From positions 1-64,000 of the forward strand of contig DAHVDE010000115.1 in assembly GCA_027313705.1 (NCBI GenBank): DNA of 64,000 bases, read 5' to 3'. This DNA comes from Actinomycetota bacterium. Lineage in GTDB: Bacteria > Actinomycetota > Actinomycetes > Streptosporangiales > Streptosporangiaceae. This document shows, in pieces, positions 1 through 64,000 of the stretch. Every line of letters starts with the position of its first letter. Position 1 is the stretch's first letter. The notes under the pieces were generated by a model. It did not search any database, was not told where the DNA came from, and saw nothing but the letters and a program-made list of their open reading frames with translations. A program made the translations under genes and the position numbers.

Positions 1-911
1 TCGAGCACGGCTCCGCCTTTGACGACCACGCCGCGGCGGGCAGAAACCGACAAGCCAGAGACCATCGCCACCGGCGCGGCCAGAATCAGCGGGCAAGGGG
101 TCGCCACGACGAGTACCGCCACCGCCCGCGTCGCTCCGGCCAGGGCCAGCACTACCCCGGCGGACGCCAGCGTGACGCCAAGGAACCACAGTGCGTAACG
201 GTCAGCCAGCCGCACGAAGGGTGCCTGAGAGCTCTCCGCCTGCGCGACAAGCCGAACTATTCCGGCATATGTGCTGTTCTTCGCGGTGGCCGTGGTACGC
301 AGATCGAATGGGTTGCCCGCGTTGACCACGCCGCTGCGCACCTGGTCGCCCGCACCATGCTCGACCGGCCTGGCCTCGCCGGTCAGCGCGGACTCGTCGA
401 GCACCGCCGGCCGCCCGAGTACCTCGCCGTCCACGGGAACCACCTCGCCCGGCGCGACTAGCAGTACGTCACCCGGCTCGACGGAGTCGAGCGGCACGGT
501 CCGCACTGAACCGTCGAAGTAGCGGCGGGCGGTACGTGGCGAGCGCTCGAGCAGTGCCCGCAGGTCGCGGTCGGCGCGGCCGGCCGCCCACGACTCAAGT
601 GCGCGCCCGCTGGCCAGCATGACGCTGATCACGACCGCCGCGAGCAACTCGTGCACCGCGACCGCGCCGGCCAGGGCGAGCAAGGCGATCAGGTCGACGC
701 CGACCCGACCGTGCCGAAGCGCGCTTGCCATGGCCAGGAGCGCATACCCGACCCCGGTCAGTGCCGCCGCCAGCCAGACCGCATTCGCGGCGCTGACCTC
801 GCCGTACAGCCACAGTGCGCCGCCAGCGGCCAGGCAGCTCGTGGTCAGGGCAAGGAAAACAAGCGGTACGTGGTCGCCGAACCAGGTCAGCTTCGCGCGC
901 ACGCCAGTCAC
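1..911 (-). CDS. Heavy-metal P-type ATPase, N-terminal part (cut by window edge)
   Basis: The minus strand is open from a GTG at 911 to the first base of the window, giving about 303 residues with no stop, so the C-terminal half (phosphorylation and nucleotide domains) lies outside. The N-terminus has paired membrane helices and no metal-binding HMA domain. It is followed by an actuator domain with the TGE-type motif DESALTGEARP, then a membrane segment with the metal-site motif ATPCPLILAAPVA. TPC in place of the usual CPC is known from some P1B subgroups, including P1B-5-like transporters, so the metal cannot be named safely. It lies 93 nt downstream of treS on the same strand and may be read from that operon. 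A second GTG at 902 is an alternative start. No metal chaperone or metal regulator is seen nearby. Confidence 0.88.
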   Translation of the reverse strand, partial: MTGVRAKLTWFGDHVPLVFLALTTSCLAAGGALWLYGEVSAANAVWLAAALTGVGYALLAMASALRHGRVGVDLIALLALAGAVAVHELLAAVVISVMLASGRALESWAAGRADRDLRALLERSPRTARRYFDGSVRTVPLDSVEPGDVLLVAPGEVVPVDGEVLGRPAVLDESALTGEARPVEHGAGDQVRSGVVNAGNPFDLRTTATAKNSTYAGIVRLVAQAESSQAPFVRLADRYALWFLGVTLASAGVVLALAGATRAVAVLVVATPCPLILAAPVAMVSGLSVSARRGVVVKGGAVL

Positions 912-1004
912 GTCACTAACGATCTATGGCCAGCCAGCAGGCACGCAGGGTCGGCTGTCGTCAAGTTCAGGGACTTTCGTCCCGCGCCTGCCGGTCGCCG
1001 CCGG

Positions 1005-2813
<1,809 letters not shown>

Positions 2814-2986
2814 TGCGCTATCTCCTGATTTCTGACGTGCCAAGCTGAAACTGAAGGTGCTGGCTGGCTGCGAACCGAGCCGGATCGGATGCGGCCGACG
2901 CTCACGAGGCGTTCGTCGCGGCCGAGGAGTCCATCGGCTGTTCTCTTGCCGCCGTATTGTGCCTAATGCTCAAAAGCTGGTGCACA

Positions 2987-5092
2987 CTAGGCCGGCAGAT
3001 CCGCGCCGCCTGGCTGGTCAGCGGAGACCTTGAAGATATGGGCTGGTGAACTTCCAGGGTCCAGACGAACGTAGTTAGCCTCTCCCCAACGGTAAGACGC
3101 CCCCGTGAGTTCATCGGTTACCGTGAAACCCGCTGCGACGTCAATGCCGAGCGCAGCACCGTCCAGCCAGATCGTTGCCTCGCGCGGCAGGTGCGGATCG
3201 AGGTTGACCACGACGAGAACCGTGTCGTCGCCAGTGACGCCGGTTGCCGACGCACCTACTCTCTTAGAAAAGCACAGAATCTCCGCGCGGTCCGGGAAAT
3301 GGAAGCGTAGGTTGCGGAGCTGCATAAGAGCTGGGTGTGACCGTCTGATGACATTGAGTCGCGTGATGAGGTCGGAGATGGTGAGGTTGAGCCGCTTCGC
3401 GGCCTCCCAGTCGCGCGGCTTGTACTGGTATTTCTCCGAGTCCAGGTACTCTTCGCTGCCCGGCCGCAACGGCGTGTTCTCGCAGAGTTCGTAACCGGAG
3501 TAAACCCCCCAGGAGGGCGAGAGCATCGCCGCGAGCACGGCCCTGACCTTGAACGCCGCCGGCCCGGCATGCTGCAGGTAAGCGCCAAGTATGTCCGGTG
3601 TGTTGACGAAGAAGTTGGGCCGCATGTATGCCGCGGCAGGGCCGGCCAGCTCCTTCAGGTACCCGGTCAGTTCCTCGGCCGTGTTCCGCCAGGTGAAGTA
3701 CGTGTAGGACTGGTGGAAGCCGATGACCGCCAGGGCGCGCATCATCGCCGGCCTGGTAAAGGCCTCGGCGAGGAATAGCACCTGCGGATCTGTCCTGGCC
3801 ATTTCGGCAAGCAGCCGGTCCCAGAACGGCAAGGGCTTGGTATGCGGGTTGTCGACCCTGAACACGGTGACACCGTGGCTGATCCAGTGCCTGACTATCC
3901 GCACGACCTCCTGGTAGATGCCTTCCTGGTCGTTGTCAAAGTTCAGCGGGTAGATGTCCTGGTATTTCTTGGGCGGGTTCTCGGCATAGGCGATCGTGCC
4001 GTCCGCCCTGGTGGTGAACCACTCAGGGTGCTTGCCGACCCAGGGATGATCGGGCGAGGCCTGGAGGGCGAGATCCATCGCGACCTCGAGCCCGAGCCGC
4101 CTGGCGCGCGCGACGAACGCATCGAAGTCCTCGATCGTGCCGAGGTCGGGATGGATCGCGTCGTGGCCGCCCGCTGGCGCTCCGATGGCCCAAGGGGAGC
4201 CTGGGTCGGCCGGGCCGGCGAGCAGCGAGTTGTTCTTTCCCTTGCGAGCGGTCGTGCCGATCGGATGCACCGGGGGCAAGTAAACGACGTCGAAACCCAT
4301 CTCGGCGATAGCGTCGAGCCTGAGCGCCGCTGTCGCGAACGTGCCTGACACCGGCTTGGCGCGGCCGAGCGGATCGACCTTGGCCCCTTGCGACCTGGGA
4401 AAGAACTCGTACCAGGCACTGAATAGCGCCCGCTGCCTGTGCACGATCAGCGGGCACCAGTCTGAATAGGTCATCAGGTCGCGGAGCGGGAACTCGGTGA
4501 GTGCTTGCATCACCCTGGCGGTAAAGGCAGTGCCGAGACGTTCAACGCCTGAGCGGCTTTGGTCCCTGAGCCCGGCCGCCGCCGACTCGAACAGCTTGCG
4601 AGCCGCGTTTGCGCCGCGCCGGAGCTGCGGGCTCGAGCCGTTCGCGCCCGCTTCGCGGGCGGCCTGCCTAGCCTGCTTGGCGGCACGGTCGAAAAGCAGG
4701 GCGCCCTGCGCCAGCATGAGCTCTACGTCCTGGCCTATCGGCACCTTGATCGCGCTATCGTGCCGCCAGTGCGCGTATGGGTCACCCCAGGCTTCGACCC
4801 GGAAATGCCAGAGTCCTTCGCCAGTCGGGGTGACATCCGCGCCATAGCGGTCAGAGCCTTCCGCGAGCTCGCGCATCGGGCACGGCCGCCCCGTCGTCCC
4901 CGCGGGATCGCGCAAGACCGCGTGGGCGCCGAGCATTTCGTGTCCCTCGCGGAACACCGTCGCCGTGACCTGGAAGGTCTCGCCAGCTACCGCCTTGGCT
5001 GGGCGCCTGCCGCAGTCGACCTGTGGTTCAACGTCGAGTATCGGGATCCTACCGATCACCACGGAAAAGTACCCGTCCCCCCCAGCCCCCAT
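2987..5092 (-). CDS. glgE: Alpha-1,4-glucan:maltose-1-phosphate maltosyltransferase
   Basis: GH13_3 enzyme that extends alpha-glucan with maltose units from maltose 1-phosphate. From an ATG at 5092 the protein is 701 residues, near the family length. The frame is open for 175 more codons upstream, but that part translates a Pro/Arg/Thr-rich repeat tract and is not credible coding sequence. GTG codons at 5062 and 5059 are alternative starts. The N-terminal beta domain contains PAKAVAGETFQV and WHFRVEAWGDP. The catalytic nucleophile is Asp in VFRVDNPHTKP (about residue 414), the acid/base is Glu in FLAEAFTRP (about 443), and the third Asp is in NTPDILGAYL. It is the first gene of a glgE–treS unit, divergent from glgP. 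Its upstream DNA reads as G-rich tandem repeats on the coding strand. Confidence 0.95.
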   Translation of the reverse strand: MGAGGDGYFSVVIGRIPILDVEPQVDCGRRPAKAVAGETFQVTATVFREGHEMLGAHAVLRDPAGTTGRPCPMRELAEGSDRYGADVTPTGEGLWHFRVEAWGDPYAHWRHDSAIKVPIGQDVELMLAQGALLFDRAAKQARQAAREAGANGSSPQLRRGANAARKLFESAAAGLRDQSRSGVERLGTAFTARVMQALTEFPLRDLMTYSDWCPLIVHRQRALFSAWYEFFPRSQGAKVDPLGRAKPVSGTFATAALRLDAIAEMGFDVVYLPPVHPIGTTARKGKNNSLLAGPADPGSPWAIGAPAGGHDAIHPDLGTIEDFDAFVARARRLGLEVAMDLALQASPDHPWVGKHPEWFTTRADGTIAYAENPPKKYQDIYPLNFDNDQEGIYQEVVRIVRHWISHGVTVFRVDNPHTKPLPFWDRLLAEMARTDPQVLFLAEAFTRPAMMRALAVIGFHQSYTYFTWRNTAEELTGYLKELAGPAAAYMRPNFFVNTPDILGAYLQHAGPAAFKVRAVLAAMLSPSWGVYSGYELCENTPLRPGSEEYLDSEKYQYKPRDWEAAKRLNLTISDLITRLNVIRRSHPALMQLRNLRFHFPDRAEILCFSKRVGASATGVTGDDTVLVVVNLDPHLPREATIWLDGAALGIDVAAGFTVTDELTGASYRWGEANYVRLDPGSSPAHIFKVSADQPGGADLPA

Positions 5093-5115
5093 GCACCCGG
5101 GGTCACACTTCCCCC

Positions 5116-5199
5116 CGTCCCCGCGCCCCCGTCCCCGCGCCCCCGTCCCCGCGCCCGCGTCCCCGCGCCCGCGTCCCCGCGCCCCCGTCCCCGCGTCCC
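5116..5199. repeat. 14-bp tandem repeat, six units
   Basis: Six consecutive units of consensus CGTCCCCGCGCCCC, with G/C or T changes in the last positions. On the minus strand, which is the sense strand for glgE, this reads as many runs of three to five Gs (GGGG-ACG-GGGG-CGCGGGG). It would be able to fold as a G-quadruplex in DNA or in the 5' leader of the glgE transcript. The tract ends 24 bp upstream of the chosen glgE start. Confidence 0.85.
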
Positions 5200-5217
5200 C
5201 GTCCCTCGTGGCCGCGT

Positions 5218-5775
5218 CCCCACGTTGCGGGGTTGTGGGTGTCAGGGTGCGCACGTTGCGGGGTTGCGGGGGTCGGCGGGGTGGGGGAGCCGCGCTGTGT
5301 GTGTCAGGAGATGCGGGCAGGCGGATGTAGTTTCCCGGCCGGGGGTGATCTGGGTTCCTGGTGGGCGGCGGGTGTGTTGCTGAGTGTGGCCGCCCGCTCG
5401 GTTTGGGGAGGCTTGCTGCTTGCCACCGGAAGAGCTCGGGTTCTGCGGGCGCCGGCCGGGGTTGCCGGCTGGGGTGGTCCCGGAGCCCGCGTTGCGGGGG
5501 TTCTGGTCCTGCGCTGGCCCGGCTGCGGTCCCCACGTTGTGGGGTTGCGGGTGTCAGGGTGCGCACGTTGCGGAGTTGTGGGGGTTGGGGCTTGGGGGTG
5601 CCCGTGCGTGTGCCCACGTTGCGGGGTTGCGGGGGTTCTGGTCCTGCGCTGGCCCGGCTGCGGTCCCCACGTTGTGGGGTTGTGGGGGCTGGGGTTTCGG
5701 GGGTGGCCCGTGCGGGTGCCCGCGTTGCGGGGGCTGGGCTTGGGGGTGGCCCGTGCGGGTGCCCGCGTTGCAGGG
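5218..5775. repeat. Interspersed hairpin repeats (CCC-R-C-GTT-G-Y-GGG), about nine copies
   Basis: Copies centre on GTT at about 5224, 5254, 5491, 5536, 5564, 5618, 5671, 5724 and 5767. Four are perfect inverted repeats: CCCGC-GTT-GCGGG at 5486–5498 and 5719–5731, and CCCCAC-GTT-GTGGGG at 5530–5544 and 5665–5679. The two perfect forms differ by a paired change (G:C to A:T), which keeps the stem. The other copies have one or more mismatches. Copies are often followed by a G-rich tail such as GGTTG. Confidence 0.8.
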
Positions 5776-5865
5776 GTTGGGCGGGGGGCGGCGCTGGTCA
5801 AGAGCAGGTATCGGGCTGCCGGTTGGGGATGCTAGATCGTCTATCACGCATTAAGGTCACTCCCC

Positions 5866-8490
5866 GTGAGAGCTATCCGACGGTTCACCATCCAACCCGC
5901 GCTGCCCGCGCAGCTGGCGCCGCTTCGCACCTTGATGCTGAATTTGCGCTGGTCGTGGCATGGGCCGACCCGCCAGTTGCTGGCCGAGATCGACCAGGTC
6001 GCGTGGGAGAGCAGCGGGCACGATCCCGTCGCGATGCTGGCGCTTGTGTCGCCGCAGCGCCTGGTCGCGCTCGCCTCTGACGAGGATTTCCTGCGCAGGC
6101 TGGGAGCGGCCGTTGACGAACTGAACGGATACCTCACCGGTCCGCGCTGGTATCAGAATGCAGGCCAGGCCGGGTCGGGCCCGGCGGCCATTGCCTATTT
6201 CTCGCCTGAGTACGGAATCACGGCGGCGTTGCCGCAGTACTCGGGCGGGCTCGGCATACTGGCTGGAGACCACCTCAAGTCAGCTAGCGATCTCGGGGTG
6301 CCTCTGATCGGGGTCGGGTTGTTCTACCGGCACGGTTACTTCACTCAGTCGCTGTCACCTGAGGGCTGGCAGGCCGAGCGCTATCCGGCCTCAGACCCGG
6401 CGGGCTTGCCCGTCGCGTTGCTGCGGGATTGCGCCGGGGCTACGGCCAAAGTTAGCGTCGGCCTGCATGGCGGCGGCGAGCTTGGCGCGCAGATCTGGGT
6501 GGCCGAGGTCGGGAGGGTGCCGTTGCTCTTGCTCGACACCTACATTGAGGACAATGACCCGGTATCGCGGGAGGTCACCGACCGCCTGTACGGCGGCGGC
6601 AGCGAGCACAGGCTCAATCAGGAGCTGCTGCTCGGCATCGGCGGAGTGCGCGCGGTCAGGAAGTACTGCGAGATCACCGGTCATCGCCAGCCAGAGGTCT
6701 TTCACACCAACGAAGGCCACGCCGGCTTCCTTGGGATCGAGCGGATCAGGGAGTACCTGGCCGAAGGGGCGAACTTCGCCGAGGCGGTCGCGCTGACGCG
6801 GGCGGGCACGGTGTTCACCACGCACACTCCGGTGCCGGCCGGCATCGACAGGTTTGAGAAGGAACTGATCGAGCTTCAGTTCGGTCCAGACGGCGGCGAA
6901 CCCGGCCTGCCGGTCGACCGCGTGCTTGCGTTCGGCGCTGAGACGTATCCAGGCGGCGACGAGAACGTATTCAACATGGCCGTGATGGGGATGCGGCTGG
7001 CGCAGCGGGTCAACGGGGTCAGCAAGCTGCACGGCCAGGTCAGCAGGGAGATGTTCACCGGGCTCTGGCCAGGTTTCGACACAGCCGAGGTGCCGATCGG
7101 CTCGATAACCAACGGAGTGCACGCTCCGAGCTGGGTAGCCAGGGAGATCCTGAGCATCGCGCAGAACGGCCGCCAGGCCGGTGACCCGCAGTGGCTGGCC
7201 GACGACGACGCAGCCTGGGACCTGGTCGCGGCCGACCCGGTCCGCGTTTTCGAGATCAGGCGCACCCTTCGGGCCAGGCTGGTAAGGCACGCACGCGCCA
7301 GGCTGCGGGCCTCCTGGCGGCTGCGCGGCGCCTCGGAGGCCGAGCTTTCCTGGATCGGCAATGCTCTTGACGAGAACATCCTCACGATCGGCTTCGCCAG
7401 GCGCGTTCCCTCGTACAAGCGGCTCACCATGATGCTGCACGATCCGCAACGGCTGACCGATCTGCTGCTCGATCCGCAGCACCCGCTCCAGATCGTCATC
7501 GCGGGCAAGGCACACCCGGCCGATGATGGCGGCAAGGCGCTCATCAAGCGGATGGTCAAGTTCGCCGACGACCAGGCGGTGCGGCACAGGATCGTATTCT
7601 TGCCCGACTACGACATGGAGCTCGGCCGGATCATGGTGCAGGGTTGTGACGTCTGGCTGAACAACCCGCTGCGGCCGCTTGAGGCATGCGGTACCTCGGG
7701 AATGAAGGCGGCGCTGAACGGAGCGCTCAACCTGTCGATTCTCGATGGCTGGTGGGACGAGTGGTTCGACGGCGAAAATGGCTGGGCCATGCCTTCGGCT
7801 GACTCGGTGACCGACCAGGACAGAAGGGACGCCGTCGAGGCGTCCGCGCTCTACGACCTGCTCGGGCAGTCGGTGGCGCCATTGTTTTACGACCGCGGTG
7901 CTGATGGCATGCCTGGGCGCTGGCTGGAAATGGTCGCCCATACGCTGCGCGTGCTCGGGCCGAAAACCCAGGCGACGCGGATGGTGCGCCAGTACACCAC
8001 CGATCTCTACTTGCCCGCCGCGCATTCTTCTCGCAAGCTAGCCGGCGCTGAGGGCACTGCCAGGTTCGCCGGGGCAGCGGAGTTCGCTGCCTGGCAGGAG
8101 CGGGTCGAGCGGGCCTGGCCATCGGTCAATATCGAACTGGTCGAGACCGATGACGGCGAGCAATCGCCTGGCGAGAAGCTGGCCGTAAGGGCGGGGGTCG
8201 CGCTTGGTGAGCTGACGCCAGACGACGTGACCGTCGAAGCAGCGTACGGCCGGGTCGGAGCCGACGACGAGATCGTTGACCCTGTGCATTCTGAGCTAGT
8301 GCTCGAGTCGCAGCCAGGCGCCGACGGAGTGGCCTGGTACTGCGGCGAGGCAATGCTCGGCCAGCCTGGCCCCTTCGGGTACACCGTGCGGGTGCTGCCC
8401 AGGCACAGGCTGCTGACCGCGCCGGCCGAGCTCGGTCTTGTCCGGCTGCCCGTGGCGCCGGCCGGACTGGTGAACGGCGACCTGCGCTAG
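5866..8490 (+). CDS. glgP: Alpha-glucan phosphorylase (mycobacterial-type, DUF3417 N-terminus)
   Basis: PLP-dependent enzyme that releases glucose 1-phosphate from glycogen-like alpha-glucan. The protein is 874 residues from a GTG at 5866, with AAGG about 9–12 nt upstream. The N-terminus (about residues 1–110) is the DUF3417 type found in the long actinobacterial GlgP group. The centre holds YFSPEYGITAALPQYSGGLGILAGDHLKSASD and VFHTNEGHAGF. The PLP lysine is in EACGTSGMKAALNGALN, followed by LDGWWDEW. It is transcribed away from glgE/treS across the repeat spacer, so glucan synthesis and degradation genes share one divergent control region. Confidence 0.95.
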   Translation: MRAIRRFTIQPALPAQLAPLRTLMLNLRWSWHGPTRQLLAEIDQVAWESSGHDPVAMLALVSPQRLVALASDEDFLRRLGAAVDELNGYLTGPRWYQNAGQAGSGPAAIAYFSPEYGITAALPQYSGGLGILAGDHLKSASDLGVPLIGVGLFYRHGYFTQSLSPEGWQAERYPASDPAGLPVALLRDCAGATAKVSVGLHGGGELGAQIWVAEVGRVPLLLLDTYIEDNDPVSREVTDRLYGGGSEHRLNQELLLGIGGVRAVRKYCEITGHRQPEVFHTNEGHAGFLGIERIREYLAEGANFAEAVALTRAGTVFTTHTPVPAGIDRFEKELIELQFGPDGGEPGLPVDRVLAFGAETYPGGDENVFNMAVMGMRLAQRVNGVSKLHGQVSREMFTGLWPGFDTAEVPIGSITNGVHAPSWVAREILSIAQNGRQAGDPQWLADDDAAWDLVAADPVRVFEIRRTLRARLVRHARARLRASWRLRGASEAELSWIGNALDENILTIGFARRVPSYKRLTMMLHDPQRLTDLLLDPQHPLQIVIAGKAHPADDGGKALIKRMVKFADDQAVRHRIVFLPDYDMELGRIMVQGCDVWLNNPLRPLEACGTSGMKAALNGALNLSILDGWWDEWFDGENGWAMPSADSVTDQDRRDAVEASALYDLLGQSVAPLFYDRGADGMPGRWLEMVAHTLRVLGPKTQATRMVRQYTTDLYLPAAHSSRKLAGAEGTARFAGAAEFAAWQERVERAWPSVNIELVETDDGEQSPGEKLAVRAGVALGELTPDDVTVEAAYGRVGADDEIVDPVHSELVLESQPGADGVAWYCGEAMLGQPGPFGYTVRVLPRHRLLTAPAELGLVRLPVAPAGLVNGDLR

Positions 8491-8509
8491 CCGCGAGCCT
8501 TCCGAGTTG

Positions 8510-8528
8510 CTGGCCGCTGGTCGGCCAC
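8510..8528 (+). terminator. Terminator-like hairpin after glgP
   Basis: TGGCCG-CTGGT-CGGCCA is a perfect 6-bp stem with a 5-nt loop at 8511–8527, followed by CCTTTCT. It lies 20 nt after the glgP stop. Confidence 0.55.
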
Positions 8529-8704
8529 CTTTCTGCGGCGTCATCAGGAAATGCCACTATAACGGGGAGGAACTGTCCTTACAGGGTGTACTTACGCCGA
8601 TCTGGAGTACCTATTGTGATCGGGAAGTTACTGTTTGGAGCAGACGGGCTATTCCCTGCCGGTGAAATTTGTCGCCTTGCCGGTGAGAACGCCAGCAAAG
8701 TTGA

Positions 8705-8741
8705 GTCACATGTGACATCCTGTGATTCTTCGACTTCGAAG
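8705..8741 (+). promoter_or_regulatory. Pair of palindromes upstream of bldC
   Basis: GTCACATGTGAC (8705–8716) is a perfect 12-bp palindrome. Twelve bases on, CTTCGA-CT-TCGAAG (8728–8741) is a perfect 6-bp inverted repeat. They lie about 72–108 nt before the bldC start and could be operators. No regulator can be assigned from the sequence. Confidence 0.4.
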
Positions 8742-8812
8742 AGTAGTGGCAGCCTTGGTCACTGTCAGTTATGAAGTCACTACGTAAGTAGCAAACGAGA
8801 GGATCTGTCGAA

Positions 8813-9031
8813 GTGAGAACTCAGATCAAGCCAGACAACAGGCTCCTCACCCCAGCTGAGGTCGCGGCCATGCTCAGGGTCGACCCCAAGACGGTGACCC
8901 GGTGGGCAAGGGGCGGCAAGCTCTCCTCGATTCGGACTCCAGGCGGCCACCGCCGGTACAGTGAGTCTGAGGTACGTGGCTTCCTGAATAGCTGGCAGGG
9001 AGTGTCCCTGCCTCGCGCAGTGGGGGAGTGA
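8813..9031 (+). CDS. bldC: BldC, MerR-type developmental DNA-binding protein
   Basis: 72-residue protein made of a single winged helix-turn-helix of the MerR/excisionase type. The signature is LLTPAEVAAMLRVDPKTVTRWARGGKLSSIRTPGGHRRY, written here as overlapping motifs LTPAEVAAMLRVDPKTVTRW and GKLSSIRTPGGHRRY, which match the BldC family closely. In Streptomyces BldC oligomerises on direct repeats and controls the timing of development; that role is inferred here. The GTG start at 8813 has GAGAGGA upstream. It is followed by a strong terminator hairpin, so it is a single-gene unit. Its presence points to a developmentally complex actinomycete, though many simple actinobacteria also carry it. 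Confidence 0.93.
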   Translation: MRTQIKPDNRLLTPAEVAAMLRVDPKTVTRWARGGKLSSIRTPGGHRRYSESEVRGFLNSWQGVSLPRAVGE

Positions 9032-9057
9032 CCACCAGACCTGGCTGAATCAGCTTC

Positions 9058-9090
9058 GAGGGCCTGACCGGCGCGGACCGGCAGGCCCTC
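9058..9090 (+). terminator. Strong hairpin terminator after bldC
   Basis: GAGGGCCTG at 9058–9066 pairs perfectly with CAGGCCCTC at 9082–9090. Inside, CCGG pairs with CCGG, so the stem reaches 13 bp with one unpaired base and a 6-nt loop. There is no T-tract, as is common in very GC-rich genomes. Confidence 0.7.
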
Positions 9091-9197
9091 AGGTATCTGG
9101 CGGGGTCTGGCGGCGTGCGGTCGAGCGCGGTGGCGGCGCGCTCGGCCGGTGCGTAGGATCACGGTCGGACGCCAGGCGTTACTTACGGAGGTGCGGC

Positions 9198-9977
9198 TTG
9201 GGCGAGTTCGTTCGGGTGGAGACCGACGGGGCAATCGCGACGATCAGGCTCGAGCGGCCGCCAATGAACGCTCTGAACGCGCAGGTGACGCTTGAGCTGG
9301 CACAGGCGGCTGCCCAGGTGGACCAGGACGAAGAGATCAGGGCCGTCGTACTCTACGGCGGGCAGAAGGTATTCGCCGCAGGAGCCGACATCAAGGAGAT
9401 GGCGCAAGCGAGCTACGCGAGCATGACGGTGACAAGCAAGCGGCTTCAGGACTCGCTCACCGCTGTGGCCAGGATCGGTAAGCCGGTAGTCGCGGCGATT
9501 ACCGGGTATGCGCTCGGCGGCGGACTCGAGCTCGCTTTGTGCGCAGACTTCCGCGTCGTCGGGGAAGGCGCGAAGGTGGGACAGCCGGAGATATTGCTCG
9601 GCGTCATCCCCGGCGCGGGCGGTACCCAGCGGCTGCCCAGGCTCGTCGGCCAGGCTCGCGCCAAGAACATCGTGTTCACCGGCCGGTTCGTGGCCGCGGC
9701 TGAAGCGCTGGCCATCGGGCTGGCGGACCAGGTGGTGCCCGACGCCGAGACCTACCAGGCCGCGGTTGACCTGGTGGCCAGGTACACCGACGGGCCGGCG
9801 ATCGCGCTGCGGGCGGCCAAGCGGGCGATAGACGACGGTCTCGACGTCGACCTCGACACCGGGCTCGAGATCGAGCGGCTGCATTTCGCCGGCCTGTTTG
9901 CGACGCAGGACCAGCGCACTGGCATGCGCAGCTTCGTGGAGAATGGGCCAGGGAAAGCAAAATTCGCGGGACGGTAG
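9198..9977 (+). CDS. Enoyl-CoA hydratase/isomerase family protein
   Basis: Crotonase-fold protein of 259 residues, likely hydrating enoyl-CoA in fatty-acid or related acyl-CoA breakdown. The oxyanion-hole region is FAAGADIKEM. The two catalytic glutamates of true hydratases are both present, in GGGLELALCAD and GQPEILLGVIPGAGGTQRL. The chosen start is a TTG at 9198 because GGAGG sits 6 nt upstream and no in-frame ATG or GTG fits better. The next gene starts 10 nt after its stop, so the two are probably co-transcribed. The exact acyl-CoA substrate cannot be told. Confidence 0.92.
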   Translation: MGEFVRVETDGAIATIRLERPPMNALNAQVTLELAQAAAQVDQDEEIRAVVLYGGQKVFAAGADIKEMAQASYASMTVTSKRLQDSLTAVARIGKPVVAAITGYALGGGLELALCADFRVVGEGAKVGQPEILLGVIPGAGGTQRLPRLVGQARAKNIVFTGRFVAAAEALAIGLADQVVPDAETYQAAVDLVARYTDGPAIALRAAKRAIDDGLDVDLDTGLEIERLHFAGLFATQDQRTGMRSFVENGPGKAKFAGR

Positions 9978-9987
9978 CGGAGCCCAG

Positions 9988-10413
9988 ATGACAGATCCCA
10001 GTGGTGCACAAGCGGACGACGGCCTCTCGCTTGAGATGGTGATGGCGGCTCTGCGTGCCGACAGCTCAGACATCGCGATCTATGCCAAGGTGCTGACCGA
10101 CACGCTAGGCGATTCGCTGCCCGCTGACTGCCTCAGCATCGAGCGCAACCGGTCCATGTCCGACCGGATGCAGAACCGGCCTGGCACGGTGACCAAGGTC
10201 TCGGTCAGGCTCGGCGAGAAGAACCTGACGCTCGGCACGAAGAAGGGCGCACCGGTTGCTGAGATTTGTCATGAAGTGCGAGGTATCGTGCTGTCCCGGA
10301 GTCAAGTCCCGATCGCCGAGTGGGCCGCAGAGCTCGCCAGAGGACTGGTCGCGCACGCCGAGCAGAACGCGCAGGCGGCCACGGCCCTGCGCCGCCTGGT
10401 CGCGGGCGGCTAG
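9988..10413 (+). CDS. Conserved hypothetical protein, 141 residues
   Basis: Not assigned to a named family. The ATG at 9988 has GCGGAG upstream and lies 10 nt after the enoyl-CoA hydratase stop. The protein is soluble, without membrane segments or a signal peptide. It begins with an acidic helical stretch (LEMVMAALRADSSDIAIYAKVLTDTLGDSLP) seen here as motif pieces EMVMAALRADSS and VLTDTLGDSLP. It then has a basic middle part (IERNRSMSDRMQNRPG) and a beta-rich part (VTKVSVRLGEKNLTLG), and ends in an Ala-rich helix. Codon use matches its neighbours and the frame is free of stops, so it is a real gene. Being between a hydratase and a kinase gives no clear hint of function. Confidence 0.75.
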   Translation: MTDPSGAQADDGLSLEMVMAALRADSSDIAIYAKVLTDTLGDSLPADCLSIERNRSMSDRMQNRPGTVTKVSVRLGEKNLTLGTKKGAPVAEICHEVRGIVLSRSQVPIAEWAAELARGLVAHAEQNAQAATALRRLVAGG

Positions 10414-10474
10414 CGGCCGGTCAAGGTTGCGGCACCATCTCGTATCGCGGTGACGCTTTTCGCGCGGCGAAACG

Positions 10475-10480
10475 TAAGCT
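10475..10480 (+). promoter_or_regulatory. Possible -10 box (TAAGCT) for the Ser/Thr kinase gene
   Basis: TAAGCT ends 8 nt before the ATG at 10489. This would give a near-leaderless transcript and supports that ATG over the in-frame GTG at 10450. Confidence 0.35.
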
Positions 10481-10488
10481 ATGAAGTC

Positions 10489-12294
10489 ATGAGGGTGCAG
10501 GACCGCACACCAGGGCGGCTTGGACCGTACCGCGTGGTCAGGCAACTCGGCCAGGGCGGTATGGGGGTCGTGTACCTGGCCACCGACGCCGAGGGCGAGT
10601 CGGTGGCTGTCAAGGCGCTGCATCCTGGCATGGCGCAAGAGGAGAACGCCAGGCGCAGGCTCGCCCGCGAGGTCGAGACCATGCACCGGGTCAGGAGCCA
10701 GTACGTCGCGCAAGTGCTCGGCGCAGATCTTGATGGCGATCCGCCCTACATCGTTACCAGGTACGTCCCTGGTCCGACCCTGGACGCCGTCATTGCCTCC
10801 GGTGGTGCGATGACCGGTGCCGCCCTCAAGCGGCTCGCTTACGGACTAGCACAGGCGCTTGCGGCAGTGCACGCGGCAGGCGTGGTGCACAGGGACCTGA
10901 AGCCGGGCAACGTGATGATCTCTGACGGCCAGCCCGTGGTCATCGACTTCGGCATCGCTCAGCTCGCCGAGACCACTCGCCTGACCATGACAGGGATGTT
11001 CATGGGCACTCCAGGCTATCTGGCACCCGAGGTCATCGAGGGCAAGGACGGCGGTCCGGCTGCGGACGTGCACTCCTGTGCGGCCACGCTGGCCTTCGCC
11101 GCTACCGGCCGTCCGCCCTTCGGCACCGGTTCTTACGAAGCCATCTTCTTCCGTATCGTGCATGGCCAGCCAGACGTCGACATGCTGCCGCTTGCCTTGC
11201 GCCCGATGGTGCGAAGGGCGCTGGCCAGGGATCCTGCCGCTCGGCCGACCGCGAAGGAACTGGTCGAATGGGCTTCCGCGCTCGACGCGACCGCCTTGGT
11301 GCCTAGCCCGCCTGGCCTGGATCCCGGTTACCCCGATGCGCCGCATGACGCCAGCGCCGCGCCGCGCACGGTCGCCGATCAGGCCGGCCGGGGCGTCGGC
11401 TGGCCAGTTTCCACCAGGCCGCTCGCGCCGCTTAGCCCCGATGACGTACGTGACCTGCTCCCTCCGGTAACTTACGGCGCGCCGTCCGCGCCCGCCTTGG
11501 CTGCCGCAGACCAGATCGGCCAGGCCGAGGGATACCTGCCCTTGCCGGGCGGCGTGCCGCTAGCCGACGGGCGGCGGGCGCGGCAGGTCATGCCCGCCGC
11601 TGGCCAGTACGGCGACGGGTTCGACACCGGCAAGTACGGCGGCACCGGCAAGTACGGCGGCGATGGGTTCGGCGGCGATGGGATCGGCAGCGGTCAGTTC
11701 GGCGCGGATCAGGCGCGTCCGGGTTCTGCCGCGCGTACCAGGCGGAGCATCGCGGCGATCTCGCCGTGGAGCCCGCTCGTGATCGGCTCGGTGGTGCTGG
11801 CCGTCGCCGTGAGCATCATGGCCCCTGTGGCAGGCACGGCGATCTGGCTTGCGCTGTTCATCTTGCTCAGGGCAGCGGCCATCACCGGCAAGCAGGTGGC
11901 CAGGCGAAGCGGAAGTCCGGATCGTGCCGCGCGGCCCTCGCTCGGTACCACGCTCCTGCTCTACCCGTTCGGCGTGCTGCGCGCCGTTCTCGGGATCGTC
12001 CTGCTCTCCCCCGTTGCGCTGCTCGGCGCCTTCGTGGCCGTCGCCGCCACGATCGTCGCGGTGCCAGTACACCCGCTGCCGCAGGCCCTGGCGTTCGGCG
12101 CGGGCACGCTGATCGCGATCATCGGCCTCGGTCCAGGCTCGGCGGGAAGCAGGTCCGTCCTGGCCGGCTCTTCACCTGGGTCGCCAGAAGCCGAAGTCAG
12201 CTCGCGGTCACCTATGTCGGCGTGCTCGGCGTCTGCACCTGGGCGGGCGTCACGGCCTGGTACCAGTCGCCTGCGGCAGCTTACTGGCCGGTGA
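10489..12294 (+). CDS. Serine/threonine protein kinase, membrane-anchored; 3' end apparently frameshifted
   Basis: Eukaryotic-type kinase, 601 residues in the frame as it stands. Kinase domain about 12–265: glycine loop LGQGGMGVVYLAT, lysine in VAVKALH, catalytic HRDLKPGNVM, metal-binding IDFGIAQ, and GTPGYLAPEV, so it should be active. A Pro/Gly-rich linker (about 270–410) with GKYGG repeats follows, then two to four hydrophobic segments (about 425–560). After IAIIGLGPGS the frame turns into Ser/Arg/Pro-rich sequence unlike protein, while the -1 frame continues as plausible membrane-protein sequence to a stop at 12393–12395. Either one base is wrong or inserted near 12130–12165, or a real frameshift exists. 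The downstream FHA gene faces it with a 1-nt gap, and FHA domains bind phosphothreonine, so the two are likely partners. Confidence 0.9.
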   Translation: MRVQDRTPGRLGPYRVVRQLGQGGMGVVYLATDAEGESVAVKALHPGMAQEENARRRLAREVETMHRVRSQYVAQVLGADLDGDPPYIVTRYVPGPTLDAVIASGGAMTGAALKRLAYGLAQALAAVHAAGVVHRDLKPGNVMISDGQPVVIDFGIAQLAETTRLTMTGMFMGTPGYLAPEVIEGKDGGPAADVHSCAATLAFAATGRPPFGTGSYEAIFFRIVHGQPDVDMLPLALRPMVRRALARDPAARPTAKELVEWASALDATALVPSPPGLDPGYPDAPHDASAAPRTVADQAGRGVGWPVSTRPLAPLSPDDVRDLLPPVTYGAPSAPALAAADQIGQAEGYLPLPGGVPLADGRRARQVMPAAGQYGDGFDTGKYGGTGKYGGDGFGGDGIGSGQFGADQARPGSAARTRRSIAAISPWSPLVIGSVVLAVAVSIMAPVAGTAIWLALFILLRAAAITGKQVARRSGSPDRAARPSLGTTLLLYPFGVLRAVLGIVLLSPVALLGAFVAVAATIVAVPVHPLPQALAFGAGTLIAIIGLGPGSAGSRSVLAGSSPGSPEAEVSSRSPMSACSASAPGRASRPGTSRLRQLTGR

Positions 12295-12395
12295 TCGGAT
12301 TGCACGCGCAGCTAGCGCACCTGCCGACGCTGCGTACCGTGCTGACCGACTTCCGGCTCAACGTGCTCAAGCTGGCCCGCAGTTTCACGTCCTGA
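12150..12395 (+). other. Displaced C-terminal reading frame of the kinase gene
   Basis: In the frame one base back from the kinase frame, the DNA encodes KQVRPGRLFTWVARSR, then a hydrophobic helix with YVGVLGVCTWAGVTAWY, then RTVLTDFRLNVLKLARS and a stop. This is typical membrane-protein sequence and joins naturally to the kinase's last good residues. Removing one base near GGCTCGGCGGG would give a continuous protein of about 634 residues. Confidence 0.65.
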
Positions 12396-12396
12396 C

Positions 12397-13086
12397 CTAT
12401 CCGGTCGCCCGGCGCCTTTCCACCTGGAGCGACGCGGGCTGCCTTGAGACCTGAGCCGGCTGAGCGGACGCGCTCAAGCGCACGGTGGCGGTGACGCTGT
12501 GCTGATCATCAGGCATCTGCGGCTTCGCAAGCCCGAGCGCTACCACCTCGTTGGCTAGCCTGATCCGCCTGTTCTGACCCTCGGAGATCTTGAGCTTGGT
12601 GTAGAGCCGCAGCAAGTGCTGCTTGACCGCCGCTTCGGTGACGACCAGGTCAGCCGCGATTTCCCTGGCGGTAGCCGGCGTGACGAAAGCGTCGTCTGAC
12701 ATGGCAGGCCGGCAGAGCGACGCGATAACGTCGAGTTCGCGCCTGGTCAGCTCGGGTGCCGCCGATCGCGGCGGCTCCGCCTCAGGAACAGCCTCGGTAA
12801 TCACCCCGCCGATCTTGCACCTGGCCGAGCCGAAGCTCAGCGCGTCACCGTCTGACAGCAACCTGCGGCCGACTAGTCTTCCGTTTACCCTGGTGCCGTT
12901 GCGGGATAATCCCAGGTCGGACACGTAGACGTAGGGCCCGCGGCGCACAAGTTCGGCGTGCAGTACGGACACGCTCGGGTCGGCCAGCCTGACATCGGCA
13001 AACACGCCTCGGCCGACCGTGGTCACGTCTGGCTGGAGCGGTATGACCGCTCCAGTGATAACTATCTGGATGTAGGGGCCTTCCAT
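12397..13086 (-). CDS. FHA domain – winged-helix regulatory protein
   Basis: 229 residues in two parts. Residues about 5–95 form an FHA domain, which binds phosphothreonine: VGRGVFADVRLADPSVSVLHAEL has the GR and the S/H positions, and SRNGTRVNG the conserved N-G. Residues about 110–190 look like a LuxR/winged-helix output domain: LTRRELDVIASL, then ATAREIAADLVVTEAAVKQHL and LYTKLKI. A low-complexity tail ends the protein. It is convergent with the Ser/Thr kinase gene with 1 nt between the stops. A sensible model is a transcription factor recruited or switched by threonine phosphorylation, but the binding target is unknown. Confidence 0.85.
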   Translation of the reverse strand: MEGPYIQIVITGAVIPLQPDVTTVGRGVFADVRLADPSVSVLHAELVRRGPYVYVSDLGLSRNGTRVNGRLVGRRLLSDGDALSFGSARCKIGGVITEAVPEAEPPRSAAPELTRRELDVIASLCRPAMSDDAFVTPATAREIAADLVVTEAAVKQHLLRLYTKLKISEGQNRRIRLANEVVALGLAKPQMPDDQHSVTATVRLSASAQPAQVSRQPASLQVERRRATG

Positions 13087-13368
13087 CAGCTACCTTCCGC
13101 GCCCGCTGGCACTCCGCTTCACCTTGAGTACCCGCTTGCCGCAGATCCAATCCGGGCAACTCGGACGCACTGTGCTGGTTCCCCCGTGCGTAGTGGATAG
13201 GACGGGAAAGTACACTTTTGTGCGGAGCGTTCGGGCAAAGCGCCGTGCGAAGCCGGCGCCGGGAGCGACTGGCAGCGCGCAGGGCGCAGCGAAAGGCCGG
13301 ACCGAGCGGGCGCTGGCAAACCAGCTAGAAAGGCAGCGGATCGTGCGTCTAGGCACCGGCGAACATGC

Positions 13369-13776
13369 GTGCGGCTTCCTCGCGCGGGCTGGCCGATGAG
13401 GCACGCGGCACCGAGACCGGCGCGCGGCAAGCGCCGTATCGCTGAAAGCGAAATCGCCCAGGGCAGGAAGGCAAGCGGCCCTCGCCTCGCTGATCAGCCA
13501 GAAGACACCGCCGGCGGACACCAGTTGCCCTACATATTGGTGGTCGCGGGTGCCGTCGCGGCACTGGTCATAATCCGGCTGGGGACGCAGCACACGAAGA
13601 GCGGTACGTTGGTACTCGCTGGAGTGCTGCTCGTCGCCGCCGTAACACGGCTGATCTTGCCCGACCGGCAGGCAGGCATGTTGTCTTCGCGGCGGCGGTG
13701 GCTCGATGTAGCGATTTTCGCCGCGTTCGGCGCTGGCCTGCTTGTCGCCGGGCTAGCGGTTCCGGCGCACGGCTAA
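13369..13776 (+). CDS. DUF3017 family membrane protein
   Basis: Small membrane protein of up to 135 residues with three hydrophobic segments: LPYILVVAGAVAALVII, GTLVLAGVLLVAAVTRLIL, and VAIFAAFGAGLLVAGLAV. The loop with LPDRQAGMLSSRRRWLDV between helices 2 and 3 is typical of DUF3017, which is found next to folD and malate dehydrogenase genes in Streptomyces. Here idh and mdh follow, but folD is absent. The start is uncertain: GTG at 13369 or ATG at 13396, neither with a clear ribosome site. Function unknown. Confidence 0.75.
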   Translation: MRLPRAGWPMRHAAPRPARGKRRIAESEIAQGRKASGPRLADQPEDTAGGHQLPYILVVAGAVAALVIIRLGTQHTKSGTLVLAGVLLVAAVTRLILPDRQAGMLSSRRRWLDVAIFAAFGAGLLVAGLAVPAHG

Positions 13777-13804
13777 CCGTTCAGTGTTAGCCAGGAAGCC
13801 AGCA

Positions 13805-13828
13805 CTGGCCGGGACAAGAGCCGGCCAG
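13805..13828 (+). terminator. Hairpin between DUF3017 gene and idh
   Basis: CTGGCCGG-GACAAGAG-CCGGCCAG, a perfect 8-bp stem with an 8-nt loop, 28 nt after the DUF3017 stop and 48 nt before idh. It is likely a terminator or a 5' stabilising stem for idh. Confidence 0.5.
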
Positions 13829-13875
13829 CAAAGGTAGGCAGCGGGTCAGGAAGTTCGTGAAGGGAACTCACCGGC

Positions 13876-15096
13876 ATGTCCAAGATCAAGGTGGCCAACC
13901 CCGTAGTCGAGATCGACGGGGACGAGATGACACGCATTATCTGGCAGTTCATCAAAGATGAACTGATTTTGCCCTACCTGGATGTCGAGCTTGATTACTA
14001 CGACCTCTCGATTCAGAACCGCGACGCGACTGACGACCAGGTGACGATCGACGCTGCGAACGCGATCAAGCGTCACGGCGTAGGCGTCAAGTGCGCCACG
14101 ATAACGCCTGACGAGGCCAGGGTCGACGAGTTCGGCCTCAAGAAGATGTGGCGCTCGCCGAACGGCACGATACGCAACATCCTCGGCGGCGTCGTGTTCC
14201 GCGAGCCGATCGTCATCGGGAACATCCCGAGATTCGTGCCTGGGTGGACCAAGCCGATTGTCATCGGCAGGCACGCTCACGGCGACCAGTACCGGGCAAC
14301 CGACTTCGTCGTGCCAGGACCAGGCAAAGTGACGATCTCCTACCAGCCGGCCGAAGGGCATGGCGCCCAGCCGTTCTCGCTCGAGGTAGCGCAGTTCGAC
14401 GGCGGCGGCGTAGCGATGGGGATGTACAACTTTGACGATTCCATCCGCGACTTTGCCAGGGCCACGATGCGCTACGCGCTTGACCGGGCCTTCCCGCTCT
14501 ACCTGTCCACCAAGAACACGATACTGAAGGCCTACGACGGCCGGTTCAAGGACATTTTTGCCGAGGTCTACGACAGCGAGTTCAAGGCCGACTTCGAGGC
14601 GGTGGGCCAGTTCTACGAGCACCGGCTGATCGATGACATGGTGGCGCAGGTGATCAAGGGCGATGGCGGCATTGTCTGGGCCTGCAAGAACTACGATGGT
14701 GACGTCGAGTCCGACATAGTGGCTCAGGGCTTCGGCTCGCTCGGGCTGATGTCGAGCGTGCTGATGACCCCTGACGGCTCCTGCATCGAGTCCGAGGCCG
14801 CGCACGGCACGGTCACCAGGCACTACCGGCAGCACCAGTCTGGCAAGCCGACCTCAACGAACCCGATCGCGTCGATCTACGCCTGGACCAGGGGTCTCGC
14901 CTACCGCGGCAAGCGGGATGACACGCCGGAGGTCACGCGGTTCGCGGAGACGCTTGAGCAAGTCTGCGTGGATACAGTGATCAGCGGCCTGATGACCAAG
15001 GACCTCGCGTTGCTTGTCGGACCTGACACCCCGTACCTGACGACCGAGGAGTTCCTCGGCGCGCTGCACAAGAATCTGCAGGCAGCCGTGGCCTGA
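13876..15096 (+). CDS. icd: NADP-dependent isocitrate dehydrogenase (homodimeric type)
   Basis: Oxidative decarboxylation of isocitrate to 2-oxoglutarate in the TCA cycle. 406 residues, of the eukaryote-like homodimeric type. The N-terminus has [14 protein letters not shown], the substrate-binding region has [12 protein letters not shown] and REPI, and the cofactor region has [15 protein letters not shown] with [12 protein letters not shown]. The ATG at 13876 has GAAGGGA 11 nt upstream. mdh follows 74 nt later on the same strand with its own ribosome site, so two TCA enzymes form one cluster. Confidence 0.96.
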
Positions 15097-15170
15097 CCGG
15101 CGAGGCTGACCGAGTTGCCGAGGTCCTGGGGCGCGATAATGACGCGACGAAGCGAAGGAGATCTGGATTC

Positions 15171-16127
15171 ATGGCCCGTTCAGGAAAGGTAACCGTCGTC
15201 GGTGCCGGGTTTTACGGCTCGACGACCGCGCAGCGCCTGGCCGAGTACGACATCTTCGACGAGGTGGTCATCACCGACATTGTCGAGGGCAAGCCGGAGG
15301 GGCTGGCGCTCGACCTGAGCCAGTCGCGGCCGATCGAGGGCTTCGAGACCGTCGTTACCGGGCAGACGACAGGCCAGGACGGCGAAGGTTACGAGGTGAT
15401 CGCAGGTTCGAAGATTGTCGTGATCACGGCAGGTCTGCCGCGCAAGCCTGGCATGAGCCGGATGGACCTCATCGGGGTAAATGCCAGGATCGTCCGCAGT
15501 GTCACCGAGCAGGTGAGCAAGTACGCGCCCGATGCGGTGCTGATCGTCGTGTCCAATCCGCTTGACGAGATGACGGCCCTCGCGGCCAAGGTGTCGCAGT
15601 TCCCTGCGCAGCGCGTCATCGGCCAGGCCGGGATGCTCGACACCGCCAGGTTCAGTTACTTCGTGGCCGAGCGGCTCGGTGTTCCTGTCGGTGTCGTCAA
15701 GACCCTGACGCTCGGCTCGCACGGTGACACGATGGTGCCTGTGCCCTCGGCTTGTTCTGTCAACGGCACCCCGCTCGCCGACCTGCTGAGCGAGGAAGAG
15801 GTCACCGCACTCGTCGAGCGGACCAGGAACGGCGGCGGCGAGATCGTGGCCCTGCTGAAGACCGGTTCCGCTTACTACGCGCCTTCCGCGGCTGCTGCCG
15901 CGATGACGCGGGCCGTGGCGGTCGACAGCGGAGACGTCATGCCGGTCTGCACGCTAGTCAACGGCGAGTACGGCATTTCCGGGGTGTATCTCGGAGTGGA
16001 GGCCGAGATCGGCGCCACCGGCGTCCGCCGTGTCGTCGAGCGTGAACTCACCGAGTCTGAACTGGCTGGCCTCCGCCAGGCCGCCGAGGCCGTCAAGGCA
16101 AAGCAAGCCGACGTAGCCAGCCTCTAG
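15171..16127 (+). CDS. mdh: Malate dehydrogenase (LDH-like type)
   Basis: NAD-dependent oxidation of malate to oxaloacetate. 318 residues. The Rossmann motif is VVGAGFYGSTTAQRL with an acidic residue at the end of strand 2 (VVITDIVEG), consistent with NAD use. The substrate arginine is in GLPRKPGMSR, the next region is VVSNPLDEMT, and the catalytic His is in LGSHGDTMVP. The GAGFYGST motif differs from the usual GAGNVG but keeps the glycines. AAGGAG lies 9 nt before the ATG. A long perfect hairpin ends the unit. Confidence 0.94.
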   Translation: MARSGKVTVVGAGFYGSTTAQRLAEYDIFDEVVITDIVEGKPEGLALDLSQSRPIEGFETVVTGQTTGQDGEGYEVIAGSKIVVITAGLPRKPGMSRMDLIGVNARIVRSVTEQVSKYAPDAVLIVVSNPLDEMTALAAKVSQFPAQRVIGQAGMLDTARFSYFVAERLGVPVGVVKTLTLGSHGDTMVPVPSACSVNGTPLADLLSEEEVTALVERTRNGGGEIVALLKTGSAYYAPSAAAAAMTRAVAVDSGDVMPVCTLVNGEYGISGVYLGVEAEIGATGVRRVVERELTESELAGLRQAAEAVKAKQADVASL

Positions 16128-16189
16128 CCTCCTGTATTTGCCGGTGGCGGCACCCGCCCTTGAGAGGCGACGACGCGGATATTAAGGCG

Positions 16190-16221
16190 CTTGTCCCCGC
16201 CGCGCTAGCGGCGGGGACAAG
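16190..16221. terminator. Bidirectional terminator between mdh and the amidohydrolase gene
   Basis: A perfect 14-bp inverted repeat: CTTGTCCCCGCCGC at 16190–16203 and its complement at 16208–16221, with the loop GCTA. On the minus strand the loop contains the TAG stop of the amidohydrolase gene. It is placed to stop convergent transcription from both sides. Confidence 0.8.
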
Positions 16222-17413
16222 CGGCGAGGCGGCGCATGGCCAGTTCCGCGTACAAGGTGACGCCGTCGGTGATGATCTCGTCGTCGAACACGGCCTCGGC
16301 GGAGTGATTGAACGGCGCGTTGAGCGGGTCGGTTCCTGGCGGACAGGCGCCCACCATCACGAACGCGCCAGGCACCTGCTCAAGCACGTAGGAGAAGTCT
16401 TCTGATCCGGTAAGCGGGTTCGGGGCGGTCACGAACTTGTGCTCGCCGAGAACCTCGCCGACCGTGTGCCTGGCGAACTCGAACTCGCCGCCGTCGTTGA
16501 TCGTGACCGGGTAAACCTCTTCGTACTCCGCGTCGGCGGTGAGTCCGTGAGCCGCCGCAAGTTCACGCGCCAGCCGCACCGAGGCCTCCTTGACCAGGCT
16601 TCTCGCCTGCGGCGAGAAGGTGCGCACGGTTGCCACGAAGGTGGCGTCGTCTGGGATCACATTGTCCACGGTGCCTGCGTGGAAGGTCCCGACCGTGATC
16701 ACTACCGGATCGAATACATCGAACTTCCTGGTCACCAGGGCCTGGAGCGCGGTGACTATCTCGCAGGCCACAGGGATCGGGTCGGCGGCTTGGTGCGGCT
16801 GAGCCCCGTGCCCGCCCCTGCCGCGTACGGTGACGTGCAGCTTGTCGGCCGCCGCCATGCAGGCGCCTGCCTTGCTCGCGGCTACCCCGAGCGGCAGCAG
16901 CCCGGAAGCCACGTGCAGTGCGTACGCGGCCACCGGCCGTTCACCTGCGGCGTCGAGCACGCCCTGTTCGATCATCACCCTGGCGCCGCCGACGCTTTCC
17001 TCGCCTGGCTGGAACATGAAAATCACGTTTCCTGGCAGTTCGTCCTGCCTGGCCGCCAGCACCTTCGCCGCGCCGACCAGCATCGAGGTGTGCAGGTCAT
17101 GCCCGCAGGCGTGCATCGCGCCTGGTATGGCGGACGCATAGGGCAGTCCGGTGCGCTCGGTTACGGGCAGCGCGTCCATGTCGCCGCGCAGCAGCACGGT
17201 CTCGCCTGGCAGGCCACCGCGGAGCACAGCGGTCACCGAACTGAGTCCGGCCCCTGTGCTGATCTCGAGCGGCAGGCCGGCCAGCGCGGATAGCACCTTG
17301 TGCTGCGTCTTGGGCAGATCGAGCCCGATCTCTGGTTCTGAGTGAATCGAGTGCCTCAGCTCAGCGATCTCGCCGCTGACCGCCGCCGCATCCTCGGAAA
17401 TCGCAGTCGCCAT
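16205..17413 (-). CDS. M20 family amidohydrolase (IAA-Leu/hippurate hydrolase type)
   Basis: Zinc-type peptidase-family enzyme that hydrolyses N-acyl amino acids or related amides; the natural substrate is unknown. 402 residues from an ATG at 17413, chosen because GGAGG lies 8 nt upstream, although the frame is open for about 270 codons further. Metal ligands are visible in MHACGHDLHTSML, FQPGEESVGGA, ALHVASG and TGSEDFSYVLEQVPGAF, and the dimerisation domain has GRGGHGAQPHQAADPI. No signal peptide is seen, so it is cytoplasmic. It is divergent from the CNNM/CBS protein gene and convergent with mdh. Confidence 0.92.
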   Translation of the reverse strand: MATAISEDAAAVSGEIAELRHSIHSEPEIGLDLPKTQHKVLSALAGLPLEISTGAGLSSVTAVLRGGLPGETVLLRGDMDALPVTERTGLPYASAIPGAMHACGHDLHTSMLVGAAKVLAARQDELPGNVIFMFQPGEESVGGARVMIEQGVLDAAGERPVAAYALHVASGLLPLGVAASKAGACMAAADKLHVTVRGRGGHGAQPHQAADPIPVACEIVTALQALVTRKFDVFDPVVITVGTFHAGTVDNVIPDDATFVATVRTFSPQARSLVKEASVRLARELAAAHGLTADAEYEEVYPVTINDGGEFEFARHTVGEVLGEHKFVTAPNPLTGSEDFSYVLEQVPGAFVMVGACPPGTDPLNAPFNHSAEAVFDDEIITDGVTLYAELAMRRLAACPRR

Positions 17414-17609
17414 CGACGCGCCTCCAGCTAGGTAGCTTGCCCGGAGTAGCATCGCACAGCCGGTCTTTCCTGACCATAGTCCGGTTCGCCCGCGTTCGCG
17501 GTTGGCCGAGCTTGTCGCGGACTGCTTAGACTGTTCGCACACCGCGACCGCGGTGCGGGGCCTGGCTGTACCTCGGCCGGGGCCCATCGCCGAGACCGGG
17601 GACTGCGAC

Positions 17610-18899
17610 GTGCATGGCGTCGGCTGGGACATCATCATTGTCCTCGCCATTATTCTCATCGGCGGGTTCTTCGCTGCCGCCGAGATGGCACTGGTATCGC
17701 TTCGCGAAGGACAGGTACGGGCGCTCGCCAAGCGGGGAAAGCGCGGCCAGAAGGCGGCCAAGCTGGCGCACGACCCGAACAAGTTCCTGTCTGCCGTCCA
17801 GATCGGCGTCACGGTAGCGACCCTGCTCTCCGGCGCCTTCGGCGCCGCCACCTTGGCCAGTGACCTGGACTCCTTCCTGTCCAGGCACATGTCGACGCAC
17901 CTGGCATCCGTGCTGGCGTTCTTGATCGTGACGCTGGCGATCGCGTTCTTCTCGCTGATACTTGGCGAACTCGCCCCCAAGCGGATCGCGCTCCAAAGGC
18001 AAGAGCAGATCTCGCTGTTCGCCGCTCCGATACTTGACCGGATCGCGGCCATCGCCAGGCCGGTGGTCTGGCTGCTCGGCGTGTGCGTGAACCTGTTCGT
18101 GCGTGCGCTCGGCGGTGACCCCAGACTCGGCCGGGGTGCGATGAGCAGCGACGAGCTTCGCGACCTAGTGACCGCGCACCAGACCTTGTCCGCGGACGAG
18201 CGGCACATCGTCAGCGAGGTGTTCGACGCAGGCAAGCGGCAGATTCGCGAGGTGCTCGTGCCAAGGACTGAGGTCGAGTTCCTGCCCGCTTCGATGCCGG
18301 TAGCGCAGGCGATGACCGTGGCGGCGGCCGCGACGCATTCGCGGTTCCCGGTATTCGAGGACTCCTACGACGACGTGATCGGCTTCGTGCACGCTCGCGA
18401 CCTGCTCGATCCATCACGCAACGGCGCCACGAGGGTCGGCGACATCACCAGGCAGGTGAAGATGCTGCCGACCAGTAAAACGGTCATGTCGTCACTGTCG
18501 GAAATGCGGCGTGATCGTGCCCATCTCGCGATCGTGGTCGACGAGTACGGCGGCACTGCCGGGATCGTGACGCTGGAGGACCTGGTCGAGGAGCTGATCG
18601 GCGACATCCAGGACGAGTACGACGTAGAGGATCACCTTTCCCGACGCTTGCGGACCGGGGAGATCGAGGTCGACGGTCTGCTGAACCTCGACGACTTCGC
18701 CGAGCAGACCGGGATCGAGTTGCCTGACGGGCCGTACGAAACCGTGGCCGGCTACCTGCTGTCCGTCCTTGGTCACCTGCCGCAGAACGGCGAGGCGGCC
18801 GAGTTCGACGGCAGCAAGCTGACCGTTACCGAGCTTGACGGCCGACGCATCGCGCGGGTCAAGGTGAGCGCGCTCGTACCGGTCAGACCGGCCAAGTAA
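17610..18899 (+). CDS. CNNM/CBS-domain membrane protein (hemolysin C/CorC family)
   Basis: 429 residues from a GTG at 17610 with GGGGA upstream. A CNNM (DUF21) transmembrane domain (about 1–190) starts with IIIVLAIILIGGFFAAAEMALV. Two CBS repeats follow (about 205–330), with RTEVEFLPASMPVAQAM and HLAIVVDEYGGTAGIVTLEDL, then a CorC_HlyC domain ending in RRIARVKV. Relatives are linked to Mg2+/Co2+ efflux or tolerance, and the name hemolysin is historical. The frame is open back to 17502, but the upstream part lacks a hydrophobic character. guaA starts 9 nt after its stop, and the TAA stop is part of a possible guaA -10 box. Confidence 0.9.
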   Translation: MHGVGWDIIIVLAIILIGGFFAAAEMALVSLREGQVRALAKRGKRGQKAAKLAHDPNKFLSAVQIGVTVATLLSGAFGAATLASDLDSFLSRHMSTHLASVLAFLIVTLAIAFFSLILGELAPKRIALQRQEQISLFAAPILDRIAAIARPVVWLLGVCVNLFVRALGGDPRLGRGAMSSDELRDLVTAHQTLSADERHIVSEVFDAGKRQIREVLVPRTEVEFLPASMPVAQAMTVAAAATHSRFPVFEDSYDDVIGFVHARDLLDPSRNGATRVGDITRQVKMLPTSKTVMSSLSEMRRDRAHLAIVVDEYGGTAGIVTLEDLVEELIGDIQDEYDVEDHLSRRLRTGEIEVDGLLNLDDFAEQTGIELPDGPYETVAGYLLSVLGHLPQNGEAAEFDGSKLTVTELDGRRIARVKVSALVPVRPAK

Positions 18900-18902
18900 G
18901 CT
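18897..18902 (+). promoter_or_regulatory. -10 box for leaderless guaA
   Basis: TAAGCT ends exactly 6 nt before the GTG start of guaA; its first three bases are the stop codon of the preceding gene. No Shine-Dalgarno is present. Confidence 0.45.
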
Positions 18903-18908
18903 GACGCG

Positions 18909-20468
18909 GTGGTTTCGCAGAGTGCAGGTCCTGTCCTTGTCATGGATTTCGGCGCCCAGTACGCGCAACTGATTGCCCGCCGGGTGCGGGAGTGTCACGT
19001 CTACTCAGAGATCGTCCCGGCAATGTCGTCCCTGGCCGACATTCTGCAAAAAAACCCCTCAGCGATCATCTTGTCTGGCGGACCTGCGTCCGTGTATGCG
19101 GCCGGCGCGATGCCGGCGCCGCCTGGCCTCTTCGAGGCAGGGATTCCCGTGCTCGGTATCTGCTACGGCTTCCAGTTGATGATTCACGGCCTGGGCGGCA
19201 CCGTCGAGCGGACCGGGGCAGGCGAATACGGCGCGGCGGTGCTCGATCGGCCTGACGGCGCAGGGACATTGCTCGCCGGGCTGCCTGAGCGGATGCGGGT
19301 GTGGATGTCGCACGGCGACACCGCCACGGTCGCGCCCGCCGGGTTCGCGGTCACCGCGAGCACGCCAGGCACGCCCGTGGCCGTGGCCGAGAACCCTGAC
19401 CGCGGCCTCTACGGCATGCAGTTCCACCCGGAGGTCGGGCACACCGAGCACGGGATGGCCATGCTGCGGCACTTCCTGCAAGCTGCTGGCTGCCGAGCCG
19501 AGTGGACCACGTCGGGCATCATCGACGATCAGGTGGAACTGGTCAAGAGCACCGTGGGCGAAGGCCGGGCGATTTGCGGTCTTTCCGGCGGTGTTGACTC
19601 CGCCGTGGCAGCGGCCCTGGTGCAGCGGGCCATCGGCAGTCGTCTTACTTGCGTGTTCGTCGACCACGGGTTGCTAAGAAAAAATGAAGCGGAACAGGTG
19701 GAGCGAGATTTCGTCGCGGCCACCGGCGTGGACCTGGTCGTGGTGCGGGCACAGTCCGACTTCGCGGTCGCCCTGGCGGGCGTCACCGACCCGGAGAGCA
19801 AACGCAAGATCATCGGCCGGGAATTCATCAGGGCATTCGAGCGCACCGCGCGGGCTATCGCGGCCGGGCAGGAAGCGCCGGAATTCCTGGTGCAGGGGAC
19901 ACTTTACCCCGATGTCGTGGAATCCGGCGGCGGCAGGGGTACCGCCAACATCAAGTCGCACCACAACGTCGGCGGCTTGCCTGAGGACCTCGGGTTCAAG
20001 CTGGTCGAGCCGCTGCGGACGCTGTTCAAAGACGAGGTGCGCGCGATCGGCGCCCAGCTCGGCCTGCCGCCGCAGATCGTGTGGCGGCAGCCGTTCCCCG
20101 GTCCTGGACTGGCGATCAGGATCGTCGGTGAGGCCACCGCGGAGCGGTTGCGGATCGTGCGGGACGCCGACGCGATCGCGCGGGAAGAGCTCAGCTCGGC
20201 CGGTCTCGACCGGCAGATCTGGCAGTGCCCGGTAGTCCTGCTTGCCGACGTCAGGTCGGTCGGAGTGCAGGGCGATGGCCGCAGCTACGGTTACCCGATC
20301 GTGCTGCGCCCAGTGACCAGCGAGGACGCCATGACCGCCGACTGGGCGCGGCTGCCTGACGCCGTGCTGGCGCGCATCTCGACCAGGATCACCAACGAGG
20401 TGCCCGAGGTAAACCGGGTGGTACTCGACATCACCAGCAAACCGCCTGGCACCATCGAGTGGGAATAA
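18909..20468 (+). CDS. guaA: GMP synthase (glutamine-hydrolysing)
   Basis: Converts XMP to GMP using ATP and glutamine. 519 residues. Class I glutamine amidotransferase domain about 8–200: nucleophile Cys in [10 protein letters not shown], and His and Glu in [16 protein letters not shown] pyrophosphatase domain about 215–395 with PP-loop [13 protein letters not shown]-terminal dimerisation domain with [13 protein letters not shown] and the family's ending KPPGTIEWE. The GTG start at 18909 has no ribosome site and a -10-like hexamer 6 nt upstream, so translation is probably leaderless. It is convergent with kynU, with 6 nt between the stops. Confidence 0.98.
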
Positions 20469-20474
20469 GCCGGC

Positions 20475-21740
20475 TCAGGTGACCCGGGAGAGCGGCGGGG
20501 CCAGGCTTGAGTAGGTCCCGTCGGCCATGATGGTTCTCAGCCGGTCCATGGCGTCCCAGATATCAGTGAAGCGAGTGATCACGGCGGCCGGACCCAGCCT
20601 CAGCCGATCGGGCGTGCGGTAGTCACCGGTGACGCCGGCGGCGATGAGTGCCTGGCTGATCCGCCAGGCGTCCGGGTGACTGAGCGTGACATGTCCGCCG
20701 CGTCTGGCGTCGGCGCGGGGGGAGGCGAGGCTGAAACCGTGCGGTGCCAGCCACTGGTCTGCGAGGTAAATCAGGTAGCCGGTGAGGGTGACCGACTTGG
20801 CGCGCAGGCGTGCCATTCCGGCTTCGCCAAGCAGTTTGGTGCCCTCGGCGACGGCCACTGTGCCCAGGATCTGCGGCGTGCCGGTCGCGAAGTGCTCGAT
20901 TCCTGGTACCGGGTCGTAGGCAGGCCCCATCGCGAACTGGTCGGCCTGGCCGAACCAGCCCCACACCGGCTGCCGCAGCCTGCTTTGGAGCCCGGTCCTG
21001 ACATAGAGAATCGCGGGTGCTCCGGGGCCGGCGTTGACGTACTTGTAGGTGCAGCCGACCGCGAGGTCGGCGCCGCTCGCGTCGAGTTCGATCGGCACCG
21101 CGCCGATCGAGTGGCAAAGGTCCCACAGCATCAGCGCGCCGCAGTCGTGCACCAGGTCTGTGATCCTCGGCATGTCGGCGAGCGCGCCACTGCGGTAAGC
21201 GACGTGTGAAAGGCTGACCAGGGCGACGTCAGGTCCGAGCGCGCTGCGCAGTGCGTCCTCGCTGACGCCCTCGTCCAGGTCGGTGTGGATCATGCGCAGT
21301 TCGCAGCCGCGCTGAGCCGCGATCCCCTGAAGCACGTACCTGTCGGTAGGGAAGTTGTCGTCGTCGGTGATGATGACCCTGCGGCCAGGCTGGGCGTCGA
21401 GTGCCGCGTTCACCAGCTTGAAGAGGTTGACCGTGGTCGAGTCGCTGACCAGGGTCTGGCCTGGCGCGGCACCGACGAGGTGCTCGCCCACGAGGTCGCC
21501 GGTCTCGCGCGGGAGTCCGACCCAGTGGTCCCAGGAACTGACCAGGCCTGCGCCCCACTCCTGGCTTACGACTTCGGCGATCCTCGCCTGCGTGGCCAGC
21601 GGCAGCGGGCCGAGAGAGTTGCCGTCAAGGTAGATCTGGTTTCCGCCGGCCCTTGCAAAGCTGTCCCTGAACCTGGCCAGGGGGTCGGCGGCGTCGAGTT
21701 GTTCGGCATATGTCCGGTCGAGCGGCAATGCGGTAGTCAC
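20475..21740 (-). CDS. kynU: Kynureninase
   Basis: PLP enzyme that cleaves kynurenine to anthranilate and alanine in tryptophan breakdown. 421 residues from a GTG at 21740. The N-terminal YLDGNSLGPLP and the region DSTTVNLFKL, ITDDDNFPTDRY are typical. The PLP lysine is in GCTYKYVNAGPGAPA, preceded by LMLWDLCHSIGAVP. The start has TATCGT 6 nt upstream and no ribosome site, so it is probably leaderless. Tryptophan 2,3-dioxygenase and kynurenine formamidase are not next to it. Confidence 0.95.
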   Translation of the reverse strand: MTTALPLDRTYAEQLDAADPLARFRDSFARAGGNQIYLDGNSLGPLPLATQARIAEVVSQEWGAGLVSSWDHWVGLPRETGDLVGEHLVGAAPGQTLVSDSTTVNLFKLVNAALDAQPGRRVIITDDDNFPTDRYVLQGIAAQRGCELRMIHTDLDEGVSEDALRSALGPDVALVSLSHVAYRSGALADMPRITDLVHDCGALMLWDLCHSIGAVPIELDASGADLAVGCTYKYVNAGPGAPAILYVRTGLQSRLRQPVWGWFGQADQFAMGPAYDPVPGIEHFATGTPQILGTVAVAEGTKLLGEAGMARLRAKSVTLTGYLIYLADQWLAPHGFSLASPRADARRGGHVTLSHPDAWRISQALIAAGVTGDYRTPDRLRLGPAAVITRFTDIWDAMDRLRTIMADGTYSSLAPPLSRVT

Positions 21741-21746
21741 CAGCCA

Positions 21747-21752
21747 ACGATA
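21747..21752 (-). promoter_or_regulatory. -10 box for leaderless kynU
   Basis: TATCGT on the minus strand, ending 6 nt before the GTG start. Confidence 0.4.
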
Positions 21753-21794
21753 ACTAGCCGCTCGTTCGCCACCAAGCCCCCGTCTGATGCTTGG

Positions 21795-22739
21795 TCAATG
21801 CCGGCGTAGCCGGCGGCGCCAGCCGATGATAATCACTGCGGTCACGCCTGCCAGGACGGGGAGTGACCGCTTGAGCACCGGAATCCCTGCCACTTTGAGC
21901 AGGTTAAGTGAATCGTCCTTGCGCCTGACCGGACGCCGCCGCGCCGTGGCCTTGACGGTCGCGTCGGCACCTGAAACCGTGCCCTGGCCATTCGACGCAG
22001 CCTTCGGCGCGGACGTGTCCTGGGTGTTCTTGTCGCCGGCGGCAGGCGTGGCCTGCGCTTCGCCGGCTGATGCCAGGGCCAGGCCGTGCTCGGCCAGCTT
22101 CGCCGTGATCTCGTCTAGTGACGCCGGGCCGATTCCGTCGAGCGCGAGCAGGTCTTCTGAGGTCTTCGCTGTCAGCTGGCTGGTGGTGGTGATGCCGTCC
22201 TTGTGCAGGACTGATACCGTCCGCGCGTTCAGGTGCAGGTCCTGGATCGGGAGGTCGGCTTGCCCGGCAGGGGAATCCGGTGCAGGTTCCGCCTCGCTCT
22301 CGGCGAGCATGGCGGCGAGGTTGTCGGCGAAGATGCCGATCAGCTTGCCGCCGACCTCGTTCATCACGCCCCGGCCGAACTGCGCTGGCTTGCCGGTCAC
22401 GTTCATGGTCGTCTGCACGGTGACGCGAGTTTGCCTGCCGCTACCTTCGAGGAAAGAGCGGACCGTGGCGGACGCCGTGCCCGCACCCTTCGTTTCCTTG
22501 CCTGAGGCGTCCATCCTGATGACGCCCGCGGCCTGGTCTTTCTCGACGATCTCCGCCTTGCCGGTGTAGGTCATGCTGATCGGCCCCACCTTGACCTTTA
22601 TCCGGCCGCTGATCACGTCGCCGTCGACCGAGTCGAGGGTGGCGCCAGGCATGCAGGGCGCCACCCTTTCGACGTCGAGCAGCACATCCCAGGCCCGCTC
22701 CATAGGGACCGGGACGGTGAATGAGTGCTCTAGTTCCAT
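21795..22739 (-). CDS. coxG: CoxG-type SRPBCC protein fused to an RNA polymerase alphaCTD-like domain
   Basis: 314 residues. Residues 1–146 form a CoxG/SRPBCC lipid-binding fold: HSFTVPVPMERAWDVLLD, then VAPCMPGATLD and GRIKVKVGPISMTYTG. CoxG proteins work with Mo-dependent CO dehydrogenases at the membrane. Residues about 163–223 align without gaps to the C-terminal domain of the RNA polymerase alpha subunit, including LPIQDLHLNARTVSVL and the helix-hairpin-helix LLALDGIGPASLDEI. The arginine equivalent to E. coli R265 is kept. An Ala/Thr/Lys-rich linker follows, then one membrane helix (about 288–306) and a basic tail RRRLRRH. It is the last gene of the cox operon, 63 nt after coxM, with GGGAG 8 nt before its ATG. 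The domain may act as a protein-protein or nucleic-acid contact; its role is unknown. Confidence 0.88.
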   Translation of the reverse strand: MELEHSFTVPVPMERAWDVLLDVERVAPCMPGATLDSVDGDVISGRIKVKVGPISMTYTGKAEIVEKDQAAGVIRMDASGKETKGAGTASATVRSFLEGSGRQTRVTVQTTMNVTGKPAQFGRGVMNEVGGKLIGIFADNLAAMLAESEAEPAPDSPAGQADLPIQDLHLNARTVSVLHKDGITTTSQLTAKTSEDLLALDGIGPASLDEITAKLAEHGLALASAGEAQATPAAGDKNTQDTSAPKAASNGQGTVSGADATVKATARRRPVRRKDDSLNLLKVAGIPVLKRSLPVLAGVTAVIIIGWRRRLRRH

Positions 22740-22802
22740 CTCGTTAAGCTCCCGCTCAGTAAACCAACGCTAAACCAACGCCGGAAGCGCGGTCGCGGAT
22801 GT

Positions 22803-23666
22803 CTAATCCGCCGCCCGTGCCGCCGCAGCCAGTGCCCGGCCGGTCAGTACCCGCGCGAGGTGGCGCCGGTAGTCGGGCGCGCCGTGCAGGTCTGCCGGTG
22901 GTTCGGTTCCATCGGCCGCGCTCGCCGCAGCCGCGCTGAGCGCAGCACGGGTGGCCTGCGCCCCAGCGACAGCCGCCTCGGTGGCGGTCGCCCTGATCGG
23001 GACCGAGCCCATGTTCGTGAGCCCGACCCTGGCTTGCGTCACATGCCCGTTCGATCGCCTGGCCAATGCGGCCACGCCGACGATCGCCCAAGCCTGCGCG
23101 GTTCGGTGGAACTTCTCGTAACGATAACCCCACTCAGGTCCGAGCTTTGGCACCCGTACCCCGGTAAGGACCTCGTTGGGTGCGAGAGCCGTGGTCAGGT
23201 AGTCGATGAAGAACTCAGCGGCGGGGATTTCCCTGTCGCCGTCTGGGCCAGTGGCCGCCATCCTGGCTTCGAGTGCCAGCGCTACCGCAGGCAGGTCGCC
23301 CGCCGGGTCGCCGTGGGAAAGGGAGCCTCCGATGGTTCCCCTGTGGCGGACAGCAGGATCGGCCACGGTGCCCGCGGCCTGCGCAAGCAGGCCGCAGTGC
23401 TCGGCGATCAGCGCGTCGCGAGTGAGGTCGTAGTGAGTCGTGCCCGCGCCGATGAGCAGCGAGTCGCCCTCGTCGATGACCTCGCGAAGCTCGGCTACAC
23501 CGCTGATGTCGACGAGCAGTTCAGGATAGGAAAGCCTGAGCCGCAGCAGCGGCAGCAGGCTCTGGCCGCCGGCGATGACCTTGGCGTCCTCGCCGGCGTT
23601 TTCCAGGGCGGCGACGGCGTCGTTCACCGTGGCCGCCTTGAAGTAGTCAAACTTCGCGGGAATCAT
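22803..23666 (-). CDS. coxM: CO-dehydrogenase-like medium subunit (FAD-binding)
   Basis: FAD-binding subunit that passes electrons from the iron-sulfur subunit. About 287 residues from an ATG at 23666, which overlaps the coxL stop by ATGA, so translation is coupled. The N-terminal FDYFKAATVNDAV and the FAD motifs VIAGGQSLLPLLRLRL and RHRGTIGGSLSHGDPAGDLP are present. The C-terminal half has GYRYEKFHRTAQAWAIVGVA. Second last gene of the operon. Confidence 0.95.
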   Translation of the reverse strand: MIPAKFDYFKAATVNDAVAALENAGEDAKVIAGGQSLLPLLRLRLSYPELLVDISGVAELREVIDEGDSLLIGAGTTHYDLTRDALIAEHCGLLAQAAGTVADPAVRHRGTIGGSLSHGDPAGDLPAVALALEARMAATGPDGDREIPAAEFFIDYLTTALAPNEVLTGVRVPKLGPEWGYRYEKFHRTAQAWAIVGVAALARRSNGHVTQARVGLTNMGSVPIRATATEAAVAGAQATRAALSAAAASAADGTEPPADLHGAPDYRRHLARVLTGRALAAAARAAD

Positions 23667-26032
23667 GCCGCGCCTCCGGTCGTATTCGCTGCCTTCGCCG
23701 TCTCGATAGCCCGCCAGACTCGTTCCGGGGAGCACGGCATTGTCACGTCCCTTATCCCGAAGGGCCTCAGCGCATCGACGACCGCGTTCACCACGGCAGG
23801 CGTCGAGGCGATCGTGCCCGCTTCGCCTACGCCCTTGACGCCGAGACGGTTCGCGGCCGGGCTCTCGGTCCGGTCGGTGATGTAGGAAGGCAGGTCAGCC
23901 GCTGACGGCACCAGGTAGTCAGCGAACGTCGTGGTCAGCAGGTTGCCCGCGTCGTCGTAGACGGCCTCTTCGTAAAGGGCCTGGCCGATACCCTGGGCGA
24001 TGCCGCCGTGTACCTGGCCGTCCACGATCAGCGGGTTCACTACCTTGCCGATATCGTCGACCGCCACGTACTTCCTGATCGAGACCATGCCGGTGTCGGT
24101 GTCCACCTCCACCGCGCACAGGTGCGTGCCGTGCGGGAAGGAGAAGTTCTCCGGGTCGTAGGTCGAGTCGGAATCGAGCGAGGGCTCGACCCCATCAGGC
24201 AGGTTGTGGGCGGCGAAAGTCGCCAGCGCGACTTCCTGGATCGAGACCACCTTGCCGCCGCCCACGCTGAACTTGCCGTGGCTGAACTCGACCGACTCGG
24301 GCGGGGCTTCGAGCATCGCCGAGGCGATGACCTTGGCCTTGGCGATCACCTTGTCGCAGGCGCCGACCACGGCCATGCCGCCTACCGCCAGCGACCTCGA
24401 TCCGTAGGTGTCCATGCCCTTGGGCGACACCTGGGTATCGCCGTGCAGCACCCTGATGTGCTCGAAAGGCACGCCAAGCTGGTCGGCCACGATCTGGCTC
24501 CAGGCTGTCTCGTGACCTTGGCCGTGCGCGCTCGACCCGGTGACCACCTCGACCTTGCCTGTCGGCAGCATCCTGATCGACGCGCTTTCCCAGCCGCCCG
24601 CTCCGTAAGACAGCGAGCCGAGGACGCGGGAGGGCGCCAGACCGCACATCTCGGTGTAGGTGGAAACTCCGATCCCCAGCCTTACCGGGTCGTTCTCGCT
24701 GATCCTGCGTTCTTGCTCGGCCCTCAGTTCGTCGTAGCCGAGTAGTTCCCTGGCACGTGCCGTCGCCGCCTCATAGTTTCCCGAGTCGTAGGTCAGGCCG
24801 CAGATGGATGTGAAGGGAAATTCCTCGTGCTTGATCCAGTTGCGCTCGCGCACCTCTAGCGGATCGAGCTCGAGTTCGGCCGCCAGTTCGTCCATGATCC
24901 GCTCGATCCCGAACGTGGCCTCCGGCCGCCCGGCACCGCGGTAGGCGTCGGTGGGCATCTTGGTGGTGAAGACCCCGGTGCACTTGAACGAGTAAGCGTC
25001 CATCTTGTAGATGGCGGGGAACATGAACGCGCCGAGCAGCGGAACGCCTGGAGTGACAAGCATCAGGTAAGCGCCCATGTCGGCGAGCAGGTCGACCGAC
25101 AGGCCCCTGATCCGGCCGTCGCTGTCCGCGGCGATCTTGATGCGCTGCCATTGGTCGCGGCCGTGGTGCACGGTCAGGTTGCCCTCGGTGCGTGACTCGG
25201 TCCACTTGACCGGCTTGCCGAGCTTGCGCGAGATCAGCACGGCGAGCACTTCTTCCGCCGTGACCTGAAGCTTGGACCCGAAGCCGCCGCCGACATCAGG
25301 GGCGATGACCCTGATGTCTTGTTCGGGTATGCCAAAGAAGGCCGCGAGCGCGAACCTGAGCACGTGCGGGATCTGGGTCGCCGACCACAGCGTCACCTGG
25401 TCGCCGTCCCAGGCGGAAACGACCGCCCTTGGCTCCATCGCGCATGGGATAAGCCGCTGCTGCCGGTAGTCGCGCTGGATCACGACCGGCGCGTTCGCGA
25501 ACGCCGCGTCGAGATCTCCGGCGGCGAATACCCATTCGTAGCTCTTGTTGCCTGCCTCGTGCACCTTCGGCGAATCCTCCGCGAGTGCCTCACGCATGTC
25601 GAGTACCGGCGGGAGGTTCTCGTAGGTGACGTCCACTGCGGCCAGCGCGTCCGCCGCGGTATAGCGGTCCCTGGCGATCACCGCGGCTACCGCCTCGCCG
25701 ACGTAGCGGACCTCGTCGACCGCCATCGGCGGGTGAGGCGGGATCACGATGTCCTCGGTCACCGGCCATGCGCACGGCAGGCTGCCCTGCTGATCGGCCA
25801 GGTCGGCGCCAGTGAACGCGGCCACGACGCCCGGCATCTTCAGCGCGCCGCTGACATCGACAGAAACGACCTTGGCGTGAGCGACCGGGCTGCGGACGAA
25901 GGCCATGTGCAGCATGCCCGGCAGCACGATATTGTCGGTCCAGTTGGTCTGGCCGGTGATGAGCCTGGCATCTTCCTTACGGCGACGGGCCCGGCCAAGC
26001 TCGGCGACCGGCGGTTCCTCGGTAACAGTCAT
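23663..26032 (-). CDS. coxL: CO-dehydrogenase-like large subunit, form II (molybdopterin)
   Basis: Catalytic molybdenum-cofactor subunit of the xanthine oxidase family, 789 residues. The active-site loop reads AYRGAGR (residues about 363–369), which marks form II rather than true form I CO dehydrogenase (AYXCSFR). Whether it oxidises CO, an aldehyde or a heterocycle is therefore open. Other Mo-cofactor motifs are [11 protein letters not shown] and, near the C-terminus, [10 protein letters not shown] with the catalytic glutamate. The gene overlaps coxS and coxM by ATGA at each end. No Mo-cofactor maturation genes (coxD/E/F) are found around it. Confidence 0.95.
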
Positions 26033-26496
26033 CGGGCCGCTCCTGCCTGCGATGCGCTGCGGACAGCGCGGACGATGTGCTCATAGCCCGTGCACCGGCA
26101 CAGGTTGCCTTCTAGTCCCTCGCGGATCTGCTCGTCGGTCGGGTTCGGGTTGTCCCGCAGCAGGTCGACGCTCGCGAGGATCATGCCAGGCGTGCAGTAA
26201 CCGCACTGGAGCGCGTGCTCCTCGTGGAACGCGCGCTGAAGCGGATGCAACTCGCCGTCGGCCAGGCCTTCGATCGTGGTAATGTCCGCGCCGTCCGCCT
26301 GGACGGCGAGCACCGAGCAACTCTTGACGGACACGCCGTTCATCAGCACAGTGCATGCGCCGCAGTTGGACGTATCGCATCCAATGGGTGTACCGGTCTT
26401 CCCGAGCACATCTCTTAGATAGTGCACGAGCAGCAGCCTTGCCTCTACCTGGTCGACGTAGCTGACCCCGTCGACGGTCACCTTTATCTCGGTCAT
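26029..26496 (-). CDS. coxS: CO-dehydrogenase-like small subunit ([2Fe-2S])
   Basis: About 155 residues with two [2Fe-2S] clusters: a plant-ferredoxin type set in [11 protein letters not shown] plus a later Cys in SVKSCSV, and a four-helix set in [10 protein letters not shown] and LCRCTGY. The ATG at 26496 is preferred because GAGGAG lies 7 nt upstream; the frame begins five codons earlier. It is the first gene of coxS-coxL-coxM-coxG and its stop overlaps the coxL start. Confidence 0.95.
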
Positions 26497-26562
26497 TCGC
26501 TGGCTCCTCAAAGACGGCTGATGCGCCTGATGCCAAACCTAGAACCGGCGTACCCCGTGGCA

Positions 26563-26587
26563 CCAGTCCTCACTCGGTGCGGACTGG
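26563..26587. terminator. Inverted repeat between the GDT1 gene and coxS
   Basis: CCAGTCC-N11-GGACTGG, a perfect 7-bp repeat. It lies 44 nt after the stop of the exporter gene and 67 nt before coxS, both minus strand. It could be a terminator for the first or an operator for the second. Confidence 0.45.
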
Positions 26588-26630
26588 CCTGAGCGAGGTG
26601 GATGGCGGGGGTGGGGCGTAATTGATGGGG

Positions 26631-27212
26631 TCAGCTGGTGATCGCGTTGACCAGTGCGAAGCTGGCCAAGGCCGCCATCGCGATCGCGACCAGCCTGGTG
26701 ATCAGACGGACAGGCAAGAACCTCGTGATCACCCGGCCGAAGGCGGCGACAATGGCAGCGACCGACCACAAGGCGAGCAGGCTGCCAAGGCCGACGGCCA
26801 GCGGGTCGTGGTATTTGGCGCCCAGATCCACGACCAGGATCTGGGTGAGGTCGCCGAACTCGGCGGCCAGAACCAGGCCGAAGCTCGTGGCGGCCACGCG
26901 GGTAAACGCGGGCGTGCCAGGCTCGCGGGCTTCCTTGCCAGCGCCTTCGCCGTGCGTGCGCAGCAGCAGCCAGGCGCAGGCCAGGAACAGCAAGGCGACT
27001 ATCACCTCGAGCAGGCGATGCGGCAGCAGAGTGAGGAGGCTGCCGATGGTGAGCGCGAGGCCGACGTGCACGGTGAAGGCGGCGGCCGCGCCCGCAAAGA
27101 CCGGGAGCGGCCGGTACCTGGTGGCGAGGGTCAGGCAGGCGAACGCCGTCTTGTCCGGCAGTTCGGCGGTGAAGACAAACGCGAAGCACAGGAGGCAGAC
27201 GGAAAGGCTCAA
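26631..27212 (-). CDS. GDT1/TMEM165 family cation (Mn2+/Ca2+) exporter
   Basis: 193-residue membrane protein with two repeats of the family signature E-x-G-D-(K/R)-(T/S). The first copy reads TAELPDKTAF, where the G is replaced by P, and the second AAEFGDLTQIL. Six hydrophobic segments fit the UPF0016 family, which exports manganese in bacteria. The start is a TTG at 27212 with AAGGAA 6 nt upstream. A yybP-ykoY manganese riboswitch lies directly upstream, which strongly supports Mn2+ as the substrate. Confidence 0.93.
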   Translation of the reverse strand: MSLSVCLLCFAFVFTAELPDKTAFACLTLATRYRPLPVFAGAAAAFTVHVGLALTIGSLLTLLPHRLLEVIVALLFLACAWLLLRTHGEGAGKEAREPGTPAFTRVAATSFGLVLAAEFGDLTQILVVDLGAKYHDPLAVGLGSLLALWSVAAIVAAFGRVITRFLPVRLITRLVAIAMAALASFALVNAITS

Positions 27213-27253
27213 GTGAGTTCCTTACCTGTCCTGGCCGCGTTAGGGCAGGCAGG

Positions 27254-27378
27254 CCTTCGGCGCGGCAGCTAGTAGCTGGCAGCCGAAGGTCTCGCTCGGC
27301 ACCTTGAAAGGCGCCCCAGATCACCGGGCTCAGTTGAGCCGTGTTGACGATGGTCCTGGCGGGAGCTACTCCCCTTCG
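27254..27378 (-). ncRNA. yybP-ykoY manganese riboswitch with expression platform
   Basis: The aptamer runs from 27378 down to 27284. Its 5' side reads CGAAGGGGAGTAGC and its 3' side GCGAGACCTTCGG, matching the invariant GGGGAGUAG and AGACCUU elements, with P1 formed by CGAAGG and CCTTCG. GTCAACA lies between them as in the family. The 3' strand of P1 (CCTTCGGC, 27289–27282) is also complementary to GCCGAAGG at 27261–27254, so P1 and a second hairpin exclude each other. Mn2+ binding would stabilise P1 and free the downstream strand. The riboswitch sits 40–70 nt before the exporter's ribosome site. Confidence 0.88.
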
Positions 27379-27427
27379 TTGGGCAAATGATAACGGACCG
27401 GCCGGAGACTTCCCCGTTCGCGGTACA

Positions 27428-28147
27428 TCATCCGGTCTGTAGCACTTGGAACATCTCGGCCAGGCGCCCTTCCGCGAGTCCGCCGAGTTGTGCTGACCGG
27501 ATTAGCCAGCCGCGGAGGAACTCCTCGAGGTTGTCCATGTGGCCGGTCTGGCTCTCATGAGCGCGCAGCGCCGCAACCTTCCTGCTGAACGTTTCCGTGA
27601 CGTCCACGAAGCGCTCGGACTGCGGCCCTGCCATCATCCAGACCTCGCCCACCGTCCATGGCTGAAGACCCTCGTCGGCGAGTAGTTCAGGGAAGGCGAA
27701 CTGATTCCTGGCGTCTGGGTAGACGGCGTCGAGCGCCGCGGAACCAACCGCGCGGTGATCGGGATGGCTGGCCGGCATGCGCGTGTAGTTGCGCTCGGGT
27801 GACTGGCAGAGCACCCGATCGGGCCTGACCTGCCTGATAACCCTGGCGAGGTCACGCCGCAGCCCGATCGTGGCCTCGACGCGGCCGTCTGGATAGCCAA
27901 GGAAACGCACGTCGTCAACGCCGACGCACTTAGCTGCGGCGGCTTGCTCGGCGCGCCTGAGCACGGCCATGTCGGCGCGGCTCACGGAAGGGTCGCTGCC
28001 GCCGGCGTCGCCGTCGGTGACCACGCAGTAGGTCACATCCAGGCCGGCGTCGGTCCAGGCAGCGACCGTTCCTGCCGCTCCGAAGTCCACGTCGTCGGGA
28101 TGCGCGGTGATTACCAGGACTCGTCTGATCTCGGTTTCTTCAGGCAC
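27428..28147 (-). CDS. PIG-L (LmbE) family deacetylase
   Basis: 239 residues, zinc-dependent N-acetylglucosamine-type deacetylase fold related to MshB. The metal motif is ITAHPDDVDFGAAGT, followed by VVTDGDAGG and, later, the third metal ligand in SHPDHRAVGSAAL. The substrate is unknown; MshB-like mycothiol work or deacetylation of a sugar conjugate are possible. The GTG start at 28147 has no clear ribosome site. It lies 56 nt after the aldehyde dehydrogenase gene on the same strand and may be co-transcribed. Confidence 0.9.
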   Translation of the reverse strand: MPEETEIRRVLVITAHPDDVDFGAAGTVAAWTDAGLDVTYCVVTDGDAGGSDPSVSRADMAVLRRAEQAAAAKCVGVDDVRFLGYPDGRVEATIGLRRDLARVIRQVRPDRVLCQSPERNYTRMPASHPDHRAVGSAALDAVYPDARNQFAFPELLADEGLQPWTVGEVWMMAGPQSERFVDVTETFSRKVAALRAHESQTGHMDNLEEFLRGWLIRSAQLGGLAEGRLAEMFQVLQTG

Positions 28148-28203
28148 GTCGCCTAGAACCCGGCTCAGTAAGGCGTCATTCCCTGCTTCGCGTGCCCTGC
28201 CGT

Positions 28204-29625
28204 TCAGTCCAGGGCGGACATGACGTGCTTGACCCTGGTGTAGTCCTCGAACCCGTACATCGACAGGTCCTTGCCGTAGCCTGAGTGCTTGAATCCGCCG
28301 TGCGGCATCTCCGCGACCAGCGGGATGTGGGTGTTGATCCAGACGCAGCCGAAGTCAAGCAGTCGCGCCATGCGCATCGCACGGCCGTGATCGGTTGTCC
28401 AGACCGAAGACGCCAGGCCGTACTGCGTGCCGTTCGCCCACGCCAGGGCCTGCGCTTCGTCGGTGAACCGCTGGACGGTGATAACCGGGCCGAAGATCTC
28501 GTTCTGGATCACCTCGTCAGCCTGGCGCAGGCCGGTCACCACGCTCGGCTCGAAGAAGTAGCCGCGCGGGCCGGTTTGCCTGCCGCCGGTACGGACTTCC
28601 GCGTGGTCAGGCAGCCTGGCGATGAAACCGGCGACCCGGTCAAGCTGGCCGGCGTTGTTCAGCGGTCCGAAATCGGCTTCTATATCGGGTCCGCCAGTGG
28701 TCTGCGCCTCCGCCTGCTCCACCAGTGCGCTCACGAAGTCGTCGTGAATGCCTGGGCCGGCGATCACGCGAGTCGCGGCAGTGCAGTCCTGGCCCGCATT
28801 GAAGTAACCGGCGATCGCGATCGCCTCAGCCGCCTTGGCCGGGTCGGCGTCGTCGAACACGATGACCGGCGCCTTGCCGCCCAGTTCCAGGTGGACTCGC
28901 TTAAGGTCGGCGGCGGCCTCTACGGCCACTTCCTTGCCCGCTCGCACGCTGCCCGTGATCGAGACCATCCGGGGTACCGGGTGCGACACAAGGGCACGCC
29001 CGGTGTCCCTGTCACCGCAGATGACGTTGAAAACCCCGGCAGGCAAGTGCTCGCTCATGATCTCGGCCATCATCAAGGTCGTCACCGGCGTGGTGTCCGA
29101 TGGCTTGAGCACGACGGTGTTGCCGGCCGCAAGCGCAGGAGCGAACTTCCACACCGCCATCATCATGGGGTAGTTCCATGGCGTGACCTGAGCGCAGACG
29201 CCAACGGGCTCACGCCTGATCATCGAGGTGAACCCGGCCATGTACTCACCCGCCGACCGGCCTTCGAGCATCCTGGCCGCAGCGGCGAAGAACCTGATCT
29301 GATCGACCATAGGCGGGATTTCCTCCGACATGGTGAGCCCGAGCGGCTTGCCGGTGTTCTCAGATTCCGCCGCGACCAGGTCAGCTGCCTTGGCCTCGAT
29401 CGCGTCGGCGATCCGCAGCAACGCCAGGCTGCGCTCGGCCGGAGTCGCGTCCCGCCAGCCGTCAAACGCCTTCGACGCGGCGCTGAACGCCGCGTCGACA
29501 TCGGCCTGTCCGCTCACCGGCGCGGTGGCGAACGCCTCGCCGGTAGCGGGGTTGATCAGATCAGCCCTGGTGTTGCTGGCCGGTTCCGCCCATTGGCCGC
29601 CGACAAAGTTACGCAGTTCTTTCAT
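28204..29625 (-). CDS. Aldehyde dehydrogenase, gamma-aminobutyraldehyde-type
   Basis: 473-residue NAD(P)-dependent aldehyde dehydrogenase. The sequence resembles aminobutyraldehyde dehydrogenases (PatD type) of putrescine breakdown: VCAQVTPWNYPMMMAVWK, ITGSVRAGKEVA, general base Glu in HLELGGKAP, and nucleophile Cys in NAGQDCTAATR. The C-terminus has GGFKHSGYGKDLSMYG. It lies 27 nt downstream of a saccharopine-dehydrogenase-like gene, and a permease gene is divergent from both. This context fits uptake and oxidation of an amine or basic amino acid. Confidence 0.9.
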   Translation of the reverse strand: MKELRNFVGGQWAEPASNTRADLINPATGEAFATAPVSGQADVDAAFSAASKAFDGWRDATPAERSLALLRIADAIEAKAADLVAAESENTGKPLGLTMSEEIPPMVDQIRFFAAAARMLEGRSAGEYMAGFTSMIRREPVGVCAQVTPWNYPMMMAVWKFAPALAAGNTVVLKPSDTTPVTTLMMAEIMSEHLPAGVFNVICGDRDTGRALVSHPVPRMVSITGSVRAGKEVAVEAAADLKRVHLELGGKAPVIVFDDADPAKAAEAIAIAGYFNAGQDCTAATRVIAGPGIHDDFVSALVEQAEAQTTGGPDIEADFGPLNNAGQLDRVAGFIARLPDHAEVRTGGRQTGPRGYFFEPSVVTGLRQADEVIQNEIFGPVITVQRFTDEAQALAWANGTQYGLASSVWTTDHGRAMRMARLLDFGCVWINTHIPLVAEMPHGGFKHSGYGKDLSMYGFEDYTRVKHVMSALD

Positions 29626-29652
29626 GACAGATCTCTTTCATGATGGTTTTCC

Positions 29653-30861
29653 CTATGCGGCGGGCGTTCGCTCGTCGACGGCCCAAGGCGAGCCGTAGTC
29701 GGTCAGCAGGTCAAGGAATGGCCGGGCAGGTAGCGCCTCAGGCCCGAGCACTCCGGCGCCTGCCCAGGCGCCTGAATCGATCAGCTCGAGCGCGACGACG
29801 GGGTTCACCGCGGTCTGCCAGACCACCGCCTGCGACCCGTACTCGGCCATCGACCACGCATTGTCGACCACGTGGTACAGGTAGACCTCACGCGGACGGC
29901 CGTCATTGCCGGTGCCGGTTACCCAGGTACCGGCGCAGGTGAGGCCGGACATCCTGGCACCAAGTTCGGCCGGGTCAGGCAGGCAAGCCGCGACGACATC
30001 GCGCGGTGAGACCTGCTGGCCTGCCACGCTCACCGGCTCGACCGCATCCAGGCCAAGCTTGTGCAGCGTGCGCAGCACGCCGATGAATTCCTCGCCCAGG
30101 CCGTACTTGAAGGTCACTCGGCCGGCGTTGATCCAGCGCGGAATGAGCAGTACTTCCTCATGCTCGACGTTGACGCACTCGACCGGGCCGATGCCGGCCG
30201 GGAAGTTGAAAGTCTCTGGTTCGCTGAACGGCGGCGTGGTGAACCAGCCGCGGTCCGCCTCCCAGACCACGGGCGGGTTCAGGCACTCTTCGATAGTGGT
30301 CCAGATGGAAAATGTGGGCGCGAAGTCGTAGCCGGCCACGACGAGGTTCGCGCCATCCCGCACGCCAATCTCGTTGATCTGGGAGAACATGGTGTCGGCC
30401 GCATGCCTGGCGAACACGTCTGACAGGCCAGGCTCGACTCCGATGCCGACTAGGGCCAGCCGTTCCCTGTCCTGCCAGGCGGACTCAAGCTCGAACTGCT
30501 CGTCACCGAGCTTGACGCCCGTGTCGCTGTGGGGCGCGTCTGGATGCGGCCGGGACAGCGACATCGCCATGTCCAGATAGTGGGTATCTGCCCCCAGGGC
30601 GGCGCGAAACAGGGGCATGACGAAGCGGGGATCGGTGGCATTCATCAAGACGTCCGCTGACACGGCGGTGAGTAGTTCCTCGACCGCGCCCTCGTCCCGC
30701 GCGTCGAGTCGCACCGCGGTGAAGCGGTCGCTCGCGGCGGCCGCTCGCTCCGCTCGCCTGAGGTCGTAGTCGGCGACCACGACCTCAGCGAACGGGCGCC
30801 TGGCCGCTATCCGCGCGAACGCTGTGCCTACCCCGCCGGCTCCGACAAGCAGTATCCGCAT
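29653..30861 (-). CDS. Saccharopine dehydrogenase-like / lysine 6-dehydrogenase-like oxidoreductase
   Basis: 402 residues from an ATG at 30861. The N-terminal Rossmann motif is ILLVGAGGVGTAFARIA and the C-terminal part has the saccharopine-dehydrogenase catalytic fold, with VGIGVEPGLSDVFARHAAD and FSIWTTIEECLNPP. The family includes lysine 6-dehydrogenase and carboxynorspermidine dehydrogenase, so the substrate is probably a diamine or basic amino acid. The frame is open upstream for 32 codons, but TAGGAT sits 7 nt before this ATG, suggesting a leaderless start. First gene of a unit with the aldehyde dehydrogenase. Confidence 0.85.
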   Translation of the reverse strand: MRILLVGAGGVGTAFARIAARRPFAEVVVADYDLRRAERAAAASDRFTAVRLDARDEGAVEELLTAVSADVLMNATDPRFVMPLFRAALGADTHYLDMAMSLSRPHPDAPHSDTGVKLGDEQFELESAWQDRERLALVGIGVEPGLSDVFARHAADTMFSQINEIGVRDGANLVVAGYDFAPTFSIWTTIEECLNPPVVWEADRGWFTTPPFSEPETFNFPAGIGPVECVNVEHEEVLLIPRWINAGRVTFKYGLGEEFIGVLRTLHKLGLDAVEPVSVAGQQVSPRDVVAACLPDPAELGARMSGLTCAGTWVTGTGNDGRPREVYLYHVVDNAWSMAEYGSQAVVWQTAVNPVVALELIDSGAWAGAGVLGPEALPARPFLDLLTDYGSPWAVDERTPAA

Positions 30862-30868
30862 AGAGGCG

Positions 30869-30874
30869 ATCCTA
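30869..30874 (-). promoter_or_regulatory. -10 box for the saccharopine-dehydrogenase-like gene
   Basis: TAGGAT on the minus strand, ending 7 nt before the ATG at 30861. Confidence 0.4.
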
Positions 30875-31045
30875 GTCCCAGGCCGGACTCCACTCACGAG
30901 ACCGGTCGCGTCTCTAGCTTTTTGCCACTGAAATCGTTGAGAATAAGTGCAAGGCATGCCGTATCGGATGGTGTAGGCAAGCCGCCTTCAGCGGGTATGT
31001 AGTCAGGCAGGCCGTGGCGCGCGGCCGCCATAGGAGGCGTGACAC

Positions 31046-32608
31046 ATGGCGTCTGTAAACCAGGCCGAGCCGACCGAGTCCTCGGTAGACAAAGGTCTCA
31101 AGTCCGGCGCACTCGGACTGATCTCTTCCGTTGTGATGGGCGTCGCCTCTACTGCGCCCGCTTACAGTCTCGCGGCGACGCTCGGCTTCGTCGTGGTCGT
31201 CGTCGGCTTCCACGCGCCGATCGTCTCTGTGCTCGCCTTCGTGCCGATGTTGCTCTGTTCCATCGGCTATAGCGAGTTGAACAAGGCGGACCCAGACTGC
31301 GGCACCACATTCACCTGGGGCGCGCGCGCGTTCGGGCCGAAGACCGGCTGGGCCGGCGGCTGGGCGATCGTGGCTGCCGACATCCTGGTCATGGCGAGCC
31401 TGGCGCAAGTCGCTGGCCAGTATGTCTTTCTGCTCTTCGGGGCGCACGGCATCGGCTCTAATCCCGCGAGCGGCTGGGTGCTTCTCGTCGGCATCTTGTG
31501 GATCGTCGCGATGACTTACATCTGTTATCGCGGCATCGAGGTCTCAGCCAACTTCCAGAAGGTGCTGCTGTCGATCGAACTGGTCATGCTGCTCGTGCTT
31601 TCCGTCACCGCACTAGCCAAGGTCCTGAGCGGGCATCACCCCGCTGAGTCGGTGCAGCCGAATGCGGCCTGGCTCAACCCCTTCGGCGTCACCTCCTTTT
31701 CCGCGTTCATCGGCGGCCTGACGCTGATGCTCTTCATCTACTGGGGCTGGGATACCGCGGTCTCGGTCAACGAGGAGACGGCCAACAAGGCCAAGACGCC
31801 CGGGCAGGCGGCGATCATCTCGACGGTCCTGCTGCTCGTGACCTATGCGCTGGTGATCTTCGCGGTGCTCGCCTTCGCCGGTATCGGGACCAAGGGAATC
31901 GGCCTGCAGAATCCGAGCAACTCAAGTGACGTGCTTTCCGTGCTCGGCGGCGCGATCTTCGGTACGTCGGGCTTCGGCACATTCTTGTCCAGGCTGCTGG
32001 TCCTGATGGTGCTAAGCTCGGCCGCCGCCTCCACCCAGACGACGATCCTGCCGACCGCGCGGACCACGTTGTCCATGGCGGCATACCGGGCGATTCCGCA
32101 GGTCTTCGCGAAAATGCACCCGAAGTACCTCACGCCGACGGTTTCCACGCTGGTCATGGGAGGGATCTCGATCCTCCTCTACATCCCGATGAACTACATC
32201 TCGGGCGGCAACGTGATCCCCGATGCGGTGACCGCCATCGGGCTCTACATCGCGTTTTATTACGGCCTCACTGCCCTGTCTTGCGTCTGGTACTACCGCC
32301 AGACATTGCTTCACAGCCAGCGAACCCTTTGGATGCAGGGCATTTTGCCGTTGGCCGGCGCTCTGATCATGTGGTTCGCCGGCGGGTGGAGTCTTTGGGA
32401 GGACTGGGACGTAGCCGTCGGGCAGCCGTTCACGCAGTGGAAGATGCCAGGCACCGGCTGGATTATCGGCGGCCCTTTCATCATCGCGTTCCTGGCGGCC
32501 CTCGTTGGCGTGGTCGGCTTCCTTATCATGCGCTTCAGCGCACCCGCCTACTTCCGCAAGGAGACGCTCACCAGGTCCACGCCAACCTTGGTACCTGACA
32601 CGGACTGA
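31046..32608 (+). CDS. APC family amino acid/polyamine permease
   Basis: 520-residue membrane transporter with about 12 hydrophobic helices. The first helix has the family's unwound-helix signature ISSVVMGVASTAPAYS, and the next region holds YSELNKADPDCGTTFTWG. A longer periplasmic or cytoplasmic loop ends with WNPFG-like ANAAWLNPFG, here AAWLNPFGVTSF. GGAGG lies 9 nt before the ATG. It is divergent from the saccharopine-dehydrogenase/aldehyde dehydrogenase pair across 184 nt and probably imports their substrate (a polyamine or basic amino acid). Confidence 0.9.
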   Translation: MASVNQAEPTESSVDKGLKSGALGLISSVVMGVASTAPAYSLAATLGFVVVVVGFHAPIVSVLAFVPMLLCSIGYSELNKADPDCGTTFTWGARAFGPKTGWAGGWAIVAADILVMASLAQVAGQYVFLLFGAHGIGSNPASGWVLLVGILWIVAMTYICYRGIEVSANFQKVLLSIELVMLLVLSVTALAKVLSGHHPAESVQPNAAWLNPFGVTSFSAFIGGLTLMLFIYWGWDTAVSVNEETANKAKTPGQAAIISTVLLLVTYALVIFAVLAFAGIGTKGIGLQNPSNSSDVLSVLGGAIFGTSGFGTFLSRLLVLMVLSSAAASTQTTILPTARTTLSMAAYRAIPQVFAKMHPKYLTPTVSTLVMGGISILLYIPMNYISGGNVIPDAVTAIGLYIAFYYGLTALSCVWYYRQTLLHSQRTLWMQGILPLAGALIMWFAGGWSLWEDWDVAVGQPFTQWKMPGTGWIIGGPFIIAFLAALVGVVGFLIMRFSAPAYFRKETLTRSTPTLVPDTD

Positions 32609-32666
32609 ACCCGCCGTTGCCTGGGCGGCAATAGCGACAAGCGCCCGTGCTGTCGGTATGAGCGCC

Positions 32667-32672
32667 TAGGGT
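32667..32672 (+). promoter_or_regulatory. -10 box for leaderless pcrA
   Basis: TAGGGT, ending 7 nt before the GTG at 32680. No Shine-Dalgarno is present. Confidence 0.4.
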
Positions 32673-32679
32673 TAGTCGG

Positions 32680-34923
32680 GTGACGATGATGGCGGCTGAC
32701 TCCCTTCTCGGCGGACTTAACCCACAGCAGCGGGCGGCGGTGCTGCACGAGGGGGGGCCGCTGCTCATCGTGGCGGGTGCAGGTTCAGGCAAGACCAGGG
32801 TGCTGACGCACAGGATCGCCTACCTGGTCGCCGAGCGCGAGGTGGCGCCGTCAGAGATACTCGCGATCACCTTCACTAACAAGGCGGCCGGCGAGATGGC
32901 CGCGCGCGCCCAGTCGCTCACCGGCTCGCAGGCACGCGGCATGTGGCTGCTGACCTTCCACTCGGCGTGCGTGCGGATACTGCGCCGCGAGGCGCAGCGG
33001 TTCGGTTATCCGTCCTCGTTCACGATCTACGACGCCGCGGACTCCGAGCGGCTCATGGCCCTGGTCTGCCGCGAGCTTGACCTTGACCCTAAGTACCACC
33101 CGGCGAAGGCCATGTCAGGCCGGGTGTCGACGCTCAAGAACGAGTTGCTCGACTACGAGACGGCGGCCGCCAGGGCCAGTGGTTACCGTGAGAAGGCGCT
33201 CGCCGAGGCCTACGGCGAATACCAGCGGCGCCTGGTCGCGGCGGGCGCCATGGATTTCGACGACCTGATCATGGTCACGGTCAACTTGCTCCAGGCATTC
33301 CCTGACATGGCCGCTTACTACAGGAAGAAGTTCAGGCAGGTGCTCGTCGACGAGTACCAAGACACTAACCATGCACAGTATGTCCTGGTCAGGGAGCTGG
33401 TCGGCGGCGGTCATTCGACGCAGCTTTCCGGTGATGACTTCCTGCCCCCGGCCGAGCTTTGCGTGGTCGGCGACGCCGACCAGTCGATCTACGCATTCCG
33501 CGGCGCGACAATCAGGAACATCACCGAGTTCGAGCGCGACTTTCCTGGCGCGACGGTGATCCTGCTTGAGCAGAACTACCGGTCGACTCAGAACATCCTG
33601 GCCGCCGCGAACGCGGTAGTGTCAAGGAATACCGGCCGGATGCCGAAGAACCTCTGGTCTGACGCGGGCGACGGGCCGCCGATCGTCGGCTACGTGGCCG
33701 ACAGCGAGCACGACGAGGCCGCCTTCGTCACTGAGGAAGTTGATCGCCTCACCGACGCCGGGGACGCGGTTCCCGGTGACGTGGCCGTGTTTTACCGCAC
33801 CAACGCTCAGTCGCGCGTGTTCGAGGAAGTCTTCATCAGGGCCGGGCTGCCGTACAAGGTGGTCGGCGGTGTCCGCTTCTACGAGCGCCGCGAGGTCCGT
33901 GACCTGCTCGCCTACCTTCGCCTCATCGCGAACCCTGCCGACGAGATCTCGCTGCGACGTGTCATCAACGTGCCAAGGCGCGGCATCGGGGACCGTGCGC
34001 TCGAGTACGTCGCCTCAGCGGCGGCGAGCCGCCGGGTCAGTTTCGCCGAGGCGCTCGCCAGCCCGGCCGAGGTGCCGGGAATGCCGTCGCGGTCGGCCAA
34101 GGCGATCGAAGTCTTCAACGAGATGATCGCCGAGTTCAGGGACTCGGCCAGCGCGGGCGTGCCGGTTGGCGACATCGCCGAGGCGGTACTCGACCGCACC
34201 GGGTATATCGGCGACCTTGAGGCGTCAGCCGACCTTCAGGATGCCGGCCGGGCGGAAAACGTGAACGAACTGGTGTCGGTCGCTCGCGAGTTCGACAAGA
34301 ACATCGGCGGTGGCCTGGCCGCCTTCCTCGAGCAGGTGTCCCTGGTCGCTGACGCCGACGAGATCCCCGCAGGTACCGACCGGGGCGGAATGGTCACGCT
34401 GATGACCTTGCACACCGCCAAGGGCCTGGAATTTCCTGTCGTGTTCCTTACCGGCATGGAGGAAAACGTCTTCCCGCACGAGCGCGCGATCAACGACGAC
34501 CGCGAGCTTGAAGAAGAGCGCAGGCTCGCCTACGTCGGCATCACCAGGGCGCGCGAGCGCCTGTACCTGACCCGCGCCGTCGCCCGCGCCTGGTGGGGCC
34601 GCCCCGCGTACCACAAGCAGTCCAGGTTCCTGACGGAGATACCTGCAGCCCTCGTTGACTGGCGCAGGGACGAGTCCGCCGCGGTCTCGATGCTGACCCC
34701 GGCCTCAGAGCGCCTGGCGCGAAGGCCAGGCGTCATGGCCGCAGGTAACCGGCCAGTTCCCTCGCTCAAGCCAGGCGACCTGGTCAACCACGACAGCTAC
34801 GGTCTTGGCCGGGTCCTTTCCGTCGAAGGCAGGGGCGACGATCCGGAAGCGAAGGTCGACTTCGGCGAAGAGTACGGCGTCAAGCACCTGCTGCTGCGCT
34901 ACGCCCCGGTGGAAAAGCTGTAA
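32680..34923 (+). CDS. pcrA: UvrD/PcrA-type DNA helicase
   Basis: SF1A 3'-5' helicase for DNA repair and removal of obstacles at replication forks; 747 residues. Motif Q is LNPQQRAAV, Walker A AGAGSGKTRVL, motif Ia ITFTNKAAGEMA, motif II VDEYQDTNHAQY, motif III GDADQSIYAFRGA, motif IV QNYRST, motif V TLHTAKGLEFPVVF and motif VI VGITRARERLYLT. The C-terminus has a Tudor-like fold (LKPGDLVNHDSYGLGRVL), as in PcrA/UvrD1. The GTG at 32680 has no ribosome site. The order pcrA–icmB–sucC–sucD matches Streptomyces, and uvrD1 lies near sucCD in mycobacteria. Confidence 0.97.
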   Translation: MTMMAADSLLGGLNPQQRAAVLHEGGPLLIVAGAGSGKTRVLTHRIAYLVAEREVAPSEILAITFTNKAAGEMAARAQSLTGSQARGMWLLTFHSACVRILRREAQRFGYPSSFTIYDAADSERLMALVCRELDLDPKYHPAKAMSGRVSTLKNELLDYETAAARASGYREKALAEAYGEYQRRLVAAGAMDFDDLIMVTVNLLQAFPDMAAYYRKKFRQVLVDEYQDTNHAQYVLVRELVGGGHSTQLSGDDFLPPAELCVVGDADQSIYAFRGATIRNITEFERDFPGATVILLEQNYRSTQNILAAANAVVSRNTGRMPKNLWSDAGDGPPIVGYVADSEHDEAAFVTEEVDRLTDAGDAVPGDVAVFYRTNAQSRVFEEVFIRAGLPYKVVGGVRFYERREVRDLLAYLRLIANPADEISLRRVINVPRRGIGDRALEYVASAAASRRVSFAEALASPAEVPGMPSRSAKAIEVFNEMIAEFRDSASAGVPVGDIAEAVLDRTGYIGDLEASADLQDAGRAENVNELVSVAREFDKNIGGGLAAFLEQVSLVADADEIPAGTDRGGMVTLMTLHTAKGLEFPVVFLTGMEENVFPHERAINDDRELEEERRLAYVGITRARERLYLTRAVARAWWGRPAYHKQSRFLTEIPAALVDWRRDESAAVSMLTPASERLARRPGVMAAGNRPVPSLKPGDLVNHDSYGLGRVLSVEGRGDDPEAKVDFGEEYGVKHLLLRYAPVEKL

Positions 34924-34991
34924 CCCGGCTGTGCTACCTCCCGCCCCCGCCACTGCGCTGAACGCGGACTTGCGTCGCCGGCAGGTAGCCT

Positions 34992-35012
34992 GCCAGCGAA
35001 GGGCTCGCTGGC
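34992..35012 (+). terminator. Hairpin between pcrA and icmB
   Basis: GCCAGCGA-AGGGC-TCGCTGGC, a perfect 8-bp stem with a 5-nt loop. It lies 68 nt after pcrA and ends directly before the icmB ribosome site (GGAAGGG), so it may act as a terminator or a 5' structure. Confidence 0.5.
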
Positions 35013-35028
35013 GGAAGGGTACGCAGAC

Positions 35029-35442
35029 ATGAGCAAGATTCGGGTCATCATCGCCAAGCCTGGCTTGGACGGGCATGATCGCGGGGCCAAGGTGGTGGCG
35101 CGAGCGCTGCGCGATGCCGGGGTCGAGGTCATCTATACGGGGTTGCATCAGGCTCCCGAGCAGATCGTGGCCGCCGCGTTGCAGGAGGACGCGGATGCGA
35201 TCGGGCTGTCGATCCTGTCGGGGGCGCATATGACTCAGTTCGCGCGGGTGCTGGAGTTGCTGAGGGAGCAGAACGCGAGCGACATCGTGGTGTTCGGCGG
35301 CGGGATCATTCCCGACGCTGACGTGACCGAGCTTGAGCTGATGGGCGTGGCGAAGATCTTCACGCCCGGTGCGTCCACGCAGGAGATCATCGACTGGGTG
35401 CGTTCGGCGCTCGGCGAGAAGGCGGAAAGCCGGGCCGGCTGA
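35029..35442 (+). CDS. icmB: B12-binding small subunit, isobutyryl-CoA mutase type
   Basis: 137-residue cobalamin-binding Rossmann domain. [18 protein letters not shown] contains the D-x-H-x-x-G motif whose His ligates cobalt, and [10 protein letters not shown] and FGGGIIP complete the B12 site. It closely resembles IcmB, the separate small subunit of isobutyryl-CoA mutase (isobutyryl-CoA to butyryl-CoA). The C-terminal half of methylmalonyl-CoA mutase is the alternative. The large subunit icmA is not in the window. GGAAGGG lies 9 nt before the ATG. In Streptomyces icmB has the same place between pcrA and sucC. Confidence 0.88.
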
Positions 35443-35577
35443 CTCGCGCCGCGGTCCCGGCCCGCTAGGCTCAGGCTTGCGCCGCATACCCCCTGCGTGC
35501 CAGTGGGTGCCACTGTGGAAGCAAACACCGGCGCCATCGCGAATCTGTGAGTAATTCAGTCAAGAACGGACGCTGAC

Positions 35578-36774
35578 GTGGATCTGTTCGAGCATGAGGC
35601 TAAAGAGCTTTTCGCCGAGTACGGCGTGCCTGTGCAGCCTGGCAAGGTCGCCTATACGGCGCAGGAGGCCCGTGATATCGCGGCCGAGTTCGCGGCGGGC
35701 GGGCATCCGCTTGTCGTGATCAAGGCCCAGGTCAAGACGGGTGGCCGGGGCAAGGCCGGCGGAGTGAAGCTGGCTAACGGGCCAGGCGAGGCCTATGACA
35801 AGGCCGGCGCGATTCTCGGCATGGACATCAAGGGCCACACGGTGCACAAGGTGCTCGTCGCCGAGGCCTACGACATCGACCAGGAGTACTACCTGTCCTT
35901 CCTGGTGGACCGGGCCGGGCGGCAGTTTATGTCGATCTGCTCGGTGCAAGGCGGCGTGGAGATCGAGGAAGTCGCGCACACCAGCCCAGAGGCGGTCGCC
36001 CGGATCGGCATCGACCCGCTGACCGGCGTCGACCGGGCCAACGCGGCGGAGATCGTCGCGGCGGGCAAGCTTCCGCCCGAGGCGGTCGAAGGCGCCGTCG
36101 AACTGGCGACGCGGCTGTGGGCGGTGTTCACCGACGAGGATGCCACGCTGGTCGAGGTCAACCCGCTGGCGCTGACCACAGACGGCCGGGTCGTCGCGCT
36201 CGACGGCAAAGTCAGCCTGGACGACAATGCGGCATTCCGGCAGGAGCACGCGAGGTTCGCTGACCCGACGGCGACCGACCCGATTGAGGCCAGGGCCAAG
36301 GAGAAGCATCTTAACTACGTCAAGCTGGAGGGCCAGGTCGGCATCATCGGCAACGGCGCCGGCCTGGTCATGTCGACGCTCGACGTGGTTGCCTATGCGG
36401 GCGAGGAGTTCGGCGGCATGCGGCCGGCCAACTTCCTCGACATCGGCGGCGGTGCCTCGGCCGAGGTCATGGCCAATGGCCTGGAGATCGTGCTTTCCGA
36501 CCCGTCAGTCAGGTCGGTGTTCGTCAACGTGTTCGGCGGAATCACTTCGTGCGACGCGGTCGCCAACGGCATCGTGTCGGCGATCGGGCTGCTCGCCGAA
36601 CGTGGCGAGCAGGTCAGCCGGCCGATCGTGGTCCGGCTCGACGGCAACAACGCCGCCGAGGGCAGGCGGATACTCAGCGAGGCGAACATCGGGGTCGTGG
36701 AGCAGGTAGCGACCATGGACGACGCGGCCCGCCGGGCCGCGGAACTGGCCAGCCTGGCCGCGACGGGAGCATGA
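35578..36774 (+). CDS. sucC: Succinyl-CoA ligase, beta subunit
   Basis: 398 residues. ATP-grasp domain with [15 protein letters not shown] and substrate site [38 protein letters not shown] marks the Mg2+-binding region. Makes ATP or GTP from succinyl-CoA in the TCA cycle together with SucD. GTG start at 35578, with a weak GGACG upstream. sucD starts 1 nt after its TGA, so the two are translationally coupled. Confidence 0.97.
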
Positions 36775-36775
36775 G

Positions 36776-37660
36776 ATGGCAATCTTCCTGACCGGCGAGA
36801 GCCGGGTCATCATCGCGGGCATCACCGGCTCGGAGGGCCGCAAGCACGGCGCCAGGATGATCGCTGCGGGCACCAGGGTGGTCGGTGGCACCAACCCGCG
36901 CAAGGCCGGGCAGACCGTGGACCTTGGCGGGACTGGCGTACCGGTGTTCGGCACGGTTGCGGATGCCATGGCGGAGACAGGGGCGGACGTCTCGGTCGTC
37001 TTCGTCCCAGAGCAGGGAACCAAGGCCGCGGTGATCGAGGCAGTCGACGCGGCGATGCCGCTGGTCATCGTGATCACCGAGGGCATTCCCGTGCACGACA
37101 CAGCCGAGTTCTGGGCCTATGCCAGCGACCGCGGCAATGTGACCAGGATTGTCGGGCCTAACTGCCCTGGCATTGCCTCGCCTGGCAAGTCGAACGCCGG
37201 CATCATTCCTGCGGACATCACTACCGAGGGCAGGATCGGCCTGGTGTCGAAGTCGGGCACCTTGACCTATCAGATGATGTACGAGCTGCGGGACATCGGT
37301 TTCTCTACCGCGGTGGGCATTGGTGGTGACCCGATCATCGGTACCACTCACATCGATTGCCTGGCCGCCTTCCAGGACGACCCGGAGACCGACGCAATCG
37401 TCATGATCGGCGAGATCGGCGGCGACGCAGAAGAGCGGGCGGCGGCTTTCATCGAGGCCAACGTGTCAAAGCCGGTCGTCGCCTATGTGGCCGGGTTCAC
37501 CGCGCCGGAAGGCAAGACCATGGGTCACGCCGGCGCGATCATCTCAGGTTCGGCAGGCACGGCGCAGGCCAAGAAGGAAGCGCTGGAAAAGGTCGGCGTC
37601 AAGGTCGGGCGCACCCCGAGCGGCACGGCACAGCTAGTCAGGGAACTGATGCGCGGCTAA
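36776..37660 (+). CDS. sucD: Succinyl-CoA ligase, alpha subunit
   Basis: 294 residues. CoA-binding Rossmann domain with [18 protein letters not shown], CoA site [18 protein letters not shown], and the phosphorylated histidine in [18 protein letters not shown]. The family's ending is intact ([15 protein letters not shown]). Coupled to sucC. Confidence 0.97.
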
Positions 37661-37712
37661 GGCCGGCGCGCCTCCACCGGCTTACCGCCGCCGGTTGTCA
37701 GTGTGGGGTGTT

Positions 37713-39119
37713 GTGACGACTTCAGCCGTTCGCACCCCCGTCGCCGAGCCGGACGAGGAAGGCCAGGGCACCGCGGGCAGCGGGAGCCCTGGCCTGTTCA
37801 GGTCGCTCCGCATGGCTGCGGTCCGCGCCGCCTGCACCGCGGCAGGTGTTGGCCTCGCCGCGATGACGATCCTCGTGGTCGTTGGCTGGATCGCCGCGCC
37901 GCATCCCGGCACAGGCCTGGGCGGCGTGCTTAAGACGGCTGCGGTGCTCTGGCTGGTCGCTCACCATGTCGGCGTGCAGGTCCAGGGCGCCGGGCGGATC
38001 GGCATGCTGCCGCTCGGCCTGGTGGTCGTCCCTGGCTGGCTGCTCTGGTGGGCCGGGCGTTCGCTTGCCAAGGGGCACGAACTGACCGGTGCCAGGCAGG
38101 TTGCCTCGGCCGCGATGTGGGTCGCGGTCCCCTACGCGCTGATCGCCGGAGTACTCGCCGTAGTCGGCCGGACCTCGTTCGCGCGGGCCTCGCTGCCGCA
38201 GGCGGTTCTCGCGGGATTCGTCGTCGCGTTCGTGGCGACCTGGCTTGGCGCGGTCAGGGGGGTGGCATCATGGCCGACGCTGGCGGCGTCGATGACGGCG
38301 AGGTCCCGCTCGGTACTTGCCGCCGCGGCCGGGTCGGTAGCCGTGCTTGCCGCAGCCGGCTTCCTCGCTACCGCGATCGCGCTCGCCAATCACCAGCACC
38401 AGTTCAGTGTCCTGTACAACCAGCTCAGCCCGGGGCTGGTCGGCACCTTGCTGCTCCTGCTTGCCCAACTCGCCTACCTGCCCAATGCGATGCTGTGGGC
38501 CATCGCCTATCTCCTCGGACCAGGATTCGCGGTCGGTGCGGGCACCGTGGTTTCTCCGACGGGCTCCGTGCTCGGCCAGGTGCCCGCCTTCCCGCTGCTC
38601 GCGGCACTGCCAGGCGCACCGCATGCCGCTGGGCCTAGTTGGCTGACCGCTACCGAACTGGCTATTCCCTACCTCGCCGGCGCCTTCGGCGGCTTGCTCG
38701 TCGTGCGGCTGGCGCCTGCGCTCCCGGTCGACACCGCAGCCAGCTGGGCCTTCGGCAGCGGCGTGGTCGGCGGGCTGACGCTTGGCCTGCTTGCGGCGTT
38801 CGCCGGCGGGCCGCTTGGGAACGGGCGGCTGGCGGAGGTCGGCCCGTCCGCATGGCAGGTGGCCGTGGTTGGCGCGCTCGAACTCGGGATCGCATCGGCG
38901 GTGAGCGCCGGCCTGGCCAGCTGGGTTCGTGGCGGTGCCAGAAGGCCCAACTTCCCCGCTCCCTTGCCACCACGACCGCGTGCTAGTCCCGGACCTGTGC
39001 CGGGCAGCCAGGACACGGGGCATGTGATCTTTCTCGACCGCTGGGCTGCCGACCATGACGCAGACCAGGACCCCCGGTCCGCCAGGCCCTCGCCTTCCGG
39101 GCCATCGACACTGCCCTGA
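37713..39119 (+). CDS. perM: DUF6350 membrane protein, PerM-like
   Basis: About 468 residues with 8–10 hydrophobic helices, for example AAGVGLAAMTILVVVGWIAA, LVGTLLLLLAQLAYLPNAML and WAFGSGVVGGLTLGLLAAFA. The motif LPNAMLWAIAYLLGPGFAVG is typical of the family. M. tuberculosis PerM (Rv0955), needed for cell division under stress, has the same place after sucD. The C-terminal 70 residues are Pro/Arg-rich and cytoplasmic. The start is uncertain: GTG 37713 has GGGG 5–7 nt upstream, and TTG 37695 and GTG 37701 are in frame. It is convergent with the DUF4190 gene. Function is inferred from position and family. Confidence 0.82.
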   Translation: MTTSAVRTPVAEPDEEGQGTAGSGSPGLFRSLRMAAVRAACTAAGVGLAAMTILVVVGWIAAPHPGTGLGGVLKTAAVLWLVAHHVGVQVQGAGRIGMLPLGLVVVPGWLLWWAGRSLAKGHELTGARQVASAAMWVAVPYALIAGVLAVVGRTSFARASLPQAVLAGFVVAFVATWLGAVRGVASWPTLAASMTARSRSVLAAAAGSVAVLAAAGFLATAIALANHQHQFSVLYNQLSPGLVGTLLLLLAQLAYLPNAMLWAIAYLLGPGFAVGAGTVVSPTGSVLGQVPAFPLLAALPGAPHAAGPSWLTATELAIPYLAGAFGGLLVVRLAPALPVDTAASWAFGSGVVGGLTLGLLAAFAGGPLGNGRLAEVGPSAWQVAVVGALELGIASAVSAGLASWVRGGARRPNFPAPLPPRPRASPGPVPGSQDTGHVIFLDRWAADHDADQDPRSARPSPSGPSTLP

Positions 39120-39134
39120 TGCCTAATGGCGGAC

Positions 39135-39875
39135 CTAAGGCTTGAGAGATCTTGTCGCTTTTGTGGCATTAGCCGGCCAGTTGATCGACCTATAGAAGCT
39201 GTTCATGCAGGCTTTCTGCTGGGTTGAATTCTGTGCCTGGCTGAGGCAGTTCACGTAGTTGGTGAGCTGTGCAGGAAACACCAGGTACGTCACCAGTATC
39301 GGGACCGAGATCAGCATGCCGAGCACGCCGAGCACGATGCCGCCGATGGCGCCGCGCGGCCGGAAGGTGCCGGTCTTTCGCGCCTTGACCAGCGCGGAGA
39401 TGCCGATCACACAGGCAGCCAAGCCGACAAGCGCGCTGAAGCCGAGTACGTAGACACCCTTGCGCAGGTCGGTGTTCAGGCCGAAAAGGGCGATCAGGCT
39501 GACCCCGCCGAGAACGAGCGCGGCGATCGCCCGCTGCCGCAGCTCCCGGTTCGGTACGCTCAGGCGCCGCTGGACGGCCGGGCGCTGCGCTGGCTGTTTC
39601 GCTGACGGCCAGCCACCCGGCTGCTGGCCGGCTTGACCCTGGTCGGCTTGACCCTGGCCGGAAAGCTGGCCAGGCGGCTGCCCGTATCGCGGGCCACCGG
39701 AAACGGGATCGCCATAGCCCTGGCCTGCCGCGGGCGGCGGTACTAGACCGGTCGGTGCGTCCAGGCCAGCCTCCCCTGGCGGCTCGGCGAAAAAGGGCCT
39801 TGGCCGACCGCTGTCGGCGTCGTGGCCAGGTTCAGTCGACTGGGTTGGGCTGCCGGGTGCAGCTGGCGGACTCAT
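39135..39875 (-). CDS. DUF4190-type membrane protein with Pro/Gln/Gly-rich N-terminus
   Basis: About 246 residues from an ATG at 39875. The frame continues upstream to TTG 39953, and GGAGG lies 19 nt before the ATG, so the start is unsure. The N-terminal half is disordered (Pro, Gly, Gln rich, with [12 protein letters not shown]). Two to three membrane helices follow: [38 protein letters not shown] and [22 protein letters not shown] short extracellular tail carries two cysteines (YVNCLSQAQ and KACMNSFY). It sits where purN lies in related genomes, on the opposite strand. Function unknown. Confidence 0.78.
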
Positions 39876-40116
39876 GTCGGCGGGCAGAGCCGTTCCTCCG
39901 TGGTGTAGTACACTCGCGAACAGGTTCACTTCTATTTCATCACTAAGTCGCAAGCACGGTGAACCACCTGAATGGGGTCCGGCCGGGCTAGTAAGTCACG
40001 CCAGATTACCGCTACTTACCGCTACTTGCCGCGCTGCGGCGGTTCGCGTTCGCTGGCGCCGGGCGGACCGCGTGCAGGCTGGTCGTGAACAGGCCGAGGC
40101 AAGGAGACTATCGACG

Positions 40117-41727
40117 GTGACCAGGCTGGCCATCAGCAGGGCGATCGTGAGCGTAGCTGACAAGACCGGGCTGGACGAACTCGCGGCCGCCTTGCACGAG
40201 GCCGGGGTCGAGATCGTGTCGACCGGCAGCACCTCGGCGGCGATCGCGGCAGCGGGCATTCCGGTGACGCAGGTCGAGCAGATAACCGGCTTTCCAGAAT
40301 GCCTTGGCGGCCGGGTCAAGACGCTGCATCCTGCGGTGCACGCCGGACTGCTCGCTGACGTCGGCGATCCCGCGCACGCCGCCGTGCTCGCAGAACTTGG
40401 CATCGCGCCGTTTCAGCTGCTTGTGTCCAACCTTTACCCGTTCGAGCAGACGATAGCGGCCGGTGCGGGCAACGCCGAGGTCATCGAGCAGATCGATATC
40501 GGCGGCCCCGCGATGGTCAGGGCGGCGGCGAAGAACCACGCGAACGTGGCTGTGGTCACCAGCCCGCAGGCGTACGGGCAAGTGGTGCGGGCACTGGCGG
40601 CAGGCGGGTTCACGCTAGAAGAACGCCGCCGTCTCGCCGCTTGCGCCTACGCGCTGACCGCGAGCTATGACGCCGCTGTCGCCTCCTGGTTCGCCGCCAG
40701 CTACGTGCCAGATGAGGCAGCCGTCCAGACCGGCTGGCCGCAAGTGGCGGCGGCTTGCTTCACCAGGCAAGAGGTGCTGCGGTACGGGGAGAACCCGCAT
40801 CAGGCGGCGGCGCTTTACGTGCCGGCGTCTAGTCGCGTGCCTGCCTCAGGCGGGATCGCGACCGCGGAACTGCTCAGCGGCAAGGCGATGTCTTACAACA
40901 ACTACGTCGATGCAGATTCCGCCTGGCAGACCGCATGCGAATTCGACGAGCCATGCGTGGCGATCATGAAGCACTCGAATCCGTGCGGGATCGCGGTCGG
41001 CGCCGATATAGCCGAGGCGCACCGGCTGGCGCACGAATGCGATCCGGCCTCCGCCTTCGGCGGCGTGATTGCGGCGAACCGGCCGGTTACCGCCGCCCTG
41101 GCCGCGCAGATCGCGGCGGTCTTCACCGAGGTGATCGTCGCGCCCGGCTATGAGCCCGCCGCGCTGGAGATCTTGATGGCCAAGAAGAATCAGCGACTGC
41201 TGGTTTGCCCGGCGCCCGCCCGCGCGGTGGATGCCGCCGGTGCCGGAGGCCTGGCGCGGGCGGGGGTGGAGTGGCGTCAGGTGAGCGGCGGCCTGCTGAT
41301 GCAGACCTCCGATCGGCTCGGCGAGCCTGGTGACCGTGCCGCTGGCTGGCGGCTTGCCGCCGGACCGGCCGCCGCCGCCGACGTGCTCGCCGATCTGGAG
41401 TTCGCGTGGCGGGCTTGCCGGTCGGTGAAATCTAACGCCATCTTGCTTGCGTCCGGACGTGCCTCGATCGGGATCGGAATGGGGCAGGTCAACCGGGTCG
41501 ATGCGGCACGGCTTGCCGTCGCTCGTGCGGGTGCGCGGGCTGCGGGGTCCGTCGGGGCCAGCGACGCGTACTTCCCTTTTCCTGACGGGTTCCTCGTCTT
41601 GGCGGAGGCCGGAGTGCGAGCGGTCGCCGAACCTGGCGGTTCGGTACGAGACTCGCTGGTAATCGAGGCGGCGGAGGCCGCCGGGGTGAGCCTGTACTTC
41701 ACCGGGGTACGGCACTTCTGGCACTGA
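40117..41727 (+). CDS. purH: Bifunctional AICAR transformylase / IMP cyclohydrolase
   Basis: Last two steps of purine synthesis, 536 residues. The IMP cyclohydrolase (MGS-like) domain is about 1–145: [42 protein letters not shown] transformylase domain about 195–536: [12 protein letters not shown], catalytic [25 protein letters not shown], and [10 protein letters not shown] near the end. The GTG start at 40117 is chosen because AAGGAGA lies 9–10 nt upstream; the frame is open for 81 more codons. purN, usually just upstream, is absent. Confidence 0.96.
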
Positions 41728-41816
41728 TCGGCCTGGATCGGAGTGTCCGGGGAAGCGAATCCTTGACAGGTCGCTGCGCGGGGCCAACGCCGTAACCCCC
41801 GCCGCGCCCGGCTTGC

Positions 41817-41844
41817 TACTAGCGAGTAACATATGGCGCTAGTA
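41817..41844 (+). promoter_or_regulatory. Inverted repeat upstream of etfB (candidate operator)
   Basis: TACTAGCG-N12-CGCTAGTA, a perfect 8-bp inverted repeat, centred about 142 nt before the etfB start. A perfect TTGACA lies at 41763–41768. Its form suits a dimeric repressor such as a TetR-type fatty-acid regulator. The regulator is not in the window. Confidence 0.45.
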
Positions 41845-41972
41845 CGCTGCGGGGACCCTAGATGCGGGTCGCGCGAAGCCGTTTGGCAGGCTTGCACTTG
41901 CTCGCGTGGCGTCGCTGCGCGTGATGCTTGCCGGGTTGGAAAACGTAGTTGGCAGGAGGTTGACCGCCGGTC

Positions 41973-42752
41973 ATGAACATCGTCGTCTGCGTGAAGCAGG
42001 TGCCTGACACCTGGTCGGATCGCACGCTCAGGGCGTCGGATAACACGCTTGACCGTGCTGCCGCCGATGCGGAGATCAATGAACTCGACACCTACGCGAT
42101 CGAGGAAGGCCTCAGGCTCGCAGAGGCGCATGGCGGCGAGGTGACCTTCGTTTCCATGGGTCCTGAGCGGGCGCTTGAGTCGATACGCAAGGCGCTGTCC
42201 ATGGGTGGTGACAAGGCAGTGCACCTCGTCGATGACGCGTTGCACGGGTCTGACGCGCTGGGCACGTCGGCCGTGCTCGCCGCCGTTATCGGTCAGATCG
42301 GGTTTGACCTGGTCATACTCGGATCAGAGTCGACCGACGCCAGGACCGGCGTGCTGCCGGCCATGCTGGCCGAGCGTCTCGGCGTGCCGCAGCTCTCCTA
42401 CGCGAGCAAGGTCGAGATCGACGGCACGACGATCACGATCAACCGCCAGGCCGACTATGGCTATGACCGGGTGGAGGCTACCTTGCCAGCGGTCGTGAGC
42501 GTGGTCGAGAAGATCAACGAACCGCGTTACCCCTCGTTCAAGGGGATCATGGCGTCGAAGAAGAAGCCCGTGCAAACCATGAGCGTGGCTGACACGGGCA
42601 TTGACCAGGCGCAGGTTGGGCTAGATGGCGCGGCTTGCGAGGTAGTCACGTTCGCGAAGCGGCCGGCGAGGCAGGCGGGCACGGTCGTGGCCGACGAAGG
42701 CGCTGGCGGCACTAAGGCGGCTGACTTCCTGGTCAGCAGGAAATTCATCTGA
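41973..42752 (+). CDS. etfB: Electron transfer flavoprotein, beta subunit
   Basis: 259 residues, adenine-nucleotide alpha-hydrolase-like fold. Markers are MNIVVCVKQVPDTWSDRTLR, INELDTYAIEEGLRLAE, the AMP-binding region ILGSESTDARTGVLPAMLAE, and TLPAVVSVVEKINEPRYPSFKG. Accepts electrons from acyl-CoA dehydrogenases for the respiratory chain. GGAGG lies 15 nt before the ATG. etfA follows 18 nt downstream. Confidence 0.97.
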   Translation: MNIVVCVKQVPDTWSDRTLRASDNTLDRAAADAEINELDTYAIEEGLRLAEAHGGEVTFVSMGPERALESIRKALSMGGDKAVHLVDDALHGSDALGTSAVLAAVIGQIGFDLVILGSESTDARTGVLPAMLAERLGVPQLSYASKVEIDGTTITINRQADYGYDRVEATLPAVVSVVEKINEPRYPSFKGIMASKKKPVQTMSVADTGIDQAQVGLDGAACEVVTFAKRPARQAGTVVADEGAGGTKAADFLVSRKFI

Positions 42753-42770
42753 AGGGCTGGGCTGCCGACA

Positions 42771-43724
42771 ATGGCTGAGATCCTGGTACTCGCCGACCAC
42801 GAAGGCGAAACGGTCAAGAAGGTCACGCTCGAGCTCGTCACCCTGGCACGCAGGTTCGGCGAAGCCGCTGTCGTGTGGACAGGGCAGGGCGGCGAGGCGG
42901 CGAAGGACAAACTGGCCGAGTACGGTGCGGCCAAGGTGTACATCGCCCAGGGCAGCGAGTATGACGACTACGTGGTAGCGCCCAAGGCCGAACTGCTTGC
43001 CTGGCTAGTCGGGCAGCGTAACCCTGCACTTGTGCTGTTGCCGAGCACCGCTGAGGGCAAGGAAGTCGGTGGCCGGCTCGCGGTCAAGACCGGCTCGGGC
43101 ATCCTGACCGACGTGGTCGGGCTGTCCGATGACCTGACCGCCGAGCAGCTGATCTTCGGCGGTGCGATCAACGTCAGCTCCAAGGTCAGGACCGGTTCGC
43201 CGATAATCGCAATCCGGCCGAATGCCATCGTTCCCGAGCCAGCCGCCGGCGCGGCCGTCGTCGAGCCCGTCGACATCACGATCAGTGATCAGGCCAGGCA
43301 GGCCAGGGTGCTCGAGCGAGTCGTGCAGCAGCGCGGTGCCAGGCCAGAGCTGACTGAGGCGTCGATTGTGGTTTCCGGCGGCCGCGGCGTCGGCTCGGCC
43401 GACAACATGGCGCTGATCGAGAAGCTGGCCGACTCGCTCGGCGCGGCTGTCGGTGCGTCGCGAGCGGTCACCGACGCCGGCTGGTATCCGCACCAGTTCC
43501 AGGTCGGCCAGACCGGCAAGACGGTATCTCCTCAGCTCTACGTCGCCGTCGGAATTTCCGGCGCGATTCAGCACCGGGCCGGCATGCAGACCTCGAAGAC
43601 GATCATGGTCGTCAACAAGGATCCTGAGGCGCCGATCTTCGAACTGGCGGACTTCGGGGTGGTCGGTGACCTGTTCAAGGTCGTGCCTCAGCTTGTCGAA
43701 GAAATAGGCAAGCGCACCAGCTAG
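42771..43724 (+). CDS. etfA: Electron transfer flavoprotein, alpha subunit
   Basis: 317 residues. N-terminal domain about 1–190, then the FAD-binding domain with VVSGGRGVGSADNMALIEKL, GASRAVTDAGWYPH, VGQTGKTVSPQLYVAVGISG and IQHRAGMQTSKTIMVVNKDP, which are the conserved flavin contacts. Forms a heterodimer with EtfB. A terminator hairpin follows at 43785–43803, so etfBA is a two-gene unit. Confidence 0.97.
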   Translation: MAEILVLADHEGETVKKVTLELVTLARRFGEAAVVWTGQGGEAAKDKLAEYGAAKVYIAQGSEYDDYVVAPKAELLAWLVGQRNPALVLLPSTAEGKEVGGRLAVKTGSGILTDVVGLSDDLTAEQLIFGGAINVSSKVRTGSPIIAIRPNAIVPEPAAGAAVVEPVDITISDQARQARVLERVVQQRGARPELTEASIVVSGGRGVGSADNMALIEKLADSLGAAVGASRAVTDAGWYPHQFQVGQTGKTVSPQLYVAVGISGAIQHRAGMQTSKTIMVVNKDPEAPIFELADFGVVGDLFKVVPQLVEEIGKRTS

Positions 43725-43784
43725 CTAGCGACTAGCCTGGAAGGCCCGGCGAACAGCGAGGTCGAAGCGGCCCGAGGCAGGCGG

Positions 43785-43803
43785 CTTGAGCGGAAGGCTC
43801 AAG
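43785..43803 (+). terminator. Terminator after etfBA
   Basis: CTTGAGC-GGAAG-GCTCAAG, a perfect 7-bp stem with a 5-nt loop, about 60 nt after the etfA stop and 31 nt before the next start. Confidence 0.6.
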
Positions 43804-43834
43804 TGTCGTAGCGGGCCGTTAGGCTGGTAGAACT

Positions 43835-45139
43835 ATGGCGAATCTGGACTCCCTGGACGGCGGGCACGCGCCCGCCGTCCCGCATACGGTTGCGGCCCCA
43901 TTGGACGGGTTCGAAGCACGGGAGCCGCTGCGCATGGCCAGGCTTGACGGCGCGGCGCGTCCAGAAGGGTCCTTGGTCTATCTCGATCACGCCGCGACCA
44001 CGCCGATGCTGCCGCAGGCATTGCGCGCGGTGACGGCCGAACTGGCACTCAACGGCAACCCCTCCTCGCTGCACAACGCCGGGCGGCGGGCCAGGCGGGT
44101 GATCGAGGAGTCCCGTGAGCAGATCGCTCAGGTCTACGGTGCCAGGCCGAGCGAGGTGATCTTCACCAGCGGCGGCACCGAATCGGACAACCTCGCCGTC
44201 AAGGGGATCTACTGGGCGCGTCGCGCCGCAGACAGCCGTCGCACCAGGATTCTCGCCGCCGCCACCGAGCACCACGCCGTGCTTGACAGCGTCCGCTGGC
44301 TCGCCGAGCACGAGGGCGCCGAGGCCGACTGGCTCGGGGTGGACAATCTCGGCATCCTCAGCCCGGCTAGCCTGCGTGCCGCGATCGAGCGTGACCAGGA
44401 CAGCGTGGCGCTGATCACCGTCATGTGGGCCAACAACGAGGTTGGCACGATCCAGCCGATCGCCGACCTCGCCGCGGTGGCGGCCGAGTACTCGATTCCG
44501 TTCCACAGCGATGCCGTGCAGGCGGCCGGGCAACTGCCGGTCAGCCTGGCAGAAAGCGGCGCGACCGCGCTCACGATCACCGCCCATAAGATCGGCGGCC
44601 CGGTCGGCGCCGGGGCGCTGCTGCTGGCCAGGGGTACCGAACCCGTGCCAGTGCTTCATGGCGGCGGCCAGGAACGCGACGTCCGCTCAGGCACTCTTGA
44701 TACCGCCGCGATCGCCGGCTTCGCCGTCGCCGCGCAGTGGGCCGCCAGGCATCAGGCCGAGTACGCGGCCAGGATCGGCGCGCTCCGCGACGACCTGATC
44801 GCCAAGGTACGCGCTGCCGTGCCAGACGCGGTGCTCAACGGCCCGGAGCCTGGACCGCAGCGCCTCGCGGGCAACGCGCACTTTTCTTTTCCCTCCTGCG
44901 AAGGCGATGCCCTTTTGATGTTGCTGGACGCCAAGGGCATCGCCTGCTCGACCGGTTCGGCCTGCACCGCAGGCGTCGCCCAGCCCAGTCATGTGCTGCT
45001 CGCCATGGGTGCCGACCGGTCAAGGGCCAAGGGTTCCCTTCGGTTCTCACTCGGTCACACCAGCAACCAGGCAGACGTAGACGCACTGGCCGAGGTCATC
45101 GGCGAGGCCGTCGACCGCGCGAGGAGAGCGACCAGATGA
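43835..45139 (+). CDS. iscS: Cysteine desulfurase (IscS/NifS family)
   Basis: 434 residues, PLP-dependent; gives sulfur from cysteine for tRNA thiolation and perhaps Fe-S clusters. The core begins at [17 protein letters not shown]; an N-terminal extension of about 45 residues is unusual, and the ATG in [12 protein letters not shown] is an alternative start. Motifs: [41 protein letters not shown] lysine in [14 protein letters not shown], and the catalytic cysteine loop [25 protein letters not shown] hexamer lies 9 nt before the start. The stop overlaps the mnmA start by ATGA, which ties its sulfur to tRNA 2-thiouridine. Confidence 0.93.
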
Positions 45140-46248
45140 GTCTTCGCGTCCTCGCGGCCATGTCGGGCGGGGTTGACTCTGCGGTGGCGGCCGCCCGCGC
45201 CGTCGACGCGGGCCACGAGGTGACCGGCATCCACCTGGCGCTGTCGGCCAACCCGAGTTCATACCGGTCGGGTGCCCGAGGCTGCTGCACCCTGGAAGAC
45301 GCCAGGGACGCCCGCCGCGCCGCCGACGTGATCGGCATACCTTTCTACATCTGGGACATGGCCGAGCGATTCGCCGCCGACGTCGTCGACGACTTCGTCG
45401 CCGAGTACGCCGCGGGTAATACCCCCAATCCCTGCCTGCGCTGCAACGAGAAGATCAAGTTTGCGGCCGTGCTTGACCGGGCGGTTGCGCTCGGCTTCGA
45501 CGCCGTCTGCACCGGCCACTACGCCAGGCTCGCGCCTGCCAAGGCGGGCGGGCACCCGCGCCTGGTCCGCAGCGTTGACCTCGCCAAGGACCAGTCTTAC
45601 GTGCTTGCCGTCCTCACCGCCGCCCAGCTAAGCCGCGCCATGTTCCCGCTCGGCGGTACCGCCAAGGCAGAGGTAAGGTCCGAGGCGGCCCGCCGCGGCC
45701 TGGCCGTCGCCGATAAGCCGGACAGCCACGACGTGTGCTTCATCGCGGACGGCGACACCCGCGGTTTCCTGCGCGGGCGCCTTGGCGAGGCGCCAGGTCA
45801 GATCGTCGGCCATGACGGCCAGGTGCTTGGCGCCCATGACGGCAGTTACGGCTTCACCGTCGGCCAGCGCCGCGGCCTGGGCATTGGCGTCCCGGCCAGC
45901 GACGGCAGGCCGCGCTACGTGCTCGACATCGAGCCGGTCTCACGTACCGTCCTTGTCGGGCCGGCAGAAGCGCTCGACGTCGGTGAGATCACCGCAGTCA
46001 GGCCGGTCTGGACCGGCTGCGCGCCCCCGGCCGACCCGATCGAGGCCGACGTCCAGTTGCGGGCGCATGGCGAGGTCCACCGCGCCACCTGCTCGCAGTC
46101 AGGCGATCAGGTCGCCATCAGGCTGCACGCCACCGCGAGGGGCGTGGCCAAGGGCCAGGCGGCCGTACTCTACGCAGGAGACACGGTACTCGGCTCGGCG
46201 ACCATTGCCGGCACGGTACGGGAGTCCGCCGTGGCGGCAGGCGGCTGA
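45136..46248 (+). CDS. mnmA: tRNA-specific 2-thiouridylase
   Basis: 370 residues. Adds sulfur to U34 of tRNA-Lys, -Glu and -Gln. PP-loop [14 protein letters not shown]; the two catalytic cysteines are in [12 protein letters not shown] and [12 protein letters not shown]; the C-terminal beta-barrel contains [22 protein letters not shown] precedes the ATG at 45136, which overlaps the cysteine desulfurase stop. In this window its tRNA targets Gln and Glu also appear, at 61 kb, though with CUG and CUC anticodons. Confidence 0.96.
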
Positions 46249-46273
46249 CCGGCTCGCTGACGGTGCGCCTCGC

Positions 46274-46279
46274 TACGAT
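46274..46279 (+). promoter_or_regulatory. -10 box for the leaderless metE-like gene
   Basis: TACGAT, ending 6 nt before the GTG at 46286. Confidence 0.45.
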
Positions 46280-46285
46280 GTCGGA

Positions 46286-49536
<3,251 letters not shown>

Positions 49537-49721
49537 CTGTTCCGCGATCCAGGCGCTGACTGAGTGTGACGGCTCATAGTCGGGCGGGGCCAGTTGCAGC
49601 CGATCGGGTAGTAACAGATAGTATGCGATTGGCTGCGTCAAGTGTAATTTTCCGGTAGCCTGACCGAAAGTGGATCACGCACCGGCTCCCCCCGGTTACT
49701 CCGGCGGCTCGTGAGGACACA

Positions 49722-51899
49722 ATGAAAGACGAGGACGACACGCGGAACATCGCCCCGCGTATCGGCTCTCCGCTGTGGATTTACATGACCGCGATATCGG
49801 TCGTAGGCAGCGGCGTGCTCGGGCTAGCGCTGTTCCGCGTCAGCGGTATCAGCGAGCAAGCGCGGCATCCCATGTTCTGGGTGGTGGCCGGCCTGATCTT
49901 GTCTGGCGAGATCTGGCGGATCGCCACCTCAGGGCGGCCAAAGAGCGAATCGGCCGCGGCGGCTCGCGCGGTCACCGTCGGCGTGATGCTCTACTGGGGA
50001 TTCCCTGCCGCCGTTCTCCTGCGGGCGACAGCGGTGATTATCGGAGGCGTAGCGCAGCGCCATACCCCGCAGCGGATCTTGTTCAATGCCGCGCAGCTTG
50101 CGATTTGTCTTGCGGCGGCGGGTGGGGCACTGCTCGCCCTGGGCTTCGACCCGATGCTGCCAGGTCACTCCTGGGCACCGGACAGGCCGCATTTCCTCGC
50201 GCTCCTAGCCGCCGCCGCGGCCTATTTCGCGGTCAACCTCGTGCTGGTGGGTACCGCCGTCGCGCTGCGCACCCGTGCTCCGCTCGCATCCGTGCTGCGC
50301 GCGAACGCGCGTTACCAGGCGGTGGCTTCCATCGTGCTCTTCGCGACCGCGCCGCTGGTCTCCGTCGCCATGGGGACGGGCTCAGCGCTGGTAGTCGCCT
50401 TGTTTGCCTTCCCGCTCGCGACCATCTACTTCAGCGCGGCGATGTCGGTGCGCAGCGAGCATCAGGCGAATCATGATGAGCTGACCGGCCTGGTAAACCG
50501 CAAGATGCTGGCCGGGCGCGGCAAGGAATTCCTGACCCGCGCATCCGCCGCCGGCACCAAGGCGGGCTTCCTGCTGGTCGATCTTGACCGTGCCACCGGG
50601 TTGAAGCAGGTCAACGACACCCTCGGGCACGCGGTAGGCGACCGGCTGCTCCAGATCGTCGCGCACCGGCTGTCGCATAGCGTGCGGCCAGGCGACGTAG
50701 TGGCCAGGCTGGGCGGCGACGAATTCGCGGTGCTGCTGCCTTCAGTCAGGGAGCCGGGTGTCGCCAGGGAAGTGGCTTCAAGACTGCGCGCCGCCCTGGC
50801 CGAGCCGGTGCGACTCGAGGCAATCACCTTCGAGATCAGGGCCAGTATCGGCATCGCCGTCTACCCGGACGATGCCAGCAGCTTCGAGCAGTTGATGCAG
50901 CGCGCCGACGTCGCGATGTACGTCGCGAAGGAACGCGGCAACGGCACCGAGCGCTACAAGCCTGACTATGACAGGAACTCCGCCGACCGGCTCGCGTTGC
51001 TCGGCGACTTGCGCGGCACCATCGCGCGCCGCGAGATCGAGTTGTACTTCCAGCCCAAGGTGCGCTTGTCCGATGGCCAGGTCATCGGCATGGAGGCACT
51101 CGCGCGCTGGCCGCATCCGCGCCGCGGCATCCTGGTCGCCGCCGATTTCGTTCCGCTGGCCGAGCAGTCGCACCTGATGAGCGAGTTGACCGAGCAGGTA
51201 GTCGACAAGGCGCTCGCTCAGGCGGCGCGCTGGTGGACCGACGGCTACGAGGTGCAAGTCTGCGTCAACCTCCCGGCCAGGGACTTGCTCGGTGATCACC
51301 TGCCCGACCTGGTCAGGCGTGCGCTGCGGCGGCATGGCCTGCCGCCGCACGCGCTGAGGCTGGACATTGACGAAGAACTGCTGGCTGGCCGGGCGGCCAA
51401 GGCCGCAGTGACGCTGCGAGGACTTGCCGACCTCGGGGTAGGTGTCAGCCTCGACGACTTCGGTAACGGCTACTCCACTTTGGCGCAGCTCACCAGCCTG
51501 GGAATCAGTGAGGTCAAGCTCGACGCCGCGCTGGTGCGCGGACTGCCAGATTCCCTTGATCACAACGTGACGGTGAGATCCCTGGTAATGCTCGCGCGCT
51601 CGCTCGGCATCCGCTCGATCGGCGAAGGCGTGGAATCTGGCGCCGCCGCTACCGCCCTGCGGGCGCTTGGCTGCGAAGGTGCCCAGGGATGGCACTTCGC
51701 AAGGCCGCTCAACGCGCGGCTCGCCCGTGAGTGGCTCGCGGATCACTATATGCACGACGCCGAGGAAGTGCTCGCCTGCGCAGACGCGGCCGAGCCGCTC
51801 CGCCAGGAACTGAAGGGTCCGCCGCTGCCCGAGTCTCAGGCGAGCCTGGCCGCGGCGGTCTGCCCGGCACAGGCGCCGCGGCCTGCCGTCGCCAGCTAG
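49722..51899 (+). CDS. Membrane GGDEF–EAL protein (RmdB-like c-di-GMP enzyme)
   Basis: 725 residues. Six or so membrane helices (about 18–240), then a GGDEF domain with intact motif RLGGDEFAVLL (331–335) and an EAL domain with intact GMEALARWPHP (about 458–460). In the EAL domain LDDFGNGYSTLAQL and GEGVES are kept, but the usual E-x-T-E segment reads LDIDEELL, so phosphodiesterase activity may be weak. The Streptomyces gene at this place beside ligA is rmdB, a c-di-GMP phosphodiesterase (recalled, not searched). GTGAGG lies about 5–10 nt before the ATG. The 185-nt upstream spacer has no clear promoter. Confidence 0.9.
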   Translation: MKDEDDTRNIAPRIGSPLWIYMTAISVVGSGVLGLALFRVSGISEQARHPMFWVVAGLILSGEIWRIATSGRPKSESAAAARAVTVGVMLYWGFPAAVLLRATAVIIGGVAQRHTPQRILFNAAQLAICLAAAGGALLALGFDPMLPGHSWAPDRPHFLALLAAAAAYFAVNLVLVGTAVALRTRAPLASVLRANARYQAVASIVLFATAPLVSVAMGTGSALVVALFAFPLATIYFSAAMSVRSEHQANHDELTGLVNRKMLAGRGKEFLTRASAAGTKAGFLLVDLDRATGLKQVNDTLGHAVGDRLLQIVAHRLSHSVRPGDVVARLGGDEFAVLLPSVREPGVAREVASRLRAALAEPVRLEAITFEIRASIGIAVYPDDASSFEQLMQRADVAMYVAKERGNGTERYKPDYDRNSADRLALLGDLRGTIARREIELYFQPKVRLSDGQVIGMEALARWPHPRRGILVAADFVPLAEQSHLMSELTEQVVDKALAQAARWWTDGYEVQVCVNLPARDLLGDHLPDLVRRALRRHGLPPHALRLDIDEELLAGRAAKAAVTLRGLADLGVGVSLDDFGNGYSTLAQLTSLGISEVKLDAALVRGLPDSLDHNVTVRSLVMLARSLGIRSIGEGVESGAAATALRALGCEGAQGWHFARPLNARLAREWLADHYMHDAEEVLACADAAEPLRQELKGPPLPESQASLAAAVCPAQAPRPAVAS

Positions 51900-51964
51900 C
51901 AAGGGCCGGCTCGGGTGCTAGGGCGGCATCTGGCCTGGGAAGGAAAATGGTTCGCGGTGGCTAC

Positions 51965-51970
51965 TAGGAT
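51965..51970 (+). promoter_or_regulatory. -10 box for leaderless gatC
   Basis: TAGGAT, ending 6 nt before the GTG at 51977; no Shine-Dalgarno is present. Confidence 0.5.
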
Positions 51971-51976
51971 TACGAC

Positions 51977-52270
51977 GTGTCGATTACCCGCGACGAGGTG
52001 GCGCACCTCGCTAAGTTGTCAAGGCTGGCGCTCACGGAGGATGAGCTCGATCATTTCGCCGGTCAGCTTGACGTGATCATCGGTGCCGTGGCGAGGGTTC
52101 AAGAAGTAGCGGCGGCTGGCATCCCGCCCACTACGCACGCGGCTAACCTGGAGAATGTGTACAGAGACGACGTGATCGCACCGCCGCTCGATGCCGACCT
52201 CGTGCTCAGCCAGGCTCCGGCCGCGCAGGCGGCCAGGTTCCGCGTTCCCCGGATCCTGACGGAGGAGTGA
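51977..52270 (+). CDS. gatC: Asp/Glu-tRNA amidotransferase, subunit C
   Basis: 97 residues. SITRDEVAHLAKLSRLALTE, VARVQEV and the C-terminal APAAQAARFRVPRIL match GatC, which holds GatA and GatB together. First gene of gatC-gatA-gatB, 3 nt before gatA. Confidence 0.96.
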   Translation: MSITRDEVAHLAKLSRLALTEDELDHFAGQLDVIIGAVARVQEVAAAGIPPTTHAANLENVYRDDVIAPPLDADLVLSQAPAAQAARFRVPRILTEE

Positions 52271-52273
52271 GAC

Positions 52274-53809
52274 GTGGCAGCCGCGGATGAACTGACCACC
52301 ATGACCGCCGCGGAGATGGCAGCGGCGGTGGCTGCGGGAGAGGTCTCGGCGGTCGAGCTTACCCGTGCGCACCTTGACCGGATCGAGTTGACCGACGTCA
52401 AGGTCCGCGCCTTCCTGCACGTCGGCGCCGAGCCTGCCCTTGCCGCCGCACGCTCGGTTGACGAGCGGCGGGCGGCGGGTCGGCCGCTCGGGCCGCTCGC
52501 GGGGGTGCCACTGGCACTCAAGGACGTGTTCACCACCACCGACATGCCAACTACCTGCGGGTCGAAGATCCTGGCTGGCTGGCAGCCGCCCTACGACGCG
52601 ACCTTGACCAGGCGGCTGAGGGACGCCGGGGTGGTCATACTTGGCAAGACCAACATGGACGAGTTCGCGATGGGCTCGTCGACGGAGAACTCGGCATTCG
52701 GCCCCTCGCGCAACCCCTGGGACCTGAACCTGGTACCTGGTGGCTCCTCGGGCGGTTCGGCTGCCGCGGTGGCCGCCTATCAGGCGCCGCTGGCCATCGG
52801 CACCGACACCGGCGGGTCGATCAGGCAACCTGGCGCGGTCTGCGGCATCGTCGGGGTCAAGCCGACCTACGGCGGCTCTTCCAGGTTCGGGCTCGTGGCC
52901 TTCGCCTCCTCGCTCGACACACCAGGGCCGCTGACCAGGACAGTGCTCGACGCCGCGCTGCTGCACGAGGCGATCTCCGGCCACGACCCTAACGACTCGA
53001 CCTCGCTTGACGCCCCCGTGCCGCCGGTGGTCGCGGCAGCGCGTAACCCGGACGTGGCGGGCCTTCGAGTCGGCGTGGTCGCCGAACTGAGCGGCGACGG
53101 CTATGCCCCTGGCGTACTCACCAGGTTCAACGAGACCGTCGAACTGCTCGAGACCCTCGGCGCCAAGGTCACCGAGGTCTCCTGCCCGCATTTCACCTAC
53201 GCGCTGCCCGCCTATTACCTCATCGCCCCGAGCGAGTGCTCGTCCAACCTGGCCAGGTTCGACGCCATGCGCTATGGCCTGCGGATCGGCGATGACGGCG
53301 TGGCAAGCGCGGAAGAGGTGATGAGCCTGACCCGGGCGACCGGATTCGGTGCCGAGGTCAAGCGCCGGATCATGCTCGGCACCTATGCCTTGTCCAGCGG
53401 CTACTACGACGCGTACTACGGCAAGGCGCAACAGGTCCGCACGCTCATCATCCGCGACTTCGAGGCCGCGTTCGAGCAGGTCGACGTGCTTGTCTCGCCG
53501 ACGACACCGACCACGGCGTTCCCGATCGGCGAGCGGGCTGACGACCCGATGGCCATGTACCTTGCCGACCTGTGCACGATTCCCAGCGACCTGGCGGGAA
53601 ATGCGGCGATTTCTGTGCCCTGCGGGCTCGCGCCGGAGAACGGGCTCCCTGTCGGGTTCCAGGTCATGGCGCCCGTGCTCGCCGACGACCGGCTCTACCG
53701 GGTGGCCGGCGCCGTCGAGGCCGCGCTTGACGCCAGGCGCGGCGCGTCGTTTCTGGCGCAGGCCCGCGGCTTGGCGGGCCTGGACGAGACAGCGGAGGCC
53801 GGACGATGA
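52274..53809 (+). CDS. gatA: Asp/Glu-tRNA amidotransferase, subunit A
   Basis: 511 residues, amidase-signature family. The Ser-cisSer-Lys triad is visible: Lys in [12 protein letters not shown], cis-Ser in [13 protein letters not shown] and nucleophile Ser in [12 protein letters not shown]. It frees ammonia from glutamine for GatB. GTG start at 52274. Its stop overlaps the gatB start by ATGA. Confidence 0.97.
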
Positions 53810-55563
53810 CCGTGACAGTGCCTTATGACCTGGCCGTCGCCAGGTACGAGCCGGTGATCGGACTCGAGACGCATGTCGAGCTCGGCACGCTGACCAAGAT
53901 GTTCTGCGGCAGCCCGGTGACCTTCGGTGCCGAGCCGAACTCGGCGGTATGTCCGGTCTGCCTTGGCCTTCCTGGCTCGCTGCCGGTGATCAACAAGACC
54001 GCTATCGAGTACACCATCAGGATCGGCCTGGCGCTGAACTGCTCGATAGCCACCTGGTGCCGGTTCGCGCGGAAGAACTACTTCTACCCGGATATGCCGA
54101 AGAACTTTCAGATCTCCCAGTACGACGAGCCGCTTTGCACGGATGGCTTCCTGAATATCGAGGTCGACGGCCAGGAATTCACGATCGGTATCGAGCGCGT
54201 GCACCTGGAGGAAGACACAGGCAAATCGCAGCACGTAGGCACCACCGGCCGGATCCACGGTGCCGACTACTCGCTGGTCGACTACAACCGGGCAGGCATC
54301 CCCTTGGTCGAGATCGTGACCAGGCCGGTACCAGGCACCGGGGCGCTCGCGCCAGCGGTCGCCAAGGCCTATGTGTCCGAACTGCGCGACCTGCTGCGCT
54401 CGCTCGCCGTCTCGGACGTCAGGATGGAGCAGGGCTCGCTGCGATGTGACGTTAACACCTCGATCGCCCCGGCAGGCAGCGGCGAATGGGGCACCAGGAC
54501 CGAGACCAAGAACGTCAACTCGCTGCGGTCGGTCGAGCGCGCGGTGCGTTCTGAGATCGAGCGTCAGGCCGGGGTACTTGACGAGGGCGGCCGGGTCATT
54601 CAGGAGACAAGGCATTTCCACGAGGAAACCGGAAAAACAACTTCAGGTCGCAGCAAAGAAGAAGCCCAGGATTACCGTTACTTTCCTGAGCCTGACCTGG
54701 TGCCGGTGGCTCCTTCGCGTGAATGGGTGCAGGAGATCAGGGCAGCCCTGCCTGAGCTTCCCGCCGCCCGGAGGGTCAGGCTGCAAGCGGAATGGGGTCT
54801 TTCTGACCTCGACATGACCGCGCTGCGCAACGTGGACGCGCTCGACCTCGTGGCGGAAACCGTGGCAGCGGGCGCGGCACCTGACCAGGCGCGCAACTGG
54901 TGGCTGACCGAATTGTCCAGGCATGCGAACGACACCGGTGCCGAGCTCGCTGATCTCGCGATCACCGCTGAAGATGTCGCCGCCGTGATCGCGCTTGTGG
55001 CCGCTGGCCAGCTGAACAACAAGCTGGCCAGGCAAGTCGTCGACGGCGTGCTGGCCGGCGAGGGATCACCTGCGGAGGTCGTCGCGGCTCGCGGGCTCGC
55101 GGTCGTGACCGACACCAGCGTGCTTTCTGCTGCGGTGGACGACGCGATCGCCGCCAACCCCGACATCGCGGCCAAGATCGCTGACGGAAAGGTCGCGGCG
55201 GCCGGCGCCCTCGTCGGAGCGGTCATGAAGGCCACCAAAGGCCAGGCGGACGCTGCCAGCGTCCGCCAGCTCATACTCGAGCGCTGTGCCGCCAACTTAG
55301 CTGCCGCGTGGTCCCCGGCCGGAGGGACGAGTCGTCCCTTAACGACGTTACGGCGAATACTGAGCGACCTCTCAGCAGTTTGTCGTCGCACGTACGTCTT
55401 TCCTCAATCGAAGCGTGACCTGCCGGCCGTAGAGTCAGCCAAGGTCGCTCAGTTCTTCACGGAGCGGTATCCAGATTTCGGCGTGCCGCGACGCTGCCGC
55501 TCGCCGACGGTGGTAACGAGTGGCTGTAAAACCCAACGGCGGGGGCGCAGTCCGTTGGAATAG
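53806..55563 (+). CDS. gatB: Asp/Glu-tRNA amidotransferase, subunit B, with an anomalous C-terminal extension
   Basis: 585 residues, against about 500 for the family. The core is normal: [72 protein letters not shown], and GATB/YqeY domain to about residue 497 ([12 protein letters not shown]). The last 88 residues are Arg/Ser/Pro-rich with no family match, and the frame runs through a hairpin. At the expected end the DNA reads AACTTAG; one T fewer would give AAC-TAG, a stop at 55298–55300. So either an indel or stop loss has extended the frame. In the cell the enzyme makes Gln-tRNA or Asn-tRNA. Confidence 0.93.
55324..55338 (+). terminator. Hairpin inside the gatB extension
   Basis: GGGACGA-G-TCGTCCC followed by TTAACG, a near-perfect inverted repeat. 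It lies 24 nt after the off-frame TAG at 55298–55300, where a terminator would follow a normal-length gatB. Confidence 0.5.
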
Positions 55564-55623
55564 CTTGCCAGGCCAGGTTCAGGCATCGCCAGTGCCGGTG
55601 AATTTGTCGGAAAGCAGGAGATC

Positions 55624-55659
55624 ATGGCGCGATCGAAGGCATACGAGGGCCGGGGATGA
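55624..55659 (+). CDS. Possible 11-codon minicistron overlapping the next start
   Basis: ATG with AGGAG three nt upstream, eleven sense codons (MARSKAYEGRG), and a TGA that overlaps the ATG of the PAS-GGDEF-EAL gene. Re-initiation at ATGA could couple translation. The short spacing and tiny size make this a weak call. Confidence 0.25.
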   Translation: MARSKAYEGRG

Positions 55660-58304
55660 ATCTCGCCACGCTGGCATGGTCCGCGACCTGGATCGTGCTT
55701 TCATGCCTGGCAGGCGCCAGATTCTGGCGATTGGCCGGCGCCGGTGAGCCATTGGCGGAAAATGGCTATGGTTTTCGGTGGCTGGCCGTTGCATCGCTAG
55801 GTTTTGGCGTCGCAGGTGCGCTCCAGCAGAATTTTGGTGGTTTGATCGGCGGGCCTCCGCCGCTGAGGCTGGCCGATCTTGTCGGATTGGCTGCGGTGCT
55901 CGCGCTGGTAATCGGCCTGGTACTGGTCACGGTTGGCCGCGACGGCAAGCACATTGAGGTACCGCCGAGCCGCTGGCGGATCACGCGGGAGGGCCTGCCG
56001 CGATTCTGGCCGCCGACAAGAGGGATGCTTGTCGACGCCGCGCTCTTCGCGGTTTCGATGTTCGCGATCTGCCTGGTGGTGACATTCGGGCCCGATTACG
56101 TTGCCTCCGGAACCGAACCTGGCGGATTCGCGCTTGACCTTATTCGGCCCGTTATCGAACTGGCGGCGCTCGGGCTCGTGCTGCCGCTCGTGCCGCGCAG
56201 CCCGAAGCTGGCCCTGATGCCAGTCCTCGCACTGGCTGCGGTGACGTTCGGCGACGTGCTCGCGGTCGCGCAGCGATCCGCCGATGCCTATCCGGGTACC
56301 GGCTCGCATGTGGCGCTCGCGGCCGGGCTCTGCCTTCTGGCCCTGACGTCCGTGTCCGCCGGAGCGGGCAGGGGGTGGCTGGCCGATGGCGGTCAGTCGC
56401 CGGTCGGTTCGCTGCGACGCGCCATGGCCTGGCTAGCCGGGGCCAGGATGGCAGGCCCGGCGGCCGCCTTGAGCGCCGCGGTGGTGATCGCGGCGCTGAG
56501 CATGTTCAGCCATCCGGTCGACATTCGGGCCGTGGCTGTCACCGGCGCTCTTGTGGTGGTGCTGATGGTGATCAGGCTGGCCTGGTTCACCACGCGGGCG
56601 GTCACCGTGACGGCGTCGGCGCACCTGTCCGACTGGGTGTTCCACTCGCTGGCCGACTCGACCAGCGACACCGTGCTTGTCTGCGATGACGGGGGACGGA
56701 TCGAGTACGTCAGCCCGGCTGCGGCGCAGTTCGGTTACCGCAGGGAAGACCTGACCGGGACCTGCCTGAGCGACCTGGTGCATCCTGACGACCGGACGGC
56801 GGCTGTCCGCGCGGCCGCGGCCACGCTGCACGGCGGGTCAGGCACGGCTACGTTCAGCGGGCGAGTGAAGGCAGCGGACGGCTCCTGGCGGCAGGTAGGG
56901 GCGGCGCTGTCCCGCTACGGGTCGCCTGGTGAGCCGGCCGGGCTGCTCGTCGCCTGTCACGACGACAGCGAACTGGCGGCATTGCGCCGTGAGCTTACCC
57001 AGCTAACCTTCCACGACGGTGTCACCGGGCTGCCTAACCGTGCCTACCTTGAGGACAGGGTCAAGCAGTTCAGGCATCGAGAGCAGGAGAAGGTCGCCGC
57101 CATCTTGATCGGCCTGGACGAGGAGCCGCTGGTGGCCGACCTTGGCTCGCAGCCAGGGGAGAACCTCGTGCTCGCCCAGGCCGGCCGCCGGCTGCGGGCG
57201 GCGGTACCGCCTGAAGCGGTCGTGGCCCGCTGGGGTAGCGATCAGTTCGCGGTGCTGACCAGCGAGACCTCGCCGGACGCCGATCCCGTGCAGGCTGCCG
57301 AGCTGGCCGGAAGGCTGGCCGCCTTGGTGGCCGCCGAGCCGTTCAGCGTGGCTAACCGCGAGGTATGGATGACCGCCAGCATCGGGGTAGCCGCGAGCCG
57401 CGCGGCGCAGGCAGATCAGGTGCTTGGCCGAGCGCATGCGGCGATGCTCAAGGCCAGCCAGGCCGGTGGCGGCCGGGTCGAGGTGTTCAGCGTCGAGATG
57501 CACGACGCCGCGCTCAGACGCGGCCGCCTGGCCGGCCAGATTGGCGACGCCATCGCCGAGCACCAGCTGAGGATCGACTACCGGCCGGTTGCTGAGCTGG
57601 CGACCAAACTGGTAACCCGCGTCGAGGCGAGGCCGGCGTGGACAGTCGAGGACGGAGAGGTCTGCTGCGAGGAACTGCTCGCGGTTGCCGAGGACGCCGG
57701 CCAGGTGGCGCGGCTCGCTGACTGGTTGCTCAGACAGGCCGCCGGCCAGGTCGCCCGCTGGCGTAGGGAGCCAGGTGATCAGGCATTCGGCGGCGCCGGC
57801 CTTGGCCTGGCGATCAGCGTCACCGGCAGGCAGGTTGCGGCACCAGGGTTCGCGGTGTCGGTGCTTGGCGCGCTCGACGCGGCCGGGCTGCCGCCGCAGG
57901 CGCTGACGCTCCAGGTGGGCGAGCGTGCCCTGGTCGAGGCGCCGGCACCGGTAGCGGCCGAACTGGCGGAATTGCGCGGTACCGGTATCAAGCTGGCGAT
58001 CGCGGATTTCGGTACCGGCTTCGCGTCGCTGAGCTACCTGAGGAAGCTCGCGATCGACGTGATCAGGATTGACGCCTCCTTCACGGCCGGGCTCGGCACC
58101 GACCCGACGCTCACTCTGCTCGGTTCTGCCGTCATCGGCCTCGGGCGCGATCTCGGCATCGAGATGATCGCCGACGGGGTCGACCGGCTCGAACAAGCCG
58201 AGTTGCTCAGGAAGCTCGGCTGCACGCTCGGGCAGGGCGCCTGGCTTAGCGACCATCGTTCATCTGATCAGGCAGGGTACCCGGCCTGCAGCAAGGCGAG
58301 CTGA
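55656..58304 (+). CDS. Membrane PAS–GGDEF–EAL protein with degenerate active sites
   Basis: 882 residues. Eight or so membrane helices (1–315), a PAS domain (about 325–440; DTVLVCDDGGRIEYVSPAA), a GGDEF-like domain (about 450–612) whose signature reads RWGSDQF, and an EAL-like domain (about 620–870) reading VEAR in place of EAL, with DFGTGFASLSYL kept and AEGVE changed to ADGVD. Both catalytic sites are broken, so it is more likely a c-di-GMP or redox/ligand sensor than an enzyme. The Streptomyces gene cdgF near gatCAB has the same PAS-GGDEF-EAL layout (recalled, not searched). Codon use is like that of its neighbours, so it is a maintained gene. Confidence 0.9.
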   Translation: MNLATLAWSATWIVLSCLAGARFWRLAGAGEPLAENGYGFRWLAVASLGFGVAGALQQNFGGLIGGPPPLRLADLVGLAAVLALVIGLVLVTVGRDGKHIEVPPSRWRITREGLPRFWPPTRGMLVDAALFAVSMFAICLVVTFGPDYVASGTEPGGFALDLIRPVIELAALGLVLPLVPRSPKLALMPVLALAAVTFGDVLAVAQRSADAYPGTGSHVALAAGLCLLALTSVSAGAGRGWLADGGQSPVGSLRRAMAWLAGARMAGPAAALSAAVVIAALSMFSHPVDIRAVAVTGALVVVLMVIRLAWFTTRAVTVTASAHLSDWVFHSLADSTSDTVLVCDDGGRIEYVSPAAAQFGYRREDLTGTCLSDLVHPDDRTAAVRAAAATLHGGSGTATFSGRVKAADGSWRQVGAALSRYGSPGEPAGLLVACHDDSELAALRRELTQLTFHDGVTGLPNRAYLEDRVKQFRHREQEKVAAILIGLDEEPLVADLGSQPGENLVLAQAGRRLRAAVPPEAVVARWGSDQFAVLTSETSPDADPVQAAELAGRLAALVAAEPFSVANREVWMTASIGVAASRAAQADQVLGRAHAAMLKASQAGGGRVEVFSVEMHDAALRRGRLAGQIGDAIAEHQLRIDYRPVAELATKLVTRVEARPAWTVEDGEVCCEELLAVAEDAGQVARLADWLLRQAAGQVARWRREPGDQAFGGAGLGLAISVTGRQVAAPGFAVSVLGALDAAGLPPQALTLQVGERALVEAPAPVAAELAELRGTGIKLAIADFGTGFASLSYLRKLAIDVIRIDASFTAGLGTDPTLTLLGSAVIGLGRDLGIEMIADGVDRLEQAELLRKLGCTLGQGAWLSDHRSSDQAGYPACSKAS

Positions 58305-58308
58305 CCGC

Positions 58309-58314
58309 TAAGAT
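58309..58314 (+). promoter_or_regulatory. -10 box for the ilvE leader transcript
   Basis: TAAGAT, ending 6 nt before the ATG of the leader frame; good match to the actinobacterial housekeeping -10. Confidence 0.45.
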
Positions 58315-58320
58315 CCGCGC

Positions 58321-58449
58321 ATGGGGTGTGTCAGCGGTGTCGCGGTCATCGGAGTTGCTGGCCGTGACCTGCTTGCCCGCGATGGCGGGCGGGTTACGCG
58401 GAGCACGGCGCAAGCCGGCGACGATTTCGCCGTGCGAGTACCCGGCTAG
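58321..58449 (+). CDS. Putative leaderless leader peptide before ilvE
   Basis: 42 codons from ATG 58321 to TAG 58447–58449. The first 18 residues (MGCVSGVAVIGVAGRDLL) hold seven Val, Ile or Leu, including VAVI and LL. The rest is ordinary. It has no Shine-Dalgarno and starts at the expected transcription start, so it would be translated leaderless. It resembles no known protein. Val-rich sequence is common in such genomes, so this could be chance. Confidence 0.35.
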   Translation: MGCVSGVAVIGVAGRDLLARDGGRVTRSTAQAGDDFAVRVPG

Positions 58450-58466
58450 GCGACGCCATCCGGGCT

Positions 58467-58494
58467 CCGGCAGCGACGCCAAGGCGGCTGCCGG
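58467..58494 (+). terminator. Strong hairpin between the leader frame and ilvE
   Basis: CCGGCAGC pairs with GCTGCCGG, and inside it CGCC pairs with GGCG, giving 12 bp in two steps with a very small loop. It starts 17 nt after the leader stop and is a candidate attenuator terminator. Confidence 0.5.
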
Positions 58495-58627
58495 CCGGGC
58501 CTGCGTACCGGAGGCGTGCCGCACTTGTTGAACAAGGTCATGATGGAAGGTGCGGGGCGTCAGCAGGGACGCCAGGCCGCTGCGGGTCACGCAATGGGGC
58601 TTGGCTCGCGCAAGGGAGGATTCTGCG

Positions 58628-59734
58628 ATGAGTGGCGAGATAACTTTCGATCTGCTTACCTCCGACCGGTGCGTGCCCGATGCGGTACGAGCGGCGATGC
58701 TCGAGTCACCGGGGTTCGGTCAGGTATTCACCGACCACATGATCACCCTGCGCTGGTCGCAGGACCGGGGCTGGCATGACGGCAAGCTTCAGCCTTACGG
58801 CCCGCTGGTGCTCGACCCGGCCACCGCGGTCCTGCACTACTCACAGGAGATCTTCGAGGGCCTGAAGGCTTACCGGCAAGAGGCAGGGCCGATCGTGACG
58901 TTCAGGCCAGAGGCGAACGCGGCCAGGTTCGCCAAGTCGGCGGCTCGGATGGCCATGCCGCAGTTGCCGCAGGACGCGTTCGTGCGGGCGATCGAGATCC
59001 TGGTCACCCAGGACAAGGACTGGGTGCCGCACAGCACCTCCCAGAGTCTTTACCTGCGGCCCTTCATGATCGCCACCACGCCGGCGCTCGGCGTAGGCAA
59101 GCCGGCCAGTTCTTACCTGTTCGCGGTCATCGCCTCGCCTTCAGGCGCGGTGTTCACCGGCACCGGCGTTCGCGCGGTCAGCGTCTGGCTGGCGCAGGGT
59201 TACACCAGGGCGGCTCCTGGCGGCACCGGCGCGGTCAAGACGGGCGGTAACTACGCGGCGTCCTTCGCCGCCCAGCAGCAAGCCATCGACCAGGGCTGCG
59301 ACCAGGTGGTCTGGCTCGACGCCGCCGAGCACCGCTGGGTCGAGGAAATGGGCGGGATGAACCTGTTCTTCGTGTACGGCTCTGGTTCTGACGCCAGGAT
59401 CATGACGCCGCCGCTGACCGGGTCGCTGCTGCCGGGGATCACTCGTGGCTCGATCCTCAGGCTCGCCCCTGACCTTGGCATCCCGGCCGGCGAGGAGCCG
59501 ATCTCGGTGGAGCAATGGCGGGACAGGTGCGCGGCGGGGGAGATCACCGAGGTGTTCGCCTGCGGGACGGCGGCAGTGATCACGCCGGTCGGCACGGTCA
59601 AGGGGACCGGCGGCGGATGGCAGATGGGCGACGGGCAGCCAGGTCAGGTAACGATGCGGCTGCGCGAGGAACTGCTCGGCATTCAGTTCGGACGACTGCC
59701 CGACCCGCACGGGTGGGTTCACAAGATCATCTGA
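58628..59734 (+). CDS. ilvE: Branched-chain amino acid aminotransferase
   Basis: 368 residues, fold-type IV PLP enzyme; last step of valine, leucine and isoleucine synthesis and first step of their breakdown. LHYSQEIFEGLKAYR, FRPEANAARF, LYLRPFMIAT, PLP lysine in GTGAVKTGGNYAASF, and EVFACGTAAVITPVG are class II IlvE features. The ATG at 58628 has GGAGG 8 nt upstream, which decides against the frame's earlier GTG-type starts. leuB, its common neighbour, is absent. Confidence 0.96.
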   Translation: MSGEITFDLLTSDRCVPDAVRAAMLESPGFGQVFTDHMITLRWSQDRGWHDGKLQPYGPLVLDPATAVLHYSQEIFEGLKAYRQEAGPIVTFRPEANAARFAKSAARMAMPQLPQDAFVRAIEILVTQDKDWVPHSTSQSLYLRPFMIATTPALGVGKPASSYLFAVIASPSGAVFTGTGVRAVSVWLAQGYTRAAPGGTGAVKTGGNYAASFAAQQQAIDQGCDQVVWLDAAEHRWVEEMGGMNLFFVYGSGSDARIMTPPLTGSLLPGITRGSILRLAPDLGIPAGEEPISVEQWRDRCAAGEITEVFACGTAAVITPVGTVKGTGGGWQMGDGQPGQVTMRLREELLGIQFGRLPDPHGWVHKII

Positions 59735-59774
59735 GCTAGCCGGCGTCGTGTCGCCTGGCCGCAGGTCACGCCGT

Positions 59775-59780
59775 TAGGGT
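59775..59780 (+). promoter_or_regulatory. -10 box for the DUF2630 gene
   Basis: TAGGGT, ending 6 nt before the ATG at 59787; no Shine-Dalgarno. Confidence 0.45.
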
Positions 59781-59786
59781 GTACGG

Positions 59787-60032
59787 ATGGACGACAAGCA
59801 GATACTCGGGCACATTGACGAGCTCATCAAGACCGAGCGTGCGCTGCGGGGCAAGCTGGCCGCCGGCGAGCTAACCTCGGCCGAGGAAAACGCCGCGCTT
59901 GAGTCGGCGGAAGAGCAACTCGACAGGTACTGGGATTTGCTGCGGCAGCGCCGGGCCAGGCGTGAGTTCGGCGAGAACCCGGACGAGGCAAGGGAACGGC
60001 CGGCCGCCGAGGTCGAAGAGTACTGGCAGTAG
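59787..60032 (+). CDS. DUF2630 family protein
   Basis: 81 residues, small acidic helical protein: MDDKQILGHIDELIKTER, then SAEEQLDRYWDLLRQRRARREFG, ending in PAAEVEEYWQ. This is the DUF2630 pattern, widespread in actinobacteria with no known function. It probably forms a two-helix coiled coil. The start is likely leaderless. FAH follows 34 nt later with its own -10 box. Confidence 0.88.
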   Translation: MDDKQILGHIDELIKTERALRGKLAAGELTSAEENAALESAEEQLDRYWDLLRQRRARREFGENPDEARERPAAEVEEYWQ

Positions 60033-60054
60033 CGGTGGCGGACCTGGCGGTCGA

Positions 60055-60060
60055 TACGCT
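60055..60060 (+). promoter_or_regulatory. -10 box for the FAH-family gene
   Basis: TACGCT, ending 6 nt before the ATG at 60067; no Shine-Dalgarno. Confidence 0.4.
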
Positions 60061-60066
60061 CTGGGC

Positions 60067-60894
60067 ATGCGACTCGCGAGGTTTTCTCATGGCGGGGGTC
60101 AGCCAAGCTACGGACTAGTGCTCGATGCGGCCAAGGCTCAGGCGGCTGAGCAGGCAACCGGGGGCGGCGAAGGGACGCTTATCGTCGCCGAACTGGCCGG
60201 TCATCCGATCAGCGCAGGCGGCGCCAAGCTCACCGGCGCGTCCTATCCCCTGGCCGATGTGCGCCTGCTCACCCCGGTCGTCGGGAGCAGCAAGGTCGTA
60301 TGCGTCGGCCGTAACTACGCCGACCATATTGAGGAGATGGGCACCCAGCGCCCGGCCGAGCCGATCATCTTCCTTAAGCCGTCGACGGCGGTGTGCGGGC
60401 CAGGCGACCCGATCAGGCGCCCGGTCGCGATCAGCGACCGGGTGGACTACGAGGGCGAACTAGCGGTGGTCATCGGCCGCATCAGCGCAGACGTTCCCGC
60501 CGAGCGCGCGGCCGAGGTCATCTTCGGCTACACCTGCGCGAACGACGTGACCGCGCGCGACCTTCAGGCTAAGGACGGACAGTGGACCAGGGCCAAGGGG
60601 TTCGACACGTTCTGCCCGCTCGGCCCGTGGGTGGAGACCGACATCGACCCGGCCGACCTGGCCCTGTCCACGACGCTCAACGGCGAGGTGAAGCAGCAGT
60701 CGAGAACCTCGCTCTTGCTGCATGACGTGCCAGCCCTGATCGCTTTCGTGTCCGCAGTGATGACGCTGCTGCCAGGAGACGTGCTCCTGACCGGCACGCC
60801 GGCCGGAGTAGGCCCGATGGGCAAGGGTGACGAGGTCGCTGTGACGATCGAGGGCATCGGCACGCTCACGAACCCGGTGGTCGATCGTGACTGA
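60067..60894 (+). CDS. Fumarylacetoacetate hydrolase family protein
   Basis: 275 residues with a C-terminal FAH domain. Motifs KVVCVGRNYADHIEEMG, FLKPSTAVCGPGDPI, metal ligands E-x-E in VDYEGELAVVIG and D in ANDVTARDLQ, and DVLLTGTPAGVGPMGKGD are present. Family members are hydrolases or decarboxylases of oxo-acids (for example in aromatic breakdown, or oxaloacetate decarboxylation). The particular substrate is unknown. The ATG at 60067 is supported by the -10 spacing. Upstream of the tRNA pair; in Streptomyces a FAH gene lies beside gltX and tRNA genes. Confidence 0.92.
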   Translation: MRLARFSHGGGQPSYGLVLDAAKAQAAEQATGGGEGTLIVAELAGHPISAGGAKLTGASYPLADVRLLTPVVGSSKVVCVGRNYADHIEEMGTQRPAEPIIFLKPSTAVCGPGDPIRRPVAISDRVDYEGELAVVIGRISADVPAERAAEVIFGYTCANDVTARDLQAKDGQWTRAKGFDTFCPLGPWVETDIDPADLALSTTLNGEVKQQSRTSLLLHDVPALIAFVSAVMTLLPGDVLLTGTPAGVGPMGKGDEVAVTIEGIGTLTNPVVDRD

Positions 60895-60990
60895 GACGTG
60901 ATGGCGCAAGCCGGGCAAGTGAGTTGGTGGTAGCCACGCGCTTCAGCTAGACTTCACTGACGTGACCGAGTCCGGCAGGGCTCGGTTCCT

Positions 60991-61062
60991 TGGGGTATGG
61001 GGTAATTGGCAGCCCGACGGGTTCTGGCCCCGTTAGTCTAGGTTCGAGTCCTGGTACCCCAG
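60991..61062 (+). tRNA. tRNA-Gln (CUG)
   Basis: Acceptor TGGGGTA pairs with TACCCCA; D-arm has GGGTAATTGGCAGCCC; anticodon stem-loop ACGGG-TTCTGGC-CCCGT gives CTG; T-arm contains GGTTCGAGTCC. The CCA tail is not encoded. Confidence 0.95.
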
Positions 61063-61065
61063 CGA

Positions 61066-61101
61066 CGTACCAAGTGCGCTAAAGTAACGCTGCTTGGTAC
61101 G
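61066..61101 (+). other. Hairpin between tRNA-Gln and tRNA-Glu
   Basis: CGTACCAAG (61066–61074) pairs perfectly with CTTGGTACG (61093–61101), with an inner TGCG/CGCTG partial stem. It fills almost the whole 47-nt spacer, and may mark a processing site in a joint tRNA precursor. Confidence 0.55.
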
Positions 61102-61109
61102 CAGTTCCT

Positions 61110-61182
61110 GGCCCCGTCGTCTAGCGGCCCAGGACGCCGCCCTCTCAAGGCGGTAGCGCCGGTTCAAATCCGGTCGGGGCTA
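61110..61182 (+). tRNA. tRNA-Glu (CUC)
   Basis: Acceptor GGCCCCG pairs with CGGGGCT (first pair G-U); anticodon stem-loop CCGCC-CTCTCAA-GGCGG gives CTC; T-arm GCCGG-TTCAAAT-CCGGT. Position 1 could be 61110 or 61111. The CCA tail is not encoded. Confidence 0.93.
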
Positions 61183-61198
61183 CTTAGGTAGGTGCAGG

Positions 61199-61238
61199 TC
61201 AAGGGCCTGGTTCTCGCGGTGCGAGGGCCGGGCCTTGA
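61199..61238 (+). terminator. Terminator after the tRNA pair
   Basis: TCAAGG pairs with CCTTGA on the outside and CTCGC-GGT-GCGAG on the inside, with G/C pairs between; followed by TCATTTGTCC. Confidence 0.6.
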
Positions 61239-61362
61239 TCATTTGTCCATCATTTGCCCGTGGGTTCGGACGTCACGGCGCGGCCCTGGGCGGCAGCAGA
61301 TGGGTGGTCCTGGCCCACGCGAAGCTAGCCTGTGCGGGCCGGCGGCCTGCTTGGCCGTTCGC

Positions 61363-61368
61363 TAGAAT
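61363..61368 (+). promoter_or_regulatory. -10 box upstream of the LuxR-type regulator gene
   Basis: TAGAAT, a close match to the -10 consensus, 55 nt before GTG 61423 and 76 nt before ATG 61444. No convincing -35 is seen. Confidence 0.35.
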
Positions 61369-61443
61369 GCCACCCTATCCATTGAAATTTCGGCGTCACG
61401 CCCGACCGCGGGTCGTGAACGCGTGTCGCCGTGGAGCGCAGGC

Positions 61444-64000
61444 ATGGATGGTGGCGCGGACCGGCCGGCTGCGGCGCAAGCCAGTACAGCCGCCGGGAGA
61501 ACGACTGACGGCGCTGCCCGGCTAGTCGGGCGGCGTGAGGCGCTGCGCGCCTTCGACGAGGCGCTTGACGCATCAGCGGCCGGCTTGTTCAGGTTCCTGC
61601 TGCTCGTCGGCGAGCCGGGCGCGGGCAAGACGCGGCTGCTGGGCGAGCTCGCTGGCGCGGCCGAGCGCGGCGGGCTGGCGACGCGGTGCGGGCGGGCCGC
61701 CGAGTTCGAGCAGGAAATGCCGTTCGCCGCGGTCATCGACGCGCTCGATGACCAGGTGGAAGCACTGCTGCCTGGTCTGGCCACCCGGCTTGGCCAGGAG
61801 ACTTCCGCGCTGCTCGCCAGCGTGCTGCCCGCGCTGCGGACGGCCTTCCCCGCCCGGGTAGCCACGGCTGCGCCAGCTCTCGGCAGTGACCTGACTAGCA
61901 GGCTCCGGGTATACCGCGCGATGCGGCGGCTGCTTGAGGAACTGGCCGCGACCGACGGGCTGGTGCTGGTACTTGACGACGTGCACTGGGCCGACAGCGC
62001 TTCGGTCGAGTTGCTTGATCACCTGGTGCGGCATCCGCCTCGTGGCCGGGTGCTCATCGCGATCGCCTACCGCCCGGCGCAGGCCTGCGCTCGCCTCGCG
62101 GCCTTGCTCGGCTTCGCGGGCAGCCGAGGCCGCGAGGTGCCGGTCGGGCCGCTCACCCTGGATGAGGCCGGGGAGCTGCTCGGCCCGCACCTGAGCAGGA
62201 CACGCTGCCAGGCGCTTTACCAGGCCAGCGGCGGTAACCCGTTCTACCTGGAGGCGCTGGCCAGAATGGACCCTGGGCCGCAGCTCACGCTCGATGACGC
62301 AGAAGGGACACAACTACCCCCTGAACTGCCGCCCGCGGTGCGAGCCGCGCTGCGACTCGAACTAGCTGGCCTGGCTCCGGTCTCGCTCCGGGTGGCGCAG
62401 GCCGCCGCAGTGGTCGCGGACGAGTTCGAGCCGAAACTGGCCGCGATCGCGGCCGAGGTCACCCAAGATGAGGCACTGACCGCCTTGAACGACATGGCCG
62501 CACGTGACATCGTCAGGCCCGCGTCGCCAGGGTGGCTGAGGTTCAGGCACCCGCTGGTGCGCCGCGCCGCCTACGATAGCGCCGCGCCTGGCTGGCGGTT
62601 TGGTGCCCATGCACGGATCGCGGCGCACCTGGCGCTGACCGGCGCGCCGGCGGCGCGCCGGGCGCATCACGTCGAGCGCTCGGCACCTTTCGGTGACCAG
62701 GCAGCCATCGCCACGCTGGTCGAGGCGGCCAGCGACGCGGCCGCGCAGGCTCCGGCGACCGCGGCGCACTGGCTTGAGGCGGCGCTGAAGATCATGCCGG
62801 TCGAGGCCGATGGCCGTGACCGCCAGCTTGATCTGCTGCTCGAGATCGCCAAGCTGCGGGCGGTCAGCGGCCAGCTGGTAGAGGGCCGTGAGGCGGCCCG
62901 TGAGGCGCTGCGGCGCCTGCCGTCAGGGGACTACGCCAGGCGCGCGCTGGCGGCCAGGTTCTGCGCGCTCGTCGAACGTCAGCTCGATCGCCCGCACGAG
63001 GCCAGGGCGATCTTGCTCAGTGAGCTGCGCCGTATCCCTGACCCGCAATCAGCGGTAGCCGTGCCGTTGCGGACCAGGCTGGTGGCCGAGAGCCTGATGC
63101 GCGGTGACGTGCGCGCGGCGCAGGCAGTGCTTGACCTCATGCCGGAAGGTCCCGATGCCGCCGAGTCCAGCGTCGCGGTCGCGATCGCGGCGCTCAGGCC
63201 ACTGCCGGCCTATGCCCTCGGGCAGATAGCCGACGCGGCCCGTTTCATCGAGTCTGCTGGCCAGCTTGTTGCCGCCGCCTCCGATGACGAGCTTGCCGAC
63301 TGGCTTGACGCCATAGCCTGGCTTTGCTGGACAGAAACGGTGATGGGCCGGTGCGGCAGCGCGCTAGCGCATTTCGACCGCGCGGTCGCCATCGCCCGCG
63401 CCACCGGACAGGGCTATATCATCAGCAATCTGCTGGCTGGTCAGGCTCAGGTACAGACCATGTTCGGCCGCCTGGCTGAGGCGTCTTCGGCCGCAGAAGA
63501 AGCCACCGAGGTGGCCAGGCTTCTCGGGTCCGGCCATCAGCTAGTCTTCGCGCTCGCTCAGCAGTGCCTGGTGCAGAGCTGGTCGGGTGCGGATCAGCTT
63601 GCCGTGCGGCTGGGCGAGGAGGCTGTCCGAACCGGGGAAGGCAACGGGGAATGGTCCGGCGCACAGGCGCATTATGCGCTGGCCGTAGCCCTGATCAACG
63701 CGGGCCGCTCCGAGGCGGGCCGTGCTGCCATGGCACGGGCCTGTGAGAGTTCTAACCGGCAGCGGCTCGACCGGCGCAGCCTGCTTTCCGCGTGCGAGAT
63801 CATGGCCGGCCTTGAGGCAGCCAGCGGCGACTATGGCGAAGCCAGCCGCTGGGCCGGCCGTGCCGCCAAGGTGGCCTACCCTGGCCAAGAGGCGACCGCA
63901 GGCCTCGCGCGTGCCCACGCCCTGCGCGGCAGTCGGCCCAGGGACGCTGCCGAGGTGGCCGTCGAAGCCGCGCAGTTGTTCGACGTGGCCGGCCTGCTCA
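61444..64000 (+). CDS. Large AAA ATPase regulator, LuxR/LAL type (cut by window edge)
   Basis: Open from an ATG at 61444 (or GTG 61423) to the end of the window: 852 residues with no stop. The N-terminus has an AAA_16 nucleotide-binding domain: Walker A LVGEPGAGKTRLL (about residues 55–67) and Walker B LVLVLDDVHWAD (about 170–181), then QASGGNPFYLEAL. From about residue 440 it is made of helical tetratricopeptide-like repeats. The C-terminal helix-turn-helix expected of a LuxR/LAL activator lies outside the window, so the class is inferred. The Glu/Gln tRNA genes end 260 nt upstream. Target genes unknown. Confidence 0.85.
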   Translation, partial: MDGGADRPAAAQASTAAGRTTDGAARLVGRREALRAFDEALDASAAGLFRFLLLVGEPGAGKTRLLGELAGAAERGGLATRCGRAAEFEQEMPFAAVIDALDDQVEALLPGLATRLGQETSALLASVLPALRTAFPARVATAAPALGSDLTSRLRVYRAMRRLLEELAATDGLVLVLDDVHWADSASVELLDHLVRHPPRGRVLIAIAYRPAQACARLAALLGFAGSRGREVPVGPLTLDEAGELLGPHLSRTRCQALYQASGGNPFYLEALARMDPGPQLTLDDAEGTQLPPELPPAVRAALRLELAGLAPVSLRVAQAAAVVADEFEPKLAAIAAEVTQDEALTALNDMAARDIVRPASPGWLRFRHPLVRRAAYDSAAPGWRFGAHARIAAHLALTGAPAARRAHHVERSAPFGDQAAIATLVEAASDAAAQAPATAAHWLEAALKIMPVEADGRDRQLDLLLEIAKLRAVSGQLVEGREAAREALRRLPSGDYARRALAARFCALVERQLDRPHEARAILLSELRRIPDPQSAVAVPLRTRLVAESLMRGDVRAAQAVLDLMPEGPDAAESSVAVAIAALRPLPAYALGQIADAARFIESAGQLVAAASDDELADWLDAIAWLCWTETVMGRCGSALAHFDRAVAIARATGQGYIISNLLAGQAQVQTMFGRLAEASSAAEEATEVARLLGSGHQLVFALAQQCLVQSWSGADQLAVRLGEEAVRTGEGNGEWSGAQAHYALAVALINAGRSEAGRAAMARACESSNRQRLDRRSLLSACEIMAGLEAASGDYGEASRWAGRAAKVAYPGQEATAGLARAHALRGSRPRDAAEVAVEAAQLFDVAGLL

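Follow-up and report, generated by a model that had tools for sequence, protein, structure and literature searches.

The question raised by this locus is what the short GTT-centred repeats crowded between the divergent genes glgE and glgP are, and whether they owe their form to base pairing. The window, that is, the whole stretch of DNA analysed, corresponds to the 64 kb at the start of contig C59 in an assembly of 5.31 Mb (118 contigs, 98.87% complete). Within it, glgE (maltosyltransferase; 2987-5068, minus strand; PF11896 and PF21702), whose start was set by tblastn alignment to congeners, and glgP (alpha-glucan phosphorylase; 5866-8490, plus strand; PF00343 and TIGR02094) are separated by a divergent spacer of 797 bp (5069-5865), which is a lineage-specific expansion when compared to the congeners. 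The nine GTT-centred copies that an earlier note had described between these genes were confirmed, since CCCRCGTTGYGGGG occurs with up to two mismatches on the plus strand at 5219, 5250, 5486, 5531, 5562, 5613, 5666, 5719 and 5762. Six of the nine are exact, and both perfect forms are present, CCCGC-GTT-GCGGG at 5486 and 5719 and CCCCAC-GTT-GTGGGG at 5531 and 5666, while five of the nine copies carry a mismatch in the stem. Taken alone this is a weak pattern, with 11 matches at the same threshold in the whole window against 5.46 expected from shuffles; it is the clustering, together with the genome-wide result for a 21-mer given below, that indicates that the array motif is not due to chance.

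The array is more extensive than the span first outlined (5218-5775), which omits a C-rich tandem repeat at 5112-5221 and the rest of the spacer. This repeat, composed of 7.8 copies of the 14-bp unit CCCCCGTCCCCGCG on the plus strand, makes up the C-rich flank to the left of the array. It is followed, always on the plus strand, by a first doublet element of two units at 31-bp spacing (5218-5271; E 1.2e-14 with model R1 and 1.0e-11 with model R2), a 100-bp module (5379-5477) sharing 86% identity with a module within an array elsewhere in this genome, on contig C8, a half unit with the perfect CCCGC-GTT-GCGGG form (5485-5499), and a second doublet element (5530-5583; E 9.3e-16 with R1 and 5.2e-12 with R2). 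Two single units recognized by 21-mer matches then lie 51 and 53 bp from the unit before (5612-5633 and 5665-5686, respectively), and the array closes with another perfect CCCGC-GTT-GCGGG half unit (5718-5732) and a half unit with one mismatch (5761-5775). Model R1 is a sequence-only doublet model built from alignment A1, and R2 is a second model built from A2, which includes diverged copies. As full accounts of the array, a sigma-70 promoter or intrinsic terminator was rejected, as was an Rfam RNA, the only matches at gathering score in the window and seven element loci being tRNAs, and a plasmid or phage origin, in the absence of any match or viral contig.

Searches of the whole genome revealed that the repeat belongs to a dispersed family. 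Exact copies of the 21-mer CNCACGTTGYGGGGTTGYGGG number 22 in this genome, and allowing up to three mismatches raises the count to 149, compared with none in the reversed control; models R1 and R2 each returned 133 matches (at E up to 1 and up to 0.1, respectively). Among the matches listed, 86 are near full length, a few of them in overlapping registers, and they fall into 67 loci separated by more than 1 kb, so that one option raised in the earlier note, a REP-like family occurring elsewhere between genes, proved to be right. The core of the family is a 54-bp doublet, made of two 21-bp quasi-palindromic units (about CCCACGTTGTGRCRTYGTGGG) at 31-bp spacing in direct register, and when the two units are compared in that register their information profiles show correlations of 0.78 and 0.89. 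Spacings of exactly 31 bp were counted 45 times, the remaining spacings cluster at 41-45, 51-54 and 61-63 bp, and the 31-bp spacing is free of gaps in 39 of 39 A2 doublets, which were picked for that length. The 21-bp units are quasi-palindromic also in diverged solitary copies, several of which are matched by R2 on both strands, and a few whole copies are near-perfect palindromes (palindromes reaching 22 of 28 pairs were found only three times in 65 loci). Additionally, C6, G22, C33, C37, G49 and a few other positions are nearly invariant amid variable neighbours, even in the diverged copies, which were recruited by family-built models and are thus biased toward conserved positions.

Copies are 92% identical within loci and 68% between loci, as expected from local tandem amplification after dispersal. 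About 7 of the 67 loci are no more than 500 bp from the end of a contig (binomial p 0.0007), and contigs break at or near arrays at the ends of C20, C49, C67, C76, C78 and C89 and at the start of C96, where the arrays are probably longer than assembled; with contigs ending at arrays, the copy number of the family is probably underestimated. A distinct subfamily with an array of its own was observed further along contig C59 (77167-77526), in which GGAGCAGG and GGAGCTGGGG replace the usual unit ends.

The repeat is dispersed in its own genome and stands at background level in the relatives. The exact 19-mer was found in this genome alone among 60 genomes, four congeners included, and at up to one mismatch there are 94 matches here against 0 to 2 in each of the other 340 genomes of the bacterial family, the four congeners included, which is the level of the reversed control. 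Model R1 gave two weak partial matches in 59 relatives, and R2 gave weak matches only in 40 relatives (best E 3e-4 per genome). Scans of the collection with two degenerate patterns returned nothing, a weak result considering that the second pattern matches only 19 of 208 locus sequences, many of them overlapping or element-free.

The comparison of spacers also sets this genome apart. The four congeners and two further relatives have the same order of glgE and glgP, and the spacer of 797 bp compares with 56, 142, 150 and 177 bp in the congeners and 184 and 496 bp in the further relatives. Two spacers holding a solitary copy are likewise enlarged, the one between cobO and a DUF2550 gene (108 bp against 9 bp, 21 bp and an overlap in congeners) and the one upstream of xseA (114 bp against 51 and 6 bp), so that enlargement was observed at three sites, in a comparison based on four congeners of which two are 77% and 81% complete. 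The insertion junctions are unreadable because the congener spacers are too diverged to align. The enlarged spacers and the background-only matches in relatives indicate that the elements entered, or grew in, the lineage of this genome. The array, which adds some 600-700 bp between the divergent starts, probably influences glgE or glgP only incidentally, if at all. The xseA homologues of two congeners have in-frame stops (one in G004, two in G002) that may be assembly errors.

The genomic setting was examined with gene calls from our own hexamer scorer instead of an annotation, at 63 loci, that is, the 67 minus four (on C79, C87, C15 and one of those on C26). Sixty-two of the 63 loci lie outside called genes, 55 between two called genes and seven with a gene on one side. 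The sole in-gene copy, at L065:4291-4344, is in a gene for a major-facilitator transporter. The 55 element spacers comprise 18 convergent, 11 divergent and 26 tandem gene pairs, compared with 51, 54 and 226 among element-free pairs, which amounts to an excess of convergent spacers (18/55 against 51/331; Fisher p 0.004). In the tandem spacers the element runs 13 times with the gene direction and 13 times against it, and none of the 67 loci mixes strands. The genes near the elements are diverse and chromosomal, including recA, recQ, fumarase, nadA, xseA and a sigma factor, and a Pfam scan of 30 proteins from element loci, 26 of which matched some family, found no transposase. In the recA gene on contig C22 (L045:1628-3892), a LAGLIDADG endonuclease domain separates the RecA parts in the manner of an intein, and a doublet lies in the adjoining spacer.

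The elements also sit at a switch in base composition. Read on the motif strand, GC skew averages -0.21 before the element (negative at 38 of 48 loci) and +0.35 after it (positive at 46 of 48), the count being restricted to the 48 of 63 loci with sufficient spacer on both sides. This change from C-rich to G-rich is independent of gene orientation, extends about 140 bp each way, and does not appear in a set of 122 element-free spacers.

Altogether, we consider it likely that these repeats form a dispersed intergenic doublet family, restricted within the genomes searched to this species, which spread non-autonomously and was then amplified in tandem. Copy number, intergenic location, the enlarged spacers at the three sites compared with congeners, doublet structure, local amplification and absence from relatives are direct observations, and from them we infer that new sites may have been reached when a protein acting in trans transposed the non-autonomous element or copied it in some comparable way. 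Such a protein would read the sequence of the doublet and its half-site symmetry, and the doublet of about 54 bp would be copied into intergenic DNA in either orientation, beside unrelated genes. At some sites the copies have multiplied further as local tandem arrays, which gives rise to complex spacers like that between glgE and glgP. The candidate actor is not a Y1 (RAYT) transposase detectable with PF01797, which had no match in this genome (98.87% complete) and was positive in 5 of 14 control genomes. Besides, the uneven conservation along the element suits a selected bound site at least as well as neutral decay, with the reservation that selecting the copies on model score enriches for positions that are conserved.

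In terms of known classes, the family resembles non-autonomous repeats of the REP or MITE type, with tandem amplification in addition, but it is not a classical REP. It resembles MITEs in being small, non-coding, intergenic, dispersed and apparently non-autonomous, and single copies at three loci (on C115, C71 and C38) have perfect terminal inverted repeats of 12-19 bp; unlike MITEs, most copies have absent or weak inverted ends. The MIRU-type repeats of mycobacteria are intergenic, dispersed and locally tandem, features that the present family shares when set against this general description instead of the MIRU sequences, and on the same footing it differs in dispersing as a 54-bp doublet whose half-sites are symmetric. 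No earlier description of this family came up in the literature searched, which is weak evidence.

With REPs, REPINs and BIMEs the family shares short length, high copy number, extragenic location, quasi-palindromic sequence and restriction to a species, as well as a doublet that spreads as a unit, the clustering of near-identical doublets in tandem and frequent occurrence between convergent and co-directional genes (PMC3733652; PMC3116915; PMC2817692). REPs are described as palindromes of 20-40 bp, most with a GTAG or CGTC tag (PMC3733652), whereas the A1 and A2 consensus and rows of the present family start with CCCCAC and end with GTGGGG(GTT), without either tag when inspected by eye. The lack of a PF01797 match separates the genome from those with GTAG-type REPs; however, CGTC REPs are described in the same source as having no dedicated transposase, and therefore the missing Y1 protein does not exclude the CGTC type (PMC3733652). 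REPINs are inverted REP doublets (PMC3116915) and BIMEs are REPs in alternating orientation (PMC2817692), while the doublet described here is in direct register, with long-hairpin pairing at the level of shuffles, and its clusters do not alternate in orientation. The family also differs from all three classes in lacking compensatory changes. The words Actinobacteria, Actinomycet and Streptomyces do not occur in the text of PMC3733652.

A second reading, which we regard as unlikely but the strongest of the rivals, is that the units are binding sites of a dimeric protein, a regulator or nucleoid organizer, with two dimers on one face of the helix (31 bp being three turns) and the arrays acting as clusters of high occupancy. 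In accordance with this, the strongest conservation in diverged copies falls on positions that mirror one another inside a unit (C2/G22, C6/G18 and G10/C14; C33/G53 and C37/G49), the other positions do not covary, and the spacing is gap-free in the length-selected doublets, with the remaining spacings clustered as given above. On the other hand, the elements are absent from all relatives searched, they are indifferent to orientation and gene arrangement and adjoin unrelated genes, and the helical-phase signal is unspecific, as neighbouring periods did equally well or better and the distinct spacings gave p 0.52 (0.08 up to 66 bp). The helical phasing of the spacings is therefore suggestive only. 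A broader version, in which about 67 intergenic clusters of 21-bp dyad sites, three helical turns apart and with C-rich and G-rich flanks, would be served by one putative protein that both spreads the element and organizes or insulates the chromosome, seems improbable.

Transcribed hairpins, acting as terminators or stabilizing mRNA and kept for their base pairing, the last being what the earlier note proposed from the paired change (A-T to G-C) between the two perfect forms, are a reading that we judge very improbable. The pairing test sample comprised 143 units from 36 loci, 141 of them distinct. At the paired A/G and C/T positions of CCRC-GTT-GYGG, the 141 units gave A-T 73 times, A-C 36, G-T 17, G-C 10 and other combinations 5, and the two positions are independent (mutual information 0.006, equalled or exceeded in 433 of 500 shuffles; Fisher p 0.82). 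The changes thus behave as random, and the claim that they reflect selected base pairing is not borne out. The CCRC-GTT-GYGG hairpin was rejected, and so were the 21-bp outer stem, the inner linker stem and a single long hairpin spanning the doublet, in all of which pairing was no better than in shuffled columns. Three sets of helices on alignment A1 and a further two on A2 likewise fared no better than shuffles, RNAalifold predicted zero pairs on 36 doublets, and in 33 diverged copies the observed pairing was slightly below the shuffled. The sole contrary hint is a weak association between positions R2 and Y16 (Fisher p 0.034, uncorrected).

A symmetry is present on the larger scale of the 21-bp units, and 6 of 46 single copies fold at z of -4 or below (L169 at -9.3, L165 at -8.6 and L175 at -7.3, among them), but this differs from the stem drawn in the earlier note. 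The whole array folded no better than shuffles on either strand, and the 46 single copies had a median z of -1.5, which with 40-bp flanks became -0.45 against -0.29 in controls. Moreover, the enrichment between convergent genes would suit hairpins that end transcripts, and the C-rich then G-rich flanks would suit Rho-dependent termination; against this, 11 of the 55 sites, the glgE-glgP spacer included, lie between divergent genes, and neither a terminator-like site nor an Rfam match other than tRNAs was found. More generally, changes that look compensatory when only a few copies are compared can disappear once all copies are counted. Finally, a purely local minisatellite born of slippage in the glgE-glgP spacer, to which the tandem periods of 14, 43 and 51-53 bp would point, is scarcely credible as a full account, being refuted by the same doublet at 67 separate loci across the genome, and is still valid for the growth of arrays.

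The dispersed and locally amplified doublet family remains the preferred reading. The best descriptions of small interspersed repeats come from Proteobacteria, in which RAYT transposases are the proposed agents of their spread. A doublet that is present in many copies and restricted to one species, in a genome in which no Y1 transposase was found, implies another route for the spreading of short non-coding repeats. If confirmed, this family would offer a tractable case, with one sequence in about 85 copies, some of them in otherwise very short spacers.

Follow-up and report, generated by a model that had tools for sequence, protein, structure and literature searches.

PMC13240472, which cites Kropp 2025, describes CoxG as a membrane protein that binds menaquinone and is thought to deliver electrons from Mo-CO dehydrogenase (Mo-CODH) into the quinone pool; in an AlphaFold3 model it lies close to the FAD region of CoxMSL (PMC13240472; PMC13077300). 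In PDB entry 8uds, a crystal structure of CoxG from M. smegmatis, the title terms the C-terminus "lipid anchoring". In E. coli RpoA, the C-terminal domain of the RNA polymerase alpha subunit (alphaCTD) contacts DNA through R265 and N268 (PMC11434276). Proteins other than RpoA are already known to carry alphaCTD-like domains; PglW of BREX type 2, for example, is a kinase with an alphaCTD-like helical domain (PMC12839542).

Here we describe a CoxG that carries an inserted alphaCTD. It is encoded on the minus strand at 21795-22739 (an open frame, 314 aa) of a 64,000-nucleotide stretch of DNA from a Streptosporangiaceae genome, hereafter the window. PglW resembles this protein in using an alphaCTD-like domain as a module outside RNA polymerase and differs from it in being a defence kinase with wHTH modules, an unrelated host protein. 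An earlier reading of the window from its letters alone (the sequence-only reading) had noticed the domain and knew of no reported CoxG with one, and we likewise found no description of an alphaCTD-CoxG in the open-access literature searched. The protein combines two known domains in a real, conserved architecture that is, within that searchable literature, previously undescribed.

Identity and Fold of the Domain

The N-terminal part of the protein, residues 6-144 (22308..22724, minus strand), is an SRPBCC domain (PF06240, E 2.4e-16), and the best structural match of the full-length model is 8uds, at 49% identity. The C-terminal anchor (21798..21911, minus strand) consists of a conserved DDxxNLLxVAGxPVLKR motif, a hydrophobic helix, modelled at residues 287-313, and a basic tail. 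Together with the neighbouring coxSLM genes, the profile and the anchor make up the features of the CoxG class. M. smegmatis CoxG shares the SRPBCC domain, the C-terminal membrane anchor and the coxSLM-type gene linkage, whereas the 8uds construct is a 147-residue SRPBCC domain without an alphaCTD, and the window CoxG has a 61-residue alphaCTD before its anchor. The partner enzyme also differs, being form II here and form I for the M. smegmatis protein. The inserted domain lies between flexible, Ala/Pro-rich linkers. Linker 1, residues 147-162 (22254..22301, minus strand), is hypervariable among relatives, with pLDDT <50 at 148-160, and linker 2, residues 224-276 (21912..22070, minus strand), is disordered, with pLDDT about 30.

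The domain itself, residues 163-223 (22071..22253, minus strand), is matched by PF03118 (RNA_pol_A_CTD) at residues 161-217, with an E-value of 1.3e-10 and a score of 41.3 bits, well over the gathering cutoff of 23.8; the corresponding domains of its relatives score 45.8-79.6 bits, and several NCBIfam RpoA models match residues 148-236 with E-values down to 3e-12. In a phmmer search, the top PDB matches are RpoA alphaCTDs only, and their alignment to the 61-residue query runs ungapped from residue 2 to residue 60. Within the window genome, the next-best match is rpoA, at 40% identity. AlphaFold2, supplied with a small alignment of the window protein and homologues from related loci, models the domain with pLDDT 79-89 in the full-length protein and 88-91 alone. 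The modelled helices (165-168, 172-180, 186-190, 194-198, and 205-217) form the five-helix alphaCTD fold, and the 44 best-ranked structural matches are all RpoA, with Z up to 12.2. Foldseek and VIA-align both place RpoA alphaCTD at the top, and superposition on the Streptomyces coelicolor alphaCTD (7vpd_S) gives an rmsd of 0.6 Å over 57 residues at 39% identity. A generic helix-hairpin-helix (HhH) domain can be eliminated because HHH and HHH_5 reach E-values of about 0.1 only and RpoA tops the structure ranking, with RAD51-type HhH domains below it.

These results confirm that the segment is a true RNA polymerase alphaCTD-type domain within CoxG. The sequence-only reading was right to place it, ungapped, between the SRPBCC domain and the anchor, to equate the arginine of LNAR (R173) with E. 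coli R265 (LTVR), and to see an HhH in the hairpin GIGPASLDEI. It had also said what would speak against it, a lack of RpoA or HhH profile matches or a disordered segment; the profile searches return RpoA, and the segment is modelled as ordered at pLDDT 79-89 and matches RpoA alphaCTD structures. The protein is not itself an RpoA, as its N-terminal part is COXG/SRPBCC, the RpoA assembly domain is absent, and the genome has a separate rpoA. The CoxG domain is thus like that of RpoA in fold, length, ungapped alignment, R265, G296, and S299 equivalents, and flexible tether, and unlike it in lacking an attached RpoA NTD, in the replacement of K298 and often N268, and in residing on a membrane-anchored carrier.

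Distribution, Origin, and Selection

A profile search of 299 family genomes, together with locus scans, recovered the domain in 18 different CoxGs from 7 genera (coded g1, g12, g20, g25, g30, g36, and g48), all of them Streptosporangiaceae; the search among coxG homologues that had been proposed for this insert found it beyond the window. The remaining Streptosporangiaceae CoxGs examined have a disordered Ala/Pro/Gly-rich linker at this place. The domain is absent from the 27 best non-window matches in a 396-genome phylum sample and from the loci fetched for those matches, and from the two other CoxG paralogues in the window genome (L004, L005); rare carriers beyond the family may still exist. 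The carriers mostly appear to come from fragmented assemblies and some records are metagenome-assembled, a setting in which pieces of coxG and rpoA could have been joined by misassembly or frame fusion. However, the identical in-frame architecture occurs in 18 proteins with diverged sequences and intact anchors, and a complete rpoA frame lies elsewhere in the window genome. Independent homologues in separate assemblies rule out such an artefact, to which we assign a negligible probability.

In a domain tree of 61 columns, the CoxG alphaCTDs form one cluster, 12 of them with support of 91/90. The copy from genome G015 branches between the CoxG domains and RpoA; it shares 64% identity with the RpoA alphaCTD of the window genome. 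The CoxL proteins of domain-bearing operons form a single clade (support 87/88), as would be expected if one operon lineage had gained the domain once. The CoxG SRPBCC tree alone requires two state changes, and the AU test does not reject a single clade (p 0.31). The simplest reading of these trees is that a host-type alphaCTD would have been captured once in one operon lineage, with possible loss.

Other alphaCTD proteins occur in Streptosporangiaceae, namely alphaCTD-WD40 proteins (L131, L133), a stand-alone pair (L130), and a 179-aa protein (L132), which shows that in these actinobacteria the alphaCTD moves as a module and has been captured by other proteins as well. Unlike CoxG, none of these (L130-L133) has an SRPBCC domain or an anchor. 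In L131 and L133 (genomes G048 and G100), the alphaCTD is followed by the start of WD40 repeats, and the stand-alone alphaCTDs (L130/L136; G104:C8:1132703-1134324) are products of 85-87 aa from tandem genes, one of which lacks the R265 equivalent. Genome G017 has a second rpoA-like frame (L128, contig C386) beside the one on C19, either a paralogue or contamination.

Mean pairwise identity over 153 pairs is 78% for the SRPBCC domain, 61% for the alphaCTD, 60% for the anchor, and 23% and 26% for linkers 1 and 2, which vary freely in length and sequence across carriers. For the domain, most close pairs give a dN/dS of about 0.07-0.27; comparisons with the window's genus give 0.27-0.89, where dS is high and near saturation. 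These rates indicate purifying selection on the domain, in contrast to the hypervariable linkers on either side, and constraint may be weaker in the window's genus. The relaxed rates there, and the relatives that function with a disordered linker alone at that place, would suit a passive spacer, a domain that landed in a disordered linker by chance and has stayed since it is folded and tolerated. The retention of the domain in 18 CoxGs and 7 genera argues against a spacer, as do its low dN/dS and the surface arginine that never varies, while the linkers vary freely; we consider this explanation doubtful though worth some weight.

Operon Context

The alphaCTD-bearing coxG is the last gene of a form II coxSLMG operon on the minus strand, with coxS (2Fe-2S subunit, 26029..26511; PF01799/PF00111), coxL (23663..26032; PF02738/PF20256), and coxM (FAD subunit, 22803..23735; PF00941/PF03450). 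CoxL has the form II motif AYRGAGR in place of AYXCSFR, the motif of form I CO dehydrogenase, and TIGR02416 scores 655 bits in this operon against a cutoff of 991. The partner enzyme is of form II and is probably not a CO dehydrogenase; for form II enzymes, CO activity is unproven and CO is probably not the substrate (PMC13240472; PMC6794299).

Downstream lies a kynureninase gene (20475..21740, minus strand; TIGR01814, 265.6 bits against a cutoff of 246.4), and within 20475-31000 the operon also has as neighbours a PIG-L deacetylase, an aminobutyraldehyde dehydrogenase, and a saccharopine-dehydrogenase-like gene. In many related loci kynureninase again lies beside coxG, both with and without the domain, and hints that the enzyme acts in amine- or tryptophan-type catabolism rather than on CO. 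Plasmid-borne CoxG relatives include those of nicotine- and quinoline-linked Arthrobacter/Paenarthrobacter and Rhodococcus strains, which makes an N-heterocycle or amine a plausible substrate for the form II enzyme.

It had been asked whether the domain follows form II cox operons. This holds in one direction, as every carrier with a visible full-length CoxL is form II (AYRGAGR). A coxG without the domain is found in many form II operons, which rules out a general association; the domain instead marks one form II operon sub-lineage. At one locus (L045, in G015), the CoxG with the most RpoA-like alphaCTD is encoded between PIG-L and kynureninase genes, with coxSLM not adjacent and a flavin amine-oxidase-like gene upstream.

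The DNA-Contact Face

We counted residues in E. coli RpoA numbering over 17 distinct CoxG domains. The R265 and G296 equivalents are present in 17/17 and S299 in 16/17, and position 302 is E or D; the R265 equivalent is the sole invariant charged residue in a 12-row alignment. N268 is kept in 8 of the 17 and lost in 9, and K298 is lost in 16 (A in 14, Q in 2, K in 1). The window domain keeps R265, G296, S299, and E302, has S for N268 and A for K298, and thus does not have the full residue set of a DNA-binding alphaCTD (the 265 determinant); the sequence-only reading did not mention these two replacements. Its net charge is -4, and those of its relatives range from -3 to +1. The G015 copy retains R265, N268, K298, S299, and E302.

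One explanation for this pattern is that the domain still binds DNA or RNA through the R265-type arginine and the HhH hairpin, tethering the carrier near the nucleoid or transcription. The invariant R265 and G296 and nearly invariant S299 equivalents, the conversion of the hairpin to a canonical GIGPxS HhH, and the five residues retained in the G015 copy are all in its favor, but the losses at K298 and N268 make ordinary promoter DNA binding doubtful, the acidic charge of the window domain points the same way, and a quinone carrier has no functional reason to contact DNA. We regard retained nucleic-acid binding as unlikely. RpoA's DNA-binding face is partly kept and partly rebuilt, so this patch has probably come to bind something else.

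Another explanation is that the domain is a membrane-held alphaCTD mimic or decoy that catches activators or other alphaCTD-binding proteins and so relays the state of the enzyme to gene expression. The domains are 39-64% identical to the host RpoA alphaCTD, and activators usually target the alphaCTD, which has been called a hub (PMC11434276). On the other hand, the positions that contact activators and sigma vary (259 is V in 8, E in 5, and D in 4; 286-287 are variable), and the neighbouring frames that were annotated, a part of the total, include no conserved regulator gene. A decoy of this kind seems to us very improbable, and the broader proposal of a sensor or decoy that physically links membrane Mo-hydroxylase activity to transcription, through DNA or an activator, fares little better and is rather improbable.

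Proposed Role

The changes at most of the other DNA contacts and the net charge of -4 lead us to favor docking, with confidence that is about evenly balanced: the captured alphaCTD would now be a tethered docking arm for a protein partner of the membrane-anchored CoxG. This proposal starts from the domain's identity, its distribution in a single lineage, purifying selection, and the kept R265; the docking and the partner are what we infer from them. CoxG, a putative menaquinone-type SRPBCC carrier anchored in the membrane, would serve the form II Mo-hydroxylase CoxSLM, and has taken up an alphaCTD that is tethered, as in RpoA, by flexible Ala/Pro-rich linkers. The old R265 face, which has lost Lys298 and now has a canonical GIGPAS hairpin, may bind a protein; candidates are the CoxSLM dehydrogenase, a second CoxG, and partners in the membrane or the respiratory chain. 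Once docked, the arm would hold the carrier near its enzyme, and the long linkers on both sides could give the alphaCTD the reach to contact its partner as the SRPBCC domain travels back and forth between the enzyme and the membrane.

Several observations weigh against docking. The invariant R265, as the sole invariant charge, would also fit nucleic-acid or phosphate binding; the domain evolves faster in the window's genus, with dN/dS of 0.41-0.89 against relatives, so that constraint is perhaps relaxed; and the G015 coxG carries the domain though coxSLM is not adjacent. CoxGs that lack the domain function in operons of this type, which means that it is not required for docking.

Conclusions

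A single group of actinobacteria from soil has kept the domain folded for a long time, apparently to serve a new function in docking and not in transcription. The capture of an alphaCTD into a metabolic membrane protein, with the DNA-binding set partly lost and the key arginine kept, is a clean case of domain repurposing. CoxG was assigned as a quinone-binding carrier only recently, and the addition of a well-known docking domain offers a handle on how CoxG finds its enzyme.
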